Shown in pieces: positions 1 through 42,161 of a stretch of DNA of 42,161 nt (within the stretch, counting starts at the first letter, position 1; the number at the start of each line of letters is the position of its first letter). Source of the DNA: Melioribacter roseus (GTDB taxonomy: Bacteria; Bacteroidota; Ignavibacteria; Ignavibacteriales; Melioribacteraceae); the NCBI GenBank assembly GCA_020722005.1, contig DYLP01000021.1, forward strand, positions 1-42,161. Reading direction: 5' to 3'. A program made the translations under genes and the position numbers. The notes beneath the pieces are model-generated. The model worked only from the letters and a program-made list of their open reading frames with translations, did not search any database and had not been told where the DNA came from.

Positions 1-54
1 ATAGCTATAGTTACTCTATTATCGAATTAAATATAAAAAAGTTTAGCGTTACAG

Positions 55-1863
55 CTAAAATTCTGTCTTAAAACCAGCTAAAAAATAAATACCTGGCATT
101 GGATAACCAAAAACCGTTTGATATTCAGTGTCCAGGAGGTTGTTTATTTTGAGATATAAATTGATATTTTTATTTAAATTAAATCCTGCAGAGGCATTTA
201 ATAATAAAAAGTCTTCCTTAATTAATTCGTTACTATTGTTAAGCAAATAGAGATTTCCGATGGCTACTAAATTTAATCCAATCTGAAATCGATTTAATGT
301 ATAGTTTGTATTAAAAATGCCGTGTAACTCAGGCGAGCCCGCTATATTATTCTTCATATCTGTATAATTAAAACCTGCGCTGATAATTAGACTTTTATCT
401 GGTATTATTTTAGCGTTGAGTTCGAACCCTTTGTTTTGAACACTGCCAACGTTCTGATTTTTAATATTAGGAAATTGACCGGTAACTGCGATGAAATCCT
501 TACCCTTGGAAAAATAGAATGCTCCGGAGATATCGATGAGATTCTCATAAATGTTTAAATTAAAGCCGGCTTCGTAATTCCATAATTTCTCTGGCAGAAG
601 GTCTACATTTGCTCCAAAAATGAAAAATTCTGCCAATGTTGGATTTCTGTAACCTTTTGCTGACGAAAGATAAATGTCCGCATTCTTAGATATAGAATAG
701 CTCAGGGATAATTGAGGAACAAATTCAGACCCATAAACTTCATGGTAATTTAGACGTGCTCCCGCTATAAATTTCAAGTTTTGCATTAAATTTGTTTCGG
801 CAACGAAATAAAAACCTGTTTCATATAGTGTTGTATCTATCAACTTGCGCATATTTCTTGCATCGCCGCCATATATTCGCGTATCATTTCCCACCGTTAA
901 AAAAATGACTTTGGAAAGTTCAAAAGTTTGACGGGCATTCAAACCTGCTATATAATCGGTAGAATGAAATCCGTCGAATAAATCATGCAGGCCTGTATTT
1001 AGGTAAAATGAATAAATTCCTTCAGTCGATTTGTATTTGTTATCTGCAGTTAAAGATATATTTGAACGTGTAAATTCAGTCCATACAGAATCATTTGGAT
1101 AAGGATTATTTACTGTTCCGGGATTGAAAACTTTAGCATATCTGATATTCGATTTGAAGTTAAGAGACCACATCTTACTTATTTTATAATTTAAAGTTAG
1201 CCCAAATCCTTTCGAGTCGTAGTTAGAGGAAGGTCTGTGATTATCCGAATGATAATTATATAGATTGACCGACGATGTGAAAAAATCTGATCCGTAGGTG
1301 GATTTCAGCGCAATGTTATAAGTATTAAAAGAACCGTAAGAAAAATCGCCACCGAAAGAAAGTCCTTTTAATACTTGATTTGAAGAGCGAATATCGATTA
1401 CTCCGGCTAATGCTCCCGACCCGTAAATCAAAGAAGAAGGTCCCTTAATTATTAACATTTCAGAAGCTGCATCTGTATTGTAGACGTCGGCAACAGGATG
1501 CCCGAATATACCTGCATATTCTGGATGACCATCAATAAAAACGATGAATTGCTGCTGCCCGTTGAAGCCTCGAATGGATAATTTACCAGCAGATAATTGA
1601 CCGATACCAAAACCATTATTGCTATATTCGGTGACAAAAATGCCCGGCGTATTATTATTGAGATTCGCTATAAGGTTTTTATTTCCAGTTAAATTAACTT
1701 CTTTAATTTCAATAGATTGCAACGATGGATTGAGATTCGTTATTAATGATTTGTATTTTCCAGATCGAACGGTAATTTCATTTAATTCGTATGTTTTTAT
1801 TGAATCTTGCTGTGAGTAAGTTATTTGTGTTAATAATATTACAAACAGAAATAAGTTTTTCAT
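55..1863 (-). CDS. TonB-dependent outer-membrane receptor, BtuB/siderophore-receptor type
   Basis: This is a gated outer-membrane barrel that takes up a scarce ligand (iron chelate, cobalamin or similar) using TonB energy. The 602-residue product starts with a signal peptide (MKNLFLFVILLTQITYSQQ). A plug domain follows at about residues 25-160, with a TonB-box-like start (YELNEITVRSG) and the plug motifs SIRGF and GPSSLIYGSGALAGVIDI. The rest is a long beta-barrel ending in an aromatic residue (GFKTEF), as outer-membrane barrels do. It lacks the carboxypeptidase-regulatory-like extension present in the two other receptors of the window. A purine-rich ribosome site (AAGAAAGGG) precedes the ATG. 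It diverges from the secreted GlcG/HbpS-like and VOC genes, sharing about 115 bp of upstream DNA, so co-regulation is plausible. The ligand cannot be read from sequence. Confidence 0.9.
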   Translation of the reverse strand: MKNLFLFVILLTQITYSQQDSIKTYELNEITVRSGKYKSLITNLNPSLQSIEIKEVNLTGNKNLIANLNNNTPGIFVTEYSNNGFGIGQLSAGKLSIRGFNGQQQFIVFIDGHPEYAGIFGHPVADVYNTDAASEMLIIKGPSSLIYGSGALAGVIDIRSSNQVLKGLSFGGDFSYGSFNTYNIALKSTYGSDFFTSSVNLYNYHSDNHRPSSNYDSKGFGLTLNYKISKMWSLNFKSNIRYAKVFNPGTVNNPYPNDSVWTEFTRSNISLTADNKYKSTEGIYSFYLNTGLHDLFDGFHSTDYIAGLNARQTFELSKVIFLTVGNDTRIYGGDARNMRKLIDTTLYETGFYFVAETNLMQNLKFIAGARLNYHEVYGSEFVPQLSLSYSISKNADIYLSSAKGYRNPTLAEFFIFGANVDLLPEKLWNYEAGFNLNIYENLIDISGAFYFSKGKDFIAVTGQFPNIKNQNVGSVQNKGFELNAKIIPDKSLIISAGFNYTDMKNNIAGSPELHGIFNTNYTLNRFQIGLNLVAIGNLYLLNNSNELIKEDFLLLNASAGFNLNKNINLYLKINNLLDTEYQTVFGYPMPGIYFLAGFKTEF

Positions 1864-1978
1864 TTTAGCCCTTTCTTAATATAATGTGTTACTAAAATTA
1901 AAAAATAACTCTGTAAATAATCAAAAAAAATTGTTATTTTGCGAATTAATCGGTAAAGTAATTGATTTGGAAAGTGAA

Positions 1979-2452
1979 ATGAAGCTTAATAAGATTTTAT
2001 TAATACTTATATTATTAACAGGAGCAATGTTTGCACAGGTAGGTACGAAATACTCACTAACACTCGAACTTGCAAAAAAAATTGCAACTGCTGCGGAGAA
2101 TAAAGCAAATGAGATGAGAATCGAAGTAGTAATTGCTATTGTTGACGACGGCGGAAATTTAATCTTTTTTGAAAGGATGGACGGTGCTCAACTGGGAAGT
2201 ATCAATGTTGCTCAGAAAAAGGCATTATCTGCAATCTTTTTCAAAAGAACTACAAAATCTTACCAGGAAAGGGTACAAGATGGAAATAATGCATTACTAT
2301 CTATCGATGAAATCCTGCCGTTCGAAGGCGGTATTCCGCTAATTTATAAAGATAATTACATCGGAGCAATTGGAGTGAGCGGTGGAACTCCGGAGCAAGA
2401 TGGTATTATTGCCGAAGCCGGTTCGAAAATTTTAATTGAGGAGGCAAAATGA
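1979..2452 (+). CDS. Secreted GlcG/HbpS-family (DUF336) protein
   Basis: This belongs to the GlcG/HbpS family, small alpha/beta proteins some of which bind haem or act extracellularly. Its function here is unknown. I place the start at the ATG at 1979 because the protein then opens with a proper signal peptide (MKLNKILLILILLTGAMFAQ); an in-frame start at 1886 would add 31 residues that look non-coding. The mature part shows the family pattern: VVIAIVDDGGNLIFFERMDGA, then AQKKALSAIFFKRTT, and the C-terminal GGIPLIYKDNYIGAIGVSGG followed by QDGIIAEAG. Length (about 157 residues with signal) is normal. Its stop overlaps the start of the next gene (ATGA), so the two are translationally coupled. 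Confidence 0.87.
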   Translation: MKLNKILLILILLTGAMFAQVGTKYSLTLELAKKIATAAENKANEMRIEVVIAIVDDGGNLIFFERMDGAQLGSINVAQKKALSAIFFKRTTKSYQERVQDGNNALLSIDEILPFEGGIPLIYKDNYIGAIGVSGGTPEQDGIIAEAGSKILIEEAK

Positions 2453-3282
2453 AAAAATTAATTGTTTTAATGTCTCTTTTTATGTTATCAGTTATTTCGG
2501 GTCAACAAAACAGTATTAAATTCGAACATATCGCTTTTCTACTGCCAAATCCAGGAAAAGCAGTTGAATGGTATTGCTCGAACCTCGATATGAAAATTGT
2601 AAATAAAGGAAAAGGTTCAATCTTTGTAACAGATTCAGCAAGAAACATCATGCTTGAGTTTTTAATAAACAATGAAGTGAAACCGCTTAACTTCAGGAAA
2701 ATAAACGTGTTAAGCCTTCACATCGCATTTCATACTAAAAATGCTGAAATGTTAAAAAAGAAACTAATTGGAAACGATGCAACGGTTGAATCGGATTTAA
2801 CAACCACAGATTCGGGCGATAAAATTATGATTTTACGCGATCCGTGGGGCATCCCGATACAATTAGTTGAGAGGAAAAATCCAATACTTCAGTTTGTAGG
2901 AATTTATGCGGAGCATATTGCTTTTAACGTGAAGGACGCAGTGGGAGCGGGGAAGTGGCTTGCGGATAAATTAAATATGATTGTCGTAAAAGAAGGTGGT
3001 GCTCCGGATTACGGCAGATTTGTAGCGGATGCGGGAAAAAATATGATGTTAGAATTATATCAGAAAAGCGAAGTTCCGACCTTGAATTTTAATGATATTT
3101 TACCTGCACAACTCCATATTGCCTTCTCGACAGATAAGATCGAAATGTTAAAACAAGAACTGAAAGATTGTAAAGTAGAGCAGGATCTATTCTCTACTGA
3201 TTCGGGCGATAAAATAATGGTTATGAGGAATAAAGACGGTCTACCGCTTCAGTTTGTGCAAAGGAAAAAGCCGATGATGTGA
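2449..3282 (+). CDS. Secreted protein with two VOC (glyoxalase/dioxygenase-fold) domains
   Basis: The product has 277 residues: a signal peptide (MKKLIVLMSLFMLSVISGQQ) and two tandem vicinal-oxygen-chelate modules, at about residues 23-140 and 150-275. Both repeat the pattern EHIAF at the start, LHIAF in the middle and DSGDKIM...DP/KDG...LQ(L/F)V at the end, so it arose by internal duplication. Family members include glyoxalase I, ring-cleaving dioxygenases and binding proteins. Metal-ligand-like His and Glu positions appear (HIAF and MLEL in both halves), but no specific reaction can be assigned. Export of a VOC protein is uncommon. It is coupled to the GlcG-like gene by a 4-bp overlap and faces the TonB receptor, which suggests a shared ligand. 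A heptamer repeat array begins 17 bp after its stop. Confidence 0.85.
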   Translation: MKKLIVLMSLFMLSVISGQQNSIKFEHIAFLLPNPGKAVEWYCSNLDMKIVNKGKGSIFVTDSARNIMLEFLINNEVKPLNFRKINVLSLHIAFHTKNAEMLKKKLIGNDATVESDLTTTDSGDKIMILRDPWGIPIQLVERKNPILQFVGIYAEHIAFNVKDAVGAGKWLADKLNMIVVKEGGAPDYGRFVADAGKNMMLELYQKSEVPTLNFNDILPAQLHIAFSTDKIEMLKQELKDCKVEQDLFSTDSGDKIMVMRNKDGLPLQFVQRKKPMM

Positions 3283-3298
3283 TATTTTTTATTGCTTT

Positions 3299-3551
3299 GT
3301 TCAAGGTTTTTTGTTCTTTGTTCAAGGTTTTTTTGTTCTTAGTTCTTCGTTCAAGGTTCTTGGTTCTTAGTTGTTTTGTTCTTTGTTTATTAGTTCTTGG
3401 TTGCTTAGTTATTGGTTGCTTAGTTTGTGGTCGTTTTGTTCTTTTCCCACCTAATCAACTACGAACACTGAACTACGAACACGGTAACTTTGAACTAAGA
3501 ACTACGAACTACGAACATTCAACTTTGAACTACGAACATCGAACTACGAAC
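3299..3551. repeat. Inverted array of 7-bp repeats, GTTCNNN then GAACNNN
   Basis: The left part (about 3299-3441) is a run of heptamers of the form GTTCNNN, for example GTTCTTT, GTTCAAG, GTTCTTA, GTTCTTG. The right part (about 3457-3551) is the same heptamer read on the other strand, GAACNNN: GAACTAC, GAACACT, GAACTAA, GAACATC. The phase of seven holds for long stretches with occasional slips. A 104-codon open frame across it is an artefact of the repeat. It sits between converging genes, where transcripts from both sides could fold into a long imperfect hairpin. Similar short-period intergenic repeats occur in many bacterial genomes. Confidence 0.88.
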
Positions 3552-3580
3552 AAATTAACTAACCCCATCATCCACGAAAT

Positions 3581-3619
3581 CCCTAACCCCTAATCCCTAG
3601 ACCCTAATCCCTAAACCCC
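3581..3619. repeat. CCCTANN heptamer array
   Basis: This is a tandem run of CCCTAAC, CCCTAAT, CCCTAGA, CCCTAAT and CCCTAAA ending in CCCC, with an exact 7-bp period. It lies directly after the GAACNNN array and 31 bp from the end of the peptidase gene. The same heptamer family, on the opposite strand as TAGGGNN, recurs at 28431-28499. The whole gap 3283-3650 is therefore filled mostly by heptamer repeats, and I see no gene in it. Confidence 0.85.
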
Positions 3620-3650
3620 AAAAACTACTTTTCTAATAACCATGATTGTT

Positions 3651-5435
3651 TTATTTTGAAACTAATTCAAGTGTAAATTTTAGTTCTTTGCCTTCCCGGA
3701 GCACGATTACATCAACTAAATCACCAGGTTTATATTCTGACATTGCATACATAAAATCGTAAATATTAGCTACTTTTTTATTGCCAAATCGAATAATTAT
3801 ATCACCGCTTTTCAAACCTGCTTTTGCAGCTGGACTGCCTTCCGTAACACCAGATAATTTATACCCCTCGCCGTTGTAACCGAATTCGGGTACAGTCCCT
3901 ACGTATACTTTAGATTTTTCCATTCTTCTGTTTGTAGGAGCATTGACTTTGACATAATCGGGTCTTTTTTCTAGTTCATCAATTCCTTTGATAACATCGA
4001 GGATGTAACTTACAACTTTCTTTTCGCCTTCATAATTAATTTTATCAGCATCGTCGGAAGGTTTATGATAATCGGAGTGAGTTCCAGTAAAGAAAAAAAG
4101 AACGGGTATATTTTTATTTGAAAATGCCTGATGGTCGCTCCCGCCCGTTCCGGCATCGTCAAAAGTAAGTTTTAAATTGTATTTATTCTTGTCGTTTAAC
4201 AATGGTTTCCAGACAGATGAAGTGCCGGCACCAATTACGGTCAGAGAGTTTTCATCGTTCAATCTGCCGACCATGTCCATATTGATCATAGCAATAATTT
4301 TATCGAGCGGAATTGGTGAATTATTTGTAAAGTAAGTTGATCCGAGAATACCGAGTTCTTCTCCGGAAAAAGCAAGAAATATAATATTTCTTTTGAGTTC
4401 GGATTTGTAAGCGGCAAGAGCTTCGGCAAGTTCGAGCATGGCGGAAGTGCCCGAAGCGTTGTCGTCGGCACCGTTATGGATTTGACTGTCACTGCCTCTG
4501 TACATCGAAGACGATCTCAGTTGATCGATGCCGAGATGATCGAAATGAGCGCCAATAGCTATAAATTCATCACTGCTGAAATTACTCTTTATTATGCCGC
4601 CTACGTTTCTGGCATAATTTTCGACTTCTTTAATTTCTGTATGAATTTCAGCAAAACAATCTTTAAAGTCTATTTGATTACTTTCTTTTGTAGAATCGAT
4701 TCTTTTTTGAATTTCTTTAAGGTCGAGTTTGTGGGCTTTGAATATTTTTTCTATTATATTTCTTTTTACTTGGATGATAGGGAAATCGTTTATTGCAGGG
4801 GCTCCGTCGTATCTCAATTCTGTAAGATTATCTTCGGAAGTATAATAACCGTTGACGAAAATTATTCCTCTGGCACCTTTATTGCGTGCCGTCGACGCTT
4901 TGCTTCTTAGTGATGCATACCTGTCGAATTCTGAGTGGGCTGAGTCATGTTCAGGGTGCTCTCTTAAAATTATTACGATTTTATTCGTTACGTCGAGCGA
5001 GCCGTAGTCATCGTATTCAAGGTTTGCAGAGGAAATTCCGTAACCCGCAAAAACAAGGGGAGCTTTTATTTGAGCTTTGCCAGAAAAAGAAATGGGAATG
5101 AAGTCTTTGTTAATTGTTAATTTAAGTTTCTGGTTGTCAATAAATATTTCTGCACGATTGTTTGATGTCAATTCAAGTCGTTCAATAAAAGGAAAGTCCT
5201 GGAAATAACTTCCATTGAACAGGGGAGCTAAACCGAATGATTTGAATTGATTTTTGATATAGTCGGCGGCTATTTTCTCTTCAGGCGATCCAGAAAACCT
5301 GCCTTTCATCTCGTCGGAAGCCAGATAAAAGAGATGAGCCTTTAAGTCTTTAACTGAGATTGAAGGATCCGACCATTTCTTTTGTGCATTGATAAATGTG
5401 GATAGAATCAGGAAGAGGAAGAAAATCTTTTTCAT
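3651..5435 (-). CDS. Secreted M28-family zinc aminopeptidase with PA and PDZ domains
   Basis: This is a predicted exported di-zinc exopeptidase of the aminopeptidase Y/S group (594 residues). Order of parts: signal peptide (MKKIFFLFLILSTFINAQ), an N-terminal lead, a PA domain at about 120-260 (APLVFAGYG, ARGIIFVNG), the M28 catalytic domain at about 285-480, and a PDZ domain at about 500-590 (GSPAAKAGLKSGDIIIRFG). Zinc-site motifs are all visible in order: GAHFDHLG, NGADDNASG, FSGEELGILGS, NMDMVGRL and HSDYHKPSDD. It should trim N-terminal residues from peptides outside the cytoplasm. The start has a ribosome site (AACGAGG). It is the last gene of the fur-feo operon, 15 bp after the MBL gene, an unusual place for a peptidase. 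Confidence 0.93.
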   Translation of the reverse strand: MKKIFFLFLILSTFINAQKKWSDPSISVKDLKAHLFYLASDEMKGRFSGSPEEKIAADYIKNQFKSFGLAPLFNGSYFQDFPFIERLELTSNNRAEIFIDNQKLKLTINKDFIPISFSGKAQIKAPLVFAGYGISSANLEYDDYGSLDVTNKIVIILREHPEHDSAHSEFDRYASLRSKASTARNKGARGIIFVNGYYTSEDNLTELRYDGAPAINDFPIIQVKRNIIEKIFKAHKLDLKEIQKRIDSTKESNQIDFKDCFAEIHTEIKEVENYARNVGGIIKSNFSSDEFIAIGAHFDHLGIDQLRSSSMYRGSDSQIHNGADDNASGTSAMLELAEALAAYKSELKRNIIFLAFSGEELGILGSTYFTNNSPIPLDKIIAMINMDMVGRLNDENSLTVIGAGTSSVWKPLLNDKNKYNLKLTFDDAGTGGSDHQAFSNKNIPVLFFFTGTHSDYHKPSDDADKINYEGEKKVVSYILDVIKGIDELEKRPDYVKVNAPTNRRMEKSKVYVGTVPEFGYNGEGYKLSGVTEGSPAAKAGLKSGDIIIRFGNKKVANIYDFMYAMSEYKPGDLVDVIVLREGKELKFTLELVSK

Positions 5436-5450
5436 AGTATATACCTCGTT

Positions 5451-6173
5451 TTATTCTTCGGGTACGTGTACGAGGAAAAATTCCTTTGCGGTTTTGCCAA
5501 TTTCTTTTGCCTGTGAAATCGTCATGTGTAAGTCGGTTGAGTCTTCATTGAGAGCCCCGGCTTCAATTATTGCCAGGTCGCTCCCTTTTGCCATTTTTAC
5601 AAGATTTTCACAATATGCCGTATCACCACCGTAGCAAATGGATTTAGAATCGTAATAATATTTAAAGCCAAGTGAGGGAATAGCTGAACTTGTACCGTCT
5701 GGATTTAATTCCCGGTGGTTAACAAAAAACGGTTTTATCCTAACCGAATTTCTGCTGAATGTCTTCTGATTAAAAATTGGTTTAAGCATTATTTTGTATG
5801 AAAGCTCTTTGCCGTAAACTTCGTTGAAAGCTTTATAAAGGCTCTCAATTTCGACGCAACCGTCGGGATAATAAATCGACAGTGGGGTTTTCCGGCGCAG
5901 TACCGACAAATACGTAAGTAATGACCAGACACCTCCAACATGGTCGTGATGACCGTGACTTATGAAAATATCGGATACCCTCAAGATTGTTTCTGGTCCA
6001 ACGTCTTTAGTTAGGTCGCGTAGTATACCGTCGCCTGGGTCGATTATAAATGCAGTTTTACTTGTAGTAAGAAGTATGCCTGTGGATACGTTAGGAATAG
6101 AGCTGTAGATTTTAATAAAGAAATCATCTTTACGCCATACTAACGGATACTGATGTAAATTCTTTTGTTTCAT
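5451..6173 (-). CDS. MBL-fold metallo-hydrolase, RNase Z/ElaC-like
   Basis: This is a metallo-beta-lactamase-fold hydrolase of 240 residues without a signal peptide, so cytoplasmic. The metal motif HxHxDH is at residues 73-78 (SHGHHDH). Later ligands fit CYGGDTAY (Asp), the AIIEAGALN segment, and the C-terminal LVHVPEE (His). The arrangement resembles the RNase Z-like branch of MBL proteins, but it lacks the long exosite arm expected of a tRNA-processing RNase Z, so the substrate stays open. It is 9 bp downstream of feoB and 15 bp upstream of the M28 peptidase gene, clearly one transcript with them. Confidence 0.85.
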   Translation of the reverse strand: MKQKNLHQYPLVWRKDDFFIKIYSSIPNVSTGILLTTSKTAFIIDPGDGILRDLTKDVGPETILRVSDIFISHGHHDHVGGVWSLLTYLSVLRRKTPLSIYYPDGCVEIESLYKAFNEVYGKELSYKIMLKPIFNQKTFSRNSVRIKPFFVNHRELNPDGTSSAIPSLGFKYYYDSKSICYGGDTAYCENLVKMAKGSDLAIIEAGALNEDSTDLHMTISQAKEIGKTAKEFFLVHVPEE

Positions 6174-6182
6174 TATATTCTC

Positions 6183-8207
6183 TTAGACTATAAACTGTGC
6201 TACTAAACCACCAATAAAAAAAGCGGTAACCCACGTACCTAACCAGATAGTAATTCCTTCTTTCCAGCCACGTTCTTTTAGCATTACAACAAAAGATGCA
6301 ATGCAGGGAGTGAAAAGTGTAATTGTAATGATTGCGACCGTAATTTGCATGATTGAAAGATCCAATGTAAAAAGTCCCGCAGCTCCGAAATCGCGTCTTA
6401 CCATTCCCATTACGAAAGCATTGGCGGCTTCTTTTGGGAGTTTGAGCCAGTGAGTTGTCAACGGTGCAAGAATATCCTGCCATACGAGTAATAATCCTGT
6501 AATATCCATTAAACCGACAGCCAGTGCACCTACGAAAAACCAGAACCCTGCTTCTTTCATAAAACCGTAAGTTCTGTACGCCATCTTTTTAAAAACATTT
6601 GTTAGTTTGGGTATTCGCATAATCGGAAGGTCGATTAAAAGAGGCGAGCTTTGACCAGGAATTAGTTTGTTCAATACTGTCGAAAGAATTATTAGCACCG
6701 AACCGATTACTCCAATAAAAATTAATAAAGGACCCACTCCCGCTCCACTCAACAGTACTGTAATAACTGCCAGTTGAGCCGAGCAGGGGATAACGAATTG
6801 TAAAATTGCTGTGGCAATTGACTTTTCTCTTTCTGAGTCGAGTAGTCGGGTTGTAATGTTTGCCATTGTAATGCAACCGAAACCAAGAATTATCGGTATT
6901 ACTGCTTTACCGTTTAAACCAATTTTATTGAACGTTCTATCGAGCATTGTGGCAAGTCGGGGCAAATAACCACTGTCTTCAAGCAGAGCCATTACAAAGT
7001 AAAATCCAATAACGAGAGGAAGCAATAAGAAAAACAGGTATGTAGTCGTCATAGTAATAACGCCAAACTCACCGAAGAACAATTTAGCTATAGGATTGGA
7101 AAAATGAAATTTTGTTAAAGCGCCCGGTTGCGACGAAAATTTTTCGAAATCTGATTTTAATTCTGGATTGACTCGCATACCGTCGGGAAAATTGTAAATT
7201 TTCTTATCTACCAGATTACCATTCTTATCTAAAATTTCGACGTCGATTATTGAAGATGCAAAATTTGACACGAAGGATTTAACATTGTATTCTACTATCC
7301 CCACACCAACCGTATTTTCGGTAAAGTCAACAACACGCTGGGATATGAAATCTCCAATAAAAAAATAAACAAGCGTTAGGATGAAGAATAATATTGGAAT
7401 GCCTGTAATCGGATTTAGCGACATACGTCCAAGCAGATTCGAGATTTCGCCCTTTCTGGAATCCTCGTGTTCAACAATATCGATAATCTCATTTACACGA
7501 TTACGACGCGTAATATAAATTTTCTCTCGATCGTCTTTATTTATCGGTTTGTTATATTTGCTGGTTGTAAATTCATCACCTTCGAGAATCAATAAAGCTT
7601 CTGCTTGCGGTATTCCCTCATCAATATACTGTTGCATGAGAAAATGTAAGTCGAGTTGCTGATTGCCCACACGAGCGTTCTCAATTGCATTGTCAATCTG
7701 GTCGAGCCCTACTTTATCTACTGCGGCAGTTTCATAAACATCGATGCCTAAAAGATCTGATAGTTTTTTAGTGTCGATTTTAATTTTTCTTTTTTTGATT
7801 TCATCGGCAAAGTTAAGTATGAGCGAAACTTTTTTTCCCATGTCAATTAACTGAAGTGTCAGGAAGAGATCGCGTTCGAGATGAAGTGCATTTACAACAT
7901 TAATTACCACGTCGCTTTCTAAAATTATGTCACGGGCTACTTTTTCTTCTTCGTTGAAAGAAGAAACTCCATAGATGCCGGGTGTATCGTAAATTTTTTT
8001 TCCATTATAATTGCAGCGCGTAATCGAAACTGTTGTACCTGGATAGTTTGAAACGTCTACATATTTACCGCTAAGATAATTGAATACACATGATTTGCCG
8101 ACATTCGGATTTCCTACCAGAACTACTTTTTCATTCCGGAAATGATTGATATCGGTGACCACATTTGAAAGTCGAGGGTTAATATTAATAATATTATCAG
8201 ATTTCAT
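6183..8207 (-). CDS. feoB: Ferrous iron transport protein B
   Basis: FeoB is the inner-membrane ferrous iron importer with a cytoplasmic G-protein domain. At 674 residues it is somewhat short for the family. The G domain shows G1 GNPNVGKS at residues 32-39, a threonine switch (YPGTTVS), G3 DTPG and a G4-like NFAD. After it come a helical spacer, then a membrane region with about ten hydrophobic segments. The two gate motifs are present in variant form: GFGCITMANITTR where many FeoB proteins have GFGCNVPAIMATR, and IPCSAQLAV where many have PCGARLPVY; the key cysteines are kept. The gene begins 2 bp after feoA. Control by the Fur-family gene at the head of the operon is likely. Confidence 0.96.
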   Translation of the reverse strand: MKSDNIININPRLSNVVTDINHFRNEKVVLVGNPNVGKSCVFNYLSGKYVDVSNYPGTTVSITRCNYNGKKIYDTPGIYGVSSFNEEEKVARDIILESDVVINVVNALHLERDLFLTLQLIDMGKKVSLILNFADEIKKRKIKIDTKKLSDLLGIDVYETAAVDKVGLDQIDNAIENARVGNQQLDLHFLMQQYIDEGIPQAEALLILEGDEFTTSKYNKPINKDDREKIYITRRNRVNEIIDIVEHEDSRKGEISNLLGRMSLNPITGIPILFFILTLVYFFIGDFISQRVVDFTENTVGVGIVEYNVKSFVSNFASSIIDVEILDKNGNLVDKKIYNFPDGMRVNPELKSDFEKFSSQPGALTKFHFSNPIAKLFFGEFGVITMTTTYLFFLLLPLVIGFYFVMALLEDSGYLPRLATMLDRTFNKIGLNGKAVIPIILGFGCITMANITTRLLDSEREKSIATAILQFVIPCSAQLAVITVLLSGAGVGPLLIFIGVIGSVLIILSTVLNKLIPGQSSPLLIDLPIMRIPKLTNVFKKMAYRTYGFMKEAGFWFFVGALAVGLMDITGLLLVWQDILAPLTTHWLKLPKEAANAFVMGMVRRDFGAAGLFTLDLSIMQITVAIITITLFTPCIASFVVMLKERGWKEGITIWLGTWVTAFFIGGLVAQFIV

Positions 8208-8209
8208 AT

Positions 8210-8437
8210 TTATGGCAGAATAATTTTAATTTTTTTTGCAAGATCGTAGCCGACGGCAATTTCCTGTCTGTTTTTCTGTAAAATAATTGTCCCGCCAGGT
8301 AGTCGTTGAAGACACAGGAGAGTTTCTCCTTCTGAAATGCCAATTCGTATTAATTGTGCATTAATTTCGCCACCGGGTAAATTAACAATGGTAATTAAAT
8401 TTCCTTTACGAGCTTTATCGAGTGTAATATTATTCAT
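8210..8437 (-). CDS. feoA: Ferrous iron transport protein A
   Basis: FeoA is a small SH3-like cytoplasmic partner needed for FeoB activity. From the start at 8437 (MNNITLDKARKGN) it has 75 residues, the usual size, with typical LRIGISEGE-like (LIRIGISEGE) and PGGTIILQ segments and the closing IAVGYDLAKKI. This start overlaps the fur stop by 8 bp. A second in-frame ATG at 8461 would add eight residues and deepen the overlap to 32 bp. Neither has a convincing ribosome site, so translation is probably coupled to fur. Confidence 0.9.
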   Translation of the reverse strand: MNNITLDKARKGNLITIVNLPGGEINAQLIRIGISEGETLLCLQRLPGGTIILQKNRQEIAVGYDLAKKIKIILP

Positions 8438-8888
8438 TGTTTTTATGTTTGCAGTTTTCATTGTTACATATTCCGAAAATATTAAATGAATGTCCTTGTG
8501 GTTTGAAACCGAGTTTTTTCGCTACACGAGCAATAATTTCTTCGATTTCAGGTTCCGTAAATTCCTTGATAGCGCCGCAATTAATGCATATCAGGTGGTC
8601 GTGCGATTTTCTGCCGTAGTTTGATTCGTAGCGTGTTTTATTTTCGCCGAAGTTTCGTTTTGCAAGTAACTCGCATGCAGCCAATAATTCGAGTGTATTA
8701 TAAACCGTTGCTCGCGATACATTCGACTTGTTGTTTTTCATTCTGAGATAAAGTTCATCGGCTCCGAAATGTCCTTCGTATTTCAACGCGAAATCGAGAA
8801 CTTCGAATCTTTCGGGAGTTATCCTGTGTTTTTCCTGTTTCAGATACTTGCGAAAAACTTCGTGTGCTTCGTTTAAATTTACTGACAT
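8430..8888 (-). CDS. fur: Fur-family metal-dependent transcriptional repressor
   Basis: This is a 152-residue Fur-family regulator. The N-terminal winged helix carries the recognition stretch NKSNVSRATVYNTLELL (about 53-69). The C-terminal domain has the metal-binding HDH at 96-98 followed by CxxC at 101-104, and a second cysteine pair, C141 and C146, for structural zinc. These features fit Fur or PerR; location directly in front of feoA-feoB favours iron sensing, though the metal is inferred. It is the first gene of a five-gene operon, so it probably represses itself and the iron importer together. A palindrome about 50 bp upstream is a candidate operator. Confidence 0.93.
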   Translation of the reverse strand: MSVNLNEAHEVFRKYLKQEKHRITPERFEVLDFALKYEGHFGADELYLRMKNNKSNVSRATVYNTLELLAACELLAKRNFGENKTRYESNYGRKSHDHLICINCGAIKEFTEPEIEEIIARVAKKLGFKPQGHSFNIFGICNNENCKHKNNE

Positions 8889-8936
8889 AATATTTTTTGC
8901 ATATAATTTAGATTAAGTCTACATAAAATTACTTAC

Positions 8937-8954
8937 TTGCTTTTAAAAAAGCAA
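8937..8954. promoter_or_regulatory. 18-bp palindrome upstream of fur; candidate operator
   Basis: A perfect palindrome, TTGCTTTT-AA-AAAAGCAA, lies 49-66 bp upstream of the fur start. Read towards fur, the first half gives TTGCTT, which is 17 bp from TAATTT, a plausible -35/-10 pair; a repressor on the palindrome would cover the -35. It does not match the classical Fur box closely. Alternatively it is a weak hairpin behind lolD, but no T-run follows it in the lolD direction. Confidence 0.45.
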
Positions 8955-8984
8955 ATATCCTTGTCTTATTTTCGGAAAAATTTT

Positions 8985-9680
8985 TTAGGTACTTAAATTA
9001 CCATCGATTATTATTCCGTCTTTAATTTCGTGAACTACATCGCCCAATCTAATCAATTCCGGATTGTGGCTTACTATCAGGAATGTAAAGCCGTAATTGG
9101 TTTTTAGCTCTTTAAAGAGTGAGTGAATAATTTCGCCGTTTGCCGAATCGAGATTTCCTGTTGGTTCATCGGCGAATATAATCGAGGGATTGTTGGACAG
9201 AGCGCGGGCAACAGCTACACGCTGCTGTTCGCCGCCCGAAAGTTCTGCAGGTTTATGTGACGACCTATCTAAGAGTCCAACTATTTTTAGTAATTCACGA
9301 CTCCGCTCAACGGCTTTGGAGTACGGCTTCCCATCGAGCATCATTGGAATTGCAATGTTTTCTTCGGCTGTAAATTCAGGGAGCAGATGATGGAATTGAA
9401 ATATAAAACCGATTTTTTTATTCCTGAATTTCGACAGTTGTGTGTCGCTCATTTTCGAGATGTCTTTTCCGTCAATTAAAATTTTGCCAACGTCCGGCTT
9501 GTCTAAACCGCTCAAAATATGGAGGAGAGTGCTTTTGCCAGCTCCCGAAGCTCCTACTATCATAGTAATTTTCCCATAATCGATTTCAAGAGATATTCCT
9601 TTTAATATCTCCAGACTTTTATTTTTTGAGATTCTGAACGATTTGCGTATTCCTTCGGCAATAATAATTTTTTCATTCAT
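8985..9680 (-). CDS. lolD: LolD-type ABC transporter ATPase (lipoprotein release)
   Basis: This is the ATPase of the LolCDE complex, which extracts lipoproteins from the inner membrane for delivery to the outer membrane. It has 231 residues with Walker [10 protein letters not shown] at 43-51, Q-loop [14 protein letters not shown], signature [15 protein letters not shown] at 147-161, Walker B IIFADE at 167-172 and a switch His in IVSHNPEL. The [15 protein letters not shown] stretch is characteristic of LolD/MacB-type ATPases. Its start overlaps the end of the upstream permease gene by 8 bp, and two LolC/E-like permeases precede it, supporting a Lol assignment over MacB, whose ATPase is fused to its permease. 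Confidence 0.9.
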
Positions 9681-10899
9681 ATTTTATTGACTCGATAATG
9701 TTAGTTTTTGAGGCTCGCTTTGCCGGATATATCGATGCCAGAAACGTCAAAAGCAAGGACATACTTCCAATTGCAATTATATCTGTAAATATTACTTTTA
9801 CCGGCATTGCGCTTATTATATATTTTGTTGGGTCGAGCGGATAAAAATTGTAATTGATTTGTAAATAGCAAACCGTCAATCCAAGAATAATACCTGCGAT
9901 TGTCCCGATTAAACCAACCATAAAACCTTCATACATAAATATGCGACTGATTTTATTCGAATCGGCTCCCATCGAAAGTAATATTGCAATATCCTTTTTC
10001 TTTTCGAGAACGGTCATTGTCAACGAAGCGAAAATATTGAATGTGGCTACTGCTATTATGAGGCTCAAAAGAATATAAGCCGACCACCGTTCAACCGACA
10101 TTATGCTGTAGAGGTCTTTGTGGAGGTCGTACCACGTATAATATGAAAAATAATCGTCGCCGAATTTAGTAATCAATTCTTTTTTCAGTTTTTCCGAATG
10201 TTCAATATTCTCAAGACGCACTTCGATACCGGAAATTTCATTGGCGTAGCCGAAAAGTCGTTTTGCCTCTTCGATTGAAGTAAAAGCGTAAGAAACGTCG
10301 TAATCTCTGTTGTTCGTTTCAAAAAGTCCAGAGACAATAAATTTTTGAGAATGTGGGATTGAAAAGCTCGTTATCATTCTTTCGATATTTTGTGCAGAAG
10401 TAATTGTTACTGTATCTCCGACTCTGAGTGACAGCCTCAAAGAAAGGGGAAGCCCTATGATAATTTTGCCCAAACCTTCGTTGCTCAAATCGTACTTGCC
10501 GCTTATTATTTTTTCTTTGAGTCCCCAATCCTCGCCGTTGTTTTCTGCCGGAATGCCTTTAAGGTTTATTATTTCGTAACTCTTTTTGTTATACGCTATA
10601 ACTTTACTTTCGACGTAAGGGAAATAATTTTTTACTTTTGGATTACTTTTTAAATAAGAATACAGGGCGTTAGTATTTTTATTAGCTACCTCACCCGTAA
10701 CTACGATTCTCAGATGAGGGTCGAAACTTATCAAAATTGATTTAACCAGCGAACCAAATCCATTAAATACCGAGAGCACTATAATCAAAGCGGCAACTCC
10801 GATTGTAATTCCACCCACTGAAAGCATTGAAATTATTGTAATTAGATTAAATTTGTGTTTGGTTTTCAGATACCGTCTTGCTATGAAATATTCAATCAT
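9673..10899 (-). CDS. LolC/LolE-family ABC permease
   Basis: This is one of the two membrane subunits of the lipoprotein-releasing transporter. It has 408 residues with the expected plan: an N-terminal transmembrane helix after MIEYFIARRYLKTKHKFN, a large periplasmic (MacB-PCD-like) domain at about 45-270, and three C-terminal transmembrane helices forming the FtsX-type domain (LSLIIAVATFNIFASLTMTVLEKKKDIAIL, then two more). The coupling segment EKKKDIAILLSMGA is intact. It lies 2 bp after the other permease gene and overlaps lolD by 8 bp. Whether it is the LolC or LolE equivalent cannot be decided by eye. Confidence 0.88.
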   Translation of the reverse strand: MIEYFIARRYLKTKHKFNLITIISMLSVGGITIGVAALIIVLSVFNGFGSLVKSILISFDPHLRIVVTGEVANKNTNALYSYLKSNPKVKNYFPYVESKVIAYNKKSYEIINLKGIPAENNGEDWGLKEKIISGKYDLSNEGLGKIIIGLPLSLRLSLRVGDTVTITSAQNIERMITSFSIPHSQKFIVSGLFETNNRDYDVSYAFTSIEEAKRLFGYANEISGIEVRLENIEHSEKLKKELITKFGDDYFSYYTWYDLHKDLYSIMSVERWSAYILLSLIIAVATFNIFASLTMTVLEKKKDIAILLSMGADSNKISRIFMYEGFMVGLIGTIAGIILGLTVCYLQINYNFYPLDPTKYIISAMPVKVIFTDIIAIGSMSLLLTFLASIYPAKRASKTNIIESIKYE

Positions 10900-10901
10900 G
10901 T

Positions 10902-12116
10902 TTAGTCGAATTTAATTGCCGAAATAATTTCAATTTTCGATGAAATATAAGCCGGAATAAATGAAGTTATAAGGGAAATAAATGCAGTTACCAAGCTTAT
11001 GAGCAAGTAATTATTAATGTCGATATAAAGGGGCACATGAGTTACGAAATAAACATTTTCGGGCAGTTTAATTATGTCGAATTTCATTTGGATTAACGTG
11101 AGTAAATATGCCAACAGATTGCCGAAAATTATTCCAATTATTGTTAGATAAAATCCGTGCAAAAGAAATATAGTTGTAATCTTTTTTCGTGTAGCGCCGA
11201 GAGTTCTCAATATACCAATGCTACCGGTTTTTTCCAGAACAATCATTAAAAGTGTTCCTACTATGTTGAATACTGCGACGAAAATAATTAAGCCCAGTAC
11301 TATAGGAATTGGTTTTTTTTGCAGGTCCAGCCATGTAAAAATATTTTGATAAATCTGAAAGACTGAACGAACATAGTATGGATAACCGAGAAAGTCTTGC
11401 AATTGCTCCGTTAAGGGCTCGATATCTTTAATATTTTTTAACTGAAGATTGTAACCTGAAATTCTACCGAACATACCGAAGAAATCCGAGGCTTTATCGA
11501 ACAGTACATAAGCATTGAGGTCGTCATATTCCGACATACCACTTTCAAATATTGCAGCAATTTTAAACATATCAATTGCAGGTGGAGAAGCTGGAGATGG
11601 GATCTCGTCCCCGTAGACAGAAAAAAGTGTTACTCTGTCGTTTAACTTCACTCTTAATTTTTCAGCCAATTTTCTGCCAATAATAATATCATTTTGCTTT
11701 AAACTATCGATATAGCCTTCGATTAAATAACCCCCTATGGTATTGTACAGTTCTTTGGGGTGAAGTCCTGTTACGGTAATTCCGTCCGAAAATTTTTTCG
11801 ATTTTATCAATGCGAGTTTAGAAATGAACGGTTCTATTTTCCTTATTTTACTGCCATATTTTTCGCTCAGTTGCGGTATTAACGATTCTGGAGAAGGGAG
11901 GTTTCGATTTCCGAATCCAGAAATTTTGATGTGCGCGTTTAGTGTAATAATTTTTTCTGAGACAACATTTTCGAACCCGTCGAGCACAGTCAATGCAATA
12001 ATAACAACAGCCATTCCGATTGAAATTCCAGCAGCGGCAATAGCAGAAATTGAAAAATTAAATCTCGATTTACGATACGATTTAATGTATTTGCGGGCGA
12101 TAAAATAGGAAAACAT
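10902..12116 (-). CDS. LolC/LolE-family ABC permease (second subunit)
   Basis: This is the partner permease of the previous gene, with the same layout: one N-terminal helix, a periplasmic domain, and three C-terminal helices with an FtsX-type core (FVAVFNIVGTLLMIVLEKTGSIGILRTLGATRKKI). I chose the ATG at 12116 because the protein then begins MFSYFIARKYIKSYR, matching the start of its partner (MIEYFIARRYLK); a TTG at 12140 would add eight unconserved residues. No strong ribosome site is seen. With two distinct permeases plus one ATPase the complex should be a heteromeric LolCDE rather than LolFD. It is the first gene of the three-gene operon. Confidence 0.86.
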   Translation of the reverse strand: MFSYFIARKYIKSYRKSRFNFSISAIAAAGISIGMAVVIIALTVLDGFENVVSEKIITLNAHIKISGFGNRNLPSPESLIPQLSEKYGSKIRKIEPFISKLALIKSKKFSDGITVTGLHPKELYNTIGGYLIEGYIDSLKQNDIIIGRKLAEKLRVKLNDRVTLFSVYGDEIPSPASPPAIDMFKIAAIFESGMSEYDDLNAYVLFDKASDFFGMFGRISGYNLQLKNIKDIEPLTEQLQDFLGYPYYVRSVFQIYQNIFTWLDLQKKPIPIVLGLIIFVAVFNIVGTLLMIVLEKTGSIGILRTLGATRKKITTIFLLHGFYLTIIGIIFGNLLAYLLTLIQMKFDIIKLPENVYFVTHVPLYIDINNYLLISLVTAFISLITSFIPAYISSKIEIISAIKFD

Positions 12117-12175
12117 AGAACTCGAAAATTTTTTATCCAAAGATAGAGAAAATAATCAAGAAAATGGTGCTGAAA

Positions 12176-12206
12176 TTGACATTTCATTTTCAAACATTTA
12201 TTTTTG
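12176..12206 (+). promoter_or_regulatory. Promoter of the tRNA operon
   Basis: TTGACA at 12176-12181 is followed after 17 bp by TATTTTTG at 12199-12206. The first is a perfect sigma-70 -35; the second fits both a -10 hexamer and the Bacteroidota TAnnTTTG element. The first tRNA begins 42 bp downstream. Confidence 0.7.
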
Positions 12207-12248
12207 TAAGCCGTATAAGAATAAAGTTCATTTTATGACTGAAAAAAA

Positions 12249-12323
12249 CGGGGAGTAGCTCAGCCCGGCTAGAGCGCTTGGTTTGGGACCAAGAAGTCGC
12301 AGGTTCGAATCCTGTCTCCCCGA
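12249..12323 (+). tRNA. tRNA-Pro (anticodon TGG)
   Basis: The acceptor arms CGGGGAG and CTCCCCG pair fully. The anticodon stem CTTGG/CCAAG encloses the loop TTTGGGA, giving anticodon TGG, and the T arm has GGTTCGAATCC. Length is 75 nt and CCA is not encoded. It is the first gene of the cluster. Confidence 0.95.
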
Positions 12324-12370
12324 CACTGGTACAATCGAAATGATTTCTTATTTTGATTGTGCATTTAAGT

Positions 12371-12444
<74 letters not shown>

Positions 12445-12478
12445 CAATTTTTTTCTTTGATTTTTTGAAATACTAAAT

Positions 12479-12553
12479 GGTGAGCATAGCTCAGTTGGTT
12501 AGAGCACCTGGTTGTGGCCCAGGAGGTCATGGGTTCGAGTCCCATTGCTCACC
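12479..12553 (+). tRNA. tRNA-His (anticodon GTG)
   Basis: The acceptor GTGAGCA pairs with TGCTCAC and the anticodon stem CCTGG/CCAGG holds TTGTGGC, giving GTG. The extra G-1 typical of histidine tRNA is encoded at 12479 and can pair with the discriminator C at 12553. The following bases are CCA, so the 3' end may be encoded; the other four tRNAs lack this. Confidence 0.95.
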
Positions 12554-12560
12554 CCAGTCA

Positions 12561-12632
12561 GACCCCATCGTCTAACGGTTAGGACATCACTCTTTCAAGG
12601 TGAAAATACGGGTTCGATTCCCGTTGGGGTCA
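12561..12632 (+). tRNA. tRNA-Glu (anticodon TTC), copy 1
   Basis: The acceptor GACCCCA pairs perfectly with TGGGGTC. The anticodon loop CTTTCAA gives TTC and the T arm is CGGGTTCGATTCCCG. It is 72 nt long. It lies 8 bp after tRNA-His and 28 bp before a near-identical second copy. Confidence 0.95.
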
Positions 12633-12660
12633 CTTCATTTTTTAATGCTCTTTTTTTTAT

Positions 12661-12732
12661 GGCCCTATCGTCTAACGGTTAGGACATCACTCTTTCAAGG
12701 TGAAAATACGGGTTCGATTCCCGTTGGGGTCA
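12661..12732 (+). tRNA. tRNA-Glu (anticodon TTC), copy 2 with altered acceptor stem
   Basis: It is identical to copy 1 except at acceptor positions 2 (A to G) and 6 (C to T), so GGCCCTA must pair with an unchanged TGGGGTC through two G:U wobbles. Its start is exactly 100 bp after that of copy 1, indicating a tandem duplication. It may still work or be drifting toward a pseudogene. Confidence 0.88.
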
Positions 12733-12884
12733 CTGTGCTGGTTGTCCATCTCTTTAATTCTGCACGATATTATTTTCCAGTGAACTCACTTCAATTTTAC
12801 CACAAACCATTACTGACTTAGCATAAGAAAATTTTCCCTTAAAAATTGTTTTTCTTAAATTATCCCTACAATTTATTCGGAATT

Positions 12885-13673
12885 ATGATGAACTATTTGG
12901 CAGAAAAAGACGAATACATTACACTAAAAAGTAGTAAGCCAGTTTTTCCATCATTTGGATTTTACCTTTTTAGACTGCTCAAAGTTGTTTACACATCTAA
13001 CCGTCTGGCGGTCAAAGGCAAATACGACGATGGAAAATGGATTGAAGCATCGTATCGTATTTTAAGAGGACTTGAAAAGACTGGAGTGCGATTCCACGTC
13101 GACGGAATGAGCAATATCAAAAAAGTTGAGGGTCCGGTAATTTTCATATCGAACCATATGAGCATACTCGAAACGTTTGTTTTCCCGTGCATTATTCATC
13201 CAATTAAGAAAGTTGTATTTGTCATGAAAGAAGAACTGGTACGTTTTCCATTGTTTGGACCTGTCTCAGCAGCGTGTGACCCAATCCTTGTATCGAGGAA
13301 AAATCCTCGTGAGGATTTAATGGCGGTATTGAATCAGGGAGCCGAGAAAATAAAATCGGGCAAATCAATCATTATCTTTCCTCAACGCACTCGCTCTCTC
13401 TATCTCGATGTTAAATCGTTCAATACACTCGGAATTAAACTGGCAAAGAAAAACAACGTTCCAGTTATTCCTGTGGCTCTAATCTCAGATGCGTGGGCAA
13501 ATGGAAAATTCTTAAAAGACTTTGGCAAAATCGATCCCTCAAAAGAAGTTAAAATTAGTTACGGCGAACCAATCGAAATTAAATCGAACGGCAACGAGGA
13601 ACATCTCAGGACTATTGAATTCATCAAGAATAAATTTATTGAGTGGGGCAGAGCGGATTTGATAAAGGAATGA
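12885..13673 (+). CDS. Lysophospholipid acyltransferase-family (PlsC-like) protein
   Basis: Members of this family move an acyl chain to lysophosphatidate or related lipid acceptors at the inner membrane. I place the start at the ATG at 12885 (an adjacent ATG is at 12888); an upstream TTG at 12846 is less likely. The product has 262 residues. Motif I reads NHMSILE, so the catalytic H-x4-D has Glu in place of Asp. Motif III reads FPQRTRS where the family normally has FPEGTRS. Motif IV is kept as VPVIPVALI. It has no clear transmembrane helix beyond a hydrophobic N-terminal patch. The acceptor may thus differ from lysophosphatidate. It stands alone after the tRNA cluster. Confidence 0.82.
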   Translation: MMNYLAEKDEYITLKSSKPVFPSFGFYLFRLLKVVYTSNRLAVKGKYDDGKWIEASYRILRGLEKTGVRFHVDGMSNIKKVEGPVIFISNHMSILETFVFPCIIHPIKKVVFVMKEELVRFPLFGPVSAACDPILVSRKNPREDLMAVLNQGAEKIKSGKSIIIFPQRTRSLYLDVKSFNTLGIKLAKKNNVPVIPVALISDAWANGKFLKDFGKIDPSKEVKISYGEPIEIKSNGNEEHLRTIEFIKNKFIEWGRADLIKE

Positions 13674-13770
13674 TACGAAGATCCATTTTGCTGATTTAAT
13701 GGTTTTTGATTTTATTACTCAAATAAGTTAACTTTTTGCCTGTGTAGGTAACTTTTGAGGGTGTCATTAA

Positions 13771-14556
13771 ATGAAATTAAAAATTAGTCTTTTTTTGTTT
13801 ATTGCCTTTCTCACATTGATTTTAAGTTACGGATGCAGGGATAAGATAATCGAACCTGACGAATCGACAATTAAATATAGTTTCGATGAAATTGCCAGAC
13901 AACTTGAGGTTGCGTATCAAAACAATTCTCAAAAAGGACTGGATTCAGTATTTGAAATGTGGCAGAATGCAATCCCTACTTTTACCGAAAATCAGAAGAA
14001 TTCTTTTCCCGATACTGTTTGCGAGATATACAATATTTTCGAGGAATTTTATACTCCGGAAGATTTGAATCGCATCACAGGCGGTTATCACGAAAACTTT
14101 GAGACAGATTTCCGATATATAGTAGTACAAAACAGCATTGAATATGCAGTTACAGATACCAATCCCGAATTTTATTATTCTAAAGGTGTTGAACTAATTA
14201 ACAATCAAATAACAGATTTTCGACCACAGCCCCCGGTTAATTTCCCCTTTGTTTATCTTTCAACAGAAGCCGACTCTATGATTTATCGATTTTTGTATCA
14301 ACCTGACGGAACTCCAGAACCCGACCATTCGGAGCGTATAAGTTTTATAAGGCAGGCAATTCAATTGACTCATCACCACTGGATTAATGATTATCATAAG
14401 GTTACGATGCCGATCGTCCTGAAAATTTATATCGATAAATCACTTTCACAGGCATTGATAATCTTTCGTGTGTTTTATCAGTTTGGAAATGCTTATCTGG
14501 AACGGACGAATGGTAAATGGAAATTGGTCTATTCGGTTCTGACAGCTATTGAATGA
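13771..14556 (+). CDS. Unknown exported, probably lipid-anchored protein
   Basis: I do not recognise the family. The 261-residue product begins with a hydrophobic leader ending LILSYGC, with Cys at residue 22, so it may be a lipoprotein, although the residues before the Cys are not an ideal lipobox. The mature part is acidic and aromatic-rich, and its last 70 residues (from about HHHWINDYHKVTMPIVLKIYID to the ending ERTNGKWKLVYSVLTAIE) read like a beta-rich domain. A GAGGG ribosome site lies before the ATG. It is followed after 85 bp by the Pho-box promoter of the next gene, so it is probably not co-transcribed with it. Confidence 0.75.
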   Translation: MKLKISLFLFIAFLTLILSYGCRDKIIEPDESTIKYSFDEIARQLEVAYQNNSQKGLDSVFEMWQNAIPTFTENQKNSFPDTVCEIYNIFEEFYTPEDLNRITGGYHENFETDFRYIVVQNSIEYAVTDTNPEFYYSKGVELINNQITDFRPQPPVNFPFVYLSTEADSMIYRFLYQPDGTPEPDHSERISFIRQAIQLTHHHWINDYHKVTMPIVLKIYIDKSLSQALIIFRVFYQFGNAYLERTNGKWKLVYSVLTAIE

Positions 14557-14641
14557 GCGTGTCGAACTTATTTTTAGATACCACACTAATAATAATCTGC
14601 TTCTAATACTTACTCCCCCATTTTTCCGTCCGCATTCAATA

Positions 14642-14697
14642 TTAACATTACCTTAACACCCACTTAACATTCCGTTAATATTAGTCTCTTAGGTTTG
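14642..14697 (+). promoter_or_regulatory. Pho-box-like promoter: four TTAACA repeats at 11-bp period plus TAGGTTTG
   Basis: TTAACA occurs at 14642, 14653 and 14664, with TTAATA at 14675, each start exactly 11 bp from the last. The -7 element TAGGTTTG (14690-14697, TAnnTTTG pattern) lies 26 bp after the third repeat. PhoB/PhoP-family response regulators bind direct repeats with an 11-bp period, and TT(A/C/T)ACA with 5-bp spacing is the Bacillus PhoP form. The same register occurs at 19444-19488 before the porin-pst operon. The binding regulator is not in the window. Confidence 0.75.
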
Positions 14698-14725
14698 CAG
14701 TGTAACATTCAAGGAGAGAGAAAAA

Positions 14726-17524
14726 ATGAATTATTTATTTACAACCGGAAAGAAAATGTCCAAACTGATCAAAACAATTCAACTTATCTTACTATTTATT
14801 GGAATGCTATCATTTCAAATATCCGCACAAACTAACAAAGGAACTATTAAAGGAAAAGTTATAGATGCGGAAAGCGGCGAACCGATTATTGGTGCCAATG
14901 TATTGCTAAAGGGTACTACTACTGGAGCAGCAAGCGATATAGAAGGTAATTATGTAATTGAAAACGTACCAAGTGGAAAATATGAATTAATTGTCAGTTA
15001 TATCTCATTTGCAAAAACACGAATCCCAAATATAATTATTAAAGGAGGAGAGGTAGTAATACAGAACGTTGCTCTCAAACCAGAGGCAGTTGCAGTTGAC
15101 GAAGTAGTTGTAACCAGTAAAGCTGACGAATCCTACGAAGCGGCTCTGTTAAATAAACAGAAAAAATCTGTTTCTATTAGTGACGGTATTAGTGCTGAAC
15201 AAATAAAAAGGTCGCCCGACGCAACTTCGAGCGATGCGTTAAAACGTGTAACGGGAATATCTGTAGTCGACAATAAATTCATTTTTGTAAGAGGTACAAG
15301 TGAACGCTATAGTAATGCACTTTTGAATAATTCTCCGCTTTCCAGTACAGAACCCGATAAAAAATCATTTGCCTTCGATTTGATTCCGTCCAATCTTCTT
15401 GCCAATACTGTTATCGACAAATCGTATACTCCGGATAAACCGGGCGATTTTGCTGGAGGTCTTGTAAATCTCAATACTATCGATTTCCCGGACAAATTGA
15501 AATTAAACATAACAATCGATGGTTCCTTTATGAACAATACTTCATTGTCAGATTTTAAGACTTATAATGGTGGGAAGCTGGATTTTCTGGGTATCGATGA
15601 TGGCACCAGAAGTCTTCCTTCCTCGATACCTTCAGATTTGAGTAAAGGAAATTATTCACCCGAAGAAATGCTCGAATTTGCAAAATCGTTGCCGAACAAC
15701 TGGTCGTCTTATTCGAAGAAAGCTCCTTTGAACGGTGGATTTATGATTTCAGTTGGTGATGGTGTTTCACTGTTCGGTCCGCGTTTTGGTTTTATTGCCG
15801 CAATTTCGTATAAAAATAATTTTAGCAAAACCAATTTAGAGCGTAATGAATACGAAGCAAGCGGTGAAACTCGTTTTAATTATGCAGGTCAACAATATAA
15901 ATATTCTACTTTGTGGGGTGGGCTATTAAATCTCAGTTATAAACTCGGAGACAATCATAAATTTAGTTTTAAAAATACATACAGTCATACCTCCGACGAC
16001 GAAGTTTCGGAATTACAGGGCATGCAGTATACCGATTCTGGTACTGAGCAAATTCAAAACGCAATCAGATTTACTTCTCGTCAGGTTTATAATAGTCAAT
16101 TATCAGGTGAACATTACTTCGGTAAATCGTTTCAAACTCAATGGCGTTTATATAATTCTATTTCAAAACGCGATGAACCCGATTATCGACGTGTGATTTA
16201 TGCTCGGGAAATAGGGAGTAATGATAATTTTGCTGCACTCTTAGGATTTCAGGTCAATCTTAAAAATGGCGGACGTTTCTATTCAAATCTCGACGAGTCA
16301 ACTACCGGATTCGCTACAGATTTCAGTATGCCTTTTGATAAGCTGAAATTCAAATTTGGTGGTTTGTATGAAAATAAAGATAGAGAATTTAGATCTCGCT
16401 TGATCGGAACAATTATAAACGCTCCAGGTAACGGTTTTACAGATTTTAGACTCCTTTATTTACCAATCGATCAGATATTCAGCCCCGAAAATTATAGAAG
16501 GAACGGTTTCTCGATACAGGAATATCTGAATGGAACAAATAATTATAACGCAGGACAAACAATTTCAGCATTTTACTTAATGTTTGAATACGGTTTCAAC
16601 TTTTACGGGAACGAGCTTAAATTTATTGGTGGTGCTCGTTTAGAAAATTCGAAGCAGACAGTTAAATCCAGAGACCTTTCCGACCAAAAAGATATTTTAA
16701 TTGAACATAAAAACAACGACATTTTGCCTTCTCTGAATTTGATCTATCAACTGAGCGAGTCTTCAAATCTTAGGTTTTCTGTAAGTCAAACTGTAAATCG
16801 ACCTGAATTAAGAGAACTGGCTCCATTTGCATATTTCGATTTCTATACTCAGACCTCGATACGTGGTAATAGTGAACTCAAACGTGCGGTTATTAACAAT
16901 TATGATTTCCGGTACGAGTCCTATTTCGGAATTGGAGAAATGATTTCTGCAAGTCTTTTTTATAAAGATATAAAAGACGCCATTGAACAAGTTGTGGTTT
17001 CTGGTAGCGCTCTTGGCTCCGAAAGAACTTACCGAAATTCTGATAATGCAAAAGTTTATGGACTCGAACTGGAAGGCAGATTCGGATTGGGTAGAATTAC
17101 CGGATTACTTTCGAATTTTTTCATAAACGGAAATTATACACGCATCCAATCATCTGTTACAGTTGAAGGTACGGAAACCACAATTGCACGGAACGGCAGA
17201 CCTCTGCAAGGACAATCGCCATATACAATAAATATTGGCTTGTCTTATAACAGCGAAGACCTGGGCACAAGTATAACATTCTTATATAACAGAATTGGTG
17301 AAAGAATAATTGAGGTGGCTACTGCTTATCAGGAAGATATTGTGGAAGAGCCGCGCGATGTTATCGACTTTGTAATCAATAAAAAATTAACAGATAACCT
17401 ATCATTGAAGTTTGCAGCGAAAGATCTCCTCGGAAGGGACCAAATTTTTAGGCAGGGCGATAAAAAAGCACGCCTTAACAGTAGAGAATCAGCAGTTTCA
17501 ATTAGCATTTCATATAAAATATAA
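14726..17524 (+). CDS. TonB-dependent receptor, probably phosphate-regulated
   Basis: This is an outer-membrane TonB-gated barrel of 932 residues. After a signal peptide (cleavage near QISAQT, about residue 35) comes a carboxypeptidase-regulatory-like beta-sandwich at about 38-115 (GTIKGKVIDAESGEPIIGANV), then a plug domain (LKRVTGISVVDNKFIFVRG) and the barrel, ending SISISYKI. A strong ribosome site (AAGGAGAG) precedes the ATG. No SusD partner is present; instead a T9SS beta-helix protein follows after 15 bp. The promoter carries four 11-bp-spaced TTAACA repeats and the pst operon is downstream, so uptake of phosphate or an organic phosphorus compound under phosphate limitation is inferred. 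The ligand is not shown by sequence. Confidence 0.9.
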   Translation: MNYLFTTGKKMSKLIKTIQLILLFIGMLSFQISAQTNKGTIKGKVIDAESGEPIIGANVLLKGTTTGAASDIEGNYVIENVPSGKYELIVSYISFAKTRIPNIIIKGGEVVIQNVALKPEAVAVDEVVVTSKADESYEAALLNKQKKSVSISDGISAEQIKRSPDATSSDALKRVTGISVVDNKFIFVRGTSERYSNALLNNSPLSSTEPDKKSFAFDLIPSNLLANTVIDKSYTPDKPGDFAGGLVNLNTIDFPDKLKLNITIDGSFMNNTSLSDFKTYNGGKLDFLGIDDGTRSLPSSIPSDLSKGNYSPEEMLEFAKSLPNNWSSYSKKAPLNGGFMISVGDGVSLFGPRFGFIAAISYKNNFSKTNLERNEYEASGETRFNYAGQQYKYSTLWGGLLNLSYKLGDNHKFSFKNTYSHTSDDEVSELQGMQYTDSGTEQIQNAIRFTSRQVYNSQLSGEHYFGKSFQTQWRLYNSISKRDEPDYRRVIYAREIGSNDNFAALLGFQVNLKNGGRFYSNLDESTTGFATDFSMPFDKLKFKFGGLYENKDREFRSRLIGTIINAPGNGFTDFRLLYLPIDQIFSPENYRRNGFSIQEYLNGTNNYNAGQTISAFYLMFEYGFNFYGNELKFIGGARLENSKQTVKSRDLSDQKDILIEHKNNDILPSLNLIYQLSESSNLRFSVSQTVNRPELRELAPFAYFDFYTQTSIRGNSELKRAVINNYDFRYESYFGIGEMISASLFYKDIKDAIEQVVVSGSALGSERTYRNSDNAKVYGLELEGRFGLGRITGLLSNFFINGNYTRIQSSVTVEGTETTIARNGRPLQGQSPYTINIGLSYNSEDLGTSITFLYNRIGERIIEVATAYQEDIVEEPRDVIDFVINKKLTDNLSLKFAAKDLLGRDQIFRQGDKKARLNSRESAVSISISYKI

Positions 17525-17539
17525 TTAAGGAGGTACAAA

Positions 17540-19177
17540 ATGCACAAACGTATATTACTACTACTATTCTTTTTCTATGGAATATCTCTCTATGCTCAAT
17601 TAGCCTCATACGATGAAGTATTGGAAGGAGAGATCAATTCGGATTTAACATTAGACGCAAATAAGAAGTATTTATTGAGGGGATTTGTTAATGTAAATGA
17701 GGGTGCTACATTGACAATCCCCGCCGGTACAATAATATACGGCGAGAAATCTTCGAAAGGGACGTTGATCATAAATCGGGGAGCGAAGATTAACGCAGTA
17801 GGAACACCCAGTCGTCCAATAATATTTACGAGTCAGCAGCCAGCCGGTCAAAGAGGAGCAGGAGATTGGGGAGGAATAATCATAGCAGGTAAGGCAAGAA
17901 TAAATGTGCCAGGAGGAACAGCGGTAATAGAGGGTGGAACAGGTACAATATACGGAGGAGGAGATAATCCGGATGACAACGATAATAGTGGACGAATGAG
18001 TTACGTTAGGATAGAATTTCCGGGTATAGCATTTTTGCCGGATAATGAAATAAATGGTTTGACGTTGGCAGCAGTAGGGCGAGGTACAACGATTGACCAC
18101 ATACAGGTTAGCTATTCTGGAGACGATTCGTATGAATTTTTCGGAGGTACGGTAAATGCAAAGTATTTGATATCGTACAAAGGAGTGGACGATGAATTCG
18201 ATACGGATTTTGGATACAGAGGCAATCTGCAATTTCTGGTAGCATATAGAGACAAAAATATAGCTGACATAAGCGGCAGTAACGGATTTGAATCTGACAA
18301 TGATGGAACGGGAACATTGAACGAGCCCCGTACACGTCCGATATTTTCAAATGTAACGATGATAGGTCCATTGGTTACACCTGATTATACAGAATATAAT
18401 CCTAATTTCAAACGAGGAATGCACTTGCGCAGGTCGACGTTGACGTCGGTATACAATTCAATAATCATGGGTTATCCTGTAGGATTATATCTCGACGGAG
18501 AGAATAGCGTAGCAGGAGCGCAGTCAGATAGTCTACAGATACGCAATACAATAATAGCCGGAGCTCAGAGTGGAAAAAATCTAACGACGAACGTTTCAGG
18601 GTTTGATGTGTCGTCATGGTTTAAGACCTCTTCATATTCGAACCATGAATTTGCAACGAGTGCCGAAGTAAAATTAGTTGATCCATTCAATCAGAGTAAT
18701 CCCAATGCAATTCCAATGGGAGGTTCACCGGCTGCAAGTGGAGCAAGTTTTGATAATCCACGTTTGAGTGGCGGTTTCTTTGAAGTTGTCGACTATATTG
18801 GTGCATTTGATCCTTCAGGTGTTAGATGGGATGAACACTGGGCTAATTACGACCCACAATTTACGGACTATATAATCACGAGCGTGGAAGAGGAATACAC
18901 AAATATAATTTCTGCAGGTTACGAACTGAGTCAGAATTATCCTAATCCGTTTAATCCAACTACCACAATTTCATTTGTATTGCCAAAGTCGGGCAATGTA
19001 AAATTGACAGTTTATAATGTCCTTGGCCAAGAAATCGAAAAATTAATTAACGGGTATAAAGAAGCAGGAAAGTATAATATTAACTGGAACGCAAACAATC
19101 TGCCTTCAGGACTCTACATCTACCGATTGGAAACTGAAAATTACGTAGTATCCAGGAAAATGACATTATTAAAATAA
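17540..19177 (+). CDS. Secreted beta-helix protein with T9SS C-terminal sorting domain, partner of the TonB receptor
   Basis: The product has 545 residues: a signal peptide (MHKRILLLLFFFYGISLYAQ), a long region with glycine/isoleucine-rich turns resembling a right-handed parallel beta-helix at about 30-330 (GATLTIPAGTIIYG, GDWGGIIIAG, then acidic DDSYEFFGG and DDEFDTDFGY), and a T9SS type A sorting domain over the last 80 residues (NYPNPFNPTT...MTLLK). It should be exported through the type IX system and held on the cell surface. The acidic loops could bind metal. It has a perfect ribosome site (AAGGAGGT) 15 bp after the receptor gene, so the two form one unit. The beta-helix part uses ATA for isoleucine far more than the sorting domain or neighbouring genes do. 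Its function is unknown. Confidence 0.88.
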   Translation: MHKRILLLLFFFYGISLYAQLASYDEVLEGEINSDLTLDANKKYLLRGFVNVNEGATLTIPAGTIIYGEKSSKGTLIINRGAKINAVGTPSRPIIFTSQQPAGQRGAGDWGGIIIAGKARINVPGGTAVIEGGTGTIYGGGDNPDDNDNSGRMSYVRIEFPGIAFLPDNEINGLTLAAVGRGTTIDHIQVSYSGDDSYEFFGGTVNAKYLISYKGVDDEFDTDFGYRGNLQFLVAYRDKNIADISGSNGFESDNDGTGTLNEPRTRPIFSNVTMIGPLVTPDYTEYNPNFKRGMHLRRSTLTSVYNSIIMGYPVGLYLDGENSVAGAQSDSLQIRNTIIAGAQSGKNLTTNVSGFDVSSWFKTSSYSNHEFATSAEVKLVDPFNQSNPNAIPMGGSPAASGASFDNPRLSGGFFEVVDYIGAFDPSGVRWDEHWANYDPQFTDYIITSVEEEYTNIISAGYELSQNYPNPFNPTTTISFVLPKSGNVKLTVYNVLGQEIEKLINGYKEAGKYNINWNANNLPSGLYIYRLETENYVVSRKMTLLK

Positions 19178-19199
19178 ACTTCTCTCTCCTCTCTTCCAG

Positions 19200-19229
19200 A
19201 AGGCGTTCCGTTCTCCGGCGGAACGCCTT
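19200..19229 (+). terminator. Strong hairpin terminator after the receptor/beta-helix unit
   Basis: An 11-bp stem AAGGCGTTCCG / CGGAACGCCTT with an 8-nt loop is followed by TTATTTATTTAATT. It starts 22 bp after the stop of the T9SS protein and ends the two-gene unit. The rest of the gap to 19443 is AT-rich, with scattered TTTACA motifs (19352, 19361, 19376) that are not 11-bp phased, and no gene. Confidence 0.85.
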
Positions 19230-19443
19230 ATTTATTTAATTCCCTTATTTCCTCAGCTGAAAACTAAGTTAATCTTTATTTGAACTTTTTTAATATGCTC
19301 TTACCTTAGACTTAAAATTTGCACAAATGAGGCAATGCCCGGTAATAAATATTTACAGCATTTACACGAACAAAATTTACAGGTATTCTGTAAAATTTAT
19401 ACAATCATATAATTTATACCTCACTTTTATAGAATCAATAGAT

Positions 19444-19488
19444 TTAACAATTTCTTAACATTTCGAATACTTATAATTCTTATAATTG
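19444..19488 (+). promoter_or_regulatory. Pho-box-like promoter of the porin-pst operon
   Basis: TTAACA at 19444 and 19455 (11-bp period) is followed by a degenerate third unit at 19466 and TATAATTG at 19481-19488. The second repeat is 26 bp from the -10, exactly as the third repeat is at 14664. This shared register supports one regulator for both promoters. Confidence 0.65.
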
Positions 19489-19526
19489 TGTAATGCATTT
19501 TTAAAAACCGGAGAGAGAGGAGAGAA

Positions 19527-20543
19527 GTGAGCAAGAAAATTGTTCTACCAGAAATTACGTTCTTTTTAATGATTACAATTCAGATATCAGCACAAAACCT
19601 TCCAAAAATAAGCGGACTTGTATTTGGGGATTATTTTTACAACGTTAAACATAATATTAATCAGGATAGTGACATCAACGGATTTCAATTCAGAAGAATT
19701 TATTTTACAACTGACTTTAAAATATCCGAAAAGTTCAGTACGCGTTTCAGACTCGAATCGAGCTGGCAGAATTCAAATTTTAATACTATAGTCAGAGATG
19801 CATGGTTGAAATGGAACGGGATTTTCGATGGCTCGGATGTTATAATCGGTTTATCGCCAACTCCGGCTTTCAGTGTTTCAGAAGAAGCATGGGGGTACCG
19901 CTTCCTTGAAAAAACGATTCTCGATTATAACAAAATCGTATCGAGCAGAGATATGGGGCTTGACCTTAAAGGTAATCTGACATCAAACGGTAATATCAAA
20001 TACTGGCTTAAAATTGGCAACAATTCCAAAAGCGGAATAGAGAACGACAAATACAAAAGATACTATTCGCTTTTGCAGTTCAATCCTACGGACGATATTA
20101 CACTGACAGCATATTTTGATTATGCTTCTTCGGGTAGGATTGAGGACGGATTTACAAATTCATTCAAAGACAACAACAGTATTGTAACGGCTGTCTTCCT
20201 TGGTTATTCGTATAATAATTTTAATTTTGGAGTCGAGTCGTTCTACTGTAAAATTGAAAATAATTTCTATAAATCTTTAACGTCTCCGCTTACACACCAA
20301 AATTCATATGGTGTGTCAGCATGGAGTCATTTCCGATTAAAAGAAAAATTAAAACTCATTTGTCGTATCGATTATTTCGAACCGAATACGGATTTATCTA
20401 AAGACGAAAATACACTAATTCTTGCAGCTCTGGATTTTATTCCCGATAAATCGGTTCATATTTCTCCCAATATTGAGATCGTTACTTACGGCAGTGGAGA
20501 CCCGGATATCGTTCCGCGCATTTCGTTTTACTGGAAATTTTAA
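19527..20543 (+). CDS. Phosphate-selective porin O/P-family outer-membrane protein
   Basis: This is a barrel porin of the OprP/OprO type, expected to let phosphate or polyphosphate cross the outer membrane. It has 338 residues: signal peptide (MSKKIVLPEITFFLMITIQISAQ), then alternating beta strands such as NGFQFRRIYFTTDFKISEKFSTRFRLE and RDAWLKW, ending in the aromatic FYWKF. The start is GTG at 19527, 6-15 bp after a purine run with GAGAGGAGAG. It is the first gene of a seven-gene run with pstS 22 bp downstream, and has a Pho-box-like promoter, which supports phosphate as substrate. Confidence 0.86.
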   Translation: MSKKIVLPEITFFLMITIQISAQNLPKISGLVFGDYFYNVKHNINQDSDINGFQFRRIYFTTDFKISEKFSTRFRLESSWQNSNFNTIVRDAWLKWNGIFDGSDVIIGLSPTPAFSVSEEAWGYRFLEKTILDYNKIVSSRDMGLDLKGNLTSNGNIKYWLKIGNNSKSGIENDKYKRYYSLLQFNPTDDITLTAYFDYASSGRIEDGFTNSFKDNNSIVTAVFLGYSYNNFNFGVESFYCKIENNFYKSLTSPLTHQNSYGVSAWSHFRLKEKLKLICRIDYFEPNTDLSKDENTLILAALDFIPDKSVHISPNIEIVTYGSGDPDIVPRISFYWKF

Positions 20544-20565
20544 TATTTAATAAAAAGGAGAAAAG

Positions 20566-21615
20566 ATGTACAACAAAATAGTTTATTTAATGATATTCAT
20601 GATCGCAGGTATGATAAACGTCCCGGCGCAGGTAAAGCTCAACGGAGCCGGTGCGACTTTCCCATACGTTATTTATTCAAAATGGTTCGACGAATTTCAT
20701 AAACAAACAGGCGTACAGATTAATTATCAATCGATTGGAAGTGGCGGGGGAATTAAACAAGTAATCGAAGGGACAGTCGATTTCGGCGCAAGCGACGGAC
20801 CGATGAGCGACGAACAGCTTAAAGAAGCTAAAGCTAAACAGGGTACAGATATAATTCATATGCCCACAGTTCTCGGTGCTGTTGTGCTCAGCTATAATCT
20901 ACCTGAAGTAAAAGAAAAAATTAAACTCGACGGGCAAACAATTGCCGATATTTTCCTTGGAAAGATTTATAAGTGGAACGATAAAAGAATTGCTAAACTT
21001 AATCCGGGAGTTAAACTCCCTAACAAAAGCATAATTGTAGTCCATCGTTCAGACGGCAGTGGCACGACTTTCATCTATACGCATTATCTTTCAAATGTTA
21101 GCAAAGAATGGGCTAAAAAAGTAGGCTACAATACATCGGTTAACTGGCCTATCGGATTGGGTGGCAAAGGGAATGAAGGCGTGGCTGGAATGATTAAGCA
21201 AACTTCTGGTGCAATTGGATATGTGGAGCTTGCTTATGCAGTAAAAAATAAACTTCCATATGCTCTCATAAAAAATCGAGCTGGAAATTTTATCGAAGCG
21301 AATTTCAAGACGGTTTCAGCCGCTTCCGACGGCGCTGCTAATAATATGCCGGATGACCTGCGAGCCATGATTACTAATGCCGACGGAAAAAATTCCTATC
21401 CAATTTCCGGTTTTACCTGGCTTCTGATTTATAAAAATATGAAAGACAAAAAGAAAACCGAAGCACTGGTCAAATTTTTAAGATGGGCTTTGACCAAAGG
21501 TGAATCGTATGCTGAAAGTCTTTACTATGCTCCTTTACCACCTTCAGTTGTTAAATTGTGTATGAAAAAAATCGATATGCTGACGGTAAATGGAAAACCG
21601 ATAGAGGTGAAATAA
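20566..21615 (+). CDS. pstS: Periplasmic phosphate-binding protein
   Basis: PstS captures phosphate for the Pst ABC importer. The 349-residue product has a signal peptide (through about INVPAQ), and the phosphate-site segments GAGATFPYVIYSKW, SIGSGGGIKQ, FGASDGPMS and HRSDGSGTTFIYTHYLS, all intact. No lipobox cysteine is seen, so it is soluble. AAGGAG precedes the ATG. It lies between the OprP-like porin gene and pstC. Confidence 0.96.
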   Translation: MYNKIVYLMIFMIAGMINVPAQVKLNGAGATFPYVIYSKWFDEFHKQTGVQINYQSIGSGGGIKQVIEGTVDFGASDGPMSDEQLKEAKAKQGTDIIHMPTVLGAVVLSYNLPEVKEKIKLDGQTIADIFLGKIYKWNDKRIAKLNPGVKLPNKSIIVVHRSDGSGTTFIYTHYLSNVSKEWAKKVGYNTSVNWPIGLGGKGNEGVAGMIKQTSGAIGYVELAYAVKNKLPYALIKNRAGNFIEANFKTVSAASDGAANNMPDDLRAMITNADGKNSYPISGFTWLLIYKNMKDKKKTEALVKFLRWALTKGESYAESLYYAPLPPSVVKLCMKKIDMLTVNGKPIEVK

Positions 21616-21629
21616 ATTTAATAGGAAAA

Positions 21630-22574
21630 ATGAAATCCGTTAAAAAATCAGTAAAATCGTCACGTGTTTATATCGGCGACTTAATTTATGAAAAGATGAC
21701 TTTGATTTTTGCCATCATAGTCTTTATGATGGTAATATTGATGGGATACGAAATGTATATCAATTCGAAAATGTCGATAGATAAATTCGGGTGGAATTTT
21801 CTAACCGAGACAACATGGGACCCCGTAGAGGAAATCTACGGGGCTCTTCCGTCAATTTACGGAACGTTAGTTTCTTCATTCCTTGCATTGTTGATGGTGG
21901 TTCCACTTAGTCTGGCTGTTGCCATTTATCTGGCAGAATCTGCTCCGGGATGGCTCGAAAAACCTTTGTCCTTTATGGTCGAATTATTAGCTGGCGTACC
22001 GAGTATTGTTTATGGCTTGTGGGGAATATTTGTGCTGGTTCCCTGGTTGCGCGAAGAAGTCGAACCGTTTCTCAATGAACATTTCGGATTTCTACCTTTC
22101 TTTGACGGACCTATGTATGGATTCGGCATGCTGGCAGCCGCAATTATTCTCTCTATTATGGTACTGCCAATTATTACTTCGATATCACGTGACATTATGA
22201 AATCGGTACCATCTATACAAAAAGAAGCAGCTCTTGCATTGGGGGCTACAAAATGGGAAGCCATTAAAATTGTATTGAAGAATTCAAAATCGGGAATCCT
22301 CGGCGCTATTATGCTCGGATTGGGAAGAGCAATTGGAGAAACAATGGCTGTAACAATGGTTATTGGCAATCGCCCGATTATTTCAGAATCGCTTTTTGAT
22401 CCTGGATACACTATGGCAAGTATTATTGCCAATGAATTTACAGAAGCTACTACCGAACTCTATTTGAGTGCATTAATCGAACTGGCGTTAATTCTGTTCG
22501 TTATAACAATCATTATAAATATTGCGGCACGTTTATTAGTCTGGAGTCTGGAAAAACAATGGAAGCGGAATTAA
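21630..22574 (+). CDS. pstC: Phosphate ABC transporter permease
   Basis: PstC is an inner-membrane subunit of the phosphate importer. I start it at the ATG at 21630, which has AGGA in front and follows pstS by 14 bp; an in-frame ATG at 21558 would lie inside pstS. The 314-residue product has about six membrane helices, the family stretch GVPSIVYGLWGIFVLVPW, and the ATPase-coupling EAA loop KEAALALGATKWEAIKIVL. Its end overlaps pstA by 16 bp. Confidence 0.94.
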   Translation: MKSVKKSVKSSRVYIGDLIYEKMTLIFAIIVFMMVILMGYEMYINSKMSIDKFGWNFLTETTWDPVEEIYGALPSIYGTLVSSFLALLMVVPLSLAVAIYLAESAPGWLEKPLSFMVELLAGVPSIVYGLWGIFVLVPWLREEVEPFLNEHFGFLPFFDGPMYGFGMLAAAIILSIMVLPIITSISRDIMKSVPSIQKEAALALGATKWEAIKIVLKNSKSGILGAIMLGLGRAIGETMAVTMVIGNRPIISESLFDPGYTMASIIANEFTEATTELYLSALIELALILFVITIIINIAARLLVWSLEKQWKRN

Positions 22575-23425
22575 AAAATTACAAACGTCGACTGAAATAC
22601 AGAAAAGCGATTAATTTAATCGTTAATTCATTAACATTCATTGCTGCGTTGATTGCTATTCTGCCGCTACTTTTAATTTTTTATTACACGGTTTCGAAAG
22701 GCATCAGCAGATTGAACCTCGAATTTTTCATCGAGATGCCCAAACCTGTAGGTGAATCCGGCGGAGGAATGGCAAATGCGATTGTAGGAACATTGATTTT
22801 GGTGGGAATAGGAGGTGTAATCGGATTGCCCGTTGGAATTATGTCAGGAATTTATCTGGCTGAATTTGGAAATAACAAATTCGGACAATTATTGAGATTT
22901 TTGACGGATGTTTTAAGCGGTGTTCCGTCGATTGTTATTGGTGTTGTTGCCTATACAATTGTTGTTATTCCGATGGAACAATTTTCTGCATTGGCAGGTG
23001 GAGTAGCACTGGCAATTCTTATGATTCCAACAATTACCAGAACTACGGAAGAAATGATTAAGTTGGTTCCACATAGCTATCGCGAAGCAGGACTCGGATT
23101 GGGTATTCCAAAATGGAAAACTTCTCTATTCATTGTTTTGAGAACAGCCTGGAAAGGGATTGCAACCGGCGTATTGCTCGGGTTATCTAGAGCAGCAGGT
23201 GAAACAGCACCATTGTTATTCACGGCACTCGGCAACCGATTCTGGTCTACAAATGTTTTTGAACCGATTGCTTCTCTTACGGTTTACATCTATGATTATG
23301 CACGAGCTCCTTTTGAAGACTGGAATGCTCAAGCCTGGACTGCTGCACTTGTTCTGATAATTTTAATTTCTTTACTAAGTTTAACATTCAAAATAATTAC
23401 TCGTTCAAAATACAAAACCAATTGA
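22559..23425 (+). CDS. pstA: Phosphate ABC transporter permease
   Basis: PstA is the second membrane subunit of the importer. It has 288 residues, about six helices, the paralogous stretch [17 protein letters not shown], and the EAA coupling loop [21 protein letters not shown]. It starts inside the last codons of pstC and its stop overlaps a TTG start of the first pstB, so the operon is tightly coupled. Confidence 0.94.
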
Positions 23426-24237
23426 ATTTGTCCGTGAGCAGAATACCTGTAACAAATATTATTTACGAAAGTAGCAAAGTAACCGAAGAAGAGGCTTTAA
23501 TTTCTACAAAAAGCTTATCGGCATACTTCGGTGAAAAACAGGCTCTGTTTGAGGTTAATCTAAATATTCCTGAAAAACAGGTTACCGCTATTATTGGTCC
23601 TTCCGGGTGCGGTAAGTCTACGTTCCTTCGCTGCCTGAACAGAATGCACGAAGTAATAGGTGGAACTTATACCGGAAGTATTTTATTCGACCGCACTGAT
23701 TTAAGAGATATCAACCCGGTAGAACTCAGAAGAAGAATTGGAATGGTATTTCAGAAACCGAATCCGTTTCCAACGATGTCGATAATGAATAATGTGGTCG
23801 CCGGGTTAAAATTAAACGGAATGCGCGATAAAAAATTATTAAAAGAAATTGCCGAGGAAAATTTAAAGAAAGTCGGATTGTGGGATGAAGTAAAAGATAA
23901 TCTTAACCGTTCTGGCGCCAGTATTTCTGGCGGTCAACAACAAAGATTATGCATTGCACGTACAATTGCTCTTAATCCCGAAGTGATTTTAATGGACGAA
24001 CCGACAAGTGCTTTAGACCCGATTGCCACTGCTAAAATAGAAGATTTGATCTATGAATTGAAAAAAGAATATACCATTATAATTGTAACGCACAACATGC
24101 AACAGGCTGCTCGAATAAGCGACTATACGGCTTTCTTTTATATGGGAAGATTGATTGAATTCGACAATACAAAAAAAATATTTACTAATCCTTCAAAAAA
24201 ACAGACTGAAGAATATATTTCCGGACGTTTCGGTTGA
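23422..24237 (+). CDS. pstB: Phosphate ABC transporter ATPase, first copy
   Basis: This is the ATPase of the phosphate importer. Walker [10 protein letters not shown] is at 59-67, the Q loop is in VFQKPNPFP, the signature is [15 protein letters not shown], Walker B is VILMDEP with TSALDP, and the switch His is in VTHNMQQ. It is complete and about 30 residues longer at the N-terminus than usual. The start is uncertain: TTG at 23422 overlaps the pstA stop (TTGA) and GTG at 23434 is an alternative; neither has a ribosome site. A second pstB follows 4 bp later. Confidence 0.93.
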
Positions 24238-24241
24238 TATC

Positions 24242-24994
24242 ATGAATATTATAGAAGTAAAAAATCTCAACCTATTTTACGGTAAGTTCCAGGCATTGAA
24301 AGATATTTCGATTGATATTAAAATGAACAAGATTACTGCACTTATTGGACCTTCAGGTTGCGGTAAATCGACATTCCTTAGATGCCTCAACAGGATGAAC
24401 GATTTGATAAACGGAGTTAAAATTAAAGGGGACGTCATAATAGACGGTAAAAATATCTATAAAGACAGAATCGATATCGTAGAATTGAGGAAAAATGTCG
24501 GAATGATTTTTCAAAAATCGAATCCCTTTCCGATGTCAATTTTCGACAATGTAGCATATGGTCCCCGTATCAACGGTATACGCGATAAAAAACAACTCGA
24601 AGAAATTGTTGAAAATACTCTAAGAAAGGCTGCTCTCTGGGAAGAAGTAAAAGACGACCTGAAAAAGAGTGGAATGTCGCTAAGCGGTGGTCAACAGCAG
24701 AGGCTTTGTATTGCGCGCGCCCTTGCCGTCGAACCTAAAATAATTTTAATGGACGAACCAGCAAGCGCTCTTGACCCGATTTCCACTACTAAAATCGAGG
24801 ACTTAATTTTTGAGTTGAAAAAAAATTATACAATTGTTATAGTTACACATAATATGCAACAGGCTGCCCGTGTAAGTGACGAAACTGCATTATTTTATAT
24901 GGGTGAATTGATTGAATTTAACGAAACAAAAAAATTATTTACCGCACCCGAAAATGAAAAAACAGAAGCTTATATAAGCGGTAAATTTGGATAA
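24242..24994 (+). CDS. pstB: Phosphate ABC transporter ATPase, second tandem copy
   Basis: This is a second complete PstB of 250 residues. Walker [10 protein letters not shown] is at 36-44; the Q loop [20 protein letters not shown], signature [16 protein letters not shown], Walker [14 protein letters not shown] and switch VTHNMQQ follow. The start is the ATG at 24242; the frame is open upstream but that part lies within the first pstB. The two copies are alike around the catalytic motifs but differ in the stretch after the Q loop ([15 protein letters not shown] against [16 protein letters not shown]), so this is an old duplication or two acquired lineages. This copy has the more usual PstB form (FDNVAYGPR). 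Confidence 0.94.
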
Positions 24995-25009
24995 TTAAAC
25001 GGAGTAATT

Positions 25010-25705
25010 ATGCAGGAACATTTTAACGCTGAAATAGAAAGTCTTAAAAATAATCTTATTAAAATGGCTTCGATTGTCGATGAACAAGTCGAAAGGGTAA
25101 TTGAAGCGCTCGAAACCGGTAAAGTCGAATTATGTCAGGGAGTTAAATCGCGTGATCTTGAAGTTGATGCCTACGACAATTTAATTCAAGCTCAATGTGA
25201 AAATATTCTGGCTCTGTTTCAACCTTTTGCTGCCGACCTCCGTTTTATTATCTCTGCAATGATGATCAATAATCAACTTGAACGCTGCGGCGATATAGCC
25301 GTTAACATTGCCAAACGCGTAAAAAAAACAGCTAACAATTATCCTCTGATTGTCGAAGCGCAAATTAACGAAATGGGTAAGCAAGCACGTAAAATGTTAA
25401 AAGACGCAATCAATTCTTATATTTATAACGACAGCCAACTGGCTGAAACCGTTATGAAAGAAGACGAAATTGTCGATCAGTTTAATAAACAAGCTTTCAA
25501 ATTCCTCGTTTCAAAAATGCAATCTAATCCGGAATTAATCGAGCCGTGTTCACATTTGATTGTTATGACAAAACATATTGAACGACTTGCCGACCACGCT
25601 ACAAATATTGCCGAGGACTTGGTTTTTTATGTAGAAGCAAAAATAATTTCTCACAAAAAGAAATTGCAAAAGCTGGAAAAAGATCAACCAGAAGATGATA
25701 ATTGA
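25010..25705 (+). CDS. phoU: Phosphate signalling regulator
   Basis: PhoU links the Pst transporter to the PhoR sensor kinase and dampens the phosphate response. The 231-residue helical protein has two three-helix repeats with the family signatures RDLEVDAYDNLIQ, PFAADLRFIISAMMINNQLERCGDIAVNIAKR and HIERLADHATNIAEDLVFYVEAK. GGAG precedes the ATG and it follows the second pstB by 15 bp. It closes the operon; phoB and phoR are not in the window. Confidence 0.95.
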   Translation: MQEHFNAEIESLKNNLIKMASIVDEQVERVIEALETGKVELCQGVKSRDLEVDAYDNLIQAQCENILALFQPFAADLRFIISAMMINNQLERCGDIAVNIAKRVKKTANNYPLIVEAQINEMGKQARKMLKDAINSYIYNDSQLAETVMKEDEIVDQFNKQAFKFLVSKMQSNPELIEPCSHLIVMTKHIERLADHATNIAEDLVFYVEAKIISHKKKLQKLEKDQPEDDN

Positions 25706-25849
25706 TATTCTGTATTCTATAGTAAATGGATGAAAACTTATGGATAATGTTTGATAGTTTTTGTGGCAATTATTAGCTCTGAGATACTACGATTGATGTA
25801 ACTTAATAATATAACTGAAAGACTAACTTTCTCATCAAAGACAATCCTA

Positions 25850-25890
25850 TCTCTCTGTTCTTGGCGTACTCTGCGGTTTACTTAACCTCC
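25850..25890. repeat. Low-complexity phrase repeat, CTCTGTTC..GTACTCTGCGG type
   Basis: The stretch TCTCTCTGTTCTTGGCG followed by TACTCTGCGGTTTAC resembles a short CTCTG-based phrase that recurs between genes in many unrelated bacterial genomes. It is the third kind of short-period intergenic repeat in the window. Assignment rests on recognition of the pattern, not on copies inside this window. Confidence 0.4.
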
Positions 25891-26180
25891 GTACATAAAA
25901 ACTATTTACCTGCCAACAGACTTAGAACGGATAAAGTAATTCTTGGGAGTATTTCTTTTTCATAAATACTGATGGATATTAAATAAACTGGCATACATAT
26001 TGAGCTAATAAAAAAAGAATTATTACTCCAAACTGGAAATATTTTTACTTTTTAAGAATTTCCAGTCGTGTTATTTTTATTAAAATTATAATTTTTTATT
26101 AAAAACATAATTAAAAAGGTACCTTAGAGGGAACTTAAGAAAACATCATAATCAAGTCTAATAAAATTTCTAGTTTAACT
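25891..26180. other. Rest of the phoU-to-glycan-locus gap; one hairpin, no gene
   Basis: With the repeat before it, this forms the 475-bp gap after phoU. It holds one clear structure, a 9-bp inverted repeat ACTGGAAAT / ATTTCCAGT (26032-26040 and 26058-26066) with a 17-nt spacer, which could be an operator or a weak terminator. GGTACC and CTTAAG lie closer to the next gene. I see no open frame of note. Confidence 0.5.
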
Positions 26181-27389
26181 ATGAAGGACAGACTTATAAT
26201 AATAATGCTTTTATTTAGCTTGTCCAATATGAATGCGCAATTTATTGACGACTTTGGAAAAGATACACTGTCATACGATCCTTCGGGATTAAACGGTTGG
26301 ACATTTTTTGCCGGCGACGGAAATGTGGAAATTGATTTTAGGCAAAAAGAAGATTACACTGAATTATTTGTAGATGCTACTCAGGATAAAAGGGGTATCT
26401 GGTGGGCTTTAATAAAGCGCTCCGTCTCTCAGTATCTCGATTTATTTTTACTCGAAAAAGAAAATTACGAACTCAGAGTTGAGGCTAAAGTAAAAGTAAG
26501 CGACGCGCCCAAAAGGATAAACCTGCATTTCAATACATAGCGCACTACCGATTTCCATTCGCATTTGATGGAGTATGATATTCCCGACACTTCTGAATGG
26601 CATACGATAAGCATGACAACAAAAAATTTCGACGCTCGTCCGGGTGATACTGTCTATGTTCAGCTGGCTATGATGGATTGGGGATTGGATAAATATAGTG
26701 TTGATATCGATTATATAAAAGTCGATATTGTGAACATATCGGACTTTAAAAAAGACCTGGGTGAACCGATTCCATATCATCCGCCAATACCTGAAGTTAA
26801 AGAATACAATAATCATCTACCGGTTTCAGAAGATGCAATTGTAGATATGATTTACACCGATTACAATTTCAATAATTGGGGAACTAAAAACGAAGAAGGA
26901 AATTTTATTAATCTACTGACGGTAAGTGGAAGTCAATATATTATTCTTAAGTGGAATTTTGAAAAATATAGAAATATGATAGTCACTGGACCTGCTGTAC
27001 TTGAACTGACAACTTACTCGCTTCAGAATTCACCCGATTACAAGAAAGATTTTGGTATGGTCAGGATTTCGGAAATCCTGGATGGTAATGAAAACTGGAT
27101 AGATGAAGAAGTAACACTCGATAATCTACTTGAAGGGAAAAAACCAGATGTGGCATTTAACAGTCAGATGATTATTGATTATGAAGTTAAAATGGAAAAA
27201 GGCGCAAAAAATTATTTTGTAATCTCGAGACCTGTAATGCAGAGATTAATTGAAGGAAGAACAAAAGGTCTTGTAATAAAACCGCTCGGTTCAGTAATAG
27301 CATCTTTTTACGCATGCGAAAATTCCGAAGCTAGTCCACTGCTCCATTTTAATGTTGTTGAAGAGTTTGATAATGACACTAAAAATTAA
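26181..27389 (+). pseudogene. Exported carbohydrate-binding-like protein interrupted by one in-frame TAG
   Basis: One reading frame runs from the ATG at 26181 to the stop at 27387-27389, broken only by TAG at 26538-26540. Residues on both sides fit one domain (RINLHFNT, stop, RTTDFHSHLMEYDIPDT), and no frame change is needed. The full product would have about 402 residues: signal peptide (ending SNMNAQ), a beta-sandwich with WWALIKRSVSQYLD at about 20-190, then from about 230 a second beta-sandwich resembling DNRLRE/CBM-type domains (IYTDYNFNNWG...LKWNFEKY). A glutamine codon mutated to TAG is the simplest explanation; a sequencing error is also possible. An internal ATG at 26565 could make the second part, but without a signal peptide. 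It opens the glycan locus. Confidence 0.75.
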
Positions 27390-27412
27390 TAGTGTTTTGA
27401 ATTATTACTCAT

Positions 27413-27420
27413 TATCTTTG
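27413..27420 (+). promoter_or_regulatory. Possible -7 element before the SDR gene
   Basis: TATCTTTG matches the Bacteroidota TAnnTTTG pattern and lies 29 bp upstream of the ATG at 27449. I see no convincing -33 TTTG at 19-21 bp spacing, so this is a weak call. Confidence 0.35.
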
Positions 27421-27448
27421 CTCATAACAAAGAAATAAAGGGTTTATT

Positions 27449-28447
27449 ATGAAAGTTCTTTTTATAGGCGGTACTGGAAATATAAGTACAAGCGTTAGCA
27501 GGTTGTGCATAAAAAAAGGTTATGAACTTTACTTGCTAAACAGAGGGCAAAGCGATGTTAAAATAGAAGGTGCAAAACATATCAAATGCAATATTAATGA
27601 GATCGATAAAATGAAAGAATTACTGAATGAACACTACTGGGATTCGGTAGTCAATTGGATCGCATTCGATCCGAAAGACGCTGAAAGAGATATTAAGCTT
27701 TTTGAAGGCAAGACAAAACAATATATCTTCATAAGCTCGGCATCCGCATATCAAAAACCACCATTGAATTCTGTAATTACAGAATCGACTCCTTTACGGA
27801 ATCCTTATTGGGACTATTCACGCAAAAAAATTGCTTGCGAAGAATTGCTGAATAGAGCATACCGCGACAAAAATTTTCCTGCTGTAATAGTAAGACCTTC
27901 TCATACATATTCAAATGTTATTCCCGTGCCGATTGGCGGCTGGACGGAATATACAATCGTTGACAGAATCAAAAAAGGACTTCCCATTATCGTTCATGGT
28001 GATGGCTCTTCGCTCTGGACATTAACGCATTCGGACGACTTTGCTGTGGCTTTTACGGGATTGATCGGAAATCTTAAATCGATTGGTCATGCATTTCACA
28101 TTACTTCAGACGAAGCTCTCTCGTGGGATCAAATTCATCAATATATAACCGATGCTGTTGGTGCAAAAGCTAATATTGTTCACATTCCTTCGGATTTTAT
28201 CGTAAAAGTTGAACCCTCTCTGGAAGGAAGTTTGCTGGGCGATAAAACCTGGTCGGCTGTTTTTGATAATACGAAAATAAAATCCTTTGTCCCGTATTAT
28301 CAAGCGACCATACCTTTTCAGGAAGGGATTAAAAGAACTATGAAATGGTTCGAAGAAAAGCCCGAAAGAATGATCGTGAAAAAAGAAACCAACGATATGA
28401 TCGACAGGATTATTCGTGAGTATTGGAAAGTAGGGAATAGTGAGTAG
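27449..28447 (+). CDS. NAD-dependent epimerase/dehydratase (extended/atypical SDR)
   Basis: This is a cytoplasmic Rossmann-fold enzyme of 332 residues that probably oxidises, reduces or epimerises a sugar or nucleotide sugar. The nucleotide site is IGGTGNIS at residues 7-14, with Ser in place of the last Gly, as in atypical SDRs. The catalytic region shows ISSASAYQK and YSRKK (YxxxK). The C-terminal substrate domain includes VRPSHTYS and HGDGSSLWTLTHSDDFA. It follows the broken binding-protein gene. The last codons (VGNSE then TAG) are written by a TAGGGNN heptamer array, so the natural C-terminus may have been replaced or extended. Confidence 0.85.
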   Translation: MKVLFIGGTGNISTSVSRLCIKKGYELYLLNRGQSDVKIEGAKHIKCNINEIDKMKELLNEHYWDSVVNWIAFDPKDAERDIKLFEGKTKQYIFISSASAYQKPPLNSVITESTPLRNPYWDYSRKKIACEELLNRAYRDKNFPAVIVRPSHTYSNVIPVPIGGWTEYTIVDRIKKGLPIIVHGDGSSLWTLTHSDDFAVAFTGLIGNLKSIGHAFHITSDEALSWDQIHQYITDAVGAKANIVHIPSDFIVKVEPSLEGSLLGDKTWSAVFDNTKIKSFVPYYQATIPFQEGIKRTMKWFEEKPERMIVKKETNDMIDRIIREYWKVGNSE

Positions 28448-28499
28448 GGAATAGTAAATAGGGAATAGTGAATAGGGATTGGGGTATAGGGGTTAGAGG
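28431..28499. repeat. TAGGGNN heptamer array overlapping the end of a gene
   Basis: Units TAGGGAA, TAGTGAG, TAGGGAA, TAGTAAA, TAGGGAA, TAGTGAA, TAGGGAT, TGGGGTA, TAGGGGT run in an exact 7-bp phase. This is the complement of the CCCTANN family at 3581-3619. It begins 16 bp inside the SDR coding sequence and supplies that gene's stop codon. Confidence 0.85.
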
Positions 28500-28660
28500 T
28501 AATAATTAATAGATGATAGTTTTCCGGGATGTTAAAGGATAATTATATGCATGGTTAATTTAGAAAGTCATTATCTTGTAATATAATAAAGCAGACGGCG
28601 ATGGTTCTTATAATCGACAAAAATTTTTGTTTTGGAAAGTTAAAATTGAGCGAGGTAGAT

Positions 28661-29488
28661 ATGAAAAAAACAATGATTTTCCTTACGGTTTTTTTAATTG
28701 CAAAGGGATTAACTGCACAGGAAGTACCTGAAGAAAAATTGAGGCAAGGTTACAATTATATTCCAACCAAAGTCTATTCTGCAGAAGAAGATGCAAGGAT
28801 ATTGAAGATGTACGAGGGTTTGCGTGTAGCTGACGTTTCTGACGGTTTGGATATGGTTGGGCTTCCCAATACAGGGTTGGTCGATCCATCGATTCAGGCT
28901 TGCTGGAAAGATCCTAAAAATTTAACACATCAGTTCAGGGGAATTGCTGTAACTGTTAGATATGTTCCGACTCAAAAAACTGACCGACCGGCTCCTAACG
29001 AAAAATTTCAGGAATGGGAAGGAAATTTTTATAACAAATATTCACACGAAGAATTTACTAAACTGATCCGTCCAGGTACTGCTATTGTAATCGATGATGT
29101 AGAAGAGAAAGATATCGGGAGCATCGGATCATATAATATCCTTGCCTGGAAGAAACTCGGTGCTGCAGGTGTGGTTACAGATGCTGCTTCAAGAGACACG
29201 GATGAAATTGAAATAGAAGGCGTTCCTCTCTATCTCAGAAAGAAAGGCAGAGGAATTAGACCGGGCAGGAATGAAATCGAATCGATTAATCGTCCGGTAG
29301 TTATCGGTGGCGTACTTGTATGTCCGGGAGACGTAATTGTTGCAGACGGCGACGGAGTTGTTGTCGTCCCGCGTTATGTTGCGGAAGATGTTGCAAAATA
29401 TGCCAGAGAAATTCTTGATAAAGACAAAGCGGGCAGAAAAGATTTGTATAAAAGTATGAATATGGAACTCGACAAAACCGTTAAATAA
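28661..29488 (+). CDS. RraA-family protein with a signal peptide
   Basis: RraA-fold proteins include 4-hydroxy-4-methyl-2-oxoglutarate aldolases, RNase E regulators and enzymes in sugar-acid routes. I choose the ATG at 28661, preceded by GCGAGGTAGAT, because the product then opens with a clear signal peptide (MKKTMIFLTVFLIAKGLTAQ); the frame is open from 28601. The 275-residue product holds VADVSDGLDMVGLPNTG, the active-site stretch GAAGVVTDAASRDTDEI (Arg-Asp pair kept) and VIVADGDGVVVVP. It is longer than small RraA proteins, with insertions around 75-120. Export is unusual for this fold. It is 16 bp upstream of the AGE epimerase gene, so the two are probably co-expressed. Confidence 0.84.
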   Translation: MKKTMIFLTVFLIAKGLTAQEVPEEKLRQGYNYIPTKVYSAEEDARILKMYEGLRVADVSDGLDMVGLPNTGLVDPSIQACWKDPKNLTHQFRGIAVTVRYVPTQKTDRPAPNEKFQEWEGNFYNKYSHEEFTKLIRPGTAIVIDDVEEKDIGSIGSYNILAWKKLGAAGVVTDAASRDTDEIEIEGVPLYLRKKGRGIRPGRNEIESINRPVVIGGVLVCPGDVIVADGDGVVVVPRYVAEDVAKYAREILDKDKAGRKDLYKSMNMELDKTVK

Positions 29489-29504
29489 ATAAGAAGATTA
29501 TCAA

Positions 29505-30824
29505 ATGAAGAAGTATATCATTTTGTTATTTATTAATGCTGCCATGATTTTCGCGGGCGGAAATCATAGCAATAAAGAAAATTATATCGAAAGGCTGAAT
29601 AACCTTTTGGATCGGGAAATATCTCTCTGGTATCCACTTTGTATAGATACCGTATACGGAGGATATTTCAGCGACATTAATTATAAGTGGGAACTCAAAG
29701 GAACACAAAATAAAATGATAGTTACACAAGCGCGCCACATCTGGTCGATATCGAACGCAGCTATCAACTTTCCGGAATATCGGAAATATCTCAAATACGC
29801 TAAGCACGGTGTCGAATTTCTCACAAGCATAATGTGGGATAAAAAATATGGTGGATTTTATGACCTTGTTGATCGAAAAGGGAAAGTGATTAAAGAGAAC
29901 AGAAAAATTATTAAAAAGGCGTATGGAAATGCGTTCGCAATATACGGGTTGTCTGCTTATTTTAAAGCAACAGGTGATTCGAATGCATTGAAATTAGCCG
30001 TCAAAACATTTGAATGGCTCGATAAACATAGTTACGACGAAAAATACGGCGGTTATTTTCAGTTTATGGAACGCAACGGAACACCTTTAATAAACGGATA
30101 TGACCATACTCCTCCAAAAGATCAGAATAGTTCAATTCATTTGCTGGAAGCCTTTACGGAATTATATAAAGTATGGAAAAACGACCACCTAAAAGAGCGG
30201 TTGGAATCGATTTTTTATCTCATAAGGGATAAAATAGTTTCGCCCGACGGCTATATGCGCCTCTTTTTCACAAGGGATTTACAGCCCATTTCCTACCGAG
30301 ATTCGAGCAATGAAATAAGAGCCAGGAATTATGAATTCGACCATGTATCATTTGGACACGATATTGAAATTGCTTATTTATTGCTTGAAGCATCTGAAAT
30401 TCTGGAGCTGAAAGACCACAACGTAACTCTTCGAATTGCCCAAAAACTGACTGATCATACGTTGCGAAACGGGTGGGATTCTGAGAAGGGCGGCATTTAC
30501 GACAGGGGCTACTACTTCAAAGGCAGGGATAAAATAACAATCATCCGAAATACCAAAGAGTGGTGGGCACAGGCCGAAGCTCTAAATACAACCTTAATTA
30601 TGTCCCGTTATTTCCCCAATACAAAAATAGATTATAAAACATATTTTGAAAAGCAGCTAAAATATATCGAAAACAATCTCATAGATCCTATATACGGAGG
30701 ATGGTATTTCTGGGGTAAAGATTCGGTTGAAAAAATGGAATATTATCCGAAAGCCTCAATCTGGAAGGCAAATTATCATACGACTAGGGCGCTCATTAAT
30801 TGTTTGAAATTGCTGGAAAATTAA
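29505..30824 (+). CDS. AGE-family epimerase (cellobiose/mannobiose 2-epimerase type) with signal peptide
   Basis: Enzymes of this (alpha/alpha)6-barrel family epimerise reducing-end sugars at C2, for example mannobiose to mannosyl-glucose. The 439-residue product starts with a signal peptide (MKKYIILLFINAAMIFAGG), which most known members lack. Family motifs are clear: RHIWSISNAA, GGFYDLVDRKGK, KAYGNAFAIYGL, DQNSSIHLLEAFTELY, the catalytic-His stretch FGHDIEIAYLLLEA, EWWAQAEALNT, and the C-terminal WKANYHTTRAL with the second His. Presence with GH26 and GH5 genes points to mannobiose or cellobiose as substrate. It follows the RraA-like gene by 16 bp. Confidence 0.88.
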   Translation: MKKYIILLFINAAMIFAGGNHSNKENYIERLNNLLDREISLWYPLCIDTVYGGYFSDINYKWELKGTQNKMIVTQARHIWSISNAAINFPEYRKYLKYAKHGVEFLTSIMWDKKYGGFYDLVDRKGKVIKENRKIIKKAYGNAFAIYGLSAYFKATGDSNALKLAVKTFEWLDKHSYDEKYGGYFQFMERNGTPLINGYDHTPPKDQNSSIHLLEAFTELYKVWKNDHLKERLESIFYLIRDKIVSPDGYMRLFFTRDLQPISYRDSSNEIRARNYEFDHVSFGHDIEIAYLLLEASEILELKDHNVTLRIAQKLTDHTLRNGWDSEKGGIYDRGYYFKGRDKITIIRNTKEWWAQAEALNTTLIMSRYFPNTKIDYKTYFEKQLKYIENNLIDPIYGGWYFWGKDSVEKMEYYPKASIWKANYHTTRALINCLKLLEN

Positions 30825-30890
30825 AAATTAAGTAAGACAGTTTTAGCTTTTATTATTTTTATAAAATTTTATTGAATTGATAATTGGGAG

Positions 30891-30905
30891 GTTCGATTTT
30901 CGAAC
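30891..30905. promoter_or_regulatory. 15-bp perfect palindrome, candidate operator
   Basis: GTTCGA-TTT-TCGAAC lies about 200 bp upstream of the TonB receptor gene, in the 277-bp gap after the epimerase gene. Its size and symmetry fit a LacI- or GntR-type operator. No regulator gene is in the window. A near -7 match TAAATTTA is at 31023-31030. Confidence 0.4.
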
Positions 30906-31101
30906 ATTTTGAAACTGATTCAGCTTATTTTCAATGGCATTATAATTGGTAATAAATTTATATGAATAGCAATAGAATAGGGCAGATGGTTTTATGTGGG
31001 GGAGATTTTTGGGTTACTCCAATAAATTTAGTTTATTCTAAAAATACAATGCCCATGAATGATATTAAATTTCACTTAATTCTTCAGTAAGAGGAGGCAG
31101 A

Positions 31102-34100
31102 ATGAAAACTTCTACATTTTATAACTTCTGCAGTAAATTAATGATATTTGTATTGATACTTTTCGGTTTGAATGAAGTTCTATTGGCAGCCGGAGGTTTG
31201 AGAGGCAGGGTTTTCGACAAAGCCACAAATGAACCCCTCATAGGCGCAAATGTGATTGTACAGGGAACCAGTCTCGGAGCAGCGACCGACATTGAAGGAA
31301 GATATAGCATCGTGGGTATTCCTGCCGGTAAGCATACGATAGTTGTTTCATATATTGGATATCGACAGGTATCGACGGAAATCGAAATTTTCGATAACAG
31401 AACGGTTCAACAGGATTTTTATCTCGAGTTTATAACACTCGAAGGCGAGACGATTGTTATTACTGCTCAAGTTGAGGGTCAAGTTCAGGCAATCAATCAA
31501 CAATATTCTTCTAATACAATCTCAAATGTAGTATCTAAAAGTCGTATCAAAGAATTACCCGATGTCAATGCAGCTGAATCAATTGGACGCTTACCTGGCG
31601 TATCAATCCAGCGCTACGGTGGAGAAGCTACAAAAGTTGAAATTAGAGGTCTATCGCCTAAGTATAATGCAGTTACCGTTAATGGCGTTCGGTTACCTGC
31701 TACTGGTGGATACGATAGAAGTGTCGATTTATCTTTAATCTCTTCTAATATTCTTGACGGAATTGAAGTTAAAAAAGCAAACCTTCCGGATATGGATGCA
31801 GACGCTTTGGGCGGGACTGTCGACCTTAAACTGAGAGAAGCTCCCGAAGGTTTTCACTTGAACACCAATATTCAGGGAGGATATAATAAACTTCAAAATT
31901 ATTACGGCAATTACAATTTATCTGTAAACTTGAGCGATCGCTTTTATAATAATAAATTTGGGTTTATTGCAAGTTTGAACACTGATAATTACGACCGAAG
32001 TGCAGACAAATTTCAAGGTGAATATTTAAGAACTACCGATATTACCACAGGCGAAACTCAGGTTTATATTTCTCAATTAAGACTGCGTGAAGAAAACGTC
32101 AAACGACAGAGAACTGGCGGCAGTTTACTTCTTGATTATAAACTCCCAAATGGGAAAATAACAGCCAATTCATTTTACAACAAATTAACATGGGATGGCT
32201 TATATCGTGTTAATAGAATGCTTTTGAGTGAAAATAGACATTATTATGACCTGGAAGATCGTGGAGGAACAACTTCTATTTTCACAGGCGCAGTTGGTAT
32301 GGAACAGGATTTTAACTGGCTTAAATATGATTTTAGTATTTCACATACATCTTCTATTAGTGATAATCCGAGCGACAGAACATGGACGTTCGTTCAGGAA
32401 AATGCATCATTCGAAACAGGAAAAATTACACCCGATACGTACCCGACGGAAGTGCCTTCTTTTGTTACACTCGATACAAATGCCACCGGACTCGAGTCTG
32501 CTTATATTTATGGTACAAAACTTAACGAAGACGAGACGGCTTTTCAACTAAATTTACAAATGCCTTTTACACTCAGTAAAGACATTAATGGATATTTAAA
32601 AGCTGGTACAAAATTTAAATGGTTGAAACGTCTGTATGACCAAGAACAAAATGGGCGTGGCAGTTTACAATACGGTGCCGCTACTGGCTTAAGTCGAGAA
32701 TTAAGAAGAATACTCTTATACCTTGCCCAAAAGTATCCCGAGCAGTTTAACTTCCAGAGCGATTCAATATTGGTTAGAGAAAATGCAGTTTTACCGATTT
32801 CGAGATTCCTGAGCGATTACAATCGCGGAGATTTTCTTAATGGCGACTACCCGCTTGGATTCGTTGCAGATAATGATTTAATGAATAAAGTGATGGAAGC
32901 CATTTTTTCAAAAGAAGAAATTGAAGGTGATACAGCAGCGATTGCCAGACGTTATTCTATCGGTTCACTTGGCAACGATTATGACGGAAAAGAATCTATA
33001 CAGGCAGCATATTTCATGGGTGAATTAAACCTTACAAAATATTTTACGCTTATAGGTGGTTTGCGATGGGAAAAAGAACATACTATCTATAACGGCCAGA
33101 GATTCCGTCAGGTAACGCCAAATAATGTTGAAGTTGCACCTGCAGATTTTGAAGATCTTGAAGTTGAACGTGATAATGAATTCTTCCTTCCGATGATTCA
33201 TCTTATTGTAAAACCAGTTGATTGGATGAAAATTAGATTAGCTCGTACTGAAACTTTGACTCGTCCCGATTTTATACAATATGCTCCTATAACTTGGGTC
33301 AATTCTTTTCAAAGCTATATTAAAGCAGCCAATTCCAAAATAAAACCTTCTCATTCCACAAATTATGATCTTTCAGTTTCAGTTTATGAAAATTACGTCG
33401 GACTTTTCAGTATTACAGGATTCTACAAAAAAATTGACGACCTGGCATTTTATGCCTCTTATATTTTACAACCAGGACTCGCATATACATTCGAGGACAC
33501 TGCTTTCGTCTCTGGTCTGAACATTCCAAATAGTTGGTTAAAATCTGCACCACAAATTGATACATATATTAACAATCCCGAGCCTGCTTACTATAAAGGA
33601 GTCGAACTCGAATGGCAAACCAACTTCTGGTATCTACCGAGTTTTCTCAAGGGCATAGTTCTCAATGTTAACTATACTTACATTCATTCGGAAATTAAAA
33701 AGCAACTCTTTTATAATAAATTAGGTGATATAATTCCCGGTACAAGACCACCGAGGAGACAACCGATACTCGTTGACAGCTTCAGAGTTGCTCGTATGCC
33801 TGACCAACCAAAGCATATAGTAAATGTCACTCTGGGATACGATTACAAAGGTTTCTCAGCACGATTGTCGTATCTCTATCAAACGGATAAGGTTACCTAT
33901 ATCTCGTCGGAGTCTGCATTAGATAATTTCACAGGACCTTATTCAAGATGGGATTTCACGATTCAACAAAAGCTCGATTATGGTATTCAAGTATTTGCTA
34001 ACTTTACAAATCTGAATAATCGGCCAGATGAATCATTCAGAGGTTCGTCTTTAATGAATCCCACATATATTGAATATTATGGCTTCTCAATGGATGTGGG

Positions 34101-34119
34101 AATAAGATATAATTTATAA
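31102..34119 (+). CDS. TonB-dependent receptor for oligosaccharides (predicted)
   Basis: This is an outer-membrane receptor of 1005 residues. After the signal peptide (ending about LLAAG) come a carboxypeptidase-regulatory-like domain at about 33-110 (LRGRVFDKATNEPLIGANV), a plug domain with AAESIGRLPGVSIQRYGGEATKVEIRGL and DADALGGTVDLKLRE, and a long barrel ending FSMDVGIRYNL. The plug sequence is of the proteobacterial sugar-receptor kind (TIGR01782-like) rather than classical SusC, and no SusD gene is nearby. A strong ribosome site (AAGAGGAGG) precedes the ATG. Its neighbours are glycan enzymes, so uptake of mannan- or glucan-derived oligosaccharides is inferred. Confidence 0.9.
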   Translation: MKTSTFYNFCSKLMIFVLILFGLNEVLLAAGGLRGRVFDKATNEPLIGANVIVQGTSLGAATDIEGRYSIVGIPAGKHTIVVSYIGYRQVSTEIEIFDNRTVQQDFYLEFITLEGETIVITAQVEGQVQAINQQYSSNTISNVVSKSRIKELPDVNAAESIGRLPGVSIQRYGGEATKVEIRGLSPKYNAVTVNGVRLPATGGYDRSVDLSLISSNILDGIEVKKANLPDMDADALGGTVDLKLREAPEGFHLNTNIQGGYNKLQNYYGNYNLSVNLSDRFYNNKFGFIASLNTDNYDRSADKFQGEYLRTTDITTGETQVYISQLRLREENVKRQRTGGSLLLDYKLPNGKITANSFYNKLTWDGLYRVNRMLLSENRHYYDLEDRGGTTSIFTGAVGMEQDFNWLKYDFSISHTSSISDNPSDRTWTFVQENASFETGKITPDTYPTEVPSFVTLDTNATGLESAYIYGTKLNEDETAFQLNLQMPFTLSKDINGYLKAGTKFKWLKRLYDQEQNGRGSLQYGAATGLSRELRRILLYLAQKYPEQFNFQSDSILVRENAVLPISRFLSDYNRGDFLNGDYPLGFVADNDLMNKVMEAIFSKEEIEGDTAAIARRYSIGSLGNDYDGKESIQAAYFMGELNLTKYFTLIGGLRWEKEHTIYNGQRFRQVTPNNVEVAPADFEDLEVERDNEFFLPMIHLIVKPVDWMKIRLARTETLTRPDFIQYAPITWVNSFQSYIKAANSKIKPSHSTNYDLSVSVYENYVGLFSITGFYKKIDDLAFYASYILQPGLAYTFEDTAFVSGLNIPNSWLKSAPQIDTYINNPEPAYYKGVELEWQTNFWYLPSFLKGIVLNVNYTYIHSEIKKQLFYNKLGDIIPGTRPPRRQPILVDSFRVARMPDQPKHIVNVTLGYDYKGFSARLSYLYQTDKVTYISSESALDNFTGPYSRWDFTIQQKLDYGIQVFANFTNLNNRPDESFRGSSLMNPTYIEYYGFSMDVGIRYNL

Positions 34120-34172
34120 TGTGATTATATTCACATAAGTAACTTAAATCAAACCAATAAGTGGAGGAGTAT

Positions 34173-36713
34173 ATGAAGTTCAATTACCGTTTTCTAATAT
34201 TAGCACTGCTCTTTGCTGTTTTCGTATTGCCTATTGAAAAAGCCAGTGCTCAGACGGGGGATACACTAGTCGTAGAATGGCAGGACCCGGTTACGGGTGA
34301 AGTAATAACAGATGCTCTTCGAAATGCCATAGAAAACGATGCAACCCGTCCAGAAGGACGTGTTTACAAATTATTACGCGGGGGATTCTACTGGGTATCT
34401 GAAAAAATTACATATTCAGATTTTCATCTTCGTCTCGTAGGTGAAAAAGGTGGTCCTACGGAATTCGACAATCCGCCTGTATTACAATTGGTCGGAAGAG
34501 CTGACGGAACTCATGCCGACCGTTTAATGCAGCCGAGCGCATCGCTTACGATGAAAAATATTTATGTTATAGGTTGCGATGAATTCGGTTCGCAAACATA
34601 TTACCAACCGATACAGCTCGACGCTAATGATTCGAGATTTGTATTTGACGGATGTATTTTTGAACGTACTAACTTTGCTCCCATTGCATTTACGGGAAAA
34701 AATAACGATATATTTATTACCAACTGCGTTTTTAGAAATATTCAAGGACACCCGGCCGATCAACAATGGCAGGGGCGCGGTGTTTCGATCTGGGCAGACC
34801 AGGACACTGTAATAGTTGAAAACAATACTTTCTTTAATATTAATATGACCGTATTTCAGCTTGAAGGGGGTGCGGCAAATTATATCAGATTTAATCATAA
34901 TACGATTGTGAATATTGGACGCACTCTCAATGCCGGCAACTGGTGGAAAGAAGCTTACTTTACAAACAACCTCTTTATTAATCCTTTCTGGCATGGTGAA
35001 GGTCATGCAGATATTACTGCTACTGGTCGCGATCCCCGCACAATTCCTGCTTCAATATTTGGTGTAGGTGCATTGCCAACAAAATACGGGCCTGAACAAG
35101 GTCGCCGTATTTTATTTTCAAATGCGTATGCATGGCGCGATCCTGAATTTGCCGCTTATTACGGAGATACAATCGTTGCACAACCTTTTGCCAGTTCAAT
35201 GACAAAGGAAGATTATTTTGACGTCTATGAAAATATGGTTATTAAAGATACTGTTTGGTTGAGCAGTAAACCAAATATTGGAACTTACACACCCGAAATT
35301 ATTAATGACATGATCCAGAATATTAAAGATATTCGCTCTAACACTCTACCAGCTCAAGAATATTTCTGGAAATTACCTATAGACAATATTACAGGGGAAG
35401 TTTGCAATGTATGTCCCAGCTGGCCACTACCTGAAGATTTTTCTTATACCGACGCTTCTCTTATGACAGCAAGTACCGATGGCTTACCACTGGGCGATCT
35501 TAACTGGTTCCCCGATAAAAAACAGATTTTTGAACAAAATAAAGACCAGTATATTGCTCAAATAGAAGCTATGGCAGGACCTGTCGTTGAGTATGAACCT
35601 CTTGCCGAGTACGAAGCTGAAAATGCAACTTTATCCGGCGATGCAGAAGTTAAAGAAGTTCAAGGTTTTGCATACTTCCAGATGGATGGTGGTGGATACA
35701 TTCAGTGGGATTTTGAATTGGCAGAAGCAGGGCAATATGATTTGAATATCTGGACAAATTTACGCGGGAATGGAACAAGAGGTCAACGCATTATAGTAAA
35801 TGACGTAAGTATTCACGATCCGATGGGATGGGGTGAATATATCTGGAGTCCCACTGAACAGCAAGCAAACATCTGGTATGGAAAATTCGATCCTAATGAA
35901 TGGGTCTGGACATTGATTAAACAAGAAGAAATTCTGGAAGCAGGTGCCTTAACTCTGCCCGCTGGACATAATACTATTCGCATTGAATCGTCGTGGGGCT
36001 ATCAAAATTTTGCTGGTATCGATGTAATTCCATCTGGAACAAATACTCCTGTAGTTCAACTGCGTATTCCGGATGCAACTTACGATCTTGTTACGCCTAA
36101 GGTAGAAGGTGCGGATTGGGTACCAAGTGGCTTCAGGTCAGTTGCAATGAATTCAAACGGTAGTGTTACTTTTGATGTTGATGCTCCCGCTAATGGTACT
36201 TATGCATTGAATATTCTCTTCCAGAACTACTCCGGTGCGCAAAATGGTAGTTTAAAGGTTGATGGTTCTGATATTGCTACTCTTTCATTTGAAAGCAAAG
36301 ATGATTCAACTGGTCTAGCATTATTGAGTGATAATTTCGAGTTAACCCAGGGTTCACACCAAATAACAATTTCTGCAAGCAATATCAATCTTGATAAGAT
36401 ACAATTATTAAAAGTTACTATTACTTCTCTAAACGAAAATGAGATTCCCACTGGTTATGCTCTCGAACAAAACTTCCCGAATCCGTTTAACCCGACTACT
36501 TCAATCAGATTTACACTCGCCAAACCTGAAGTCGTCAAGTTAACTGTCTATAATATTCTTGGACAAAAAGTGGCTACTCTGCTTAACGGTTCGATGACTG
36601 CAGGTCAACACATTGTTCATTTCAATGCTTCCAATCTTGCTTCAGGAATTTATTTCTATGGAATCGAAGCAGGCGACTTCAAAACATTCAAGAAAATGAT
36701 CCTCCTTAAGTAA
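34173..36713 (+). CDS. Surface beta-helix/CBM protein with T9SS sorting domain
   Basis: I start it at the ATG at 34173, 3 bp after GGAGGAG; a GTG at 34161 lies in front of that ribosome site and is unlikely. The 846-residue product has a signal peptide (ending KASAQ), a pectate-lyase-like right-handed beta-helix at about 40-330 (NIYVIGCDEFG, FDGCIFERTNFAPIAF, VENNTFFNINM), then a CBM6/35-like beta-sandwich at about 475-620 (YEAENATLSG, GGGYIQWDFELAEAGQYDLNIW), a further beta-sandwich at about 630-750, and a C-terminal T9SS domain (NFPNPFNPTT...MILLK). It may bind glycan for the adjacent TonB receptor, 53 bp upstream, in place of SusD, or have lyase activity; catalytic residues cannot be identified. 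Confidence 0.85.
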   Translation: MKFNYRFLILALLFAVFVLPIEKASAQTGDTLVVEWQDPVTGEVITDALRNAIENDATRPEGRVYKLLRGGFYWVSEKITYSDFHLRLVGEKGGPTEFDNPPVLQLVGRADGTHADRLMQPSASLTMKNIYVIGCDEFGSQTYYQPIQLDANDSRFVFDGCIFERTNFAPIAFTGKNNDIFITNCVFRNIQGHPADQQWQGRGVSIWADQDTVIVENNTFFNINMTVFQLEGGAANYIRFNHNTIVNIGRTLNAGNWWKEAYFTNNLFINPFWHGEGHADITATGRDPRTIPASIFGVGALPTKYGPEQGRRILFSNAYAWRDPEFAAYYGDTIVAQPFASSMTKEDYFDVYENMVIKDTVWLSSKPNIGTYTPEIINDMIQNIKDIRSNTLPAQEYFWKLPIDNITGEVCNVCPSWPLPEDFSYTDASLMTASTDGLPLGDLNWFPDKKQIFEQNKDQYIAQIEAMAGPVVEYEPLAEYEAENATLSGDAEVKEVQGFAYFQMDGGGYIQWDFELAEAGQYDLNIWTNLRGNGTRGQRIIVNDVSIHDPMGWGEYIWSPTEQQANIWYGKFDPNEWVWTLIKQEEILEAGALTLPAGHNTIRIESSWGYQNFAGIDVIPSGTNTPVVQLRIPDATYDLVTPKVEGADWVPSGFRSVAMNSNGSVTFDVDAPANGTYALNILFQNYSGAQNGSLKVDGSDIATLSFESKDDSTGLALLSDNFELTQGSHQITISASNINLDKIQLLKVTITSLNENEIPTGYALEQNFPNPFNPTTSIRFTLAKPEVVKLTVYNILGQKVATLLNGSMTAGQHIVHFNASNLASGIYFYGIEAGDFKTFKKMILLK

Positions 36714-36737
36714 TTTGATTCTCATTTCATTATTTTC

Positions 36738-36768
36738 AGACAGCCGGTTTTATGCCGGCTGTCTTTTA
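36738..36768 (+). terminator. Hairpin terminator between the T9SS protein and GH9 genes
   Basis: A 10-bp stem AGACAGCCGG / CCGGCTGTCT with loop TTTTATG is followed by TTTATTTAT. It lies 25 bp after the T9SS gene and only about 25 bp before the GH9 start, so GH9 expression depends on read-through or on a promoter embedded here. Confidence 0.82.
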
Positions 36769-36793
36769 TTTATATATATAAATCGAAAACCTC

Positions 36794-39211
36794 ATGCAAA
36801 CAAAAAAAATATTAATCCTTTTTTTACTTTTAGTTACTCAATTGTCAGCCCAATCGGGTAAATTATTTCTTAATGAAAAAAATTATTATGAATCAACGGG
36901 TTTCAATCTAACGGTCTTTGACGATTTTTACCTGGAAGGACACCAGGGCGGAATTACAATTATTTGCAATGACGAAAGAATAGCCGCTAATGGCGACTTG
37001 CGTCTTGAACCAACACCAGGTCAATGGTCACCAGTACCAAAGATGGGCAATAAAACCGTCGACAAAGAAAATCAAGCAATTAATGTAGAACTCTGGTATC
37101 CCGATTCTTCTAAAAACCGTAAGGGTTTCAATCCAATTATCTATCCCGACTTGAAATTTAAATACGAAATTAATACTGAACTAATCGACAAAGATCGTTC
37201 AATACTTGTAACCGTAAAAATTGATGAACCTCTACCAGAAGAATGGAAAGGTAAAATTGGTTTTAATCTGGAACTATTCCCCGGCTTCTTTTTTGGTAAA
37301 TATTACCTGGCAAATGGAAAACCAGGAGCTTTTCCAAGAGATCCACTACTTCGAGCTTCATCGGTTGATAGTCCTATGGTCCGATGTCGTGAATTTATAT
37401 TGAATCCGGATACAAAAAATAAAATTGCTATCACTAGTCTTATAAATGACATAGAATTATATGACGGTAGAATAAACCATAATAATGGGTGGTATATACT
37501 CAGAACGATAATTGATTCGGATAAAACAGGCGAAGTAATGCGTTGGGTTATTACTCCTTCTATCGATACTTCATGGCGCTACTCTCCGGTTATTAAAGTT
37601 TCACAATTGGGATATCATCCTATCCAAAAGAAATTTGCCATAATAGAAACAGACAAAAATTATACTCAAAAAGGCAGTATAAGACTTGAAAGAATAGAAA
37701 AGGATTCGGTAATTATTGTCAGAGACAAGATTACTCCAACTTATTGGGGCGAATTTTTACGATATAAATATTTTTTGTGGGATTTTGGTGATTTGGAAAA
37801 AGAGGGATTATATCAGATTGTTTATAATGACGGAGAAGAAAAGATTGTTTCGCACCAGTTCTTAATTAATAAAGAAATATATTCCCGTTATATCTGGCAA
37901 CCTACAATTGAATATTTCCTGCCAGTTCAGATGTGTCATATGAAAGTCAATGAAAATTATCGTGTATGGCACGGTCGCTGTCATCTGGATGACGCCGAAA
38001 TGGCTCCTATAAATTATAACCATTTTGACGGATACTTGCAGGGCGGCTCCACTTTAACAAAATACAAATCGGGTATGCATGTGCCGGGATTAAACAAGGG
38101 AGGATGGCACGACGCTGGAGATTTTGACCTGAGGATTGAATCGCAATCGGAAACAGTTTATAAATTATCTTTAGCTTACGAACTTTTTAATCCGCAGATA
38201 GACGTTACAACAGTTGACCAATCAACTCAAACAGTCGAAATTCACGTGCCCGACGGAAAAAATGATATACTTCAGCAAATAGAACATGGCTTACTTTCCA
38301 TTATTGGAGCCTATGAATCGATGGATAGATTATATAGAGGAATTATATGCCGTGATTTGAGGCAATATGTACTACTTGGAGATCCGGTTAATATGACAAA
38401 TAATATTCAAGACGACGATGATAGATTGGTCTTTACCGAGATAAATCCTGAACATGAAATGCTTACATCTCAAGCTCTGGCTGTTGCGTATCGGGCAATG
38501 AAGCATTATAATGAAGAACTCTCACAAAAATGCTTGAAGATTGCCAAAGAAATATTTGAAAGAGATTCATCAAATTTTAATGGGGAAAAGCTCAATGCTG
38601 CGGCAGAGCTCTTTTTATCTACTAAAGATGATAGATATAAAAATCTATTATTGGAAAATCGTTCTGAATTATTAAAAAATATTTATTCTCATACAATTGT
38701 AATAGGTAGAATAAAAGAAATTTTTGACGATGAATTTCAAAAAGAAATAGATAATAGCGTTGCTAAATTTTATCATCAGATTGTAGAATCTCAAAACGAA
38801 AATCCTTTCGGCGTTCCTTATAAACCTTATATATGGGGAGCCGGTTGGGGAATTCAAGCTTTCGGTGTATCGCAATTATTCCTCCATCTCTATTTCCCCG
38901 AAATTTTCAAATCAGATTATTTACTTAATGCCTTGAATTTTATGTTAGGCGTACATCCAGGTAAAAATAATGCTTCTTTTGTATCTGGAATCGGTGTAAA
39001 TTCCTTAACAACGGCTTATGGTTTTAATCGAGCGGATTGGTCTTATATACCTGGTGGAATTGGCAGTGGAACTGCTCTCATACGACCTGATTTACCAGAA
39101 CTTAAAGTATGGCCTTATTTGTGGCAACAGACCGAATATGTCCTTGGGGGTGGAACTACTGATTATATTCTGCTTGCCTTGGGAGCGAATAAAATTTTGA
39201 ATAATAAGTAA
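36794..39211 (+). CDS. Glycoside hydrolase family 9 endoglucanase-like enzyme
   Basis: GH9 enzymes are inverting hydrolases of cellulose, glucomannan and related beta-1,4-glucans. The 805-residue product has a signal peptide (ending LSAQ), an uncommon N-terminal domain of about 250 residues (GHQGGITIICNDERIAANGDLRLEP), an Ig-like CelD-N domain at about 270-365 (SPVIKVSQLGYHP), and the (alpha/alpha)6 catalytic domain from about 370. The catalytic-base motif GGWHDAGDFD has Asp at 440 and 443; the candidate acid is Glu781 in QTEYVLGGG. The ATG at 36794 has no evident ribosome site and lies just after a terminator. GH5 follows 12 bp downstream. Confidence 0.87.
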   Translation: MQTKKILILFLLLVTQLSAQSGKLFLNEKNYYESTGFNLTVFDDFYLEGHQGGITIICNDERIAANGDLRLEPTPGQWSPVPKMGNKTVDKENQAINVELWYPDSSKNRKGFNPIIYPDLKFKYEINTELIDKDRSILVTVKIDEPLPEEWKGKIGFNLELFPGFFFGKYYLANGKPGAFPRDPLLRASSVDSPMVRCREFILNPDTKNKIAITSLINDIELYDGRINHNNGWYILRTIIDSDKTGEVMRWVITPSIDTSWRYSPVIKVSQLGYHPIQKKFAIIETDKNYTQKGSIRLERIEKDSVIIVRDKITPTYWGEFLRYKYFLWDFGDLEKEGLYQIVYNDGEEKIVSHQFLINKEIYSRYIWQPTIEYFLPVQMCHMKVNENYRVWHGRCHLDDAEMAPINYNHFDGYLQGGSTLTKYKSGMHVPGLNKGGWHDAGDFDLRIESQSETVYKLSLAYELFNPQIDVTTVDQSTQTVEIHVPDGKNDILQQIEHGLLSIIGAYESMDRLYRGIICRDLRQYVLLGDPVNMTNNIQDDDDRLVFTEINPEHEMLTSQALAVAYRAMKHYNEELSQKCLKIAKEIFERDSSNFNGEKLNAAAELFLSTKDDRYKNLLLENRSELLKNIYSHTIVIGRIKEIFDDEFQKEIDNSVAKFYHQIVESQNENPFGVPYKPYIWGAGWGIQAFGVSQLFLHLYFPEIFKSDYLLNALNFMLGVHPGKNNASFVSGIGVNSLTTAYGFNRADWSYIPGGIGSGTALIRPDLPELKVWPYLWQQTEYVLGGGTTDYILLALGANKILNNK

Positions 39212-39223
39212 AGGAATTTATCG

Positions 39224-40330
39224 ATGGACAGGAGGGAGTTTATTAAATTTACTGGAATTCTTGGAGCAGGAGCGTTACTCAACGGATTGCCGAAGACCTT
39301 TGCGTCGGAGTTAAAGAATAGTAAAATTGACATTCCACGTTATATAGGTTTTAATCTTACTGAAAAAACAGGCGGTCTTGGTCCCCGTAGTAAATTCAAT
39401 GAAGAGGATTTTGAAATTATGGCAGAGTGGGGATTTAATTTTGCAAGAATTCCAATGTCGTATTGGAATTGGGCTTCGAAAGATAATTGGTACGAGATAA
39501 ACGAGGACGTATTTAATGATATTGATGAATTGATCGAGTTCGGGAAACAATATAAAATTCATATTAACCTCAATTTACATCGAATACCCGGATATTGTAT
39601 TAACGGCAGAAACCTGGAGCCGTATGACCTGTTTGAGGACACACCAGAAAATATGGAAAAAGCTCTTAATGCTGCCGTATTCCACTGGAAATATATTGCC
39701 AGACGTTATAGTGGAATCCCAAATTCTCGATTGAGTTTCGATTTGATTAATGAACCACCCAAAAATACCAATGTAAAAAGATACGTGGAAATTGTTAAAG
39801 CTCTCGTTGCGGGGATAAAAGAAGAAGACCCTGAACGCTTGATCGTTGCAGACGGAAGAGAAATCGGCAGATATCCTGTAATGGAATTAGCAGATATTGT
39901 GCCTATTCAAAGCACGAGGGGATACGACCCGATGAGTCTAAGTCATTATACTGCAACCTGGGTCCCGGAAGACGAATTCGAAACTTTTAATCCTCCTACC
40001 TGGCCCTTAAAAGCCGATAACGGAAAAATTTGGGATAAAGAAGCACTAAGAGTTAAATTAATCGACTCATGGATGCCACTCGTGGAGCAAGGTTCGCTTG
40101 TACACGTCGGTGAATGGGGATGTTACAATAAAACTCCGCATGATGTTTGCCTTAGTTGGATGGAAGATATTTTATCACTCTGGAAAGACGTTGGTTGGGG
40201 GCATGCAATGTGGAATCTCAAAGGCGATTTCGGCATATTGAATAGCGGCAGAAAAGATGTCAAATATGAAAATTACAAAGGCCATCAGCTTGACAGAAAA
40301 ATGCTCGAATTAATTAAAAAATATTTCTAA
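39224..40330 (+). CDS. Glycoside hydrolase family 5 (cellulase/mannanase)
   Basis: GH5 enzymes are retaining TIM-barrel hydrolases of beta-glucan or beta-mannan. The 368-residue product begins with a twin-arginine-type leader (DRREFIKF, then a hydrophobic stretch to about FAS), suggesting Tat export, unlike its Sec-exported neighbours. The acid/base is Glu177 in FDLINEPP and the nucleophile Glu297 in HVGEWG; HRIPGYCIN and SHYTATW also fit the family. AAGGA lies in front of the ATG. The substrate (glucan, glucomannan or mannan) is not fixed by these motifs. It forms an operon with GH9. Confidence 0.9.
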   Translation: MDRREFIKFTGILGAGALLNGLPKTFASELKNSKIDIPRYIGFNLTEKTGGLGPRSKFNEEDFEIMAEWGFNFARIPMSYWNWASKDNWYEINEDVFNDIDELIEFGKQYKIHINLNLHRIPGYCINGRNLEPYDLFEDTPENMEKALNAAVFHWKYIARRYSGIPNSRLSFDLINEPPKNTNVKRYVEIVKALVAGIKEEDPERLIVADGREIGRYPVMELADIVPIQSTRGYDPMSLSHYTATWVPEDEFETFNPPTWPLKADNGKIWDKEALRVKLIDSWMPLVEQGSLVHVGEWGCYNKTPHDVCLSWMEDILSLWKDVGWGHAMWNLKGDFGILNSGRKDVKYENYKGHQLDRKMLELIKKYF

Positions 40331-40653
40331 TAAAATAATGTATCTTATTGTTATTCAATAAATTAAATAAATCTATATAAGTTTCAATCAAACACGTAAA
40401 TTAAAAATTGATTTTTCATAGAATTACCGTAGATAGTTTTTTATAATTTCATTTTAAGCTATTAAAAAGAATGTTGTTATTTGAAAAATTAAGTAAATAA
40501 GTTCAACCCAAAATTGTCATTAGAAATTTGTTAAGTATACTTAAAATATTGATAAAAGGTAGATTAGAAAAACAACCTCTCTTATTTGAATTTATTTAAT
40601 TTTCATGATGATACACTTGAAAACAAGAAAATATTCGGTATCTAACTCATTTA
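40331..40653. other. AT-rich gap after GH5, no gene seen
   Basis: This is the first part of the 732-bp gap between GH5 and GH26. It is very AT-rich with stops in all frames, no hairpin with a T-run, and no recognisable promoter. Confidence 0.5.
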
Positions 40654-40800
40654 TTTATCGTGATAGGTAAAATTTATTATTTAATAGCCACACCCTTTAG
40701 GGTGTGGATCAAAAGTAGCATAAAAATTGGCTTCAGCCACATAGAATATACCAATTTTGGCTAAATCCACTAGATAAGCCTATTATTTATCCCGATAGAG
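40654..40800. repeat. Palindromic repeat element, possible MITE or IS200/IS605-type remnant
   Basis: A perfect 8-bp stem CCACACCC-TTTA-GGGTGTGG (40688-40707) is followed by TGGCT-TC-AGCCA (40728-40739) and by the inverted pair AAAATTGG (40723-40730) and CCAATTTT (40751-40758). The block is flanked by similar direct segments TTTATCGTGATAG (40654) and TTTATCCCGATAG (40786). No transposase frame is present. Confidence 0.55.
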
Positions 40801-41007
40801 AAAGCTTATTTACAGAATTAATAATACAAAGATAAAATTAAGAGCAAGATGCACAATACTCAAATATGGAAAATAAAAACACGAATTAGAAATAGAGGCA
40901 TTTCTAAGGATGAAGAATCTAACTCAATGATAATTTTATAGATATGAACATGTCAAGAGTACTGGTGAATTATCAGATTTCGATAAATTGGGTAAGGTAA
41001 GTTTAGG

Positions 41008-41031
41008 CAGCTTTTTATTTTAATAAAGCTG
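41008..41031. other. Hairpin ahead of GH26
   Basis: CAGCTTT and AAAGCTG form a 7-bp stem with a 10-nt AT loop, 32 bp before the GH26 start. It could sit in the leader of the GH26 transcript or be a weak terminator. The stretch 40801-41007 is AT-rich without a gene. Confidence 0.4.
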
Positions 41032-41062
41032 TATAAAATAATTTAACTAAAACGGAGTAACT

Positions 41063-42109
41063 ATGTTGGAAAAAATATTCTTATTCATTTTTCTTACTCT
41101 AACAGTTAATGCACAGCAAGATAAAAGTGTTATTAGGCCGGTAACCCCGAATGCTTCTCCTGAAGCCGTCGAGTTGCTAAACTATCTGTACTCGATTTCT
41201 GGGAAATATACTTTAGCAGGTCAACATTCCGTACCATTGCTGGGCTCGTTAAGATTACCTGCCGTCTACAAAGCAACTGGAAAATATCCTGCTCTATTTG
41301 GAGAGGACTTGGGATTCAGCGAACCAGGAACGTGGGACGGTATAAATTACAGACAACAAATAGTTGACGAAGCAATTAAACGCTACAATGAAGGATTTAT
41401 TATCACATTAATGTGGCACGCAGTACCTCCGAATATGGACGAACCTGTCGACTTCAGTTCGGCAATACAGAGTCAACTTACAGAAGATGAATGGAATGAA
41501 TTGATTACTGAAGGAACTGAATTGAACGAAAGATGGAAATCGCAGGTTGACGTAATTGCCTGGTTTTTAAAACAACTTAAATATGCCGGAGTGCCTGTTC
41601 TCTGGAGACCGTATCATGAAATGAACGGTGGATGGTTCTGGTGGGGAAAAAAGAATGGAGATAATGGTTATAAAAAACTTTATCGTATGCTTTTTGATAG
41701 GCTCGTAAATTTTCACAAGCTTAATAATTTGCTCTGGGTCTTTAATGCAAACGAAGTAAAACCTGGCGTCGACTCTTACGCAGAGTATTATCCCGGAGAC
41801 GATGTTGTAGATATTCTTGCCACAGACGTCTATTCTGAAGGATTTAATCAAGAAAATTACGATGAATTACTGGAGCTGGCTCAAGGTAAACCGATTGCAT
41901 TAGGAGAAGTAGGGGAAGTTCCTTCAATTGAAATATTGGATGAACAACCTAAGTGGGTCTGGTTCATGCTCTGGGGCGACCCGTTTAGCGGAATTCAAGC
42001 AAATCCAAAATTCTTCGAAATCTACAGTGACGAAAAAGTAATTACTCTTGATGAATTACCCTGGACAAACGTTGACACAATTAAAATTCACTATCCGATA
42101 TTAAAATAA
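41063..42109 (+). CDS. Glycoside hydrolase family 26 beta-mannanase
   Basis: GH26 enzymes are retaining endo-acting TIM-barrel hydrolases, mostly beta-1,4-mannanases. The 348-residue product has a signal peptide (MLEKIFLFIFLTLTVNAQQ), then a catalytic domain starting NASPEAVELLNYLYSISGKYTLAGQH. The acid/base is Glu186 in WRPYHEMNGGWFWWG, the hallmark of GH26 mannanases, and the nucleophile Glu282 in ALGEVGEVPS. WHAVPPNMD holds a further conserved substrate-side His. GGAG precedes the ATG. It has no binding module or T9SS domain, so it is likely periplasmic. With the AGE-family epimerase gene of the same locus it points to mannan breakdown. Confidence 0.93.
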   Translation: MLEKIFLFIFLTLTVNAQQDKSVIRPVTPNASPEAVELLNYLYSISGKYTLAGQHSVPLLGSLRLPAVYKATGKYPALFGEDLGFSEPGTWDGINYRQQIVDEAIKRYNEGFIITLMWHAVPPNMDEPVDFSSAIQSQLTEDEWNELITEGTELNERWKSQVDVIAWFLKQLKYAGVPVLWRPYHEMNGGWFWWGKKNGDNGYKKLYRMLFDRLVNFHKLNNLLWVFNANEVKPGVDSYAEYYPGDDVVDILATDVYSEGFNQENYDELLELAQGKPIALGEVGEVPSIEILDEQPKWVWFMLWGDPFSGIQANPKFFEIYSDEKVITLDELPWTNVDTIKIHYPILK

Positions 42110-42161
42110 GGTAATTATGTAAAAACCGGACTAACTATAAAAACAAGCTCTTAAATTGATC

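Follow-up and report, generated by a model that had tools for sequence, protein, structure and literature searches.

A four-unit, 11-bp-phased repeat array upstream of a TonB-dependent receptor and beta-helix protein gene pair in Melioribacter roseus points to Pho control

Upstream of two genes encoding a TonB-dependent receptor and a predicted beta-helix surface protein of Melioribacter roseus, an array of four TTAACA-type repeats was identified, and a second array of two repeats precedes the following pst operon. The explanation as a whole, in which both arrays are Pho boxes bound by a PhoB-like regulator and the receptor/beta-helix operon serves phosphorus acquisition together with pst, is considered very likely. 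Pho control of the gene pair is well supported at the level of sequence: the array recurs upstream of the receptor gene in nearly all relatives examined, and similar boxes precede phosphate genes. The box, its register, its conservation, the gene linkage, the predicted fold and the invariant site described below are all read from sequence.

Results

Repeat arrays and genes in the window

The analyzed stretch (the window) comprises 42,161 nucleotides. The features concerned are listed below.

14642..14680, + strand: candidate Pho-box array 1, four TTAACA-type units, 11-bp period (read directly)
14690..14697, + strand: -10-like element TAGGTTTG, exact TAnnTTTG, 26 bp downstream of 14664, the first base of unit 3
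14726..17524, + strand: TonB-dependent receptor, 932 aa, CarboxypepD_reg domain, plug and barrel (Pfam)
17540..19177, + strand: surface protein, 545 aa, putative signal peptide, predicted right-handed beta-helix, T9SS type A sorting tail
19200..19229, + strand: terminator-like hairpin between the two units, inverted repeat AAGGCGTTCCG/CGGAACGCCTT, followed by a poor T-run
19444..19460, + strand: candidate Pho-box array 2, two TTAACA units (19444, 19455; read directly)
19481..19488, + strand: -10-like element TATAATTG, TAnnATTG, one mismatch, 26 bp after the 19455 unit
19527..20543, + strand: porin-like protein, 338 aa, GTG start codon, leading gene of the pst operon
20566..21615, + strand: pstS (TIGR00975, 407.2 bits, cut-off 205)
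21558..22574, + strand: pstC, mechanical ORF (TIGR02138, 322.2 bits, cut-off 196.45)
22559..23425, + strand: pstA (TIGR00974, 286.8 bits, cut-off 193.45)
23422..24237, + strand: pstB, first copy (TIGR00972, 386.3 bits, cut-off 343.2)
24155..24994, + strand: pstB, second copy (TIGR00972, 425.6 bits, cut-off 343.2)
25010..25705, + strand: phoU (TIGR02135, 189.7 bits, cut-off 130.25)

Array 1 consists of TTAACA at 14642, 14653 and 14664 and TTAATA at 14675. An earlier note on this DNA had claimed exact 11-bp steps and, in both promoters, one unit 26 bp upstream of a TAnnTTTG-like -10 element. The steps were confirmed at every position, and the spacing holds in both promoters, TATAATTG deviating by one mismatch. 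The TAnnTTTG element is of the Bacteroidota promoter type, and the unit of B. subtilis PhoP is TT(A/C/T)ACA-like. In an alignment of the relatives' sites the -10 register of array 1 is kept, and the two perfect units of array 2 are also present in the congener (G001) and in a further relative (G007).

The ORF of pstC overlaps pstS, and its true start is probably located downstream of the ORF start. The same note had described a porin-pstSCAB-phoU operon. The order pstS-C-A-B-B-phoU was verified by NCBIfam, whereas the name porin is based on placement only, as the 338-aa protein has no Pfam or NCBIfam match; its homologues precede pst genes in relatives.

The exact pattern TTAACA-N5-TTAACA occurs four times in the genome, three of them inside the two window promoters, and the reversed control pattern three times. 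With two mismatches allowed, the motif gives 481 genome matches versus 985 for the control, which is thus the commoner one. A two-unit array by itself is not rare. The fourth exact match (C28:4110, minus strand) is followed only by a 90-aa ORF with a TTG start and by one more short ORF, which overlaps a gene running the opposite way, and was set aside as a probable chance occurrence.

A sequence-only box model, R1, was built from 29 of 48 box sites hand-picked from related loci, this species and its congener G001 being excluded. Omitted were the two sites of the window, those of G001, rows lacking TA in the -10 register (TA is present in 34 of the remaining 45) and five rows in which an additional repeat supplied the TA. 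Because the rows were selected for TA, the -10 is stronger in R1 than in the unselected set; over all 48 sites, T and A are each found in 40/48 at the two -10 columns. In the 2.66-Mb genome, array 1 is the top match of R1 (44 bits, E 4.7e-11), and the four-unit array is exceptional. Array 2 in the pst promoter obtained 13.5 bits (E 0.16) and 17/24 in simple matching, and is weak when taken alone. The second-best match (E 5.9e-4) is located upstream of a gene for a PlcP-like phosphoesterase; the divergent neighbour of this gene is preceded by a weak match (E 0.36). A match inside a 743-aa ORF on the same strand (C78:7724, E 0.26) was set aside. The recognised phosphate genes with a box in this genome are only the pst operon (weak) and the PlcP-like gene.

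The receptor and its surface protein partner

The NCBIfam model nearest to the receptor is TIGR01782 (TonB-Xanth-Caul) with 254.5 bits, below its cut-off of 310. The tail of the surface protein is Por_Secre_tail in Pfam and NCBIfam, and a lipobox cysteine is absent from its N-terminus MHKRILLLLFFFYGISLYAQLASYDE. Its AlphaFold2 model (pLDDT 85.7) aligns with the A-module of AlgE4 (VIA-align Z 23.1, rmsd 3.2, 269 residues aligned) and with Pel9A (Z 22.1), and it is predicted to be a beta-helix protein similar to ElpS and FII. Plain Foldseek at E<=0.001 returned a single match, whose TM-score was poor; by sequence no PDB chain matches the beta-helix, the one profile match (E 0.069) being to the T9SS tail. 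Membership in the polygalacturonases or pectate lyases is not claimed, since a shared fold shows no function. A receptor and a surface beta-helix protein with a T9SS tail and without SusD, as suggested earlier, are what Pfam, the structure prediction and a scan of 20 window ORFs yielded; no SusD family was found in these 20 ORFs, and membership in the SusCD/PusCD systems was rejected for this reason.

Of the 50 homologues which passed the length and coverage filters, and which belong to several phyla, 49-50 retain an acidic cluster and one arginine. The set comprises D195, D196, E199 and D217, D218, D221, two groups 22 residues apart, as well as E170, E251, D253 and R297. The acidic residues may resemble the calcium site of the PL9 enzyme Pel9A.

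The receptor gene adjoins the beta-helix gene in 27/28 related loci, and the 28th ends at a contig end. These 28 are taken from 30 beta-helix loci outside the window (G019:C215 was left out, and G030:C616 is not among them). Genes of pst lie within the stretch in 7/28 of them and in the window, with differing gene orders. Among the matches listed for named genomes, the receptor adjoins in 35/40 mapped beta-helix loci, and two of the five others are contig-end cases. This search considered the best 80 of 567 relatives, of which 41 were mapped and 39 matched best in the T9SS tail; L278, a tail-only match, was left out of the 40. The nearest named record among these 80 belongs to an uncultured Ignavibacterium (66% identity). 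Plasmid records of Pseudoalteromonas and Hymenobacter also carry the pair, with the surface-protein gene first, and a Marinobacter plasmid has a copy with no full receptor annotated alongside.

Conservation of the box in related genomes

A period-11 array scoring at least 19/24 was found upstream of the receptor gene in 26/27 relatives, whereas each of the periods 8, 9, 10, 12, 13 and 14 gave 0/27. The exception is G015 (L123), which has no receptor box (15/24). Among the other ORFs of at least 150 aa in the same loci, 9/419 have a period-11 array. Four units are the usual number before the receptor in the aligned sites. In 40 related loci (662 kb), which were chosen for having a pst or surface-protein gene, four TTAACA units at period 11 (at least 20/24) were detected at 49 sites; there were no sites at periods 8, 9, 10, 12 and 13, and 12 permuted hexamers at period 11 gave 0-2 sites each. 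Five of the 49 were not taken as box sites, two being opposite-strand readings of a receptor box and three having no clear gene there. Of 13 porin upstream regions nine score at least 21 and the remaining four 13-17, and boxes are also present in the PstS promoters of three loci (L093, L122, L130). In a named set consisting mostly of Bacteroidota, with one Ignavibacterium, 10/31 upstream regions reach 19/24 and 0/31 do so at six other periods.

Using R1 at E<=0.001 with strict filters, 114 matches were obtained in 46 of 56 genomes and none in the other ten (G033 and G057 lie outside this search). Many of these matches arise partly by construction, because R1 was built from receptor, porin, PstS or PlcP sites of the same genomes: 15 receptor, 9 porin, PstS or PlcP or other sites. 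The gene following the match encodes a receptor in 35 cases, a PlcP-like protein in 16, a porin-like protein in 11, an OlsF-like (ornithine-lipid-synthase-like) protein in 6, a GT-like protein in 5, a PstS-like protein in 4, PstS in 2, a phosphonate-binding protein in 2 and a histidine kinase in 2. A further 7 precede genes for small secreted proteins, 3 those of a 112-aa family and 2 those of proteins matched solely in their T9SS tail, and 19/114 are followed by an unrelated-looking gene (10) or by no ORF (9). The porin-like label is weak for 3 of the 11, which belong to a 427-473-aa family without Pfam match.

A lack of motif enrichment before Pho genes had been named beforehand as evidence against a common regulon. 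In the search, 46/79 non-receptor matches precede pst, porin-like, PlcP-like, OlsF-like, GT-like, PstS-like or phosphonate-binding genes. Together with the conserved boxes before receptor and pst genes, this supports the earlier proposal that the first unit belongs to the same regulon as pst.

Candidate regulator

The genome encodes a candidate PhoB/PhoR-like pair. The best PhoB candidate reaches 221.7 bits, below the curated cut-off of TIGR02154 (296.2), and adjoins a histidine kinase. Among the matches listed, phoR-phoB is divergent from the receptor/beta-helix pair in three Flavobacterium, one Allomuricauda and one Chryseobacterium loci. In three of these five, PhoB is 49-52% identical to the best candidate of this genome, versus 30-34% to its next two full-length OmpR-type regulators.

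Discussion

Under phosphate scarcity, the PhoB-like regulator would bind both arrays as Pho boxes. The four-unit box would turn on the two-gene operon of the TonB-dependent receptor and the T9SS-delivered beta-helix protein of the ElpS/FII kind, and the weaker two-unit box would help to turn on porin-pstSCABB-phoU. With 15 bp from the start of the last unit to the TAnnTTTG element, tandem PhoB-type binding may recruit the polymerase and replace the normal upstream promoter element. The beta-helix protein would probably capture or process a phosphorus-bearing surface ligand, which the receptor would import with TonB energy, and PstSCAB would take up phosphate. The identity of the regulator, the induction, the ligand and the direction of transport are what we infer beyond the sequence, and so is the capture of phosphorus by the pair.

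A chance origin of the repeats in an AT-rich intergenic region could be argued from the two-unit arrays, which are about as frequent as the reversed pattern (4 versus 3), and from the E-value of the 19444 array. For array 1 it was rejected on the basis of the period controls, the permuted hexamers and its R1 match; with 26/27 relatives at period 11 and none at six others, this reading is wholly improbable. It is also improbable, if less extremely so, that the arrays are bound by another OmpR-type regulator, e.g., an ArcA-like or redox one, and that the first unit is linked to phosphate only incidentally. The motif of Riemerella PhoP, with its core TTTAACA, has been reported to be similar to that of E. 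coli ArcA (PMC9603813), and at least two further OmpR-type regulators of full length are encoded in the genome. However, the box targets in relatives are largely genes of phosphate and lipid-remodelling type, and phoBR adjoins the pair in Flavobacterium-type genomes.

A more serious alternative, though still a minority reading, accepts Pho control and assigns the pair a role other than transport. The beta-helix protein may aid a secreted phosphatase or act enzymatically on surface polymers, and the receptor may be a sensor or import a phosphorus-free substrate. A connection between ElpS and alkaline phosphatase activity outside the cell has been reported (PMC2996285), glycan binding or hydrolysis was proposed for FI/FII by Lidbury et al. 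(PMC8115612), and the model resembles polysaccharide lyases and epimerases (Pel9A, AlgE4). The adjacency of the receptor in related and, among the matches listed, in named loci nevertheless argues for a receptor partner. A narrower form of the preferred phosphorus-acquisition reading is tentative: the ElpS/FII-type beta-helix could be a dedicated phosphorus-capture protein with one metal-dependent site, in which the acidic residues bind calcium and, together with R297, a phosphoryl group from a polymer or a metal-phosphate complex before the ligand is passed to the receptor. If true, a SusD-independent, Pho-controlled phosphorus capture machine would be common to Bacteroidota, Ignavibacteria and other phyla.

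For this bacterial group a candidate Pho box defined from sequence is now available, a widespread receptor/beta-helix pair is tied to this box and to pst, and the invariant residue cluster makes the function of the pair directly testable.

Comparison with known systems

The earlier note had called the pair a little-known route of capture. This stands only in part, as the pairing of a receptor with a surface protein is already known, the surface partner being induced by phosphate starvation in Caulobacter and Flavobacterium. In Caulobacter crescentus, the surface protein ElpS (Cc0170), encoded beside the TonB-dependent receptor Cc0171, is made on phosphate starvation; cc0171 is constitutive, its deletion left ElpS production going, and the study did not demonstrate phosphate uptake via Cc0171; its authors also noted homologues in Shewanella and Bacteroides (PMC2996285). 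ElpS is a lipoprotein with type II-dependent release encoded near T2SS genes (PMC2996285), whereas the window protein has a T9SS tail and lies near pst. The likeness to ElpS rests on its description, with its beta-helix fold inferred through FI/FII.

In Flavobacterium johnsoniae, the receptor Fjoh_0545 and Fjoh_0546 ('FII'), beside phoBR, respond to low phosphate with strong induction (PMC8115612). This PUSIV cluster resembles the window in combining a receptor with a surface protein of pectin-lyase-fold type (IPR011050); it includes an OprP-type porin gene, which was not induced, and low phosphate also induces PlcP (PMC8115612). FII is described there as a lipoprotein, and its cluster is centred on phoBR, in contrast to the T9SS tail and pst in the window. 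The term 'pho box' has no occurrence in the main text of that study (PMC8115612). At the corresponding position next to phoR-phoB, Flavobacterium fontis carries homologues of the receptor and the beta-helix protein (32% and 39% identity), and in two Flavobacterium loci the beta-helix homologues at the PUSIV-matching place show 39-40% identity. SusCD-like PusCD likewise combines a TonB receptor with a surface partner induced by phosphate starvation (PMC8115612), but the partner there is SusD and here a beta-helix protein.

The PHO boxes of E. coli PhoB and B. subtilis PhoP are also 11-nt direct repeats bound head-to-tail (PMC4415409); the window arrays differ in that their units precede a TAnnTTTG element. 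In a literature search, conducted for Ignavibacteria on titles and abstract openings, no described Pho box was found for this group, and searches for TTAACA with PhoP and for a Bacteroidetes Pho box likewise gave none. New here are the order-wide box, the linkage to pst, the T9SS tail replacing the lipid anchor, and the invariant acidic cluster with its arginine.

Repeat Arrays in the Two Promoters

The earlier note had claimed 11-bp-phased repeats in both promoters, with one unit 26 bp before the -10 element. Direct reading found the repeats at all positions, and the spacing holds at both -10 elements:

14642, 14653, 14664: TTAACA units of a four-unit array, in exact 11-bp steps
14675: fourth unit of this array, TTAATA, again after 11 bp
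14690: TAGGTTTG, one repeat unit 26 bp upstream
14726-17524: TonB-dependent receptor gene
17540-19177: gene of a 545-aa T9SS-tailed beta-helix surface protein
19200-19229: hairpin, read from the sequence
19444, 19455: two-unit array, exact 11-bp step
19481: TATAATTG, one repeat unit 26 bp upstream
19527-20543: porin-like gene, then pstS-pstC-pstA-pstB-pstB-phoU to 25705

As the hairpin separates the receptor/beta-helix pair from the pst gene group, the sequence suggests that these are probably two transcription units. Two pstB genes overlap in tandem (23422-24994), both above the TIGR00972 cut-off; a double pstB is also present in the congener G001 and in the relative G007, and a single one in most other mapped pst operons.

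The exact two-unit pattern occurs four times in the genome, three of these in the window promoters, versus three times for the reversed pattern, so that pairs alone are weak evidence. R1, a sequence-only model of 29 sites from relatives from which this species and its congener were left out, ranks the four-unit array first genome-wide (44 bits, E 4.7e-11), which rules out a chance origin of this array; for the pst-promoter array R1 gives no better than E 0.16. A search of 662 kb from 40 related loci found 49 four-unit TTAACA arrays at period 11 and none at periods 8, 9, 10, 12 or 13; each of 12 permuted hexamers gave 0-2.

Conservation and Targets of the Probable Pho Box

Receptor upstream regions were taken from 27 genomes, selected on the protein and not on the box. 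At period 11, 26 of 27 score at least 19/24 (24 of 27 at least 20/24), the one from G015 being the sole exception, and none reaches 19/24 at six other periods. Among comparison ORFs (at least 150 aa, not receptor), 9 of 419 carry the box. The TA of the -10 element lies at a constant distance from the units across aligned sites. Porin upstream regions score at least 21 in 9 of 13 cases. Among the four lower ones, G001 and G007 have two perfect units, as in the window; at locus L122 the box precedes a PstS gene ahead of the porin, and at L097 the receptor box is the sole box found in the stretch. In the named genomes (mostly Bacteroidota) the signal is weaker than in the relatives, with 10/31 upstream regions at or above 19/24 at period 11 and 0/31 at six other periods.

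R1 matches at E<=0.001 occur in 46 of 56 genomes, and the next gene was assigned for all 114 listed matches.

Genes following the 114 listed R1 matches
Receptor (two genomes each with two overlapping matches on one array): 35
PlcP-like phosphoesterase: 16
Porin-like: 11
OlsF-like: 6
GT-like: 5
PstS-like: 4
PstS: 2
Phosphonate-binding: 2
Histidine kinase (L203:292-1443, L216:273-1442): 2
Small 109-131-aa proteins (L177:287-628, L195:2382-2726, L197:2472-2801, four more loci): 7
112-aa family: 3
T9SS-tail-only matches: 2
Other: 10
No ORF: 9

The motif was found, as looked for, before genes of phosphate-starvation type (PlcP-like, porin-like, PstS-type, phosphonate-binding). Where members were scanned, Pfam agreed with the labels phosphonate-binding, calcineurin-like phosphoesterase and acyltransferase plus GNAT. 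We assigned the names PlcP, OlsF and GT on the basis of these domains and of known lipid remodelling under low phosphate. A boxed T9SS protein at L227 has a 5'-nucleotidase C-terminal domain (Pfam). In 27 of 46 genomes the top match stands before the receptor, partly by construction, since R1 was trained on 29 sites of which 15 are receptor sites. Within this genome, the second-ranked match (E 5.9e-4) lies ahead of a gene for a phosphoesterase of 301 aa; a weak match in the divergent direction (E 0.36) lies ahead of one whose 335-aa product is weakly similar to CDP-glycerol glycerophosphotransferase. The claimed membership of the receptor unit in the Pho regulon is supported by its box in 26 of 27 relatives and by phosphate-type targets elsewhere, so far as sequence can indicate such control.

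The N-terminal part of the two boxed histidine kinases is unfamiliar. The 109-131-aa proteins, from seven genomes, look secreted, and the one scanned had no Pfam match. Of 40 related stretches, 10 have an acyltransferase gene (PF01553; in the window at 12846-13673) upstream of their pst, porin or receptor genes; the box scan of 40 related loci assigned it no box.

The best PhoB match in the genome (C11:52832-53509) does not reach the curated cut-off of 296.2 bits (score 221.7) and is followed by a histidine-kinase-like gene. It shares 49-52% identity with the pair-adjacent PhoB of two Flavobacterium species and one Chryseobacterium, compared with 30-34% for the next two full-length OmpR-type regulators.

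The Surface Protein and Its Gene Neighborhood

The structure prediction for the surface protein, made from 17 sequences, is fairly confident (pLDDT 85.7). Judged by its structural neighbors, the modelled protein is a right-handed beta-helix, the neighbors being a NosD domain (Z 23.2, rmsd 3.2, 272 aligned), AlgE4 (Z 23.1, rmsd 3.2, 269 aligned) and Pel9A (Z 22.1, rmsd 3.5, 300 aligned). E170, D195, D196, E199, D217, D221, E251, D253 and R297 are invariant in 50/50 aligned proteins, D218 is kept in 49/50 and D223 in 43/50. Two acidic sets lie 22 residues apart, a spacing that would fit stacking on neighboring coils, and may form a metal site. Several relatives encode a doubled beta-helix protein in one reading frame of ~950-1000 aa (L099:8915-11758, L103:8766-11648).

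The beta-helix gene adjoins the receptor gene in all but one of 28 related loci, and that one starts at a contig end. Pst genes share the stretch in 7 of these 28 loci and in the window, in differing gene orders, so the linkage survives rearrangement. In the named genomes, the receptor is beside or near the beta-helix in 35 of 40 loci mapped from the best 80 of 567 relatives; of the five exceptions, two begin at the edge of a contig. Among the mapped loci, phoR-phoB is divergent from the pair in three of Flavobacterium, one of Allomuricauda and one of Chryseobacterium. In a Latescibacterota genome the pair is followed by pstC-like, pstB and phoU genes. On a Pseudoalteromonas plasmid (L320:1-10294), a DUF3450-ExbB-ExbB-ExbD-TonB-TPR set precedes beta-helix and receptor, a pair thus accompanied by its own energizing genes.

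Comparison With Known Systems

The PHO box consists of direct repeats of 11 nt (excerpt of PMC4415409), the Riemerella PhoP motif has the core TTTAACA (excerpt of PMC9603813) and B. fragilis PhoB binds the pstC promoter (excerpt of PMC3547664). The receptor and beta-helix pair likely serves in a putative capture of phosphorus. The "little-known route" of the earlier note has to be narrowed, as pairs of this kind are already in print. According to the part of PMC2996285 available, Caulobacter ElpS is a surface lipoprotein of phosphate starvation, tied to extracellular phosphatase activity, whose gene adjoins that of the receptor Cc0171; the receptor gene was constitutive. The available part of PMC8115612 describes low-phosphate induction of Fjoh_0545 and Fjoh_0546 in Flavobacterium, 31-36% identity of the Caulobacter lipoprotein to FI, FII and FIII, and an OprP gene without induction by low phosphate. 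What is added for this group is the Pho box of the pair, the T9SS form of its surface protein and the linkage to pst.
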